Positions 1-48,237 of a DNA stretch of 48,237 nucleotides are shown piece after piece. This DNA is from an uncultured beta proteobacterium. GTDB taxonomy: Bacteria; Pseudomonadota; Gammaproteobacteria; Burkholderiales; Burkholderiaceae. The position numbers were made by a program, and so were the translations under genes. Below the pieces are notes generated by a model. It ran no database searches, had not been told where the DNA came from, and was given only the letters and a program-made list of their open reading frames with translations. Each line of letters starts with the position of its first letter. Within the stretch, counting starts at the first letter, position 1. Where the stretch lies: contig CAIMZP010000088.1 of assembly GCA_903846025.1 (NCBI GenBank), forward strand, positions 1 to 48,237, written 5' to 3'.

Positions 1-76
1 TGGTGGGTCGGGCGAGATTCGAACTCGCGACCAACGGATTAAAAGTCCGCTGCTCTACCGACTGAGCTACCGACCC
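1..76 (-). tRNA. tRNA-Lys (anticodon TTT)
   Basis: Reverse complement GGGTCGGTAGCTCAGTCGGTAGAGCAGCGGACTTTTAATCCGTTGGTCGCGAGTTCGAATCTCGCCCGACCCACCA folds as a full cloverleaf; anticodon loop CTTTTAA; CCA encoded. Confidence 0.96.
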
Positions 77-125
77 AGTAAAGAAAAAGATTATAGCAAG
101 AAGTTGGTCAGCGTCCACCCAGTCT

Positions 126-152
126 GCAGGGCGTTGCCCTACAAAGCCCTGT
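126..152 (-). terminator. possible hairpin downstream of amiC
   Basis: CAGGGC...GCCCTG inverted repeat just after the amiC stop codon; no strong T-tract. Confidence 0.3.
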
Positions 153-165
153 AATCATTGGTCTA

Positions 166-1500
166 TTAAGAGTTTAGACGCTTAGCTACGGGTGGATTTT
201 TAGAGAAATACTCCTTGATTCCCTTCAGTATCGCCTCAGCGATCCGATCCTGGTAGGCCTCATCGTTGAGACGAGCTTCTTCCTGCGGATTGCTAATAAA
301 GGCAGTCTCAACCAAAATTGAAGGTATGTCTGGTGCTTTTAGCACCGCAAAGCTCGCTTGCTCTACCGTTCCTTTATGCAGCGCTGCAAATCCACCAATT
401 TGTTTTAGGATTGAGTTGCCTACCAGTAGAGAGTCTTTAATTTGGGCGGTTGTTGACATATCTAGCAGGAGATTGGCTACTTGTTTGTCTTGAGTCTTGA
501 TATTGATGCCGCCAATCAGATCGGAGGAGTTTTCTTTATTGGCCATCCAGCGCGCCATAGTGCTACTGGCACCCATTTGTGAAAGTGCAAACACGGAGGC
601 ACCTTTCGCATTTGATTCAATAAAAGCATCCGCATGAATTGATACGAATAAATCCGCCTCTACACGCCGTGCTTTTTGTACCCGTATATTCAATGGCACG
701 AAATAGTCACCATCCCTTGTCAGGAAGGAGCGCATATAGGCTTCACCCTCAATTTTTTCACTCAAACGTTTTGCAATGGAGAGAACCACATGCTTTTCTT
801 TTGATCCCATTGAGCCAATCGCACCTGGATCTTCTCCACCATGCCCCGCATCAATTGCAATCGTAATAAGACGCTTATATTTGGCAGGCTTAGGGCTTTC
901 TTTTACCTCGGGAATGGCTTGTGCAATGGGGGTGCTCGGGATCTCTTTTCTAGTAGCGAATTGCGCAATCAGATCAACTTCTTGATTAGACTTCTCCAAT
1001 GCTTGCTCTTTACGGGCACTGCTTTTCACGAGTTCCATTAAAGGGTCAGGTGGGATTGTTGGGTACAGATCAAGTACCATGCGATATTGGTATCCCGCAA
1101 TGGGATCTAGCGTAAACAATTGTGGCTTCACGGGCTCTTTTAGATCAAATACCAAACGCACGAGACCGGGCTGAAATTGGCCAACCCGAATTTGCGATAC
1201 ATATGGATCGTTCGGCTTTACTTTAGCCACTAGGTCTTTGAGCGTGGAATTGAGTTCCATTCCTGGAACATCGACTACAAGGCGATCTGGATTGCTGAGA
1301 ATTTGCTGGGTAATTGGCAGTGGAGTATCGGACTCTAAGGTGATACGAGTGTAGTCTTCGGAGGGCCAAATACGCACGCCTAAAATTTTGGCACCCCAGG
1401 CAATATCTATTTCACTTAATAGCAATACAAAGCCCATTAATTTAATCGCAGACTTCAGGTACTTTCTTCTGGGGGGGCTTGGTTTCTCTAGATTGCTCAT
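166..1500 (-). CDS. amiC: N-acetylmuramoyl-L-alanine amidase (AMIN + Amidase_3)
   Basis: Motifs ITIAIDAGHGGEDPGAIG, FVSIHADAF, ILVETAFISNPQEEARL; N-terminal AMIN-like region. Confidence 0.93.
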   Translation of the reverse strand: MSNLEKPSPPRRKYLKSAIKLMGFVLLLSEIDIAWGAKILGVRIWPSEDYTRITLESDTPLPITQQILSNPDRLVVDVPGMELNSTLKDLVAKVKPNDPYVSQIRVGQFQPGLVRLVFDLKEPVKPQLFTLDPIAGYQYRMVLDLYPTIPPDPLMELVKSSARKEQALEKSNQEVDLIAQFATRKEIPSTPIAQAIPEVKESPKPAKYKRLITIAIDAGHGGEDPGAIGSMGSKEKHVVLSIAKRLSEKIEGEAYMRSFLTRDGDYFVPLNIRVQKARRVEADLFVSIHADAFIESNAKGASVFALSQMGASSTMARWMANKENSSDLIGGINIKTQDKQVANLLLDMSTTAQIKDSLLVGNSILKQIGGFAALHKGTVEQASFAVLKAPDIPSILVETAFISNPQEEARLNDEAYQDRIAEAILKGIKEYFSKNPPVAKRLNS

Positions 1501-2024
1501 GAGACTGGCGCGAGCATTGCGATAATATGGGCGCCTTGGCTAGAGTACGCGCTCAAGATAATATCTCGCTCATACTCCTCTTTATCAGCAATTAGGTGAA
1601 TTTGAATATCAAACGCGGGAAGTGTTCCTTCTGCTTTTTCGGGCCACTCAATGAGGCAGAACCCAGGAGTATCAAAATGTTCTGAAAATCCTGCCTCTTG
1701 CCATTCTAGGGGGCTACGCATACGGTAGAGATCAAAGTGGTAGGCCACGAGAGGGGTGTCTGGCAGATTATCCCCAAGTGCTAAGGGATAAGGCTCGCAC
1801 AGGGTGTAAGTAGGGCTCTTTACACGACCAACATAACCCATACTCTGAATTAAATAACGTGCAAAGGTGGTCTTGCCCGCTCCCAAATCACCTTTTAGGG
1901 AGATATTAAGGTGGGAGGCTGGGTTAGCAATAAGAAATTGAGCCAGGCTTTTAGCAAAGCGTTGAGCTAAAGCAGTAGTATCCGCTTCCTGCCTACAATG
2001 CTGAGAGTATGAGTCTATTGCCAT
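1497..2024 (-). CDS. tsaE: tRNA threonylcarbamoyladenosine biosynthesis ATPase TsaE
   Basis: Walker A GDLGAGKTTFAR, SPTYTLCEPY, HFDLYR, LIEWPE motifs; overlaps amiC by 4 nt. Confidence 0.95.
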   Translation of the reverse strand: MAIDSYSQHCRQEADTTALAQRFAKSLAQFLIANPASHLNISLKGDLGAGKTTFARYLIQSMGYVGRVKSPTYTLCEPYPLALGDNLPDTPLVAYHFDLYRMRSPLEWQEAGFSEHFDTPGFCLIEWPEKAEGTLPAFDIQIHLIADKEEYERDIILSAYSSQGAHIIAMLAPVS

Positions 2025-2067
2025 AGCCCTAGTTTATTCAATTATTTGAACCTATTCTGAATTCCTG

Positions 2068-3171
2068 ATGCCATCTTCCTTTGTTCCTAAAAATCTAGAC
2101 CAAGAAAATCTGCGTGATTGGCTTCGGAAGCAGGCGGTTGCGTTTGGTTTTGATGGTCTGCGCATTACCGATACCCATCTAGGATCTGCAAGCGAGCGCC
2201 TTAATGAATGGCTGGCAGAAGGGCGCCATGGTCAGATGGAGTACATGGCGCGACATGCCTTGGTGCGCTCTAATCCTCAGATGCTAGTGCCTAGTGCGGT
2301 GAGAGTCATTTGCGTCACCATGAATTACTTATCACCTGCAATTAATCTTGATCAGGAGTGGCAACGCCTAGCCGATCCTTCAGCGGCGGTTGTCTCAATG
2401 TATGCCCGTGGTCGTGATTATCACAAGGTGTTGCGACATCGTTTGCAAGATTTTGCTAAGGCAATAGAAGGTCATATTGGTTCTTTTGGCTATCGCGTCT
2501 TTACAGACTCTGCGCCCCTGATGGAGGTAGAGTTAGCGCGCAAAGCGGGTTTAGGTTGGCGCGGTAAACATACCTTATTACTTAATCGAGAATCTGGCTC
2601 CACTTTCTTTTTGGGCGAGATCTTGGTTGATGTCCCTTTGCCAATGGATCAGGAAGAGCAATCTCATTGCGGTACTTGTAGCGCTTGTATTGATGTGTGC
2701 CCTACGCAAGCCATTACTGCGCCGTACCAATTGGACGCGAGAAGATGCATTTCCTATTTAACGATTGAAAATCCTGCAGCTATTCCTGTGGAATTTAGAA
2801 GGGCAATAGGCAATCGGATTTATGGTTGTGATGACTGTCAACTAGCTTGCCCTTGGAATAAATTTGCTCAGCGTACACAATTGCCCGATTATGCAGAGCG
2901 TCATGGCTTAGGAAGGGCGAGTCTCTTACATCTTTGGTCTTGGACCGAAAATGAATTTGAACAACGTCATGAGGGGAGTGCCATACGGCGTATTGGCTAT
3001 AGCAGATGGCGACGTAATTTAGCGGTAGCGATGGGCAATGCGCTCGATTCATCAGAAGTCACTTTTGCTGAAAAAGAGTTGATAAGGCAAGCTTTAAATA
3101 GTGCTCTAGAGCATTCAGATGCTATGGTCTATGAGCATATTACTTGGGCGCTCAATCCCCTTAAAATATAA
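2068..3171 (+). CDS. queG: epoxyqueuosine reductase QueG
   Basis: YARGRDYHKVLRHRL, CGTCSACIDVCPTQAI and CDDCQLACPWNKF iron-sulfur motifs typical of QueG. Confidence 0.95.
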   Translation: MPSSFVPKNLDQENLRDWLRKQAVAFGFDGLRITDTHLGSASERLNEWLAEGRHGQMEYMARHALVRSNPQMLVPSAVRVICVTMNYLSPAINLDQEWQRLADPSAAVVSMYARGRDYHKVLRHRLQDFAKAIEGHIGSFGYRVFTDSAPLMEVELARKAGLGWRGKHTLLLNRESGSTFFLGEILVDVPLPMDQEEQSHCGTCSACIDVCPTQAITAPYQLDARRCISYLTIENPAAIPVEFRRAIGNRIYGCDDCQLACPWNKFAQRTQLPDYAERHGLGRASLLHLWSWTENEFEQRHEGSAIRRIGYSRWRRNLAVAMGNALDSSEVTFAEKELIRQALNSALEHSDAMVYEHITWALNPLKI

Positions 3172-3201
3172 GCAAGATTTTTCTCTAGCTTTTACAATCG
3201 A

Positions 3202-3990
3202 GTGATGTTTTTAAAAAGTCAACCCGATATAAATCCTAACGAGAATTCGCCGGAGGGTTTAGTAGTCCATCGATTTCAGAATCGAAGCGATGCATTTTGG
3301 TCTGGTATGCGGGATGCCGCTGGCGCTCCAGCTATAGTGCTCTTTGCCGGCATGGTAGGTTTTGGAGCGATGGGTAGAACGAGTGGCTTCGATGTTTGGT
3401 TTACGAGCTTTACTAGTATTTTCATGTTTGCCTTACCAGGCCAAGTCGTCTTGTTTGAAATGGCGATTACGGGCTCATCTGCTCTAGCTATTGCCTTAGC
3501 GGTGACTTTAACTGCCACTCGATTTGTCACGATGACGGTAACACTTTTCCCACAGTTTCATGAGAAGGACCGCAATCGGGGTCTATATGCATCGGTGCAT
3601 TTATTGGCCATGACAGCCTGGGCAATCTCGATGCGAGAGTTTCATACGATCGAGGCAAGACACCGTTTGAATTACTTTACTGGTCTTGGCTTAGTGTGCT
3701 GGCTTATTTCTATCCCAGGCACGACCATCGGATATTTTTTAGCAGGCATGGTGCCAACCCCAGTCACTTTAGGATTAATTTTTATTAATCCCCTATTTTT
3801 TCTACTGACCTTTACAGAGGTAAAGCCTTGGATTAATCGTATAGCCATTTCTTTAGGTTGCCTATTGGGGCCCCTGTTTTTTTTGCTGCATCGTGATTCC
3901 AGTTTACTTAGTACTGGCTTGGTAGCGGGCACAATTGCTTATTTTATTGATCGCAAACTATTGCGCAAAAGGCCGGGGGTAATTGGTTGA
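3202..3990 (+). CDS. AzlC family branched-chain amino acid exporter subunit
   Basis: Membrane protein with F..GMRDAAGAPAIVLFAGMVGFGAM and T..RFVTMTVTLFP; followed by an AzlD-like ORF. Confidence 0.85.
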   Translation: MMFLKSQPDINPNENSPEGLVVHRFQNRSDAFWSGMRDAAGAPAIVLFAGMVGFGAMGRTSGFDVWFTSFTSIFMFALPGQVVLFEMAITGSSALAIALAVTLTATRFVTMTVTLFPQFHEKDRNRGLYASVHLLAMTAWAISMREFHTIEARHRLNYFTGLGLVCWLISIPGTTIGYFLAGMVPTPVTLGLIFINPLFFLLTFTEVKPWINRIAISLGCLLGPLFFLLHRDSSLLSTGLVAGTIAYFIDRKLLRKRPGVIG

Positions 3991-4331
3991 TACATACCGC
4001 GCTTACTGGCTGGAGCTTATGGCTTGCTTTAATTGGGGCGTGCATCGGGACGTATGTCTGTCGTGCGATTGGTGTCTTTTTTTCCAAGAGAATTAATCAA
4101 GATAGCGAAATTTTTCGTTGGTTAGCAGCCGTAACTTATGCCATGGTTGCGGCGCTGACGGTGCGGATGGTCTTAATGCCAATTGGATTGCTCTCTACAG
4201 TTCCGGTATGGATTCGGATACTTGTTTGCATGCTCAGTCTTGGAGTCATGATTTCAAGGCCTACGCGTCGACTCGTTCCAGCCCTGTTGACTGGAACGCT
4301 ACTGATGGTTTCTTACGGCGTAATGCACTGA
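3987..4331 (+). CDS. AzlD family small membrane protein
   Basis: Small hydrophobic protein overlapping the azlC-like gene by 4 nt. Confidence 0.8.
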   Translation: MIHTALTGWSLWLALIGACIGTYVCRAIGVFFSKRINQDSEIFRWLAAVTYAMVAALTVRMVLMPIGLLSTVPVWIRILVCMLSLGVMISRPTRRLVPALLTGTLLMVSYGVMH

Positions 4332-4355
4332 TATTGTTTTTAGTATTCTCTTTGC

Positions 4356-7300
4356 TTATAGATGGGCCGCTAATACTTGCGCAATATGCACAGCATCTCT
4401 TTGGGTTCCATCGTGTATTTGATGGCGACAGCTAGTGCCATCTGCTACAACCCAGCTATCTGGTGATTGGCGAATAGCAGGTAAGAGACTGAGCTCTGCC
4501 ATTTCCAATGAGACTTTAATGTGCTCCGCTTCGTAACCAAAACTACCCGCCATGCCACAGCAAGAGGATTCAATGAGTTTAGGGTTGGCATTGGGAATGC
4601 TATTCAATAGTTCCATAGCAGGTGCCACTGCAGCAAATGCCTTTTGATGGCAGTGACCATGAAAGAGTATGGGGCGGGTAGCTGCTTTGAGCTTGAGAGT
4701 AAGCTTGCCTGCTTTTAATTGCGCCGCCAGAAATTCCTCTAAGAGTTGCGCTTGCTTGCTCACTATCAGCGCTTGTTCGCCAAGACCCATCACCAAGGCT
4801 TCATCTTTTAGGGTAAATAAACAGGAAGGTTCTAGGCCAATAATTGGAATTCCCTTTTCCGCATAAGGGGCTAAATGATGAACCAGTTCCCCCAAAGTTT
4901 CTTTGGCCTTATCCACCATCCCCGCAGCTAAGTAAGTGCGACCGCAACAAAATTCTTTAGAGCAAGTGCTAGGTTTTTTTGATTGATCGGTCTGCTTATT
5001 ATTCGTTTTGCGTGGAATGTGTACGCGATAACCTGCCGCTTTGAGAACCTGCAGGGCGGCCTGAAGATTCTCGTTTTCAAAGTAGGCATTAAAGGTGTCA
5101 GCCAAGAGGACAACCCCTTGTTGTTTTCCAATTGGGGTATCGATCAGCTCCTCTGGTGCGAAGTGATGTGAAGATGCGAGGGACGCTACTACTTTCAAAT
5201 TACTCCAGAAATGATAACTTTTCCATATTGGCAAACTTCTCTGTGCAGAAATACCCATCAGCCATTCTTGTACCTTAGCTAGCAGAGGCAGCTGATTGCG
5301 TAAGTTTAATAACGCAGGAAGACCAGGGATGCTGCTAATAATGGGGGCGTACTTGGGTAAGTAAGCTACCGCTAAATCACGCAATGAATGACCAACCCTT
5401 TTTTTGTAGGCCGAAAGAAACTCAATCTTCATTTTGGCCATATCAACCCCGGTAGGGCATTCACGTCGACAAGCTTTACAACTGACGCAGAGCTCCATCA
5501 CTTCTTTAATGGCATCGCTTGCTAATGGGGATGAGGCATCGTTAACATCGATCTGACTTGAGAGCGCTAGACGCAAGGTGTTTGCTCGGCCACGAGTGAG
5601 ATGCTTTTCATCGCGGGTAACACGATAACTGGGGCACATGACTTCTGTATCAAACTTACGGCAATGGCCATTGTTATTACACATCTCTACTGCTTTGGCC
5701 AACCCCATAGCTGGGTCGCCCCCAGTGCCAGGTGAGCTGGTTTCTTCGGTAACCGGGTTATTTTGCACATTCCATGCCGACCAATCAAGGGCGGGTTGCA
5801 GTAGAATAACTTTATAGCTTGGTGGAAAGCGGAAATTGCTCGCATCATCCATCTTGGGTGGATTGACGATCTTGCCAGGGTTAAATAAACCCTTGGGATC
5901 AAAGGCATGTTTAATTTCACCAAGCGCCTCTGTAATTTTGGGGCCAAACTGCCATGAGATCCACTCACCACGGCATAGGCCATCGCCATGTTCGCCGCTA
6001 TAAGCGCCTTTGTACTTTCGCACCAGGGCAGACGCTTCCTCTGCAACGACACGCATCTTTTGCGCGCCATCACGGCGCATATCTAAAATAGGCCGAACAT
6101 GCAATGTGCCAACAGAAGCATGGGCATACCAAGTTCCGCGGGAGCCGTGTTTAGCAAAAACATCTGTTAAGGCTTGGGTATATTCAGCAAGACTTTCCAG
6201 AGGAACGGCGCAGTCTTCAATAAAGCTAACCGGCTTACCATCTCCTTTTAAGCTCATCATGATATTCAGGCCAGCCTTACGTACTTCCCATAAATTCTTT
6301 TGCAGACTAGCCTCAGGCATTAGCACTACTGAGCCAGGTAAACCTAGATCACCCATGAGCTCTTGCAGTGCTTTGAGCCTCTCCAGTAATGGTGCTTGCA
6401 ATTCGCCAGAAAATTCCACCAACAAAATCGCCTCTGGTGTAGATGTGCTGGAATCGATTAAACCAGTCTCGATAGTTTTCTTAAAGCTAGGATTGCTGCG
6501 TGCTAAATCAATCATAGTGCGATCTACTAGTTCCACTGCAGTTGGACCTAGCTTCACAATATGTTGCGCGCTATCCATCGCTTTAAAGAAACTTGCAAAG
6601 TTCACAACACCCAGTACCTTGTGTTGTGGCAGCGGCGCAAGTTTAAGGCGCAATGATTTGAAATAAGCCAGCGTACCTTCGCTTCCGACGAGTAAGTGGG
6701 CTAAATTTACGCTGCCATCTTTTGTATAAGGCAATTCACTTTGAGGATGAAAAATATCTAGGTTGTATCCACCAACACGTCGCAGTACTTTTGGAAAGTG
6801 CGCCTCGATTTCAGGTTGAAGTTTATTGGAAAGGCCTTTAACAAAGTCCCCCAATTGTTTTGCAACACCAGAGCTATTAATGTAATTGTCAAATTGAGCG
6901 ACTTGACCAGTTGCTAGCCAGGCATCAATGCCTAGTACGTTATGCACCATATTGCCGTAAGCAATGGAGCGGCTACCACAAGAATTATTGCCAGCCATTC
7001 CACCAATTGTGGCTTGACCGGCAGTAGAGACATCAACTGGATACCAGAGGCCATGTGTTTTTAGGGTGGTATTGAGGTGATCAAGAACCATCCCAGGCTC
7101 TACTTCGACATAGCCTTTATCAAGGTTTAGTTCTAAAGTATTTCTAAAGTATTTAGTGTTGTCTATAACTAGTGCGGCGCCGGTGGTTTGACCGCATTGA
7201 CTTGTGCCGCCGCCGCGAGGCAATACTGGAATGGACAATTCTGCAGCAATGCCAATCGCCGCCGCAATATCCTCAGCTGTCTTGGGTACCAACACGGCCA

Positions 7301-7451
7301 ATGGCATGGCTTGATAAATGGAGGCATCTGTTGCATAGCGCCCCCGACTGGCGCTATCGGTCATGACTTCACCAGAGGTTTCTTGCCTCAGACGTTTAGC
7401 TAAGGTATGTGTATTCGCAATCCATTCTTTATGTTCAAGCGGTGCATTCAT
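4356..7451 (-). CDS. FAD-binding and 4Fe-4S/CCG oxidoreductase (D-2-hydroxyglutarate dehydrogenase / YdiJ-like, GlcD-GlcF type fusion)
   Basis: VLPRGGGTSQCGQTTG, MAGNNSCGSRSIAYGNMVHNV, YSGEHGDGLCRGEW (FAD_binding_4 / FAD-oxidase C), CVSCKACRRECPTGVDMAKMK, C-terminal SCCGMAGSFGYE (CCG domain). Confidence 0.88.
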   Translation of the reverse strand: MNAPLEHKEWIANTHTLAKRLRQETSGEVMTDSASRGRYATDASIYQAMPLAVLVPKTAEDIAAAIGIAAELSIPVLPRGGGTSQCGQTTGAALVIDNTKYFRNTLELNLDKGYVEVEPGMVLDHLNTTLKTHGLWYPVDVSTAGQATIGGMAGNNSCGSRSIAYGNMVHNVLGIDAWLATGQVAQFDNYINSSGVAKQLGDFVKGLSNKLQPEIEAHFPKVLRRVGGYNLDIFHPQSELPYTKDGSVNLAHLLVGSEGTLAYFKSLRLKLAPLPQHKVLGVVNFASFFKAMDSAQHIVKLGPTAVELVDRTMIDLARSNPSFKKTIETGLIDSSTSTPEAILLVEFSGELQAPLLERLKALQELMGDLGLPGSVVLMPEASLQKNLWEVRKAGLNIMMSLKGDGKPVSFIEDCAVPLESLAEYTQALTDVFAKHGSRGTWYAHASVGTLHVRPILDMRRDGAQKMRVVAEEASALVRKYKGAYSGEHGDGLCRGEWISWQFGPKITEALGEIKHAFDPKGLFNPGKIVNPPKMDDASNFRFPPSYKVILLQPALDWSAWNVQNNPVTEETSSPGTGGDPAMGLAKAVEMCNNNGHCRKFDTEVMCPSYRVTRDEKHLTRGRANTLRLALSSQIDVNDASSPLASDAIKEVMELCVSCKACRRECPTGVDMAKMKIEFLSAYKKRVGHSLRDLAVAYLPKYAPIISSIPGLPALLNLRNQLPLLAKVQEWLMGISAQRSLPIWKSYHFWSNLKVVASLASSHHFAPEELIDTPIGKQQGVVLLADTFNAYFENENLQAALQVLKAAGYRVHIPRKTNNKQTDQSKKPSTCSKEFCCGRTYLAAGMVDKAKETLGELVHHLAPYAEKGIPIIGLEPSCLFTLKDEALVMGLGEQALIVSKQAQLLEEFLAAQLKAGKLTLKLKAATRPILFHGHCHQKAFAAVAPAMELLNSIPNANPKLIESSCCGMAGSFGYEAEHIKVSLEMAELSLLPAIRQSPDSWVVADGTSCRHQIHDGTQRDAVHIAQVLAAHL

Positions 7452-8134
7452 ATTGTGACTGACTGAGTAGTGTTTTCGGATTCAATGAGTTGGATCACAA
7501 CATCGCGTTTATTGAGCACATGCTGGATCATCACTTTACGCATCCGCTCACTGTCATGTGCTTTTAATGCATCAATCATTTCCTGATGCTCTTGAACTGC
7601 TTTTTCCCATTTCACGCCATCCTGATTAGAGCGAAAGCGAAAGGCTTCAATGCGCGCATTCACCTGAGTAAATAGTTGACTTAAGATTGGGTTGCTAGCA
7701 GCATGATTAATCAGATGATGAATACTCAAATTGAGCTTGTAGTAGTTTGACAAATCTCGACGAGCGTAAGAAGCCATCATTTCATATTGAAGTGCCTCTA
7801 ATTCAGATAGGGCTGACGCGCTAATATTTTTAGCAGCCAATTCGCCTGAATAGCCCTCCAATTGAGCGATCACATCAAAGGTGTGAATGACATCTTCCTT
7901 ACTCAGTTGAGTGGCGATTGCTCCGCGATTGGCAATTAACTCCACCAGCCCATCAGCAGCCAATCGTTTGATTGCCTCTCGAATCGGTGTGCGAGACACT
8001 TTGAGGCTTTCGGCTAGCTCACGCTCATTGAGCTTGCTGCCAGGTGCAATCATCCCTTCTACCAATAAGGATCTTAATTTTTGGAAAGTTGCCGCATGTA
8101 GATTGTGTGAATTCGCTTGCTCATTAGCTAGCAT
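7448..8134 (-). CDS. GntR family transcriptional regulator (FCD C-terminal domain type)
   Basis: N-terminal wHTH GSKLNERELAESLKVSRTPIREAIKRLAADGLVEL; overlaps the dehydrogenase gene by 4 nt. Confidence 0.93.
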   Translation of the reverse strand: MLANEQANSHNLHAATFQKLRSLLVEGMIAPGSKLNERELAESLKVSRTPIREAIKRLAADGLVELIANRGAIATQLSKEDVIHTFDVIAQLEGYSGELAAKNISASALSELEALQYEMMASYARRDLSNYYKLNLSIHHLINHAASNPILSQLFTQVNARIEAFRFRSNQDGVKWEKAVQEHQEMIDALKAHDSERMRKVMIQHVLNKRDVVIQLIESENTTQSVTI

Positions 8135-8147
8135 GGATAAACCTTAT

Positions 8148-8159
8148 TTTGTATACAAA
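8148..8159. promoter_or_regulatory. candidate GntR operator TTTGTATACAAA
   Basis: Perfect 12-bp palindrome just upstream of the gntR start, matching the T.GTATAC.A style of FCD-type GntR sites. Confidence 0.55.
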
Positions 8160-8230
8160 TTAACTATATCTCATAATAAATCATAATTAATCACTAATTA
8201 AGGCTTTATTTGGCTATTAAAAATAATTAT

Positions 8231-8242
8231 TTTGCATACAAA
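8231..8242. promoter_or_regulatory. candidate second GntR operator TTTGCATACAAA
   Basis: One-mismatch copy of the palindrome at 8148, upstream of the divergent aminotransferase gene. Confidence 0.5.
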
Positions 8243-8323
8243 AAGACAAAATTTGAAAAATTCACTTACACTAGATGCACTGATTCACCATAAAAACAAT
8301 TCAGAAGAAAAGCGAGACTAAGC

Positions 8324-9508
8324 ATGCTGAAACTAGATAATCACCTGTCTGGGCGCCATTTTTTACATATTCCTGGCCCAAGTCCAGTGCCTGCCCGTAT
8401 TTTGCGTGCTATTAGCTATCAGACGATTGATCATCGCGGGCCTGAATTTGGTGAATTTGGCCTCAAAATATTAGACGGTATTAAAAAGATTTTTAAAACA
8501 GAGCAACCCGTCATTATTTATTCGGCTTCTGGCACGGGGGCTTGGGAAGGCGCTTTAGTGAACGTCCTTAATCCGGGCGATAAGGTTTTGTTTTATGAAA
8601 CCGGCCAGTTCGCCAACTTATGGCGTGCCTTAGGAAAGCGCCTAGAGTTAAATGTCGAAGTTGTTGGCAAAACAGGTCAAGATACTTGGCGTTGGGGTGT
8701 TGATGCCAGTGTCATTGAGGCGCGTTTGCGCCAAGATACACAGCATGAAATTAAAGCGGTATGTGTGGTTCACAACGAAACTTCTACGGGGGTGACATCA
8801 AATATTGCCGCCGTGCGCAAGGCAATTGACGATGCTAGACACCCAGCGCTATTGCTGGTGGATAGCGTATCTGGCTTGGGTTCAGCCGATTATTGCCATG
8901 ATGCTTGGGGTGCTGATGTCACCATTTCTGGTTCACAAAAAGGTTTGATGCTGCCTCCAGGGATTGGTTTTAATGCGCTCTCACCAAAAGCCATTGAAGC
9001 GAGCCAGCGTAGCAAGTTTCCAAAGTCCTATTTCGCTTGGGATGAAATCCTCGAGTCCAATAAAACAGGCTATTGGCCAACTACTCCTAGCACCAATTTA
9101 TTGTATGGATTGCATGAGGCGCTCGATATGATGATGGCCGAGGGTTTGGACACTATTTTTGCTCGTCACCAACGTTTGGCAGAAGCTTGTCGTCGCGCTG
9201 CCACCGCTTGGGGTTTGGAGATCCAATGTTTAGATCCAAATGCGTACTCGCCAGTATTGACCACCATCGTAGTACCAGCAGAAATGGATGCAGATGTGTT
9301 GCGTAAGCATGCCCTGCAGAAATTTAATTTATCACTCGGAACAGGTCTAGGTAAGCTCAAAGGCAAGATTTTCCGGATTGGCCATTTGGGTGACTGTAAC
9401 GAGCTTAGCTTAATGGCTGCCTTGAGCGGGGTCGAGATGAGCCTAGGCGCAATGGGCTACAAACCCAAGGAAAGTGGTGTAGTTGCTGCTCAAGACTTCC
9501 TTAAATAA
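8324..9508 (+). CDS. PLP-dependent aminotransferase, serine/alanine-glyoxylate aminotransferase family
   Basis: HIPGPSPVPARIL, VHNETSTGVTSNI, LLVDSVSGLGSADY, SGSQKGLMLPPGIGF. Confidence 0.9.
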   Translation: MLKLDNHLSGRHFLHIPGPSPVPARILRAISYQTIDHRGPEFGEFGLKILDGIKKIFKTEQPVIIYSASGTGAWEGALVNVLNPGDKVLFYETGQFANLWRALGKRLELNVEVVGKTGQDTWRWGVDASVIEARLRQDTQHEIKAVCVVHNETSTGVTSNIAAVRKAIDDARHPALLLVDSVSGLGSADYCHDAWGADVTISGSQKGLMLPPGIGFNALSPKAIEASQRSKFPKSYFAWDEILESNKTGYWPTTPSTNLLYGLHEALDMMMAEGLDTIFARHQRLAEACRRAATAWGLEIQCLDPNAYSPVLTTIVVPAEMDADVLRKHALQKFNLSLGTGLGKLKGKIFRIGHLGDCNELSLMAALSGVEMSLGAMGYKPKESGVVAAQDFLK

Positions 9509-9580
9509 GCCTTGGACCCAATACCCACTTATAATTCAAGTACTTATATATCGACCTTATTTGAGATAGAAAGAATTCCC

Positions 9581-9988
9581 ATGTTAGCTACAAAGCCCTA
9601 TTTGACTCAAGCTGATGTCCAAAAAATCCTGGATGCGGCCGATAAACATGCTGCCCAAAATAATCTAGCGGTCACCATTGCTGTTTGTGACGATGGTGGT
9701 CATGTTTTGGGTTTAATCCGTCGTGATGGCTGCGCGCCAGTGTCCGCTTACATTGCTCAAGAAAAAGCGCGTACTGCTGCTATGGGTAAGCGCGAGAGTC
9801 GTGTTTACGAGGAAATTATTAATAACGGCCGCACCTCCTTTTTATCTGTCCCGCATATTTCGGGAATGCTAGAGGGTGGGGTCAATATCGAGGTAAATGG
9901 TTTTACCATCGGCGCAGTCGGCGTTTCCGGCGTTAAATCAACCGAGGATGCCGAAACTGCTAAAGCCGGCATTGCGGCCATCTTGTAA
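9581..9988 (+). CDS. GlcG/HbpS-like heme-degrading domain protein
   Basis: ORF 9512-9988, ATG at 9581 (MLATKPYLTQADVQKILDAADKHA) preferred; IAVCDDGGHVLGLIRRDGC, IGAVGVSGVKSTEDAETAKAGIAAI. Confidence 0.85.
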   Translation: MLATKPYLTQADVQKILDAADKHAAQNNLAVTIAVCDDGGHVLGLIRRDGCAPVSAYIAQEKARTAAMGKRESRVYEEIINNGRTSFLSVPHISGMLEGGVNIEVNGFTIGAVGVSGVKSTEDAETAKAGIAAIL

Positions 9989-9994
9989 GTTACC

Positions 9995-11452
9995 TTGACA
10001 AATATCGTTCCTGAAATAAATATCCCTGAGGGGGCTTCTGCAACCGCCGCTCCCCAAGCAAGCATCACTTTTGCTGACTTTGGTTTAGATCCGCTGATTC
10101 AAAAAGCTGTATCTGAGCAAGGCTACACAACACCTACCCCAATTCAAGCACAAGCAATTCCGCATGTATTAGCGGGCAGTGATTTGATGGGGGCTGCGCA
10201 AACAGGTACTGGTAAGACTGCAGCCTTTGTATTGCCAATCATTCAAAAGATTTTGCGGCATGCAAGCAGTAGCGCATCACCGGCTCGCCATCCAATCCGA
10301 GCTTTGGTATTGACGCCAACGAGGGAGTTGGCCGTTCAGGTTTCCGAGAATGCCGCGAACTATTCTCGTCATACGGACTTGCGTGCTGCCGTGGTTTACG
10401 GCGGCGTGGATATGAAGGAACAGGTCGCTATCTTACGCAATGGTGTAGAAATTTTGATTGCTACACCTGGGCGTTTACTTGATCACATTGGCTCTAAAGT
10501 AGCGAACCTTTCCCAGGTCGAAATATTGGTATTGGATGAAGCGGATCGCATGCTAGACATGGGATTCTTGCCTGATCTACAGCGCATTATTAATTTGATT
10601 CCGGCGCAGCGGCAAACCCTATTATTCTCCGCAACGTTTTCTCCAGAAATTAAAAAACTTGCACAAAGTTATTTACGCACTCCAGTGACGGTGGAAGTAG
10701 CCAGGCAGAACGCTGCCGCCGATACCGTTAAGCAAGTAGTGCACATGGTGTCTTCAGCAGATAAACAGCAAGCTATCGTGAAAGTGCTGGAGGCCCGCAC
10801 GCGTCAAGGTTTATCTCGCCAGTGCATCATCTTTACGAATAGCCGTTTGGGTTGTGCAAGATTGTCACGTGCTTTAGAGCGTGATGGAATTAAGGCGGGC
10901 GCCATTCACGGTGACAAGAGTCAGGGTGAGCGCACCCTTACTTTGGACGCTTTCAAATCCGGCGCAATTGAGGCCTTGGTGGCAACAGACGTTGCCGCGC
11001 GCGGTCTAGATATTCCAGACATGCCTTTGGTCATTAATCATGAATTGCCTTATAACGCCGAAGACTTTATTCACCGCATTGGCCGTACTGGTCGTGCTGG
11101 TAATAAAGGTGATGCTATTGCTTTGGTGGATGCGAGCGAAAAGCGCTTGCTTGACGATATCGAAAGGCTAATGAAGCGCAAGCTCGATGTTCAGCCACTA
11201 CCTGATATTGAGGTCTCATCTAACAGAGCTCCATCAAATAGAGCAACATCAAACAGGACCCCTTCAAGCAGAACAAGCTCAGTAAAAGATTCCCCTGGAA
11301 AAGCATCGGACCCATTTTTCTATATGCCTTATGAGCCTAGTGTTGCACCTCAGTCAGCAACCAACTCTTCAAATCCAGAAGAAAAGAAAGTGGGCATTGT
11401 TTCCGCCAAGCCAGCTATTGGGGCTTTATTAGGTGGCTTTAAGAAGAAATAA
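9995..11452 (+). CDS. rhlE: DEAD-box ATP-dependent RNA helicase (RhlE-like)
   Basis: AAQTGTGKTAAFVLPI, PTRELAVQV, VLDEADRMLDMGF, LLFSATF, HRIGRTGRAG; low-complexity SNRA/SNRT tail. Confidence 0.92.
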   Translation: MTNIVPEINIPEGASATAAPQASITFADFGLDPLIQKAVSEQGYTTPTPIQAQAIPHVLAGSDLMGAAQTGTGKTAAFVLPIIQKILRHASSSASPARHPIRALVLTPTRELAVQVSENAANYSRHTDLRAAVVYGGVDMKEQVAILRNGVEILIATPGRLLDHIGSKVANLSQVEILVLDEADRMLDMGFLPDLQRIINLIPAQRQTLLFSATFSPEIKKLAQSYLRTPVTVEVARQNAAADTVKQVVHMVSSADKQQAIVKVLEARTRQGLSRQCIIFTNSRLGCARLSRALERDGIKAGAIHGDKSQGERTLTLDAFKSGAIEALVATDVAARGLDIPDMPLVINHELPYNAEDFIHRIGRTGRAGNKGDAIALVDASEKRLLDDIERLMKRKLDVQPLPDIEVSSNRAPSNRATSNRTPSSRTSSVKDSPGKASDPFFYMPYEPSVAPQSATNSSNPEEKKVGIVSAKPAIGALLGGFKKK

Positions 11453-11951
11453 GATTGCCCCAAGCGCGAGTGGTTGCCAATAGCCACTCCGCTATCGAAG
11501 TATTTTTGCCGTCAAGTAGGTCATTCAAACCCAATTTTTGTGCTGCTTTGCCAAATTTAGAAGGCTTGTGACATTGGCCGCATTATTGGTGAAAAAAACG
11601 GTAGGCCTAAATCTTCCTCGGTTTGCTGGCTGTTCACTGCGAGGCACTCCTGGCGTTGCCAAAGCGTTTGTAATGGTTGGTGATAACGAGGAGTAAGAGA
11701 TGAGCTTGAAGGCTGTTAAGGCTTTTTAAGGCCCTCTGATCGTCTTCCTGAAACCTTTATGCCCTGCTTACTTTCTCATCCTAATGCAAGCTACAGGAAG
11801 GTCATTAGCACAGAATTGCATGTAGCGAACTTCCTTAGGCTGTAAATAGTCGCCTAGTATGCAAAAGACTGGTTGGAGAAGGCGCAAATCGCCCGCGGTA
11901 GCCTTCCGGTAGGGATGGAAGGTTTTTCAGCTTAGACACAGCTAAAATCAT
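11439..11951 (-). pseudogene. gluQ: decayed glutamyl-Q tRNA(Asp) synthetase (GluQ-RS)
   Basis: Minus-strand translation from ATG at 11951: MILAVSKLKNLPSLPEGYRGRFAPSPTSLLHTRRLFTA* (YRGRFAPSPTG..H.GSL signature, then in-frame stop). C-terminal remnant in two frames, ...TNNAANVTSLLNLAKQHKNWV* and ...LGLNDLLDGKNTSIAEWLLATTRAWG..., meeting at an AAAAA run. About 510 bp, versus roughly 900 bp expected for a full gene. Confidence 0.8.
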
Positions 11952-11954
11952 CTC

Positions 11955-14900
11955 ATGGCTTCACCCCGTTTTGTTCATCTGCGCGTCCATTCCGAGTTTT
12001 CAATTACGGATGGAATCGTGCGGATTGATGATGCAGTGGCTGCAGCCGCTAAAGATGAAATGGGTGCCTTAGCCCTGACTGATCTGAGTAATTTATTCGG
12101 ATTGGTTCGTTTTTATACTGCGGCACGCTCTGAAGGGGTCAAGCCTATTGCTGGTGCTGATGTTTGGGTAAGCAATCCCCAGGACCCTGAACAACCCTAC
12201 CGTTTATTGCTGTTGGTACAAAACCATTCGGGGTACCTTAATCTTTGTCAGTTGCTGAGTAAGGCGTCTTTAGAAAATCAATCGCGTGGCCGAGCCGAAG
12301 TAAAGGCCGAGTGGTTTACAGAACCCGCATCAAAGGTCGAAGATAAAGTTGCCAAGAAAACCTTAGCCTATGGATTAATTGCCCTCTCTGCTGGTCGCTG
12401 GGGTGATGTTGGCGTCGCTTTATTGGCTGGGCAAGAGGAGCAAGCTAAAGTAGCAGCCATGCGCTGGGAACAATTATTTCCGAATGCTTTCTTTATTGAG
12501 GTGCAGCGCGGTGGCCATCCACAGGATGAAAAACACCTACAACTAGCTTGTCATTTAGCAAGTGAGTTGGATTTGCCAATTGTGGCAACTCACCCTGTGC
12601 AGTTTATGCAGAAAAGTGATTTTATTGCTCATGAGGCTCGGGTTTGCATTGCCGAGGGCGAGTTATTGGGTAACCCGCGACGTCAGAAGAAATTTAATGA
12701 TGAGCAATATTTCTTATCTCAATCGGAGATGGAGATGCGTTTCGCTGACTTGCCCGTTGCTTTGGCGAACTCAGTAGAAATTGCTAAGCGTTGTAATTTA
12801 TCGCTCGTTCTTGGGCAGCCTCGATTGCCCGATTTCCCAACGCCGCCTGGTATTACTCTGGATGAATTCTTGTTTGAGCAATCGGAAATGGGATTAAAGC
12901 GCCACATGGAGCGTAACTTTCCGGATCCAGATGAGCGAGCCAAAGAGGCATCACGTTATCTCGATCGCTTGACGTTTGAAGTTAAAACGATTGTGCAAAT
13001 GGGATTTCCAGGCTACTTTTTGATTGTGGCGGATTTTATTAACTGGGCAAAAAATAATGGTGTGCCAGTAGGTCCTGGTCGTGGATCAGGCGCGGGATCT
13101 TTGGTGGCTTACTCGTTGGGTATTACCGACCTTGATCCATTGCGCTATAACTTGCTCTTTGAGCGCTTTTTAAATCCAGAGCGGGTATCCATGCCCGACT
13201 TTGATATTGACTTCTGTCAGCACGGGCGTGATCGTGTCATTCAGTATGTCAAAGACAAATATGGCAAAGACGCTGTAAGTCAGATTGCTACCTTTGGAAC
13301 CATGGCTGCCAGAGCGGCGATTCGCGATGTGGGTCGCGTACTGGAGCAAGGCTATAACTTTGTGGATGGCATTGCTAAATTAATTCCAAATAAGCCAGGT
13401 CAGCACATGACCATTGAAATTGCTAAAAAGGAAGAAAAGCAGCTAGCCGAGCGTGAAAAGAATGAAGATGAAGTGCGCCAACTGTTATCGTTAGCTCAAC
13501 AGTTAGAGGGCATGACTCGTAACGTCGGCATGCATGCTGGCGGTGTATTAATTGCCCCTGGCCGCTTAACTGATTTTTGCCCACTCTATACTCAAGAAAC
13601 AAAAGATCAAGACAGTAGCTCAGTCATTAGTCAGTTTGATAAAGATGATGTTGAAGCAATTGGCCTAGTAAAGTTCGACTTCCTGGGACTAACTACATTA
13701 ACTATTTTGGCCGCTGCTGAGCGCTGGATAAAAACTTTACATACTGATCGCAAGGATTGGAATATTGGTGAAATTTCCCTTGAGGATGAGGGCACATTTG
13801 ATGTTTTGAAGAAGGCCAATACTGTTGCCGTCTTCCAGCTGGAAAGTCGCGGTATGCAAGGCATGCTAAGAGAGGCCAAGCCCGATCGTTTCGAAGACAT
13901 CATTGCGCTCGTTGCCCTGTATCGTCCAGGCCCAATGGACCTCATACCCGACTTTATTGAGCGTAAGCATGGGCGTCAAAAAGTAGAGTACCCAGACCCA
14001 CGGATTGAATCTGTTCTTCGCGAAACCTACGGCATCATGGTCTATCAAGAGCAGGTAATGCAGATGGCACAGATGATTGGTGGCTACTCTCTTGGTGGTG
14101 CCGATATGTTGCGTCGTGCAATGGGTAAGAAAAAGCCAGAAGAGATGGCTCAGCATCGCAAAATTTTTAGTGACGGAGCTAAGGCAGGCGGCATCACTGA
14201 AGGTAAAGCCAACGAGATTTATGATTTGATGGAGCGCTTTGCGGGTTATGGATTTAATAAATCCCATGCTGCCGCCTATGCGCTCCTAGCATATCAAACG
14301 GCTTGGTTAAAAGCACATTACCCCGCTGAATTTATGGCGGCCAACTTATCGCTCGCCATGGATGACACTGACAAGGTAAAAATTCTGTATGACGATTGCT
14401 TGGTAAATCAAATTCGGGTGTTCTCACCAGATATCAATACCGGGGTACACGTATTTACCCCACTCAGAGCGCCAGATTCCGCACCAGATTCACCCTTAAG
14501 TCACATTCGTTATGGTTTAGGCGCAGTGCGCGGTACTGGTGAAGCTGCTATTGATGCGATTGTCAAAGCCCGTGAGACTAGCGGACCCTTTAAAGACCTG
14601 TTTGATTTTTGCGCTAGGATAGATCGCAGACAAGTAAACCGTAGAGCAATAGAAGCATTAATGCGGGCAGGAGCTTTCGATAGCTTGTATCGAGACTCAA
14701 TTCCTGTTGGTGGAAATTTATACGATATTCGCTCTACTTTGCTAGCCTCACTCGCACGGGCCATCGAGGCGGCTGAGCAGGCGGAAGCGTCCATTCATCA
14801 GGTAAGTTTATTTGAGGCGGCAGGTGAAGCAGATCGCCATCTGCCAGAGCTAGTGCGCGAGCCTGTCTGGTCCGAGAAAAAACGCCTGCAAGAAGAAAAA

Positions 14901-15572
14901 ACTTCTTTAGGTTTATGTTTGACTGGCCACATGTTTGATGCTTATCGCGAAGAAACTACCCACTTTATTCGACAGTCTTTATCCAAGGTCACCGAGGGGA
15001 AAGATCAGCTTATCGCTGGCATTATTACTTCCGCAAGAATGCTGACAGGTCAGCGTGGTCGTATGATGATTGCAACTATTGATGATGGATCAGCAGCGAT
15101 GGAGGTGACGCTTTATAGTGAAGTCTATGAACCTAATCGCTCCTGGTTAAAGGAAGATGAGTTGCTGATTGCCAAGGTGAATATCACCCCAGATAAATTT
15201 TCTGGTGGCGTACGCGTGGTCTCGGAAGCGGTGATGGATATCACTGGTGCACGGATGCGTTTTGCACGCAACGTCCATATGTTTATTGATGCTGGAATCG
15301 ATTTGCGATCTTTGCGTAGTCAACTTGGTCCTTACTTGATGACTAATCGGGTTCGTGACCCTAAATTAGGGCCAGGAGCCCCCACAATGCCTGGCGGTAA
15401 TGAGGGTATGAAAGGTTTAATGCTGACAGCGGCAGTAACCACTAGTGGTGGCGCTTGTTTAATGCAATTTCCTGAAGAGCTGCGCATTTATCCAGATGAT
15501 GCCTGCCTGCATAACTTGAATCAGATTTTAGCGGCCAAACAAAACCACTCAGTGCAAGTTCAATACCAGTAG
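11955..15572 (+). CDS. dnaE: DNA polymerase III subunit alpha
   Basis: FVHLRVHSEFSITDGI, PVGPGRGSGAGSLVAYSLGITDLDPL, MPDFDIDFCQHGRDRVI, FAGYGFNKSHAAAYALL; 1205 aa. Confidence 0.97.
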   Translation: MASPRFVHLRVHSEFSITDGIVRIDDAVAAAAKDEMGALALTDLSNLFGLVRFYTAARSEGVKPIAGADVWVSNPQDPEQPYRLLLLVQNHSGYLNLCQLLSKASLENQSRGRAEVKAEWFTEPASKVEDKVAKKTLAYGLIALSAGRWGDVGVALLAGQEEQAKVAAMRWEQLFPNAFFIEVQRGGHPQDEKHLQLACHLASELDLPIVATHPVQFMQKSDFIAHEARVCIAEGELLGNPRRQKKFNDEQYFLSQSEMEMRFADLPVALANSVEIAKRCNLSLVLGQPRLPDFPTPPGITLDEFLFEQSEMGLKRHMERNFPDPDERAKEASRYLDRLTFEVKTIVQMGFPGYFLIVADFINWAKNNGVPVGPGRGSGAGSLVAYSLGITDLDPLRYNLLFERFLNPERVSMPDFDIDFCQHGRDRVIQYVKDKYGKDAVSQIATFGTMAARAAIRDVGRVLEQGYNFVDGIAKLIPNKPGQHMTIEIAKKEEKQLAEREKNEDEVRQLLSLAQQLEGMTRNVGMHAGGVLIAPGRLTDFCPLYTQETKDQDSSSVISQFDKDDVEAIGLVKFDFLGLTTLTILAAAERWIKTLHTDRKDWNIGEISLEDEGTFDVLKKANTVAVFQLESRGMQGMLREAKPDRFEDIIALVALYRPGPMDLIPDFIERKHGRQKVEYPDPRIESVLRETYGIMVYQEQVMQMAQMIGGYSLGGADMLRRAMGKKKPEEMAQHRKIFSDGAKAGGITEGKANEIYDLMERFAGYGFNKSHAAAYALLAYQTAWLKAHYPAEFMAANLSLAMDDTDKVKILYDDCLVNQIRVFSPDINTGVHVFTPLRAPDSAPDSPLSHIRYGLGAVRGTGEAAIDAIVKARETSGPFKDLFDFCARIDRRQVNRRAIEALMRAGAFDSLYRDSIPVGGNLYDIRSTLLASLARAIEAAEQAEASIHQVSLFEAAGEADRHLPELVREPVWSEKKRLQEEKTSLGLCLTGHMFDAYREETTHFIRQSLSKVTEGKDQLIAGIITSARMLTGQRGRMMIATIDDGSAAMEVTLYSEVYEPNRSWLKEDELLIAKVNITPDKFSGGVRVVSEAVMDITGARMRFARNVHMFIDAGIDLRSLRSQLGPYLMTNRVRDPKLGPGAPTMPGGNEGMKGLMLTAAVTTSGGACLMQFPEELRIYPDDACLHNLNQILAAKQNHSVQVQYQ

Positions 15573-15613
15573 GCATTAAGAATGGGCATTAAAAAATCAG
15601 CGCCTGTATTGCT

Positions 15614-16795
15614 TTATTGTTCCTGCAGTGTGCGTTTAACAGCATTAACTGCTTCAATCACCTGAGCTGGCTCAAGTAGATCTAGACATTGGCTATGACT
15701 GTCGGCGCGGTCATCGCAACCCGCTTTGCGACAAGGCACGCACTCACCGGGTCCTTGCAAAATCGTGACATTTCCTACTGTTTGGCTGCGAGCGCGTAGG
15801 GTATAAGGTTGTTTTCCCACAAAACCATTAGGCCAGGGGCCAAAATTACTTGGAGGCGTTGGACCAAAAAGGGCAATGGTTGGCACATTACAAGCAGCTG
15901 CTAGATGGGTGATGGATGTGTCTACCCCAACATAAGCTAACGCCCCTCGAATTAATGTGCCAGCCTGGGGAATAGAAAGCATGCCTGCCGTATCTATTAC
16001 GTGCTCAAGGGTCTCTTTATCCAGCAGGGAGAGAATATCGCGGTTCAGTTGCAGGTCTTGCTTGGCCGGAGAGGCACTTAAAACCACTTGCCAGCCTTGT
16101 CCAGCCAGCCATGTGACTAAGGCTTGCCAATACGCTAGCGGCCAGCGCTTATAGGCGGTTAGTGGCCCTGGATGAACCACGACATAAGTTGATCGGAGTT
16201 GATTCGCGATGACGGGGGTTAACGGGTCTCCAACAGGAGGGGTCACAGAAATTGGATGATTAAACACATCCTCTGAATTAAGGTAGAAGCTCTCGAGTAG
16301 CCGCATCTTCTCAGCAACGACATGCTGTGAAAAATAATCTACTTCTACGGTATGGATACAAATGAACTTTTTCCAGGCATTTTGCTGGTCACGTTTAATT
16401 TTATTGGCCTTATTTAGCTCGGCATCTCCTTGAGGATGCCCGCTTAAAACACCCACTCTTCGAAAGGCAGCCACTAAGCCGTAAAGATAAGAGCGATCAC
16501 TCGGTTGGGTGACGATGGCCAAATCGTAGCGCTGAAAGAGGCGTATAAACAAAAAAAAGTATTCGTTTAATTTGGGTCGATCAGAGGTTTCAATGAACCT
16601 TGCGATATCGGGATTACCTTTGAGGATATCGAGTTTGCCACGGTAACCTAAAAAATGAAATTCAGCATCTGGCCATAGCTCCCGCGCTTTAGAAATCAGC
16701 GGAGTCGTTACAAGCACATCGCCAATTTGTCGTGTGGCGATAAATAAGACTTTTTTGGGTTTTGAGTTTGAGGCGCCAGAAGAAAAAAGATTCAT
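15614..16795 (-). CDS. glycosyltransferase family 9 (heptosyltransferase-like)
   Basis: KVLFIATRQIGDVLVTTPLISKAR, VVHPGPLTAYKRWPLAYW, AYVGVDTSITHLAAACNVPTIALFGPTPPSNFGPW. Confidence 0.88.
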   Translation of the reverse strand: MNLFSSGASNSKPKKVLFIATRQIGDVLVTTPLISKARELWPDAEFHFLGYRGKLDILKGNPDIARFIETSDRPKLNEYFFLFIRLFQRYDLAIVTQPSDRSYLYGLVAAFRRVGVLSGHPQGDAELNKANKIKRDQQNAWKKFICIHTVEVDYFSQHVVAEKMRLLESFYLNSEDVFNHPISVTPPVGDPLTPVIANQLRSTYVVVHPGPLTAYKRWPLAYWQALVTWLAGQGWQVVLSASPAKQDLQLNRDILSLLDKETLEHVIDTAGMLSIPQAGTLIRGALAYVGVDTSITHLAAACNVPTIALFGPTPPSNFGPWPNGFVGKQPYTLRARSQTVGNVTILQGPGECVPCRKAGCDDRADSHSQCLDLLEPAQVIEAVNAVKRTLQEQ

Positions 16796-16799
16796 ATTT

Positions 16800-17579
16800 T
16801 TACTGTGCTTTAGCTAAGATTTTCTGACGCACGAGACGGGCATTTTCTGCGGCATTAGATTGATCATGAATGGGGTGGTGTAGATGCAGCACCTCGGTGG
16901 CCCACGATCCTGATTTACGCACAAGCCCTTTACTTTGCAATCTAAAAACAAAGTCCGCATCCTCATGACCCCAGCCCGTCATGCTGTCGTCAAAACCTTG
17001 AATAGCTAGAGCGTCTACTTTCCAGCAAGCCATATTGCAACCTTTAATACGACGCCAGATAAATTTCTTGTAATTGCGCCAAGAGCCATCCCCCAATTTA
17101 AATTTGAGTGGCCAGTATTTATTAATGCCACCATGAAGACGCATACTCAGAAGATTTTTAGTAAATAAAGCATAGTCCCAGTGGGGCCAGGCAATAATTT
17201 TCTTAGTTAAATCACTATTGAGTAATACGCGACTTCCAGTCACGAGGTGACCTTTTTGAGCCAGTTTGTGATGACGTGCCACAAAGTCGGGCTGAGCAAT
17301 GCAATCCCCATCGAGGAAAATCAGATAATCTCCTGCCGCTGCATCGATAGCTTGATTGAGAATACGGGTTTTACGAAAGCCTCGGTCTGCTTGCCATAGA
17401 TGGGAGATTGCTACAGGCATAGAGGGTTTTAATGCCTCAATCACTTGCCGAGTTTCTTCATTTGAGCCATCATCGGCAATGATGATTTCAAAATTTAACT
17501 CAGTTTGAGTAGCAAGAGATTCTAAGCATAACTTCAGTGCTTGTGGCCAGTTGTAAGTAGCCAAAAGGATCGAAATCAT
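16800..17579 (-). CDS. glycosyltransferase family 2
   Basis: SILLATYNWPQALKLCLESL, IIIADDGSNEETRQ, YLIFLDGDCI, GWGHEDADFVFRL. Confidence 0.9.
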   Translation of the reverse strand: MISILLATYNWPQALKLCLESLATQTELNFEIIIADDGSNEETRQVIEALKPSMPVAISHLWQADRGFRKTRILNQAIDAAAGDYLIFLDGDCIAQPDFVARHHKLAQKGHLVTGSRVLLNSDLTKKIIAWPHWDYALFTKNLLSMRLHGGINKYWPLKFKLGDGSWRNYKKFIWRRIKGCNMACWKVDALAIQGFDDSMTGWGHEDADFVFRLQSKGLVRKSGSWATEVLHLHHPIHDQSNAAENARLVRQKILAKAQ

Positions 17580-18337
17580 TTACGAGCATCCTGACACAGT
17601 TGCCATAATTTGAGATAGCGGTAATAGGTCCCTTGAGAATTTGACATTGCTAAGGCAAATCCTTGCGCGCCATCCAAAAACCCTGCTCGGATGATGTAGG
17701 TTTTTATAAAAGACCAGGCGCCGTGGAGTATCGCTTTCAGCGGGCTACTGGTTTTGCCTTTAGCAAAAGCCTGCTCTGCAGAGGCTGTAGAGTAGCGATC
17801 AACTTTTTGCAATACTTGTGAGTAGTTCATGAAACTGAAATGCAGCATAGGATTCTCAAGCTTGGCAACTTGTCCTTGGGGTATCAGCCGTTCGTGAACC
17901 AAATCATCTGAAAAGTGGGCTGTCCCCTTCCTAAATAATCGGTCAACATAATCTGGGTTCCAGCCTGAGTGACGAATAAATCGACCGCAATACCAAGAAA
18001 GCCGAGGAATCGCAAAACAGTCTACATGAGCAGAATGATGAATAGCCGTCACTATTTCAGACCGAAGTGCTGGAGTTAGACGCTCATCGGCATCCAGAGA
18101 TAGAACCCAGTCACCCGTCGCCAAATCTAAGGCGCGGTTCTTCTGGGGGCCAAAACCAGGCCAATCCGTGGGTTGTGAGACAACGGCGCCATGGGTTTTA
18201 GCGATCTCTAGGGTGCGATCGGTGCTATTGGTATCTACGACCACAATTTGTTGGGCAATACCTTCGAGGGAGGCTAGACAATCGTCCAAATTGGCCTCTT
18301 CATTGCGGGTGATGAGTATGACGGATAAGGTGGGCAT
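17576..18337 (-). CDS. glycosyltransferase family 2 (WaaE/KdtX-like)
   Basis: VILITRNEEANLDDCLASL, VVDTNSTDRTLEIAKTHGA, WVLSLDADERLTPAL. Confidence 0.88.
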   Translation of the reverse strand: MPTLSVILITRNEEANLDDCLASLEGIAQQIVVVDTNSTDRTLEIAKTHGAVVSQPTDWPGFGPQKNRALDLATGDWVLSLDADERLTPALRSEIVTAIHHSAHVDCFAIPRLSWYCGRFIRHSGWNPDYVDRLFRKGTAHFSDDLVHERLIPQGQVAKLENPMLHFSFMNYSQVLQKVDRYSTASAEQAFAKGKTSSPLKAILHGAWSFIKTYIIRAGFLDGAQGFALAMSNSQGTYYRYLKLWQLCQDARK

Positions 18338-18347
18338 AATTCATTAT

Positions 18348-20111
18348 ATGAATGCTAAAGACCGTACTGCCTTAAATCGCTTAATTGTCTATCTCAAACC
18401 CCATATTGGCCTGATTATTGGCTCTTTGGTGGCTATGGCCTTCGTTGCCGGAGCAGAAACTTCCATTCCCGCCCTAATGAAGCCTTTGCTCGATCGTGGA
18501 TTTTCAGGGCAGCTAGATAGCAAGCTATGGCAAGTACCAGTCTTCCTGGTTGGCCTGGCTTTAGTACGAAGTCTGGCACAGTTTTTATCAAATTATTTAT
18601 TAACTCGCGTGATTAATGCGGTCCTTTTGAAATTACGTGAGCAAATGTTTCGGACGCTGCTACATGCGAGCACTACCTTCTTCCAAAAGAACTCAGCATC
18701 GAATTTAATTAATGCCGTGGTCTTTGAAGTAAACAATGTGCTTTCAATAATGGGCGCAATGCTTATCAGCTTAGTGCGAGATTCCTTAACGGTAGTTGGT
18801 TTAATTGGCTATCTGATTTATTTGAACTGGCAACTTACACTGGTCGTGCTGGCAATTTTTCCCATCATTGCTTTTGTCATGAGTAAAATTAATCGGCGCT
18901 TACGATCGCTTAATCGGGAGCAACAAACTTTGACGAGTGAGCTTGCTTATATTGTTGAAGAATCTGCTGCTGGTTACAAAATTGTCAAAGTCCATGGCGC
19001 TGAAGAGTATGAGATGGGCCGTTTTATGGAAAAGGCTGAACGCTTGCGCCAATTCGCCTTGAAGTCAGCAGTAGCGGGGGGTCTTAATCAGCCAATTACT
19101 CAGCTTATTGCCTCCATGGCGCTATCTATAGTGTTGGTAATTGCATTGATGCAATCGGCTGCTGAGGGTACTACGGTTGGTGGTTTCGCTGCTTTTGTGA
19201 CGGCGATGATGCTCGTCATTTCACCCATCAAGCATCTAGCTGATATTAACCAACCTGTGCAACGCGGCCTAACTGCGGCAGAAATGATTTTTGCTTTGAT
19301 GGACCAGCCTGTTGAGGAGGATGAGTCACGTAAACTGAATATGAAGTCGCTGCAAAAAGCTAAGGGCGCTATCCGATTTGAGAATGTCAGTTTCTCCTAT
19401 CAACAGGAGGTCGGTCGCAAAGAGGCTTTAATGGAAGTAAACCTCAATATTAGGCCAGGTGAGGTAGTTGCATTTGTTGGGCCATCTGGAGGCGGTAAAT
19501 CTACTCTAGTCAATTTAATTCCTCGATTCTTTAGGCCGACAGATGGCCACATCTTCTTGGACGATATCCCCTTGGAGGACATTGCCCTTGCTGATGTTCG
19601 TCGCCAAATTGCCTTTGTTAGTCAGGACGTAATTTTGTTTAATGACACCATTGCAGCTAACGTAGCTTATGGGGCGGCTGGTGAACAGGGTATTGATCGG
19701 GGACGCGTGATTGACTCTCTTGAGGCAGCGAATCTATCTGCACTCATGAAAGAAATGCCCGAGGGAATTGATACATTTATTGGTAATAATGGCAATCGAC
19801 TCTCTGGTGGTCAGCGGCAACGTTTAGCAATTGCACGCGCAATTTATAAAGATGCCCCTATTCTCATACTTGATGAGGCTACATCTGCTTTAGATTCTGA
19901 GTCGGAGCGCCAAGTTCAGGATGCCTTAGAGCAATTAATGGCAGGCAGAACCACCTTGGTTATTGCGCATCGGTTATCTACCATTGAGCATGCAGATCGC
20001 ATCGTGGTATTGGATCATGGCCGAGTGGCTGAGAATGGCTCGCATGATGAGCTGATTCAGAAAGACGGGCTATATGCCAACCTCCATCGAATCCAGTTCT
20101 CTAACGCTTAA
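18348..20111 (+). CDS. msbA: lipid A export ABC transporter permease/ATP-binding protein MsbA
   Basis: ATG at 18348 (MNAKDRTALNRLIVYLKPHIG) preferred over the ORF start at 18168, which would overlap the divergent GT2. FVGPSGGGKSTLVNLIPRF, NRLSGGQRQRLAIARAIYKDAPILILDEATSALDSESE. Confidence 0.92.
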   Translation: MNAKDRTALNRLIVYLKPHIGLIIGSLVAMAFVAGAETSIPALMKPLLDRGFSGQLDSKLWQVPVFLVGLALVRSLAQFLSNYLLTRVINAVLLKLREQMFRTLLHASTTFFQKNSASNLINAVVFEVNNVLSIMGAMLISLVRDSLTVVGLIGYLIYLNWQLTLVVLAIFPIIAFVMSKINRRLRSLNREQQTLTSELAYIVEESAAGYKIVKVHGAEEYEMGRFMEKAERLRQFALKSAVAGGLNQPITQLIASMALSIVLVIALMQSAAEGTTVGGFAAFVTAMMLVISPIKHLADINQPVQRGLTAAEMIFALMDQPVEEDESRKLNMKSLQKAKGAIRFENVSFSYQQEVGRKEALMEVNLNIRPGEVVAFVGPSGGGKSTLVNLIPRFFRPTDGHIFLDDIPLEDIALADVRRQIAFVSQDVILFNDTIAANVAYGAAGEQGIDRGRVIDSLEAANLSALMKEMPEGIDTFIGNNGNRLSGGQRQRLAIARAIYKDAPILILDEATSALDSESERQVQDALEQLMAGRTTLVIAHRLSTIEHADRIVVLDHGRVAENGSHDELIQKDGLYANLHRIQFSNA

Positions 20112-21112
20112 ATTATTTTAGGATTTTTAATCCACCGCCAAGAGTCATTGCAAATATCAGATAACCCTCTTTTTGCTTCCCAGCCAAGCACAGTCTTTGC
20201 TTTATCGGCGCTAGCATAGTATTCAGGTAAGTCGCCAGGGCGCCTATTTACCACTTGGTAAGGAATTGAATGGCTGCTGACTTGTTCAAAGCAATGAATA
20301 ATCTCTAAAACGCTGTAACTTTTACCGCTACCAATATTAAATATATGGAGCCGGGGGTTATTTTTTATCCAATTGAGCGCCGCTAAGTGGCCCTCCGCTA
20401 AATCCATTACATGGATGTAATCGCGTTTTCCAGTTCCATCAGGTGTGTCGTAATCATCGCCAAAAATATTTAAGAGGGGAAGCTTTCCGCTAACGACTTG
20501 ACCAATAACTGGCATTAAATTATTTGGGATCCCGTTTGGATCTTCTCCAATTAGGCCAGACTCATGAGCCCCAACTGGATTGAAATATCTAAGACATGCA
20601 ATGCTCCATGCTTTATCACTCACAGCTAGATCATGAAGCATTTCTTCTATTTGAAGCTTGTTTCGTCCATAGGGATTGGTCGGGGCAGTGGGGTGATCTT
20701 CGTCATAAGGAAGATATACAGGATTGCCGTATACGGTGGCGCTACTACTAAAGACCAATGTTTTTATATTGGCAGACTGCATAGCCTGTAACAGACTGAT
20801 GCTTCCCTGAACGTTATTTGCGTAGTATTCGATAGGCTTTTGGGAGGACTCTCCAACAGCTTTTAATCCTGCTAAGTGAATAACTATCTCAATCTTTTCA
20901 TTCACTAAAGTGTTAAATAGTTTTTCTGTATCGCGTATGTCACCATTGGTAAAAGCTATATCTTTGGAGGTAATTTTTTTAATTCGATTTAAGGTATCAA
21001 TATTACTGTTACAAAGATTGTCATAAATATGAACTTGATGGCCCGCCTCTGATAGAAGTATGGCGGTATGGCTACCGATATACCCCATACCGCCTGTTAG
21101 TAGGATATTCAA
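20108..21112 (-). CDS. galE: UDP-glucose 4-epimerase
   Basis: NILLTGGMGYIGSHTAILLSEAG, SSSATVYG, YGRNKLQIEEML, NPVGAHESGLIGEDPNGIPNNLMPVI. Confidence 0.95.
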   Translation of the reverse strand: MNILLTGGMGYIGSHTAILLSEAGHQVHIYDNLCNSNIDTLNRIKKITSKDIAFTNGDIRDTEKLFNTLVNEKIEIVIHLAGLKAVGESSQKPIEYYANNVQGSISLLQAMQSANIKTLVFSSSATVYGNPVYLPYDEDHPTAPTNPYGRNKLQIEEMLHDLAVSDKAWSIACLRYFNPVGAHESGLIGEDPNGIPNNLMPVIGQVVSGKLPLLNIFGDDYDTPDGTGKRDYIHVMDLAEGHLAALNWIKNNPRLHIFNIGSGKSYSVLEIIHCFEQVSSHSIPYQVVNRRPGDLPEYYASADKAKTVLGWEAKRGLSDICNDSWRWIKNPKII

Positions 21113-21131
21113 ATATGCTCCTTAAATATGA

Positions 21132-22595
21132 TTAACTTAGAACAATATCGTACTGCTCTTGGCGGAAAGTACCTTCGGCCTGGAGTTTAATTGGTTTGCT
21201 AATAAAGTCGCCTAGTTGCGCCAAGAATTGATTTTCTTCTTCTAGAAATAAATCAATAACATCTGGGGCGGCGACTATCCTAAATTCTTTGGGGTTAAAT
21301 TGGCGATGCTCACGGACGATTTCACGTAATATTTCATAGCAAATTGTTTGGGAAGTTTTCACTTCACCTTTGCCTGCACAAGTCGGGCATGGTTCGCAGG
21401 TTATGTGTGCCAAAGATTCACGAGTACGTTTGCGCGTCATTTCCACCAAGCCTAAAGCAGAGAACTCACTCACTGAGGTGCGAGCATGATCACGCTCTAA
21501 ATTGCGTTTGAGTTCATGCAAGACGGATTCCTGATGGTCTTTACCAACCATGTCAATAAAATCAATGATGATGATGCCGCCTAAATTTCGCAAGCGTAAC
21601 TGGCGGGCAATAGATTGAGCTGCTTCCAGATTTGTTTTAAAGACAGTGTCATCCAGATTGCGGGCACCGACATAACTGCCTGTATTGACATCAATTGTTG
21701 TCATGGATTCGGTTTGGTCAATCATCAGATACCCACCAGATTTCAGATCGACCCTACGACCTAATGCTTTGTTAATTTCTGTATCTACATCAAACAAATC
21801 AAAGAGGGCACGTTCACCCCGATGAAGTGTCAGTTTATCCAAAAGGTTGGGCATGTAATGGGTTGCAAAGGACTTGAGCTTTTCAAAGTTTTCTGCAGAG
21901 TCCACGCGAATTTGGGTGGTCTCTTCACCCGCTAAATCTCTCAGTACGCGTTCCGCCAAACTCAAATCCTGATAAAGAAGACTGGGTGCCGCTTGATAGT
22001 TAACCGCTTCACGAATCTTTTCCCAGGTCGTGCGCAAATAATGCATATCGTGCTTTAATTCTTTATCCGTGGCATCTTGTGCGCTAGTGCGCACGATAAT
22101 CCCCCCTTTTTCATCAGCAGGCATCAGGCCGGTTAGACGTGCTTTAATCGCCTCCCGCTCCTCAGGTTTATCGATGCGCTGGGAAACGCCAATATATTTC
22201 TCGGTTGTAGTGTCGCTACCAGCTGGTGGCAAGTAAACCAAATTACGTCCTGCAATGCTAAGTTGAGTAGTAAGACGAGCACCTTTGGTTCCTAGTGGGT
22301 CTTTGAGCACTTGCACTAAAACATTTTGCCCTTCGAAGAGTAGTTTTTCAATTTGGGCTTGAGGATTGTTTTGGGTAATATCGGCCACGTGCATGAAGGC
22401 GGTGCGCTCTAAACCGATTTCAATAAAGGCAGATTGCATTCCTGGCAAAACGCGAACTACCTTTGCAAGGTAAATGTTCCCCACAATGCCACGCTGGCGA
22501 GTTCGCTCAATTTGGAGTTCCTGAACAGCGCCTTGTTGAATTAAAGCCACCCGTGTTTCTTGGGGGGTAATGTTTATTAGGATCTCTTCGTTCAT
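21132..22595 (-). CDS. rng: ribonuclease G
   Basis: S1-type N-terminus GNIYLAKVVRVLPGMQSAFIEIGLERTAFMHV; GGYLMIDQTESMTTIDVNTG; CPTCAGKGEVKT zinc link. Confidence 0.93.
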   Translation of the reverse strand: MNEEILINITPQETRVALIQQGAVQELQIERTRQRGIVGNIYLAKVVRVLPGMQSAFIEIGLERTAFMHVADITQNNPQAQIEKLLFEGQNVLVQVLKDPLGTKGARLTTQLSIAGRNLVYLPPAGSDTTTEKYIGVSQRIDKPEEREAIKARLTGLMPADEKGGIIVRTSAQDATDKELKHDMHYLRTTWEKIREAVNYQAAPSLLYQDLSLAERVLRDLAGEETTQIRVDSAENFEKLKSFATHYMPNLLDKLTLHRGERALFDLFDVDTEINKALGRRVDLKSGGYLMIDQTESMTTIDVNTGSYVGARNLDDTVFKTNLEAAQSIARQLRLRNLGGIIIIDFIDMVGKDHQESVLHELKRNLERDHARTSVSEFSALGLVEMTRKRTRESLAHITCEPCPTCAGKGEVKTSQTICYEILREIVREHRQFNPKEFRIVAAPDVIDLFLEEENQFLAQLGDFISKPIKLQAEGTFRQEQYDIVLS

Positions 22596-23215
22596 ATGCG
22601 GGCAACTTTAGCGTGATCCAAAAGTTGGCTCACTTCGAAAATAGGAAGACCCATGATACCGCTATAGCTTCCTGTAATTGTGGGGATAAAGGCGCCACCA
22701 AGTCCCTGAATGCCGTAAGCACCAGCTTTACCAAAAGGCTCACCGCTGGCGATATAGGTAGCAATCTGTTCGGAAGACAAATGAGAAAATGCCACCTGAG
22801 AAACCTGCACTACGTAGAGTGGTTGACTATTCGGCTCTACTAACAAAACAACTGCTGTCAGGACTTCATGCACTTTTCCACTCAGCATTTCTAGAATGCG
22901 TACTGCGTCAGCAGTATCAATAGGTTTTCCTAGAATCTCTCCAGCTATGCTACTTGGCAAACTCACGGTAGTGTCTGCGCACAAAATGGGTGCCCAGGGC
23001 CGTTTACTCTTGGTCCAACGATCCAAAGCTATCGTACTTTTTGCAAGGGTCACGCGCTTAACGTAGTCATGTGCTTTTTCGTGAGGAATAGGGATTTCTA
23101 AGGTCTCAGTATCTTCGTGTAGCTCAGCAGTAAGCATTTCAAATTGAACGCCAATTTGTTTGAGTAGTTCTTGGCGGCGAGGACTTTGTGAGGCTAGATA
23201 AATGTAGGGATACAT
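22592..23215 (-). CDS. Maf family nucleoside triphosphate pyrophosphatase
   Basis: YLASQSPRRQELLKQIG, CADTTVSL, YGIQGLGGAFIPTITGSYSGIMGLPIFE. Confidence 0.94.
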   Translation of the reverse strand: MYPYIYLASQSPRRQELLKQIGVQFEMLTAELHEDTETLEIPIPHEKAHDYVKRVTLAKSTIALDRWTKSKRPWAPILCADTTVSLPSSIAGEILGKPIDTADAVRILEMLSGKVHEVLTAVVLLVEPNSQPLYVVQVSQVAFSHLSSEQIATYIASGEPFGKAGAYGIQGLGGAFIPTITGSYSGIMGLPIFEVSQLLDHAKVARI

Positions 23216-23238
23216 AAGTATTTTCTTAAAAAAGAAGC

Positions 23239-23682
23239 TTACTCACGATGATACGGGTGTCCTTGCAAGATGGTCCAGGCGCGGTATAACTGCTCTACTA
23301 GCAAGACCCTAGCCATGGCATGAGGAAGCGTTAAGCTGGAAAGTCGCCACAGTGCTTGGGCATTAGTCTTCAGGGCGGCATCTAAGCCATCAGCCCCGCC
23401 AATTAAGAAGGTGACGTCAAATCCTTCTTGTCGCCAACTGGCTAATTGAGTAGCGAGGTTCTGGGTGGTTTGATCTTTGCCGCGCTCATCCAGGGCAATC
23501 ACGCGAGAGCCTTTAGGGATTGCTGCGGCTATCTTGATGGCTTCCTTAGCTGGCGTGAGATCAGGCTTAATTTCTTTAATGTCAATACTGCAATCAGTGG
23601 GCATCCGCTTAACATAATCATGGGTTGCAGTTGCAACCCAATCAGGCATTCTATGACCAACAGAAACGATGGTTAGGCGCAT
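23239..23682 (-). CDS. rlmH: 23S rRNA (pseudouridine1915-N3)-methyltransferase RlmH
   Basis: [59 protein letters not shown]. Confidence 0.96.
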
Positions 23683-23696
23683 TGCCTGCCTACCAA

Positions 23697-24092
23697 TTAC
23701 TCTTCGTCGTCTTCATCAGGTTCGCTGGCCTTAGCTAAGCCTTTTGCGCTAGCCAACTTCACACGCACGGGTTTAGCGCCCCACATACCTTCAAGCTGAT
23801 AGTAAGAGCGCAACAAAGGTTGCATGATATGTACCACAATATCGCCACAATCAACCAGCACCCATTCACCCGTTTCTAGACCCTCTACGGAGATGACTTC
23901 ACCACCCTTGGTGTTGACGTCTTCTTTAACGCACATTGCTAGAGAACGAGTTTGTCGATTACTTGTGCCGGTGGCAATAATGACGCGATCGAATAAGTCA
24001 CTCAACTTAGTCGTGTCGTAAACCCGAATATCTTGAGCTTTAAGATCTTCTAAGGCATCAATAATGACGCGCTGTAATTTTTTTAATTCCAT
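23697..24092 (-). CDS. rsfS: ribosome silencing factor RsfS
   Basis: [57 protein letters not shown]. Confidence 0.95.
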
Positions 24093-24148
24093 AATTTCTC
24101 TGTTATTTTTTCTTTTATGTTTTGTATATAGGGGTGATCTTAGCTTGA

Positions 24149-24853
24149 TTATTTATATAAGCCCAGATTTGTAATGATTTCTAAAGTATGTGAAGGGATT
24201 TGTGAAGGCCCAATAGAGGCTCTAAAGGATGATTTTAGGTTTTTGCGTAATTCAGTCGATGACAGGTCAACTGACAAGGTTTCATCAAGGTATATGCGGC
24301 CAAATGGGGTATTTTCAAGGGCGGCAGCGTCATTACTTTGGCGTGAAGTGAGGAATTCCTTAATTTGGATGCTTAATTCACTTCCAAGGGAGCAGCGGGG
24401 TCTACTGGCAACTGCTAAGTTGACGAAATCTGTAATCCCCTCCCAGCAATGCCATGTGGGCAGTTGCATGAAAGAATCTGCTCCCATGAGCCAAATCAGG
24501 CTTGCAGTTGATCCAAAACGCTGTCTTAAGGCTTTGGCTGTATCAATAGCGTAGCTGGGCCCAGACCTTTCGATTTCGATGCGATCGACACCAATTCGAG
24601 TCGAAATCTTGAGATATAAAAATGCTCTTGCCAAATCAATGCCGGCTGCCTCAGTCAGTCGATAGCGAATTTCTGCAGGCGTAATTCTAGAGTCTTTCTG
24701 CCAAGGTTCACCGCTAGGAATAAGTAGTAACTCATCTAACTGAAAGAGTTTTGCAAAATGCGTTGCGAGCTTCAGGTGACCTAAATGGGGTGGATCAAAT
24801 GTACCGCCCAATATGCCGATTCTTTTTTGAGAGTTCAAGGTGGTGGCAATCAA
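24149..24853 (-). CDS. nadD: nicotinate-nucleotide adenylyltransferase
   Basis: IGILGGTFDPPHLGHLKLA, LIWLMGADSFMQLPTWHCWEGI, LSSTELRK. Confidence 0.94.
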   Translation of the reverse strand: MIATTLNSQKRIGILGGTFDPPHLGHLKLATHFAKLFQLDELLLIPSGEPWQKDSRITPAEIRYRLTEAAGIDLARAFLYLKISTRIGVDRIEIERSGPSYAIDTAKALRQRFGSTASLIWLMGADSFMQLPTWHCWEGITDFVNLAVASRPRCSLGSELSIQIKEFLTSRQSNDAAALENTPFGRIYLDETLSVDLSSTELRKNLKSSFRASIGPSQIPSHTLEIITNLGLYK

Positions 24854-24854
24854 A

Positions 24855-25790
24855 CTAAGCTAACCAATCGCGTGGTTTAAGGTAATACTCATAGAGCTTC
24901 GCCTCAGGGGTTCCGGGAGAAGGTTGCCAGTTGTACCACCACTGAACCACTGGGGGCATCGACATCAAAATAGATTCTGTACGGCCTCCTGAATGCAGGC
25001 CAAAGATAGTCCCACGATCAAAAATCAAGTTGTACTCAACATAGCGACCTCGTCGGTATTCTTGAAATGATTTTTCTTCTGGCGTATAAATCTCTTTGTG
25101 GCGTCGCTCAACAATGGGCAGGTAGGCGTTAATAAAGGCATCACCTACTGCACGGGTCATAGCGAAACTTTGCTCGAACCCTAAAGCATTAAAATCATCA
25201 AAGAATACGCCGCCAATGCCGCGTGGTTCTTCACGATGCTTTAAATAGAAATACTCATCACACCATTTTTTAAAGCGGGGATAGAGATCTTCTCCAAACG
25301 GATTTAAGGCATCTTTTGCAGTCTGATGAAAATGTTTGCAGTCTTCGTCTACGCCATAGTACGGAGTTAAATCAAAGCCACCCCCAAACCACCATACTGG
25401 TTCTTTATCAGGTGCCTGCGCAATGAAGCAGCGCACATTCATATGGGTTGTGGGTACCTTGGGATTACGAGGGTGAAAAACTAAAGAAACCCCCATTGCC
25501 TCAAAACTTCGACCAGCTACTTCAGGGCGGTGGTGCGAAGCGGAAGGGGGCATTTGATCGCCACGCACGTGCGAGAAGCCCACCCCACCTTTTTCTAAAA
25601 TATTGCCATCATTTAAAATACAGGTTCGCCCATAACCCTTCAGCTTGCTATCTTCTGGTTTTTGCCAGTTATCCGCTACAAATACTTCGCCATCCAAAGC
25701 ACTCATTGCTGATGTAATGCGATCTTGTAGGCCTAGAAAATAATCCTTCAAAGCGGCAATATCGATCTGAGTCTGTAAATTAAATGGCAA
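24855..25790 (-). CDS. hemF: oxygen-dependent coproporphyrinogen III oxidase
   Basis: [77 protein letters not shown]. Confidence 0.97.
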
Positions 25791-25825
25791 GGGTAATATT
25801 TTCTAAATGAATGAAATACATGCTT

Positions 25826-27103
25826 TTACTTGATGGCGCGATAGCCAACATCCTTGCGATATTGCATGCCGTTAAATTGAATGTTGACAATGGCATCGTA
25901 AGCTTTTTGTTGGGCGCCGCGCACGGTATCAGCTAGGCCAACAACACACATGACCCGTCCGCCAGAAGTTATTAACTTTCCATTTTCGAGCGTAGTGCCT
26001 GCCTGGAAGGTAAGCTGATCATCAGTATCTGAGGGTACGCCGGTGATGATATCTCCATTACGCGGGGTATCTGGATAATTATATGCAGCAAGAACAACGC
26101 CTAAGGCGGTGCGACGATCCCACTCTAGATCAACTTCGCTGAGCGTTCCATCAATTGCATGATCAAGCGCATTTACCAAATCACTGCGTAAACGGGCCAT
26201 GATGGGTTGAGTCTCCGGATCACCCATCCGGCAATTAAACTCGAGACACTTGATTTTTCCATCTGGAGAAATCATTAGGCCGGCATATAAGAATCCCGTG
26301 TAGGGCAGACCGTCTGCTTCCATACCCTTTACTGTTGGCATAATCACTTCGCGCAAAGCGCGCGCATGAATCTCTGGGCTAACTACCGGCGCCGGAGAGT
26401 AAGCGCCCATACCACCGGTATTGGGGCCTTCATCACCATCGAGTAAGCGTTTGTGATCCTGACTGGTTGCTAGCGGTAAAACATTTTTCCCATCCACCAT
26501 CACAATAAAGCTAGCTTCTTCACCTGTGATGAACTCTTCAATGACAACCCGAGCCCCAGCATTGCCAAATTTATTATCTGCCAACATTGTTTCAACTGCT
26601 GCATGAGCCTCTTCAAGACTCATTGCTACAACAACACCTTTACCTGCGGCTAAGCCGTCGGCCTTAATCACAATCGGTGCGCCCTTAGCATCAATATAAG
26701 CATGCGCCTCCAAGGGGTTGGAGAAGGTTTGGTATTCCGCTGTTGGAATACCGTGACGCTTCATAAACGCCTTAGAAAAATCTTTTGAAGACTCTAGTTG
26801 AGCCGCCAATTGAGTGGGTCCAAAAATACGTAGGCCGTTATTGCGAAAGACATCCACAATGCCTGCAGCCAATGGAGCTTCTGGGCCAACTACGGTTAAG
26901 TGAATTTTTTCTCGCCTAGCAAAATCTGCGAGATCCTGCAGATCAGAGATGGGTAAATTTTGAATACCCGCAGTAACTTGTTTGGCGGTGGCGGTACCGC
27001 CGTTACCGGGGGCTACATAAACAGTTTGTACCCTAGGTGATTGGGCCAATTTCCAGGCTAACGCATGTTCGCGTCCACCAGAACCAACTAAAAGAATTTT
27101 CAT
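25826..27103 (-). CDS. purD: phosphoribosylamine-glycine ligase
   Basis: KILLVGSGGREHALAWKL, VVGPEAPLAAGI, IKADGLAAGKGVVVA, EGPNTGGMGAYSPAP, LEFNCRMGDPETQ. Confidence 0.97.
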   Translation of the reverse strand: MKILLVGSGGREHALAWKLAQSPRVQTVYVAPGNGGTATAKQVTAGIQNLPISDLQDLADFARREKIHLTVVGPEAPLAAGIVDVFRNNGLRIFGPTQLAAQLESSKDFSKAFMKRHGIPTAEYQTFSNPLEAHAYIDAKGAPIVIKADGLAAGKGVVVAMSLEEAHAAVETMLADNKFGNAGARVVIEEFITGEEASFIVMVDGKNVLPLATSQDHKRLLDGDEGPNTGGMGAYSPAPVVSPEIHARALREVIMPTVKGMEADGLPYTGFLYAGLMISPDGKIKCLEFNCRMGDPETQPIMARLRSDLVNALDHAIDGTLSEVDLEWDRRTALGVVLAAYNYPDTPRNGDIITGVPSDTDDQLTFQAGTTLENGKLITSGGRVMCVVGLADTVRGAQQKAYDAIVNIQFNGMQYRKDVGYRAIK

Positions 27104-27154
27104 AGCAAGCTAATAAAGTAGGTTGATAAACAATTGAATGAAGTAGATGTCAAA

Positions 27155-27874
27155 TTAAAGCGCTGCGTTACTAAACACTTCTTGTACATCATCTAAGTTC
27201 TCGAGCGCATCGAGTAGTTTTTGCATGCTATCTGCTTGATCACCCTCAAGCGTAATTTCATTTTCGGGCCGCATCGTAACCGTTGCCAACTCTGCTTTCA
27301 AACCTGCCTTTGTTAGTGCATCTTGAATAATTGAAAACTCATGAACGGGAGTGAGCACTTCAAGCGAGCCATCTTCATGCGTAATGACATCTTCCGCCCC
27401 CGCATCTAGAGCAACTTCCATTAGGCGATCTTCATTCGTGCCTGGGGCAAATAGCAGTTGGCCACAATGTTTAAATAAAAATGCCACCGATCCTTCGGCG
27501 CCCATATTGCCACCATTCTTTGCAAATGCATGGCGAACTTCGGCAACGGTACGGGTGCGGTTATCGGTTAGGCAATCCACAATGATCGCAGCGCCATTAA
27601 TGCCATAGCCCTCATACCGAATCTCTTCGTAATTAACGCCCTCAAGTGCGCCTGCACCGCGTGCAATCGCTCTTTGGACATTGTCATTGGGCATATTCGC
27701 GTCTTTTGCCTTATCGATAGCCAAGCGCAGGCGGGGATTGGTAGTGATATCTCCACCGCCCAATCTAGCTGCAACAGTAATTTCTTTGATGAGTTTGGTC
27801 CAAATCTTGCCGCGCTTTTCGTCTTGACGTCCTTTGCGGTGCTGAATATTGGCCCATTTTGAATGGCCGGCCAT
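27155..27874 (-). CDS. YebC/PmpR family DNA-binding regulatory protein
   Basis: [51 protein letters not shown]. Confidence 0.97.
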
Positions 27875-28016
27875 ACGGGTAAGTCCTTTTGAGTAATTTG
27901 GCTATAGACCCTCATTTTAAGGGGTTCTAGATCAAATGATGGCAGTCACACCATTTTTTTTGTTACACTCTTCCCTCTTAGCACTTAGTAATGCAGTTTT
28001 TCCACTGCAAACACCT

Positions 28017-28101
28017 GCCCCGGTGATGGAATTGGTAGACGTGCCGGATTCAAAATCCGGTGCCGCAAGGCGTGGCGGTTCAAGTCCGCCCCGGGGCACC
28101 A
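28017..28101 (+). tRNA. tRNA-Leu (anticodon CAA)
   Basis: GCCCCGG acceptor pairs with CCGGGGC-ACCA; anticodon stem-loop CCGGA-TTCAAAA-TCCGG; long variable arm. Confidence 0.95.
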
Positions 28102-28318
28102 CAATTTACGGTTTCACCCTGCTAAATTGGACGCATGATCTCCATAATTGCCTACTTATCTTACGTGATCGATGTACATTCAAAACCGTTAATTTAACGT
28201 GATGATCCTCTAGCTCGCCTCATAAGAAGCCCCAAACCTAGTTTAGTAATCGATTCTATAAATTTGAACTATTACGTTCAAAATTTTTAAAGAGTCAACA
28301 ATTAAAATATTAGATTCG

Positions 28319-28513
28319 ATGATGGAGGACTTGGATATAAATGATGAGAAATTTTATAAAATAGGCAATGTAGCGCTCACGAAACTATCAATCAGATTCT
28401 GGGACGCCCTCTATGGGTTTGAAATACCTACTTCGGAGGATGCTGCTGTGCACATAAAGGCCCATCTTGTTTTACCTAATGCCTTTAAGGTCATAACTTT
28501 ATTTATCATCTAG
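28319..28513 (+). CDS. small hypothetical protein (weak)
   Basis: 64-aa ORF in an otherwise empty AT-rich interval after tRNA-Leu; no recognised family. Confidence 0.2.
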   Translation: MMEDLDINDEKFYKIGNVALTKLSIRFWDALYGFEIPTSEDAAVHIKAHLVLPNAFKVITLFII

Positions 28514-28565
28514 TCGTCAATATACTGTGATAGCCTTATACAGGGGTTCAATTTCATGACTATTT

Positions 28566-28573
28566 GGGGGGGG
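28566..28573 (+). repeat. G8 homopolymer in the ribosome-binding region of the OmpA-family lipoprotein gene
   Basis: tattt-GGGGGGGG-ataa-ATG directly read. Confidence 0.8.
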
Positions 28574-28577
28574 ATAA

Positions 28578-29117
28578 ATGATTTCAATTAGACGAGCTTT
28601 ACTAGTTTTTTCTATAGCAACAGTTGGCTTTTTAACTGCATGCGTAACTGAGCAAAAATACAATTCACTAGATCAGGCTTATGGTCAGCTTCAACAAGCT
28701 TATCAAGGCGATGAGGTTGAAATTCGACAACTTCAAGGTGAGCTGCGAATTACCATTCGCGATAAGATTTTATTCCCAGAGGGTGGATATAAACTGGATT
28801 CCAAGGCTGAGCAAGTTTTAGCTAAGATGGCGCCAACTCTTTCTGGATTTAAAAATACCAAAGTGGTTGTTCGTGGTTATACCGACAATGTATCTATTGG
28901 TGCGGAGCTGCGTAATCAAGGTATTGCTACTAATCTTGATTTATCTTCTAAAAGAGCCGATAACGTGGTTGACTACTTAATACGTAAGGGCGTCAGTCAA
29001 AGTCTTATCTCCGCTCAGGGTATGGGGGAGAGCAGTCCAGTTGCTTCTAATGCTACCTCTGAAGGAAGAGCGCAAAATCGCCGTATTGAGGTGACTTTAA
29101 TGGGTTCGGGTAACTAA
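28578..29117 (+). CDS. OmpA-family (peptidoglycan-associated type) lipoprotein
   Basis: Lipobox-like LTAC; C-terminal OmpA motif TKVVVRGYTDN...LSSKRADNVVDYLIRKGVSQSLISAQGMGESSPVASN...AQNRRIEVTL. Confidence 0.9.
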   Translation: MISIRRALLVFSIATVGFLTACVTEQKYNSLDQAYGQLQQAYQGDEVEIRQLQGELRITIRDKILFPEGGYKLDSKAEQVLAKMAPTLSGFKNTKVVVRGYTDNVSIGAELRNQGIATNLDLSSKRADNVVDYLIRKGVSQSLISAQGMGESSPVASNATSEGRAQNRRIEVTLMGSGN

Positions 29118-29146
29118 CATAGCGCTTAAATCATTAAGGAAAAAAA

Positions 29147-29545
29147 ATGAGTAACCAATTTAAAGTTTTCGCTGCATTGCTATTTTCTGCCATTTTGGCG
29201 GCTTGTTCTGGTATGCCTGATGTTACGACGGCATCATCGGATTTTGTCAGAATTAACCATGGAATTTTGACCAGTAGTTATGGCAAAACGCTGTATACCT
29301 TTGATAAAGATCAGGCTGGCTCGGGTAGGTCAGAGTGCGTGTCCACCTGTGCTGATAACTGGCCGCCAGTTTATGTAGAGTCAGGCATTAAGCTTTCCGG
29401 TGACTTTTCATCAATCAATCGTAATGATGGGCAGAAACAATTGACCTATAAAGGCAAGCCCCTTTATTTCTTTGTGAAAGATAAGAATCCTGGGGACAAG
29501 GTTGGTGATGGGGTGAATAATGTATGGCATGTTGTAACGCCATAA
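29147..29545 (+). CDS. COG4315-like predicted secreted lipoprotein
   Basis: Lipobox LAAC; GKTLYTFDKDQAGSGRSECVSTCADNWPPV and GKPLYFFVKDKNPGDKVGDGVNNVWHVV. Confidence 0.85.
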   Translation: MSNQFKVFAALLFSAILAACSGMPDVTTASSDFVRINHGILTSSYGKTLYTFDKDQAGSGRSECVSTCADNWPPVYVESGIKLSGDFSSINRNDGQKQLTYKGKPLYFFVKDKNPGDKVGDGVNNVWHVVTP

Positions 29546-29572
29546 TTTATCAATTGATTTTAAGGTTGCAAG

Positions 29573-29612
29573 AACCACCTTCTTGGGCTCAGTTCATTAG
29601 GGTGGTTTTTTA
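29573..29612 (+). terminator. intrinsic terminator candidate
   Basis: AACCACC ... GGTGGTT followed by TTTT, 28 nt after the lipoprotein stop. Confidence 0.6.
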
Positions 29613-29655
29613 ATTGCGAAGACAGCACCAGGAAATTATTTTTTAATATTGATGC

Positions 29656-30789
29656 TTATGCGCAGGCAAATTCAATCACATCTAATGCTTGAATTAACCT
29701 ACTTTTTTGAGTTCCGAAGTTAAGCCTAACAAAATCAGATTGTCCAAACTGACTTCCGGGTGAGGTCGCCAATCCAGCATCTAATAATAATTGGTACGGA
29801 TTTGGATGATTGAGATTTTTACAATCAATCCAGGCTAGATAGCTTCCTTCCATTTTTCCAATGCTTAATTTATCAATGGATTTAATTCGGTTTTGAATTA
29901 AATCGCGATTCACTCTTAAGTACTTGATCAGCTCTTGCCGCCATGGCTCACCCTTGGTTATGGCTGCCATAGTTGCAGTGTATGCAAATAAAGAAGGGGG
30001 GGCTATAGTTTCATGAAGCCCCACCCCAATGGCTTTTCGAAGCGCTGGATTTTCTGCAACTGCCCACGCAAGACCTACCCCAGGGAAATTAAATGTTTTA
30101 TTCAAAGACATCAAGGTAACTGTTCTTTTAGAAATTTCCTCGCTGAGGCTTGCTAATGGAATATGTTTTTTCTCTTCATCTAAAACTAAGCCGGCATGGA
30201 TTTCATCTGAGCATATCCATAAATTATTTTCGACACAACAATTTCCAAATTCCCTTAATTCACTTTCAGTAAAAACAGTTGAGCCAGGATTTTGAGGGTT
30301 GCAGAACAACGCTAAGGTGGTGTTTTGAGTGATGAGGTCTGGTAATGAATCGGTCGGGAAAACCCAGCGCCCATCATGTAACTGCAAGGGCATTTCATGA
30401 AATTCTCGCTCTGAACTACTGCAGGCAAGTCTTAAATGATGGTAGACGGGGTTGGGGACTAGGATGTTTTCATCTGAGTTTGTGAGTTGCTTTACAGCTG
30501 TATAAAGGCCTGACACAACGCTGGGTAAAATAACGATCCAGCTTGGATCGATCTTCCATTGATATTGTTCCAATAGGTATTGGGCAATCATGCGATTTAA
30601 TTGAAGCGGGCTATGGGTGTAGCCATAAACCCCATTTTGAACCCTATTATTGAGGGCCTCAATCACACAAGGCGGCGACTGGAAGTCCATATCAGCCACC
30701 CACAAAGGGATTGCTTTTTCCTTGTCAAACGCATCCCAGCGAATCGAATCAGTTTCTAGCCTACTGGTGGGTAAATCAAAGTCAAACAT
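29656..30789 (-). CDS. MalY/PatB-type PLP-dependent aminotransferase / C-S lyase (candidate EgtE-like)
   Basis: WVADMDFQSPPCVIEALNNRVQNGVYGYTHSP, LFCNPQNPGSTVFTESEL, SDEIHAGLVL, MSLNKTFNFPGVGLA. Confidence 0.88.
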   Translation of the reverse strand: MFDFDLPTSRLETDSIRWDAFDKEKAIPLWVADMDFQSPPCVIEALNNRVQNGVYGYTHSPLQLNRMIAQYLLEQYQWKIDPSWIVILPSVVSGLYTAVKQLTNSDENILVPNPVYHHLRLACSSSEREFHEMPLQLHDGRWVFPTDSLPDLITQNTTLALFCNPQNPGSTVFTESELREFGNCCVENNLWICSDEIHAGLVLDEEKKHIPLASLSEEISKRTVTLMSLNKTFNFPGVGLAWAVAENPALRKAIGVGLHETIAPPSLFAYTATMAAITKGEPWRQELIKYLRVNRDLIQNRIKSIDKLSIGKMEGSYLAWIDCKNLNHPNPYQLLLDAGLATSPGSQFGQSDFVRLNFGTQKSRLIQALDVIEFACA

Positions 30790-32017
30790 GATCTTTAGCG
30801 AGTCTTAAACCAGTCATTTGCCAACGCGTATGGGTTGGGAAAAAATTACGATAGGTTGCCCTTGAATGTCCGTCTGTAGTAAAGGCGGAGCTACCTTTAA
30901 GAACCATCTGGTTAACCATAAATTTGCCGTTATATTCTCCAGCTGCACCACTCCAGGGCTGATATCGGGGGTATGGACTGTAGTTGCTGCTAGTCCACTG
31001 CCAGACACGACCAAACAGTTCCTCAATTAAAGTGGGCTCTGCTTTAGCAATAGCTTCCCATTCAAATTCAGTGGGTAAACGAGCCCCAGAAAATTCTTTC
31101 AAATTATGATCGGCCCAACGGGCAAAGGCATCTGCCTCAAAATAGCTAATGTTAGAGACTGGAGCCATAGGGTCAAGTGGCGCATTGCCACAAAGGGAGT
31201 ATCGGTAATATTGCCGTTCCTCATTGATATTCCAGTACAAAGGGGTAGTAATATTTTCAGCCTGAGCCCAGGACCAGCCTTCATCTAACCACCATTGCGC
31301 TTGCCGGTAACCTGCATCTTCTATAAAAAGTAGCCACTGCGCATTAGTTACTAATTGACTCCCAATGTAATGGGTTTGATTAAAGGCAGTATGCGCTGGT
31401 CCTTCGTTATCAAAGTGAAATCCTTCATCATCAATGCCAATGTTAACTAATCCTGAGATACCCTCGATCCATTTAAACTCTTTAGGTGATGATATTTTTA
31501 AAGCTTGATCGATGTAGGCGGGAAGTAGTGGGTTAGTAAAAAATAAATGCGTAATGTCAGTCAATAAGAGCTCTTGGTGTTGCTGCTCATGATTGATGCC
31601 TAATTGAATGAGCCATTGCAGCTCTGGGGAAGAATTTTTTTTAATAAGGTCAGTGACTCTACTTTCAACATTCTTACGCCATTGAAAAATTTCCTCAAGG
31701 GAAGGCCTTGTTAATAATCCTCGCTGGTGTCGCGGATGTTTATCTCCAACCCCGTTGTAGTAACTATTAAATAAAACTGCAAACTGCGGGTTCCAAAAAT
31801 GAAAATCGTGCTCAAAAGATTTGAGAACCATAACCTCATAAAACCAGGTGACATGTGCCAAATGCCATTTAGCGGGACTAGCGTCATCCATGGATTGCGC
31901 TTGGCAATCCTCCGGGCTTAGATTTCTCGCTAAGTCAGTAGAGTACTTTCTGGAGTAATTAAATTGCTCCAAGAGGATATCGCTTTTAATTAGGTTGTCT
32001 GAGGGTTTACTGAGCAT
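30782..32017 (-). CDS. egtB: ergothioneine biosynthesis protein EgtB (sulfoxide synthase)
   Basis: DinB-type PAKWHLAHVTWFYE and GINHEQQHQELLLTDI (HX3HXE iron site); FGE-sulfatase C-terminus ARLPTEFEWEAIAKAE, GRVWQWTSSNYSPYPRYQPW, YRNFFPTHTRWQMTGLRLA. Confidence 0.92.
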   Translation of the reverse strand: MLSKPSDNLIKSDILLEQFNYSRKYSTDLARNLSPEDCQAQSMDDASPAKWHLAHVTWFYEVMVLKSFEHDFHFWNPQFAVLFNSYYNGVGDKHPRHQRGLLTRPSLEEIFQWRKNVESRVTDLIKKNSSPELQWLIQLGINHEQQHQELLLTDITHLFFTNPLLPAYIDQALKISSPKEFKWIEGISGLVNIGIDDEGFHFDNEGPAHTAFNQTHYIGSQLVTNAQWLLFIEDAGYRQAQWWLDEGWSWAQAENITTPLYWNINEERQYYRYSLCGNAPLDPMAPVSNISYFEADAFARWADHNLKEFSGARLPTEFEWEAIAKAEPTLIEELFGRVWQWTSSNYSPYPRYQPWSGAAGEYNGKFMVNQMVLKGSSAFTTDGHSRATYRNFFPTHTRWQMTGLRLAKDHV

Positions 32018-32957
32018 AGATCAAGGCAAAGTATTGTTTTGGATCTGTCCAGATTTGGTTCGATTCAAAACCAGCACTTTTTAGTAATTGTTTAATGGAC
32101 TCAACAGTGTACTTATGAGAGTTTTCAGTATGAATAAGGTCTCCCTCCTTAAGGGATATACTATTTCCCGGCCATGAAACAGTAACGTCTTCAAGTGCTT
32201 GAAGGTAAAGCTCCACTCTATTTTCCTGGTGATTTATTTTCACTAAGTGCTGAAATTGCTTCACGTTGAAATTGGAGCCTAGGTGAGCATTAACAGATCG
32301 CAGAATATTCAAATTGAAGGCTGCAGTCACCTTAAGTGGATCGTCATATGCCTCCCTTAAGATGAAATCTTCCTTCATTAAATCAACCCCAATTAATAAG
32401 CCACCATCGCCAGTCTGGTTTTTAATTTCAGTTAGGAGCTTACGGGCTTCTGATGTGAGAAAGTTGCCAATGCTTGAGCCGGGGTAAAAAAAAGTTCTTC
32501 GAGACATTGGTATTGAATCCAAAACTTCTAGCTGCCTAGAAAAATCCATGCCAATGCCCCGCATTTTTATTTTCGGATACTTTCCCTGAAGTTTATTGAG
32601 CGCCTCTTCAAGGTATTCAACTGAAAAGTCGATTGCTACATATGTGGCAGGTTTGATTAAATTAAAAAGGGCTTCTGCCTTTTGACAATTACCAGCCCCC
32701 AAATCAATCAAGATTCCATTCGCACCAATGACATTGGAAATTTCATTTGCGTAATGATCGAGAATATTTTTCTCAGTATTACTTGGATAGTATTCCGGAA
32801 GCAATGTGATTGCTGTAAAAAGGTGCGACCCGAGAGGGTCGTATAAAAATTTCGGGGAAATATAAGCCGGCCTAGCAAGCAACCCGATTTCAATTTCAGA
32901 AATAAAACTTTGCTGCTGAAGCGGTTTAATCTCTTCTGAGATAACTGATGTTTGCAT
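32007..32957 (-). CDS. egtD: L-histidine N(alpha)-methyltransferase EgtD
   Basis: KFLYDPLGSHLFTAITLLPEYYPSNTEKNIL, GILIDLGAGNCQKAEAL, FFYPGSSIGNF, DLMKEDFILREAYDDPLKVTAAFNLNIL. Confidence 0.92.
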   Translation of the reverse strand: MQTSVISEEIKPLQQQSFISEIEIGLLARPAYISPKFLYDPLGSHLFTAITLLPEYYPSNTEKNILDHYANEISNVIGANGILIDLGAGNCQKAEALFNLIKPATYVAIDFSVEYLEEALNKLQGKYPKIKMRGIGMDFSRQLEVLDSIPMSRRTFFYPGSSIGNFLTSEARKLLTEIKNQTGDGGLLIGVDLMKEDFILREAYDDPLKVTAAFNLNILRSVNAHLGSNFNVKQFQHLVKINHQENRVELYLQALEDVTVSWPGNSISLKEGDLIHTENSHKYTVESIKQLLKSAGFESNQIWTDPKQYFALIYAQ

Positions 32958-33051
32958 GAATTTTTATGCCAATGATTTCTTCAAAGAGGATATTCTTTAT
33001 ACAACAGAAAAACTTAATTTGCTTTATGCTCATTGCACTCAAGGAGATCAA

Positions 33052-33336
33052 ATGAAAGCAATCTGGAATAATGAAGTTTTAGCCAATTCAGGTGAGACTA
33101 TTGTGGTGGAAGGTAATCATTACTTTCCATCTTCTAGCTTAAATATGCAATTTTTTAAGAAATCCGATAAAACTACCGTATGCCCTTGGAAAGGGACCGC
33201 TAGTTATTACGATGTTGAAGTTAGCGGCAAAGTAAATAAAGATGCCGCCTGGTTCTATTCGGAGCCAAAATCAGCAGCAAAGAACATCGCAGGATATATT
33301 GCCTTTTGGAAGGGTGTTGACGTTCGCGAAAGCTAG
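33052..33336 (+). CDS. DUF427 domain protein
   Basis: ATG at 33052 preceded by AAGGAGAT (MKAIWNNEVLANSGETIVVEGNHYFP...VCPWKGTASYYDVEV...AAWFYSEP); the longer ORF from 32956 overlaps the egtD start. Confidence 0.87.
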   Translation: MKAIWNNEVLANSGETIVVEGNHYFPSSSLNMQFFKKSDKTTVCPWKGTASYYDVEVSGKVNKDAAWFYSEPKSAAKNIAGYIAFWKGVDVRES

Positions 33337-33395
33337 AGTTTGCATTGCAAGTGCTGTTGGCTGATTTGATTGTATTTCCAGATAGCATAAAAAGG

Positions 33396-33440
33396 AAAGA
33401 CTCTGTAGCCTTGTTAAGACCATGACTGTAGAGAGTCTTT
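33396..33440. terminator. bidirectional terminator candidate between DUF427 and cysB-like genes
   Basis: 9-bp inverted repeat AAAGACTCT (33396-33404) / AGAGTCTTT (33432-33440) between convergent genes. Confidence 0.6.
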
Positions 33441-33446
33441 CTCCCC

Positions 33447-34388
33447 TCAAATCTCGTAGGTATCCGACTCGCTTGACATCGCCTGCTCAACAATTTTGCG
33501 CGTAAGCGTGGGTGAGAAGAGTTCAATGAAGGTATACACAAACGACCGTAAGTAGGCGCCTTGCTTGACCCCCAAATGCGTCACGTTATTGCCAAATAAG
33601 TGACCCACGGGGATCACTTTCAGATTTCGATCTTTATCAGCGTCATATGCAAGCCCTGCAACAATGCCAACACCCATGCCAGCCTCCACGTAAGTTTTTA
33701 TGACATCTGCATCAATCGCTTCCAAAATAATATCCGGACTCAAATTACGCTGTGCAAAGGCGGCATCAATCTTGCTACGCCCTGCAAATGCTTTGTCATA
33801 AGTGATGAGGGGATATTTGGCAATTTCTTCTAGGGTAATAGTTGTCTGATTGAGCAAGGGGTGGCTTAGAGGAACCATGATTACGTGTTGCCATTGATAG
33901 CCTGGTAGCGCTAAGACTCCAGTAGTGTTAGCAATACCCTCCGTTGCAATCGCAATATCTGCGCGATCGTGAATCAGCAATTCTGAAATTTGCCCAGGGT
34001 TTCCCTGTTGAATGCTGACGCGTACCTTTGGAAAGCGTTTCGTAAATTCTGTCAGCACTTTAGGTAAGGCATAGCGTGCTTGTGTATGTGTAGTAGCAAT
34101 AACAAAGTTTCCTTGATCTTGACTTGCAAAATCTTTCCCAACACGTCGGAGAGTTTCCACTTCATCCAAAATACGCTCAACTGAAACCAAAATACGTTTG
34201 CCGGGTTCGGTTAAGGATCTAATGCGCTTGCCATGGCGACGGAAAATCTCCACACCCAGCTCATCCTCAAGTTCGATAATTGCTTTGGAAACTCCGGGTT
34301 GGGAGGTAAAAAGCGCCTTGGCTGCTGAAGTGAGATTGAAGTTCTGCCTGACGGCTTCACGGACAAAACGAAATTGGTGCAGGTTCAT
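33447..34388 (-). CDS. CysB/Cbl family LysR-type regulator
   Basis: MNLHQFRFVREAVRQNFNLTSAAKALFTSQPGVSKAIIELEDELGVEIFRRHGKRI, typical CysB-family N-terminus. Confidence 0.92.
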   Translation of the reverse strand: MNLHQFRFVREAVRQNFNLTSAAKALFTSQPGVSKAIIELEDELGVEIFRRHGKRIRSLTEPGKRILVSVERILDEVETLRRVGKDFASQDQGNFVIATTHTQARYALPKVLTEFTKRFPKVRVSIQQGNPGQISELLIHDRADIAIATEGIANTTGVLALPGYQWQHVIMVPLSHPLLNQTTITLEEIAKYPLITYDKAFAGRSKIDAAFAQRNLSPDIILEAIDADVIKTYVEAGMGVGIVAGLAYDADKDRNLKVIPVGHLFGNNVTHLGVKQGAYLRSFVYTFIELFSPTLTRKIVEQAMSSESDTYEI

Positions 34389-34397
34389 AGGGATTCC

Positions 34398-34444
34398 ATT
34401 CTATATATCAACAACGATATAGGAATTAAATTCTATATGAATTT
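34398..34444. promoter_or_regulatory. AT-rich inverted repeats upstream of the cysB-like gene
   Basis: ATTCTATATATC-n6-GATATAGGAAT (imperfect) and AAATTC-TATAT-GAATTT (6-bp perfect arms). Confidence 0.4.
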
Positions 34445-34450
34445 TAGATA

Positions 34451-35605
34451 TTAAGCTTTTGAAACCCAGCGCAAGCCAAAAATTGCCAGTAAAAAGTAAA
34501 GCAGCGGTGGGGTAAGGGCGGTCAGCAGGGATGGCCAAGACCCCAATAGACCTACATTAGAGAAGAGCGAGTTAAAGAGCTGAAAGCTCATACCGAGCAT
34601 GATGCCACCAAAGACCTTAATGCCAACGCCACCAGCACGCACCTTGAGATAGGCGAATGGTAGGGCTAAAGAAAGCATTACAAAAATAGTTAATGGATAA
34701 ATTACCTTTTTCCAAAAAGTAATTAGTTGAAGTTGAGCATCCTGTTTATTCTCTTGTAAGTGAGCAATAAAGCGGCCCAAACTCATAATCGACATTTTTT
34801 CTGGACTTACGAGTAAGACGCTTAAGATCTTTGGCGTTACCTCTGATTCCAGGGTAATGATGGGGTGAGTAAAGGTCTGAGCTGAATAAACGGGATTTAG
34901 TGGGTCGGACTGTTTGGTTTCTGTAAAACGGGTTTCAGTTGCATTATCTAAAATCCAAGTGCCACTTTGATCGAATCGACCAGTTGCGGCAACGCGGATC
35001 GAGAGAAGGTGATAAGCGGCGTCAAACTCATACATCCGAATATTGAAAATTTCATTATCTTTTTCTACTTTCCCCACGTTGACATAACGCACGCCAGGGC
35101 GCACGGGGCCACTTCCATCCTCATCACGCAATCGATCCTTAACCCAGATCCCCGTTTTAAATTGAGATGTATACGATGAGCCTAAGGCCTTCATGCGAAT
35201 TTTTTCAGATAGATTTTCTGTATAAGGTCCAACCCATTCGCTGATCATGAGCGTAAATAAAATGAGCGGCAGCGATATTTTTGCTAGGGTAATAAGCCCA
35301 CGCTTAGCATCTAGGCCCGCAATTCGTAAAATCGTAAATTCGGACTGGCTAGCGAGCATGGCAAATACATAAATGCTACCAATCAAACCGGCAATCGGAA
35401 TAATTTCAGAAATCCGGCTGGGTGCCCTCAGAAGCACATGTAGGAGGGCTAATGGCAGTGTGTAAGCCCCTTTGATCGAGCTGAGCTCACTTAAGATGTC
35501 AAAAAATAAAAAGAGGGCAACCAAGGCAAAGAGAATGAAGCCAAAAGCAGCGTAAATTTGACGAGCTAAATAACGCTCATAAATGTAAGGAAAAATATAC
35601 TTCAT
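34451..35605 (-). CDS. lptG: LPS export ABC transporter permease LptG
   Basis: YERYLARQIYAAFGFILFALVALFLFFDILSEL; YjgP/YjgQ architecture; tandem with LptF (4-nt overlap) opposite pepA. Confidence 0.93.
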   Translation of the reverse strand: MKYIFPYIYERYLARQIYAAFGFILFALVALFLFFDILSELSSIKGAYTLPLALLHVLLRAPSRISEIIPIAGLIGSIYVFAMLASQSEFTILRIAGLDAKRGLITLAKISLPLILFTLMISEWVGPYTENLSEKIRMKALGSSYTSQFKTGIWVKDRLRDEDGSGPVRPGVRYVNVGKVEKDNEIFNIRMYEFDAAYHLLSIRVAATGRFDQSGTWILDNATETRFTETKQSDPLNPVYSAQTFTHPIITLESEVTPKILSVLLVSPEKMSIMSLGRFIAHLQENKQDAQLQLITFWKKVIYPLTIFVMLSLALPFAYLKVRAGGVGIKVFGGIMLGMSFQLFNSLFSNVGLLGSWPSLLTALTPPLLYFLLAIFGLRWVSKA

Positions 35606-36717
35606 CTTTTAACTAGTGATGCTGGTAATTGACGAAGCCACCATTTTAGTGAAGGGTTGATACGATTCCGAATTAATACAAAGGCAATAATAAGGGCAAG
35701 AAGATGGATGGGCCATACCCCAATAAATGCATCAATCTTCCCTTGAGCAACAAAGTTTTGAGTGAGGTTAAGTAGGTTGCTATAAATTAAATAAATCAAT
35801 ACTGCATAGAACATAGCCGTGTAGTTTCCTAGTCTTGGGTTCACATAAGCCAGGGGTATGGCAATCAGCACAAGACCAAGCGCCATCAGGGGCAGTCCAA
35901 TGCGCCAAAGGAGCTCTGCGCGATTGGGGTTAGTTGCAATAGGGTTGGGATCATTCAATAACTCCATGACGGTTTTTTCTCTATCCCGTGGCGCTGGGTC
36001 CATGGTTTCTTTATTGCGAATATTGGTTGAATATTCCGCAAACTCTAAAATTCTAAAATCTGGTTGCGTTGGAAGGCCTTCATAGCGACGACCATTGTGC
36101 AAAACAATAGATTTTCCACCGCCATCAACATTTTCAATAAACCCAGTTGAGGCTACCGCAACACTGAGGCGTCCATTTTTTGATTCGGCAGCAAAAATAT
36201 TTTTTACTTCTTTTTTATCCACATCTAGTTCTTCAATAAAAAAGACCCGCTCAGCTTTGGCAGATTCCTTAAATTGCCCTGAAGCCACCATGGAGACATC
36301 GCTGCGCTGTTGAAACCGCTGACTGATTAAAGTGGATTCACGATTAGCCCAGGGCCATACGAAAAGTGCAAGAAAAGCAATGATGATGATGAGTGGAGTG
36401 GCAAACCTGAGAATCGGGCCAATCAAGCTGGAAATACTTAGGCCGCTGGCAAACCAAACTATCATTTCCGAATCTTTATACCATCGTACTAAGACGATTA
36501 ATACTGCCACAAACAGAGAGACGGTTAACAAAACTGCCATATAGCCAAGGGTAGCTAGCGCAATTAAAACTAAAGCGTCTTCTGGGTTTACTGCACCGTT
36601 GGCGGCGAATCCCAAAATTCTGATCACAAGAGTGGTAATCATGATGGTAACTAAGACCAAAAAGACGCCACCAGTAGTGAAACTGAGTTCTCGGCGGAGG
36701 GCTTGTTGAAAAATCAT
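35602..36717 (-). CDS. lptF: LPS export ABC transporter permease LptF
   Basis: MIFQQALRRELSFTTGGVFLVLVTIMIT; ELLWRIGLPLMALGLVLIAIPLAYVNPRLG. Confidence 0.93.
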   Translation of the reverse strand: MIFQQALRRELSFTTGGVFLVLVTIMITTLVIRILGFAANGAVNPEDALVLIALATLGYMAVLLTVSLFVAVLIVLVRWYKDSEMIVWFASGLSISSLIGPILRFATPLIIIIAFLALFVWPWANRESTLISQRFQQRSDVSMVASGQFKESAKAERVFFIEELDVDKKEVKNIFAAESKNGRLSVAVASTGFIENVDGGGKSIVLHNGRRYEGLPTQPDFRILEFAEYSTNIRNKETMDPAPRDREKTVMELLNDPNPIATNPNRAELLWRIGLPLMALGLVLIAIPLAYVNPRLGNYTAMFYAVLIYLIYSNLLNLTQNFVAQGKIDAFIGVWPIHLLALIIAFVLIRNRINPSLKWWLRQLPASLVKR

Positions 36718-36837
36718 GTAATTAAAAGTGGCAGTAAGTGCTTTTGGGTTTGCTAAAGTGGTGAATCCTCATGTCGGAGGATAATGGATAAACATTTATT
36801 TTCCTCCTTGAATCGACTTAAAGCACTTTAATCCACC

Positions 36838-38439
36838 ATGACAATTCAATTTAGCACCAAGATTTTCTCTCAAGCAGACATAACTAGCCCAAAACTGCTG
36901 AAATCGAGCTTAGCCTTATTGCTAGCTCAAAGCACAGATTGTTTAGTCATGGCCTACACCAAGGCTGATTTAGATGCATTAGCTAGCGCTAAGGCAAAGA
37001 CTGGCCTTTTAGTGGAGTTAGATCAGCTGCTGGGGGGTGCAATAGCCCATGCGAACCTCATTGGTGACTTGGAGGAAAAGCAGGCTTCAGTCTGTATCTT
37101 ACGTGCAGAAAAATCCTGGTTATCTGCAGGCATTAAGTCAAAACGAATCTTATTGGTCAGTTTAGGTGATCTTCATCTTGCTGGTGCTCGTAGCTTGATT
37201 TCTTACTCTAAGCTCGCACGCGCAGCCCTAAAACAACTTAGCGGTGGCTCTATTGAGAGTGCGCTGTGGTTTATTCCTAGTTTTGCATTGGGCCATCGAA
37301 GCGAATTAATTGCCGAAGAAGTGCGCCTCACTATTCAATATGCGGGCGATCAGGCTTATCGTTTTGGCGTGCGTCAGCCAGCTATGAAATTTAAGGCAAA
37401 AGATAAAGCCGATACTTTTGCCAAGTTGATCTTTGCCGGAAATGACGCTTGTTCAAAGGAGCTTAAAGCTGCCGTAGCGGAGGGAACCGCCATGGTCGAA
37501 GGTATGAATCTGGCTAAGGACTTGGGTAACCTTCCTCCTAATGTTTGTACGCCGACTTACCTTGGTAAAGTTGCACAAGGCCTTACTAAAAAAGTCGGCC
37601 TTAAAGTAGAGGTTCTAGGCCGCAAACAAATAGAAGCATTGGGAATGGGTTCGTTTTTATCGGTTGCACAAGGTTCCGACATGCCTCCTCAATTTATTGT
37701 GATGCGTCATCAAGGCGGGAAAATAGGGGATGCTCCGATTGTATTAGTAGGTAAAGGGATTACCTTTGATACAGGCGGTATCTCACTTAAGCCAGGCGAA
37801 GCTATGGATGAGATGAAGTATGACATGTGTGGTGCTGCATCAGTCATTGGCACGATGTATGCCGCTGGTGCAATGAAGTTAAAAAAGAATGTCATTGGCG
37901 TTATTCCTACTTGTGAAAATATGCCTTCGGGACAAGCTACTCGGCCAGGCGATATTGTAAAAAGCATGTCTGGTCAAACAATCGAGATTCTCAATACCGA
38001 TGCGGAAGGACGTCTAATTTTGTGTGATGCGCTAACCTATGTTGAACGATTCAAGCCTAAGCTTGTTATTGATGTAGCAACTCTTACAGGCGCTTGCATC
38101 ATTGCATTAGGTCATGTGCATAGCGGTATTTTTTCAGATGATGAAGGTTTGGTAGATGCTTTGACCAAAGCAGGACATGCCTCCTTAGATACTGTATGGC
38201 GTCTGCCTTTAGACGCTGCTTATCATGAGCAACTAAAATCGAATTTTGCTGATGTTGCTAATATCGGTGGACGTCCAGCTGGTAGCGTCACTGCGGCATG
38301 CTTTTTGTCACGCTTTACTGAAAAATACAAATGGGCACATTTGGATATCGCGGGTACCGCGTGGAAGAGTGGTGTGGCTAAAGGATCTACAGGTCGTCCA
38401 GTGCCGCTCCTGGTGAATTTCTTGCTAGAGCAGAAGTAA
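36838..38439 (+). CDS. pepA: leucyl aminopeptidase
   Basis: VGKGITFDTGGISLKPGEAMDEMKYDMCGAASVIGT and NTDAEGRLILCDALTYVERF. Confidence 0.97.
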   Translation: MTIQFSTKIFSQADITSPKLLKSSLALLLAQSTDCLVMAYTKADLDALASAKAKTGLLVELDQLLGGAIAHANLIGDLEEKQASVCILRAEKSWLSAGIKSKRILLVSLGDLHLAGARSLISYSKLARAALKQLSGGSIESALWFIPSFALGHRSELIAEEVRLTIQYAGDQAYRFGVRQPAMKFKAKDKADTFAKLIFAGNDACSKELKAAVAEGTAMVEGMNLAKDLGNLPPNVCTPTYLGKVAQGLTKKVGLKVEVLGRKQIEALGMGSFLSVAQGSDMPPQFIVMRHQGGKIGDAPIVLVGKGITFDTGGISLKPGEAMDEMKYDMCGAASVIGTMYAAGAMKLKKNVIGVIPTCENMPSGQATRPGDIVKSMSGQTIEILNTDAEGRLILCDALTYVERFKPKLVIDVATLTGACIIALGHVHSGIFSDDEGLVDALTKAGHASLDTVWRLPLDAAYHEQLKSNFADVANIGGRPAGSVTAACFLSRFTEKYKWAHLDIAGTAWKSGVAKGSTGRPVPLLVNFLLEQK

Positions 38440-38474
38440 ATACCTCATCAAAAAGATAAGCAAGGCAATCATTG

Positions 38475-38939
38475 ATGGCTAGAATTGATTTTCATAGCAA
38501 TGTAAACGATAAGCTTGAATATGCCTGTCGTTTAGCGCGCAAGATTTGGAGCGCGACCGCAGAGGGAGAGCCTGTAAGAAATATTGTGATGGTTGGTGAG
38601 CGGGCTGATCTAAAAAAATTAGATGAATTACTTTGGACGTTTAGTAGCGTTGATTTTTTACCCCATTGTTTTATTGAGGATGATGCGGCAACAGAGACGC
38701 CGATTGTTTTAACGGATGACTTTGCTTCTCCCGCTTTGGCCAAAATTCCCCATGCCGATGTCATGATTCACTTGGGTATGCGGATGCCAAAAGATGTTGC
38801 AACATTGCTCGCACGATTTCCTCGGGTTGTTGAAGTAGTTACGATAAATGAGGCCGAGCGTTTAGCTGGGCGTGATCGCTATAAGGCCTATCGAGATTTA
38901 GGTCATGAACTACACAACTTTGATCAATCTAAAGGCTAA
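38475..38939 (+). CDS. holC: DNA polymerase III subunit chi
   Basis: Position after pep[22 protein letters not shown]...[17 protein letters not shown]-terminus [23 protein letters not shown]. Confidence 0.88.
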
Positions 38940-38953
38940 GCCCTTTTCTATTT

Positions 38954-39742
38954 ATGTTAATTCATCCTCAGTTTGATCCAGCTGCCATTCGTATAGGTTC
39001 ATTTGCAATTCATTGGTATGGATTGATGTATCTTTTGGCATTTGCCCAATTTTTATTGCTTGGGCGTTTGCGTATTCGTGCGCCTCAATACCAAACTTTA
39101 GGCTGGACCTACAAGGATCTCGAAGATCTCTTATTCGCTGGAGTTCTGGGGGTAGTGCTCGGTGGTCGACTCGGCTATACCTTGTTCTATATGCCAAGTT
39201 ACTACTTATCTCATCCCTTAGGCATTCTCAAAATTTGGGAGGGTGGCATGTCCTTTCATGGGGGCTTACTAGGTGTACTAATGGCCTTGGCTTGGTTTGC
39301 TCATCAGCGTAAGACATCATTCTTTGTGGTGAGCGATCTAGTAGCCCCCCTAGTTCCTTTTGGATTGGCCTTTGGGCGCTTGGGTAACTTCATTAATGGC
39401 GAGTTATGGGGTAGGCCGACTGATTTACCTTGGGCGATGGTATTTCCAATGGTGGATTCAATCCCGCGTCATCCATCGCAAATCTACCAACTCTTGGGTG
39501 AAGGTGTTTTGTTGGGAATAGTTTTATGGATATATTCCAGTAAGCCAAGGCGGGTTGGTCAAGTTTCTGGGCTTTTTTTGCTCGGTTATGGTTTGTGTCG
39601 TTTCTTGGTTGAATTTGCACGTGAACCAGACGCCTTTTTGGGTCTCTTGGGCTTAGGCTTGTCAATGGGGCAGTGGTTATCTGTACCTATGATCATCTTG
39701 GGTGTTTATTTGCTAAGATTTCCTCAAGGCAAAGCGAAATAG
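38954..39742 (+). CDS. lgt: prolipoprotein diacylglyceryl transferase
   Basis: [61 protein letters not shown]. Confidence 0.96.
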
Positions 39743-39750
39743 CACCCCCC

Positions 39751-40659
39751 ATGCTGAGCGAAGAGGTCACACTTCGAAAATTAGAAATTCTGTGCTCTTT
39801 TGTGAGAACGGGGAGCCTATCAAAAACGGCTGAAGAATTTCAACTCAGCTCAGTCAGTATTCATAAAGCCCTCCACTCCCTTCAGGATGGGATGGGCTGC
39901 CCCCTGTTTGTTAAAGTGGGTCGATTGCTAAAGCCTTTGCCTACGGCCACGTACCTCGCAGAGAGTGCGGCAGATCTAATCATTGATGTTGAGCGTGTTA
40001 TTAAGCGTACTAGAACAAAGGCTGGAATTGAGGAGGGGCAAGTTCGCCTAGGATCCATGTACTCCCTAACGGCCAATATTATTCCCAAATTAATTATGGG
40101 AACCAAGATTCGCAGGCCAGACTTGGATATAGATTTATTTTTGGGCTCAAACGAAGACCTCATGAAAAAACTCGTGGAAGGCAATATTGAGGCAATTGTC
40201 ATGGCATTGCCTCAATATGATTTACCTGACGATATTCAAGTGGTGCCTTTGTTTGAGGATAGGCTTTACTTGGCGTCTCCTAAGAATGAAAGTCTTGGAC
40301 CGCAACGTATCGATCTTGCTGATTTTCAAGAGGAAAAATTCCTTACTTTGTTAGATGGCTTTGCTACCACCTCAGGTTTTTATGACGTTTTTAAATTAGC
40401 GGGCTTTAAGCCAAAGGTTGTCATGAAAGTCAGTGATATTTTTTCTTTAATGAATATGGTGGCCAGCGGAATGGGTCGAACGTTGTTGCCAGGGCGCGTG
40501 AAAGATCTGATGGGAGATGCGATTGCTTTTACCCCTTTATTGGCCAAGTATGAATTGACTCAGCAGATTGCGCTAATGTATCTCAAAGCTAATGAAGCCA
40601 ATCCTAATATATTAGCTTTGGCAGCGGAAGCCCGCATGCTGCATCGCAATAATCAATAA
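39751..40659 (+). CDS. LysR-type regulator (probable malonate-locus regulator)
   Basis: ATG at 39751 (MLSEEVTLRKLEILCSFVRTGSLSKTAEEFQLSSVSIHKALHSLQ); ORF start at 39673 would overlap lgt. Confidence 0.88.
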   Translation: MLSEEVTLRKLEILCSFVRTGSLSKTAEEFQLSSVSIHKALHSLQDGMGCPLFVKVGRLLKPLPTATYLAESAADLIIDVERVIKRTRTKAGIEEGQVRLGSMYSLTANIIPKLIMGTKIRRPDLDIDLFLGSNEDLMKKLVEGNIEAIVMALPQYDLPDDIQVVPLFEDRLYLASPKNESLGPQRIDLADFQEEKFLTLLDGFATTSGFYDVFKLAGFKPKVVMKVSDIFSLMNMVASGMGRTLLPGRVKDLMGDAIAFTPLLAKYELTQQIALMYLKANEANPNILALAAEARMLHRNNQ

Positions 40660-40685
40660 TTTAGCTAAGACCACATTTTCTATCC

Positions 40686-40702
40686 ATTAACCTATAGTTA
40701 AT
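40686..40702. promoter_or_regulatory. candidate LysR operator ATTAAC-CTATA-GTTAAT
   Basis: Perfect 6-bp arms with 5-nt spacer in the lysR-mcd intergenic region. Confidence 0.45.
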
Positions 40703-40804
40703 GATAAGTCGTTTAACTTAATTGATTTTGCATGGGTATCTCTATACATTAACAATAAAGAAATACCTCCATTCTGGTTTTCCCGTTTCAGTGAGAGATA
40801 AAAA

Positions 40805-42106
40805 ATGCTTGAAAAGTTAGCCAAAGCCCGTAATTTGTCTAAGGCAAATAACGCAATCAAGCGCTTAATCTCTGAGCGTGGCGAATCCAATGCCATTAGC
40901 ATGGCTGACGATGTGGTGACAAACTATCGTAAATTAAGCAAAGACCAGCACATCCAATTCTTTGGTTTTATTTTTGAAAAGTTAAATCCCAATGCAGATG
41001 CAGTAATGAAGGCTGCCCAAAGTTATGCTGCCGAAGCTAATGCCCGTAACTATGTCCATCTGCAACGTGTTGTTGAAGCCCCACGCCAGGAATTATTTCG
41101 TCGCCTGAATCGCGCAAGTCAGGGAACTGCGGCCGTAGTGGAGATGCGCCGTGATCTGTTGCAAATTCTAGATAAAAAACCAGAGTTCACGGCAGTGGAC
41201 TTTGATATGAGGCATCTACTGTCTTCTTGGTTTAATCCGGGATTTTTGAAGATGCATCAGGTTGACTGGAAATCTCCTGCAGAAGTGCTAGAAAAGTTAA
41301 TTCAACATGAGGCGGTGCATGCGATTGATGGTTGGGATGATCTTCGTCGACGCCTACAGCCTGATCGTCGTTGCTTTGCATTTTTTCATCCTCAATTGCC
41401 TAATGAGCCATTGATCTTCGTTGAGGTGGCTTTGCTGCCTGAAATTCCTTCGGTGATTGCTCCACTAGTAGACAAGAAGGCAGAAACTGTAGAGCAGGTA
41501 TCTCAGTTTAAGGTTGCCGCTTTTTATTCCATAAGCAACTGTGAGCCTGGTTTACGTGGTGTTTCCATGGGGAATTTTTTGATCAAGCGAGTTGCAAAAG
41601 AATTGCAGGCGGAATTCCCTAGCCTGAAAACATTTATTACACTTTCCCCGGTTCCTGGTTTCATCGACTGGGTTGCGGCAGGTGCCAACTTGGGTGATGC
41701 GGCTTCAGAAAAATTGAAGCCACCCGTTAAAGTCGCCCGTGAACAGGCCTTAGCCACTTTAGATTTGGCAACGCGATCCTGGAGTGAGCGCCTGAGTGGC
41801 GGCTGGCACCCTGATCAGGCAAGTCAAAAAGAAAAAGATGCTTTGCTTTGTCTTGTAAGCATCTATTTAGCATTGGGCTCAACGGGTCGACAAGGCAATC
41901 CAGTGGCGAAGTTTCACCTGGGTAATGGCGCAAAATTACATCAAATTAATTGGGCTGGAGATCTTTCGCGGAAAGGATTGCGTCAATCGGCTGGACTCAT
42001 GGTCAATTACTTGTATGACCTGGGATCTGTTGAGGAAAATCACGAGCGTTTTGCTAATGGTGAGGCTATGTATTCCCGCGCCGTTTCTAAATTGATGACT
42101 ATCTAA
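40805..42106 (+). CDS. malonyl-CoA decarboxylase
   Basis: LVEIQ-type MCD motifs: EAVHAIDGWDDLRRRLQPDRRCFAFFHPQLPNEPLIFVEVAL, FYSISNCEPGLRGVSMGNFLIKRV, LSPVPGF, LGNGAKLHQINWAGDLS. Confidence 0.95.
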   Translation: MLEKLAKARNLSKANNAIKRLISERGESNAISMADDVVTNYRKLSKDQHIQFFGFIFEKLNPNADAVMKAAQSYAAEANARNYVHLQRVVEAPRQELFRRLNRASQGTAAVVEMRRDLLQILDKKPEFTAVDFDMRHLLSSWFNPGFLKMHQVDWKSPAEVLEKLIQHEAVHAIDGWDDLRRRLQPDRRCFAFFHPQLPNEPLIFVEVALLPEIPSVIAPLVDKKAETVEQVSQFKVAAFYSISNCEPGLRGVSMGNFLIKRVAKELQAEFPSLKTFITLSPVPGFIDWVAAGANLGDAASEKLKPPVKVAREQALATLDLATRSWSERLSGGWHPDQASQKEKDALLCLVSIYLALGSTGRQGNPVAKFHLGNGAKLHQINWAGDLSRKGLRQSAGLMVNYLYDLGSVEENHERFANGEAMYSRAVSKLMTI

Positions 42107-42239
42107 ATTACGTGATTAGGGTTTATCTCTATAGGTTGAGCTTAGTAGATTAGGGATTAAAATCTTACGGTTGTGAATGCGCAATCCATCGATTGCTTGT
42201 AAGTTGATATAAATATATAAAAAATATTAGGAGATCAAA

Positions 42240-43274
42240 ATGACAGACTCAGAACAAGTTAGCCAATTACGCCGTCAATTATTGCTGGGTGCAGCGGGCG
42301 CGTCTCTTGCTGGATACAACTTACCCACCTGGGCGCAAGACAGCTCAAAAAGTTTGAAAATTTCCCATCAGTTTCCTAGCGGAACAGATTTCCGAGATCG
42401 TCTCTGTAAAAAGTTTGCAGATGAGGTCACCAAAAGAACTAAGGGCGCATTGAAGTTTGACGTGTACCCACAGTCTTCCTTAATGAAGACGAATGCGCAA
42501 TTTAGCGCCTTACGTAAAGGCGCGCTTGACTTCAGTTTTTATCCTATGCCATATGCCGGCGGAGAAGTTGTAGAGGCGAATATTGGTTTGATGCCAGCTT
42601 TGGTGACCAGTTACGAGCAAGGCGCGCGCTGGAAGAATGCTGAAGTAGGCAAGATCCTCAATAAGGTGATGGAATCAAAGGGTATCGTTATTGTGAGTTG
42701 GGTGTGGCAGGCAGGTGGCGTGGCAACACGCTCTGGTCCAATTATTGTTCCTGATGACATCAAAGGTGTAAAGGTGCGCGGGGGCAGTCGCGAATTTGAT
42801 GCCATGTTAAAGGCTGCAGGCGGTTCCGTGATGACATCTATTCCTTCTAATGAAATCTATCAAGCAGTTCAAACAGGCTCTTTAGAGGCAGCCTATACAT
42901 CTTCAGCTAGCTTAATGTCATTTAAGCTAGCTGAGCTCACTAAAAACTTTACCTCGGCTAAAAACAAATCCTACTGGTATATGTTGGAGCCACTCATGAT
43001 GTCAAAGACTATTTTTGATTCATTGCCTGCAAATCAGCGCGATATCATTATGGCCGTTGGTGCGGATATGGAAAAGTTTGGCACAGAACAGGCTAAGTTA
43101 GATGATATTGATGCATCTATCGCATTTGCCAAAGCGGGTAATAAAGTATTTGAGTTGGATGCGTCGGCTATAGAAAAATGGAAGGCCGTTGCTAAATCCT
43201 CTGCATGGAAAGAGTTTTCAGATCGTAACGAAACTTGCGCTGCAATGATGCGCTCCGCTGAAAAACTTTCATAA
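42240..43274 (+). CDS. TRAP transporter solute-binding subunit (DctP type)
   Basis: Tat-like N-terminus RRQLLLGAAGASLAGYNLPTWAQ; KISHQFPSGTDFRDRLCKKFADEV; GVKVRGGSREFDAMLKAAGGSVMTSIPSNEIYQAVQTGSLEA. Confidence 0.93.
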   Translation: MTDSEQVSQLRRQLLLGAAGASLAGYNLPTWAQDSSKSLKISHQFPSGTDFRDRLCKKFADEVTKRTKGALKFDVYPQSSLMKTNAQFSALRKGALDFSFYPMPYAGGEVVEANIGLMPALVTSYEQGARWKNAEVGKILNKVMESKGIVIVSWVWQAGGVATRSGPIIVPDDIKGVKVRGGSREFDAMLKAAGGSVMTSIPSNEIYQAVQTGSLEAAYTSSASLMSFKLAELTKNFTSAKNKSYWYMLEPLMMSKTIFDSLPANQRDIIMAVGADMEKFGTEQAKLDDIDASIAFAKAGNKVFELDASAIEKWKAVAKSSAWKEFSDRNETCAAMMRSAEKLS

Positions 43275-43275
43275 G

Positions 43276-43794
43276 ATGATGAACCTTCTACGAACCGCTG
43301 ACAAATGGATGTCCGCACTCAATAAATTTATCGTTCTCTTGGGGGCTATTGCGCTCATGGCGGCTGCACTGATTTTGAGTTATAGCGTCATGTCTCGTGG
43401 TTTATTCCATATGGCTAATGACTGGCAAGATGAGGCTGCCTTATTTTGCTTGGTGGGCGTTACCTTTCTTTGTAGCTCATATGTGCAAGAAAAGCGTGGC
43501 CATATTGGAATTTCTGCGATTGAAGGTCTCTTACCTCATGGAGTTAATCGTGTTCGCAGAGTTGTGATTGATGTTATTTCCTGCGCATTCTTTGCTTTCT
43601 TTTCAGTGAAGACTTGGGATTTATTGGTAGAGGCTTGGGTAGATGGCCAGGTAACGAATTCCACTTGGGCCCCATCCCTTTGGATACCCTATGCCATGAT
43701 GTTTGCTGGGATGGGTTTATTAACTGTCCAGCTTTTTTTACAAATTTTTATCAGAAAAGACGCGGTCTCTAATCTAGTTAGCGGGGGCCATTGA
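43276..43794 (+). CDS. TRAP transporter small permease (DctQ type)
   Basis: Small 4-TM protein between DctP- and DctM-like genes; WQDEAALFCLVGVTFLCSSYVQEKRGHIGI. Confidence 0.92.
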   Translation: MMNLLRTADKWMSALNKFIVLLGAIALMAAALILSYSVMSRGLFHMANDWQDEAALFCLVGVTFLCSSYVQEKRGHIGISAIEGLLPHGVNRVRRVVIDVISCAFFAFFSVKTWDLLVEAWVDGQVTNSTWAPSLWIPYAMMFAGMGLLTVQLFLQIFIRKDAVSNLVSGGH

Positions 43795-45152
43795 TTATGT
43801 CCGTATTAACAATTGGTATTTTATTTGCGATAGTAACTTTAGTTATTATGTTCTCGGGCATTTCGATTGCTTTTGCCTTAGGGATTGTGGCAATTATTTT
43901 TATGTATTTCTTCATGCCAGCTTCCTCGCTGGATACGGTTGCGCAAAACGTTTACGAAGAAATGTCGAGCATTACTTTAATGTCCATCCCACTTTTCATA
44001 TTGAAGGGCGCTGCAATTGGGCGCTCGCGTGCGGGTAAGGACTTATACGATGCCCTGCATGTATGGATGGGTAAGATTCCTGGGGGTTTAGGAGTTGCTA
44101 ACGTATTTGCTTGCGCATTATTTGCTGCGATGGCAGGATCTAGCCCCGCAACTTGTTCTGCGATTGGTAGCGCTGGTATTCCAGAAATGCGTAAGCGTGG
44201 CTACTCACCGGGATTTGCGGCCGGAATAATTGCTGCAGGCGGAACGCTCGGTATTTTGCTGCCACCATCCATTACGATGATTTTGTATTCTGTTGCAGCT
44301 GAGCAATCACTGGGAAGATTATTCCTAGCAGCGATCGGCCCCGGAGTAATGTTGGTGCTGTTCTTTTCGGCTTACACTATTTATCGATTTCGTAAAGAGT
44401 ATTCGCTAGCTTATGAGGCCTTTACTGTTAACTCCGTCTCAACGCCAATTTTGGATCGTCAGACGTATACCATGCAGCAAAAGATTAGTTCATTGCCTAG
44501 GGTCTTGCCATTTTTAGTTCTACTGATTGGTGTGATGGTTGCCCTCTATGGTGGCTATGCCACGCCTGCAGAAACTGCCGGCTTAGGCGCTGTATTTGCT
44601 TTTTTGCTGATTGCGATTATTTACCGCATGTGGCGTTTCAAAGACTTGTACCCGCTCTTAGATGTCACCATTCGAGAATCAGCCATGCTGATGTTTATTA
44701 TTGGCATGTCCTTGCTTTTTGCCAATGTCATGAGCTACTTGCATTTAAGTCAGACGGCAGCTCAGGCTATTGTTGATTTAAATACCTCACGCTGGGTCTT
44801 GCTCGCGGCTATTTTATCGATGGTGATTGTCCTGGGATTCTTTTTGCCCCCTGTCTCAATCATATTGATGACATCGCCTATTTTTCTGCCCCCACTACGT
44901 GCCGCTGGATTTGATTTAATTTGGTTCGGTGTAGTGATGACCATTGTGATGGAGACTGGACTTATACATCCCCCTGTCGGACTCAATATTTTTGTTATTA
45001 AAAATATTGCTCCTGATATTACTTTGCGAGAAATCATTTACGGAGTTATGCCTTTTGTAGCCATTATGATTTTCTCAGTGGTGTTGCTATGTTTCTTCCC
45101 ACAAATTGCAACTGGCTTATCAGACTGGGTAATGGGCACGCCCCTAGCTTAA
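43791..45152 (+). CDS. TRAP transporter large permease (DctM type)
   Basis: SIPLFILKGAAIGRS, FAAMAGSSPATCSAIGSAGIPEMRKRGYSPGFAAGIIAAGGTLGILLPPSITMILY. Confidence 0.95.
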   Translation: MIMSVLTIGILFAIVTLVIMFSGISIAFALGIVAIIFMYFFMPASSLDTVAQNVYEEMSSITLMSIPLFILKGAAIGRSRAGKDLYDALHVWMGKIPGGLGVANVFACALFAAMAGSSPATCSAIGSAGIPEMRKRGYSPGFAAGIIAAGGTLGILLPPSITMILYSVAAEQSLGRLFLAAIGPGVMLVLFFSAYTIYRFRKEYSLAYEAFTVNSVSTPILDRQTYTMQQKISSLPRVLPFLVLLIGVMVALYGGYATPAETAGLGAVFAFLLIAIIYRMWRFKDLYPLLDVTIRESAMLMFIIGMSLLFANVMSYLHLSQTAAQAIVDLNTSRWVLLAAILSMVIVLGFFLPPVSIILMTSPIFLPPLRAAGFDLIWFGVVMTIVMETGLIHPPVGLNIFVIKNIAPDITLREIIYGVMPFVAIMIFSVVLLCFFPQIATGLSDWVMGTPLA

Positions 45153-45179
45153 GAAACCAAGAACTCAAGGAATGTATTC

Positions 45180-46703
45180 ATGAATTTGTATTCAGTATTG
45201 GAAAAAGGTTTTCCGAAAGATAAAACAGCGTGCGCAATTGAAACGCATGATGGCCTCTATTACTCTTGGAGCGATCTGGAGCGGGCAACTGCCAAGATGG
45301 CTAATTTTCTCAAGAGCCTTAAGTTGCCGGTGGGTTCACGTGTTGCTGTCCAAGTGGAAAAGTCACCAGAGGCTTTATTTTTGTATTTGGCGACCATCCG
45401 TGCCGGATACGTTTATTTACCACTTAACACTGCTTATCAAGCTGCCGAAATTCAATACTTTATTGAGAATGCCGAGCCTGCATTAGTGGTTTGTAGCAGC
45501 AAAAACTTTTCTTGGGTTTCTAAGGTCGCCTTCAAGGCGGGGACCAAACATGTTTTGACCTTGGATGATGATCGCTCAGGAAGCTTGCTTGAGCGCGCTG
45601 GCATTCAAAGTGATAAGTTCAAAACAGTGGCTGTAAAAGATGATGATTTAGCTGCAATACTGTATACATCTGGTACCACAGGGCGCAGTAAAGGGGCGAT
45701 GCTGACCCATAAAAACTTGAGCAGCAATGCTCAGGTTTTACAAAAATTCTGGGGGTGGAAGAAAGGTGATGTGCTCTTGCATGCGCTGCCTATTTTCCAT
45801 GTGCATGGTTTATTTGTAGCGGCACATGGTGCATTGGTTAATGGTAGCAAGATGATTTGGTTGCCTCGCTTAGATACCGCAGCACTGATTCACCATATGC
45901 CACGGTCCACAGTCATGATGGGTGTACCTACTTTTTATGTACGCCTGTTGGCAGATAAAGGTTTTACTAAAGCGGTGACTCGCAATATGCGCTTGTTTGT
46001 TTCAGGATCGGCCCCATTGCTGACGGAAACATTTAACACCTTTAAAGAAGTGATTGGCCAGCCTATTTTAGAGCGCTATGGCATGAGTGAAACAGTGATG
46101 CTAGTTTCCAACCCCTATAAGGGAAAGCGTGTTGGCGGTTCTGTTGGTCTGCCCTTACCAGGGGTTAAGGTGCGCGTAGTTAACGAAAAAAACGAGCCCT
46201 GTGGCGTTAATGAGATCGGCAGTATTCAGGTGAAGGGTCCAAACATATTCAAAGGCTACTGGCATATGCCAGAAAAGACTGCTGAAGAGTTTACTAAGGA
46301 CGGCTGGTTCAAGACTGGTGACGTTGGTCGCTGGGGCGGCGCTGCCAATGGTGGTAATGCACCTAAGGATTACCTCTGTATCGTTGGTCGTAGTAAGGAT
46401 CTCATTATTTCGGGTGGCTATAACGTCTACCCAAAAGAGATTGAAAGCTTCATTGATGATATGGAGGGTGTTAATGAGAGCGCAGTGATTGGTATTCCGC
46501 ATCCCGACTTTGGCGAGGCAGTCATGGCAGTGGTGGTGCCAAAGGCGGGCGCTAAGCTAGATGCTCAGGCCATGATTGCGGACCTGAAAACACAAATAGC
46601 GAACTTCAAAATACCTAAGCGCTTAGAGATTGTTGCTGACTTACCTCGTAACGCGATGGGTAAAGTACAGAAGAATATTTTGCGTCAGCAATATACCAGT
46701 TAA
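45180..46703 (+). CDS. malonyl-CoA synthetase (MatB-like, AMP-forming)
   Basis: AAILYTSGTTGRSKGAMLTHKNL, ALPIFHVHGLFVA, YGMSETVMLVSNPY, GWFKTGDVG; next to malonyl-CoA decarboxylase and TRAP genes. Confidence 0.9.
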   Translation: MNLYSVLEKGFPKDKTACAIETHDGLYYSWSDLERATAKMANFLKSLKLPVGSRVAVQVEKSPEALFLYLATIRAGYVYLPLNTAYQAAEIQYFIENAEPALVVCSSKNFSWVSKVAFKAGTKHVLTLDDDRSGSLLERAGIQSDKFKTVAVKDDDLAAILYTSGTTGRSKGAMLTHKNLSSNAQVLQKFWGWKKGDVLLHALPIFHVHGLFVAAHGALVNGSKMIWLPRLDTAALIHHMPRSTVMMGVPTFYVRLLADKGFTKAVTRNMRLFVSGSAPLLTETFNTFKEVIGQPILERYGMSETVMLVSNPYKGKRVGGSVGLPLPGVKVRVVNEKNEPCGVNEIGSIQVKGPNIFKGYWHMPEKTAEEFTKDGWFKTGDVGRWGGAANGGNAPKDYLCIVGRSKDLIISGGYNVYPKEIESFIDDMEGVNESAVIGIPHPDFGEAVMAVVVPKAGAKLDAQAMIADLKTQIANFKIPKRLEIVADLPRNAMGKVQKNILRQQYTS

Positions 46704-46704
46704 C

Positions 46705-47523
46705 TTAATAGCCAAATGCCTTGCGGCTTTCATTAAACATGAAGGCTGCAAGGATAAATAGCATCACACCAAAGATGCGTTTTAAGTGAGCAACATGGAG
46801 TTTTCTGGCCATCTTTGCACCGATTGGGGCAGTAAATACGCTGACTACTACAATGCAGAGCACCGCAGGTAGGTATACAAATCCTAAAGATCCGGCGGGT
46901 AAGTCGGGGTTTCCCCAGCTGCCATACATGTAACCAATTGTCGCTGCTGCAGCGATTGGAAATCCTAGTCCTGAAGAGCTTGCCATCGCAGTGTGTGGCT
47001 TTACATTGCACCACAGCATAAATGGCACCGTAATAAATGCGCCGCCAGCACCCACTAGGCTTGCCAATACTCCAGCAAAGGCGCCGAAAGAAAATAGGCC
47101 AACAGGCCCAGGAAGATCTCTGCCACCAGTCGGTTTTTTGTTAATAATCATCTGAATAGATGTGTAGACGATAAATAGGGCGAAGCCTAATGAAAGCCAG
47201 GAGGTATCAATCGCCTCAAAGATTTTGCTACCGCCAACGAGGCCGCCCAATACCATTCCTGGACTTAAGGCTGTCACCAACTTCCAATCAATAGAGCTAT
47301 GCTTATGATGCGCCCAAATTGCTGAGGTAGTAGTAAACAAAATGGTTGCCATACCAGTGGCAATTGCCATGTGCACAATAAGATTCTGATTAAAGCCTAA
47401 ATGATTAAAAACTAGAATCATGAATGGCACTAGGATCATTCCACCACCGATGCCTAGCAGTCCAGCTAAAAAACCAGAGATGCTACCGCACAACATAAGC
47501 ATTGCAATATCCGTTATTGACAT
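46705..47523 (-). CDS. TauE/SafE family sulfite exporter-like permease
   Basis: GSISGFLAGLLGIGGGMILVPFMIL and FGAFAGVLASLVGAGGAFITVPFML duplicated motif. Confidence 0.92.
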   Translation of the reverse strand: MSITDIAMLMLCGSISGFLAGLLGIGGGMILVPFMILVFNHLGFNQNLIVHMAIATGMATILFTTTSAIWAHHKHSSIDWKLVTALSPGMVLGGLVGGSKIFEAIDTSWLSLGFALFIVYTSIQMIINKKPTGGRDLPGPVGLFSFGAFAGVLASLVGAGGAFITVPFMLWCNVKPHTAMASSSGLGFPIAAAATIGYMYGSWGNPDLPAGSLGFVYLPAVLCIVVVSVFTAPIGAKMARKLHVAHLKRIFGVMLFILAAFMFNESRKAFGY

Positions 47524-47715
47524 GAATTCCCCGCCATAGCCGCTAGGCCGGCATCCCGAACCCTAGGGTTCAAGGTGGAACGGCTACGCTGCTTTGGGTG
47601 CATTAAGAGCAACAGGGAGTGAACAGCGCTAGGCTGCCACTGTGAAGTTTCAAAACGCTCACGCCCACAAGGTAAAGATCGTTCCTGATGCTTGCGCATC
47701 GGTTCAAGGAACTAT
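47524..47715 (-). ncRNA. ssrS: 6S RNA (boundaries approximate)
   Basis: Located next to zapA; minus strand contains CCACCTTGAACCCTAGGGTTC like the conserved 3' half of E. coli 6S; possible terminal stem AGTTCCTTG / CGGGGAATT; long near-self-complementary RNA with no protein family match. Confidence 0.85.
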
Positions 47716-48066
47716 TGGCCTTGGCGAACCAGGCAGGGAAAGAGTTTGCATCAAGTTGTCCACCTGATTTTCAAGTGATCGAATCTCGCCGTGAAGTTTT
47801 GATATCTCCTCGGAATCAACAGTTGAAAGGGTGTCTGATGCGGTATCGGTTTTGGTGGTGGATTGCAAAGTAATAAGATCACCTGCGATTTTAATGGCTG
47901 CCATCATGCTGGCGCGTTCGATGCTGCGATTGCCGCCTTTAATTGCTAATTGGATTTGCTCATCAGCCAATGTGCAAGCAGCTCGCAATAGGGGCTCATG
48001 CTCTGTACTGGTGGCCAAGGTAATTTTTTGACCAGCGAGAGTTACTTCAATGCGTTGTTGGCTCAT
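47704..48066 (-). CDS. zapA: cell division protein ZapA
   Basis: MSQQRIEVTLAGQKITLATSTEHEPLLRAACTLADEQIQ; start taken as ATG at 48066 rather than 48093. Confidence 0.9.
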   Translation of the reverse strand: MSQQRIEVTLAGQKITLATSTEHEPLLRAACTLADEQIQLAIKGGNRSIERASMMAAIKIAGDLITLQSTTKTDTASDTLSTVDSEEISKLHGEIRSLENQVDNLMQTLSLPGSPRPIVP

Positions 48067-48237
48067 TGTCATCCTCTGGAATTGTCGGGGCAACGACCTG
48101 GCCGAGCAGGTTCAATTGGCGGCCATCACTTTGTTCTGGCAGGCGGCTCAAAATATGTTGAATTCGTTGTTGAGCATCCTCAATTTTTCCTTCGAGCTGG
48201 GCTCGATCATGGCATAGGCCATTTACCGCATCCGTAA
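48047..48237 (-). CDS. partial small coiled-coil protein upstream of zapA (runs off the window)
   Basis: Minus-strand frame TDAVNGLCHDRAQLEGKIEDAQQRIQHILSRLPEQSDGRQLNLLGQVVAPTIPEDDNEPTTH*; overlaps the zapA start by 20 nt; absent from the ORF track because its start is outside. Confidence 0.65.
   Translation of the reverse strand, partial: TDAVNGLCHDRAQLEGKIEDAQQRIQHILSRLPEQSDGRQLNLLGQVVAPTIPEDDNEPTTH

Follow-up and report, generated by a model that had tools for sequence, protein, structure and literature searches.

Many Proteobacteria encode egtB and egtD without an adjoining lyase gene, so that the enzyme catalyzing the final step of ergothioneine biosynthesis is hard to assign. In the 48,237-nucleotide contig analyzed here (hereafter, the window), egtD and egtB are followed by a gene for a PLP-dependent C-S lyase, raising the question of whether these three genes suffice for ergothioneine production, and which sulfur donor and which final enzyme such a route would use.

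Organization and genomic setting of the locus

The three genes lie in tandem on the minus strand. The first, egtD (32007..32957), encodes a 316 aa L-histidine N-alpha-methyltransferase; egtB (30782..32017) encodes a 411 aa sulfoxide synthase of the predicted type II (cysteine-type); and the patB/ovoB-like gene (29656..30789) encodes a 377 aa PLP C-S beta-lyase, the proposed EgtE-equivalent. Direct reading of the sequence reproduced the three open reading frames of the first-pass annotation with the same spans, along with both of its overlaps: 11 nt between the egtD stop and the egtB start (ATGCTCAGTAA, 32007..32017, minus strand), and 8 nt between the egtB stop and the patB start (ATGTTTGA, 30782..30789, minus strand). 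The genes are probably co-transcribed. A 94-bp intergenic gap (32958..33051) separates the divergent starts of egtD and a DUF427 gene and, judging by position, presumably contains both promoters; a promoter and terminator scan yielded no promoter signal over shuffled sequences and no sigma-70 match above chance in this gap. The adjoining gene for a CysB-family regulator (33447-34388 of the window, minus strand) was not seen in the egt neighborhoods of relatives and was accordingly ruled out as a component of the system, its position being probably coincidental.

The egtD-egtB-patB trio recurs in 23 of the 31 EgtB-encoding genomes of the genus, so the arrangement is not due to chance, and an identical gene order was detected in an Alcaligenaceae MAG (L014). 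The block from PatB to DUF427 falls within the part of the window with the lowest G+C (41.1% vs 45.5% for the rest of the window). The genes flanking this block were not seen next to egt genes in the 13-kb loci of relatives (L002, L004, L006, and L008), which indicates that the site of the block varies from species to species, plausibly as a result of horizontal movement. The host assembly (G000; 1.97 Mb in 162 contigs) is 91.8% complete. Because the egt proteins of named Polynucleobacter isolates (L004 and L006) are identical to those of loci from the same genus (L088 and L093), we take the genus to be Polynucleobacter and the host to be a freshwater Polynucleobacter-like bacterium.

A predicted minimal pathway with an OvoB-type lyase

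The identities of EgtD and EgtB, originally recognized from motifs, hold against profiles, both proteins exceeding the curated NCBIfam cut-offs: EgtD scores 340 bits with TIGR03438 (cut-off 290.9) and also matches PF10017 (E 4.5e-93), and EgtB, which combines an N-terminal DinB_2 domain with a C-terminal FGE-sulfatase domain, scores 474 bits with TIGR03440 (cut-off 360).

The third protein matches TIGR04350 (C_S_lyase_PatB) with 364 bits (cut-off 340). Its nearest PDB sequence is 5z0q (276 bits; the next scores 226), and in a Foldseek search with its AlphaFold model (pLDDT 92), ranks 1 to 6 are all taken by 5z0q, "Crystal Structure of OvoB" (TM 0.96, 36-37% identity). Residues K231 and R355 occupy invariant alignment columns and, by analogy with fold-type I lyases, would be the PLP lysine and the binder of the substrate carboxylate, respectively. 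Both the profile and the modeled fold thus place the lyase in the OvoB/PatB branch and outside the EgtE family TIGR04343, so that its initial description as a candidate EgtE is apt as a functional label and incorrect as a family assignment. Unlike OvoB, which is encoded with OvoA, this lyase has EgtB as its partner; a search of the host genome with the EgtB model, which finds OvoA in relatives, recovered only the operon EgtB among the strong matches listed. OvoB is described as a broad-specificity beta-lyase (PMC12631010), and E. tasmaniensis offers a precedent: its OvoB acts modestly on the sulfoxide of the ergothioneine pathway, and a PLP beta-lyase of this species completed ergothioneine synthesis in vitro (PMC9103826). 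The product of EgtE is a sulfenic acid that is reduced to ergothioneine by a thiol (DTT in vitro) (PMC4493562).

We consider it quite probable that the operon encodes a complete minimal pathway of aerobic ergothioneine biosynthesis that couples a type II EgtB to a recruited OvoB-type lyase, and infer the substrate of each enzyme and the final product as follows. EgtD would convert histidine to hercynine by trimethylation; the type II EgtB would join hercynine to cysteine with O2, forming hercynylcysteine sulfoxide, and because cysteine is attached directly, EgtA and EgtC would be dispensable. The OvoB-type PLP beta-lyase would then cleave off what is left of the cysteine as pyruvate and ammonia, and cellular thiols would reduce the resulting sulfenic acid of hercynine to ergothioneine.

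Distribution and phylogeny of the lyase

The principal competing explanation is that EgtD and EgtB make the sulfoxide from cysteine, whereas PatB serves chiefly as a general beta-lyase of cysteine S-conjugates or cystathionine and either releases ergothioneine only incidentally or leaves that step to another PLP enzyme. The breadth of PatB-family enzymes favors this possibility, and it can be weighed against the distribution of the lyase in the genus. Among the 186 genomes sampled, EgtB is present in 31, OvoA in 3, and SenA-like proteins, classed by score and length except for one checked cluster, in 54 (two genomes encode both EgtB and SenA). EgtD was identified in 84 genomes, 30 with EgtB and 52 with SenA only. 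PatB-type lyases, counted at about 40% identity or more, are encoded in all 31 EgtB-encoding genomes and all 3 OvoA-encoding genomes, compared to 10 of the 52 SenA-only genomes and 8 of the 100 others (Fisher p 2e-14 for EgtB-encoding vs SenA-only genomes, with related genomes counted as independent). The rarity of the lyase in SenA-only genomes is to be expected given that the SenA product fragments without any lyase (PMC10903977).

In the phylogenetic tree of the lyases, the egt-operon copies, with some stand-alone members among them, form one clade (100/100 support), distinct from a GST-linked and an OvoA-linked clade. The general-lyase explanation draws on the GST-linked relatives and on stand-alone copies from genomes in which EgtB was not detected, as well as on the 8 of the 31 EgtB-encoding genomes that manage without an operon copy; the sole PatB-type protein in these eight is 44-51% identical and is encoded in a GST gene cluster. 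Against it, the egtB-overlapping junction is kept in relatives; the lyase is missing from 134 of the 186 genomes and hence is not a housekeeping enzyme; its presence correlates with EgtB and OvoA, and not with SenA; and the egt-linked copies comprise a single clade. A mainly general role for the operon lyase therefore appears rather improbable, and the proposal that the PatB-like protein is the lyase of this pathway is computationally well supported by the operon overlap, the OvoB-like modeled fold, and co-occurrence with EgtB. In the EgtB tree, where support is uneven, the loci without a lyase are scattered in several places, pointing to repeated loss of the lyase gene or to transfers that left it behind.

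The GST-linked paralog was also considered as proof of partnership with EgtB and rejected, since sister genomes lacking EgtB carry it as well. Clusters in which a gene for a PatB-family lyase accompanies GST-like genes, often along with a hydrolase gene and a 3-hydroxyacyl-CoA dehydrogenase-like gene, recur in species with larger genomes (L156-L168) and look like a system of S-conjugate metabolism.

Several further features of the genus were recorded. EgtB and SenA-like proteins are nearly mutually exclusive (e.g., L149, L215, and L216), occurring together only in G161 and G042, where the single EgtD would then supply both pathways. The checked SenA-like cluster, annotated with NCBIfam, consists of senB, egtD, selD, and a SenA gene, the product of which scores 400 bits, slightly below the cut-off of 420; in the checked OvoA cluster, OvoA scores above the cut-offs and adjoins a PatB-family lyase. 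In three species (L142, L143, and L144), ovoA is grouped with genes for an OvoB-like lyase and an HxlR-type regulator, and an ADP-ribosylglycohydrolase-like gene lies close by. In G051, where neither EgtB nor SenA was found, egtD (C1:145985-146821) contains two internal stop codons and is apparently a decaying remnant.

Outside the genus, the EgtB cut-off is exceeded in 147 of the 300 sampled genomes of the family (a few members of the genus among them), and among these 300, lyases with more than 40% identity were found in the genus only. Similarly, 25 of the 36 EgtB-encoding genomes reached via named loci lack a lyase match at 1e-20. Thus, most EgtB-encoding Burkholderiaceae have no comparable PatB, in general the pathway does not depend on a lyase of this type, and the possibility that PatB is a universal substitute for EgtE was rejected. 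A search within 6 kb of egtB elsewhere, in which PatB and three further PLP proteins from the host served as probes and other PLP classes may have escaped, returned essentially no other PLP enzyme, with one weak partial match. These patterns are best read as the recruitment, specific to this lineage, of an OvoB-type lyase by a type II ergothioneine operon; the recruit probably comes from the same branch as the lyases that partner OvoA in sister species.

The sulfur donor of EgtB

The best PDB matches of EgtB are the structures of Chloracidobacterium (Cth) EgtB (6qki/8qf6/6o6l, 345 bits), compared to 126 bits for the mycobacterial 4x8b. The alignment maps the Fe-binding His facial triad to H52, H143, and H147, with Q146 and N391 also located; the diagnostic tandem Tyr93-Tyr94 of CthEgtB is retained as Y86-Y87, and Arg103/Arg106 correspond to R96/R99, Asp52 to D45, and Ala420 to T397, all with a chain-vs-published numbering offset of three deduced from Gln156, Asn414, and Phe415 cited in PMC9103826. 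In a review (PMC10903977), Tyr93-Tyr94 of CthEgtB are equated with Tyr377, and CthEgtB is described as preferring cysteine. In the EgtB tree rooted on SenA and OvoA, overlong branches prevent placement of the mycobacterial type, so the typing relies on scores and residues, and these indicate that EgtB belongs to the type II, cysteine-preferring kind.

The first-pass annotation saw no egtA or egtC in the vicinity, and this extends to the whole host assembly, at its 91.8% completeness. The genome-wide search gave no match for EgtA; a single match to the EgtC model (25 bits, cut-off 219), a 610-aa GlmS-like protein (L145); and, as the best match to EgtE (TIGR04343), a cysteine-desulfurase-like protein with 65 bits (cut-off 400) that is not the operon lyase. 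GshA is encoded in the host genome (647 bits). The product of GshA is gamma-Glu-Cys; the absence of EgtA is therefore weak evidence, and of the two absences adduced for direct use of cysteine, that of EgtC retains its force and that of EgtA does not. The argument stands on the missing EgtC together with the type II active site, which jointly lend good computational support to the earlier suggestion that EgtB would use cysteine directly. A type II EgtB from Methylobacterium functions without EgtC, and ergothioneine synthesis by type II EgtB was already known to proceed without EgtA and EgtC (reviewed in PMC11993508 and PMC13209761), making the operon less novel than it first appeared.

Alternatively, EgtB could accept gamma-glutamylcysteine made by GshA, an unrelated peptidase or gamma-glutamyltransferase stripping the glutamate ahead of the lyase. 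Besides GshA, this possibility has in its favor the activity of Cth EgtB on both cysteine and gamma-Glu-Cys, reported in PMC9103826, and the retention of R96 and R99 at the Arg positions reported to bind gamma-Glu-Cys in Cth; however, type II EgtB is described as cysteine-preferring in PMC10903977 and PMC11993508, and EgtC was not found in the genome, so we regard this route as very unlikely. That the operon makes something else, such as selenoneine or a 5-thiohistidine, is most improbable of all: sister species do have SenA and OvoA, which are of the same superfamily, but EgtB, far over its own cut-off, scores only 309 bits with the SenA model (below 420) and 107 bits with the OvoA model (below 400).

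A DUF427 gene associated with EgtB

The gene divergent from egtD (33052..33336, plus strand) encodes a 94 aa DUF427 protein (PF04248, E 7.7e-33). Its ATG at 33052 is preceded by a ribosome-binding site (AAGGAGATCAA); an alternative, longer reading frame that begins at 32956 would run into the start of egtD. DUF427 adopts a beta-tent fold common to MsrB and the cereblon CULT domain, and has no known role (PMC4287342). The gene is present in 30 genomes of the genus, 29 of the 31 with EgtB and 1 of the 155 others, an association that we treat only as a lead because the genomes share ancestry and do not count as independent, and because the gene is in most cases physically linked to egtD. The single exceptional genome contains an egtD-DUF427 contig that stops at the end of egtD, before egtB. 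In the P. meluiroseus group, the DUF427 gene is present but unlinked to egt genes and, where read, adjoins genes for two lipoproteins, one of the OmpA family and one of the "secreted repeat" type. Another DUF427 protein, with two domains and encoded at other loci, is likewise confined to these genomes, occurring in 10 of 32 (those with EgtB plus the one with the egtD-DUF427 contig) vs 0 of the 154 others.

DUF427-bearing loci include L042, L069, L012, L014, and L208-L211. Two Planctomycetota encode DUF427 beside egtBD, with 57-65% identity to the window copy, and two Bradyrhizobium copies near egt genes show only about 30% identity. In the alignment, the egt-linked subfamily has invariant Cys44, Lys47, Trp67, and several Tyr. 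Among the best ten of 78 literature matches, none deals with both DUF427 and ergothioneine. The gene is a candidate ergothioneine-associated gene, and we tentatively raise the possibility, itself doubtful, that this subfamily plays an unrecognized part in making or using ergothioneine; it might, for example, bind ergothioneine or assist in reducing the sulfenic acid left by the lyase.

Genes for quaternary-amine transporters in which OpuAC is fused to the permease occur near egt and sen clusters (L149:6001-7515, L012:4666-6216, L042:8366-10942, and L069:8151-9692). These fusions, with a domain order reversed relative to EgtUBC, are candidate transporters of ergothioneine or selenoneine.

Relationship to known thiol-histidine pathways

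The operon represents a variant, and thereby an extension, of the known type II ergothioneine route, in which an OvoB-type lyase would take the place of EgtE, and not a new pathway. With the three-enzyme route of type II EgtB (Chloracidobacterium EgtB; EgtB, EgtD, and EgtE of Methylobacterium), it shares the type II EgtB, the predicted direct use of cysteine, and the lack of EgtA and EgtC; the difference is that the lyase here is of the OvoB/PatB type and encoded in the operon, whereas egtE of Methylobacterium is located elsewhere in the genome (PMC4621440). The mycobacterial EgtABCDE pathway has in common with it the chemistry of EgtD and EgtB and a last PLP C-S lyase acting on the sulfoxide, but the host of the operon lacks homologs of EgtA, EgtC, and EgtE, and its EgtB is of a different type. 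The OvoA/OvoB pathway of ovothiol synthesis provides the closest relative of the operon lyase, and three species of the genus encode an OvoA-linked relative next to ovoA; here, however, the synthase is EgtB and hercynine comes from EgtD, so that C2 rather than C5 chemistry is expected. Fungal Egt1/Egt2 likewise use cysteine directly together with a PLP lyase, but in the operon EgtD and EgtB are separate proteins and the lyase is of the PatB family.

The association with EgtB provides a functional lead for DUF427, a domain without an assigned role. Because the lyase gene overlaps egtB in this operon, the assignment of the last step becomes directly testable. A single genus encompasses ergothioneine, ovothiol, and selenoneine systems and allows a clean test of one lyase branch with two synthases of differing regiochemistry.
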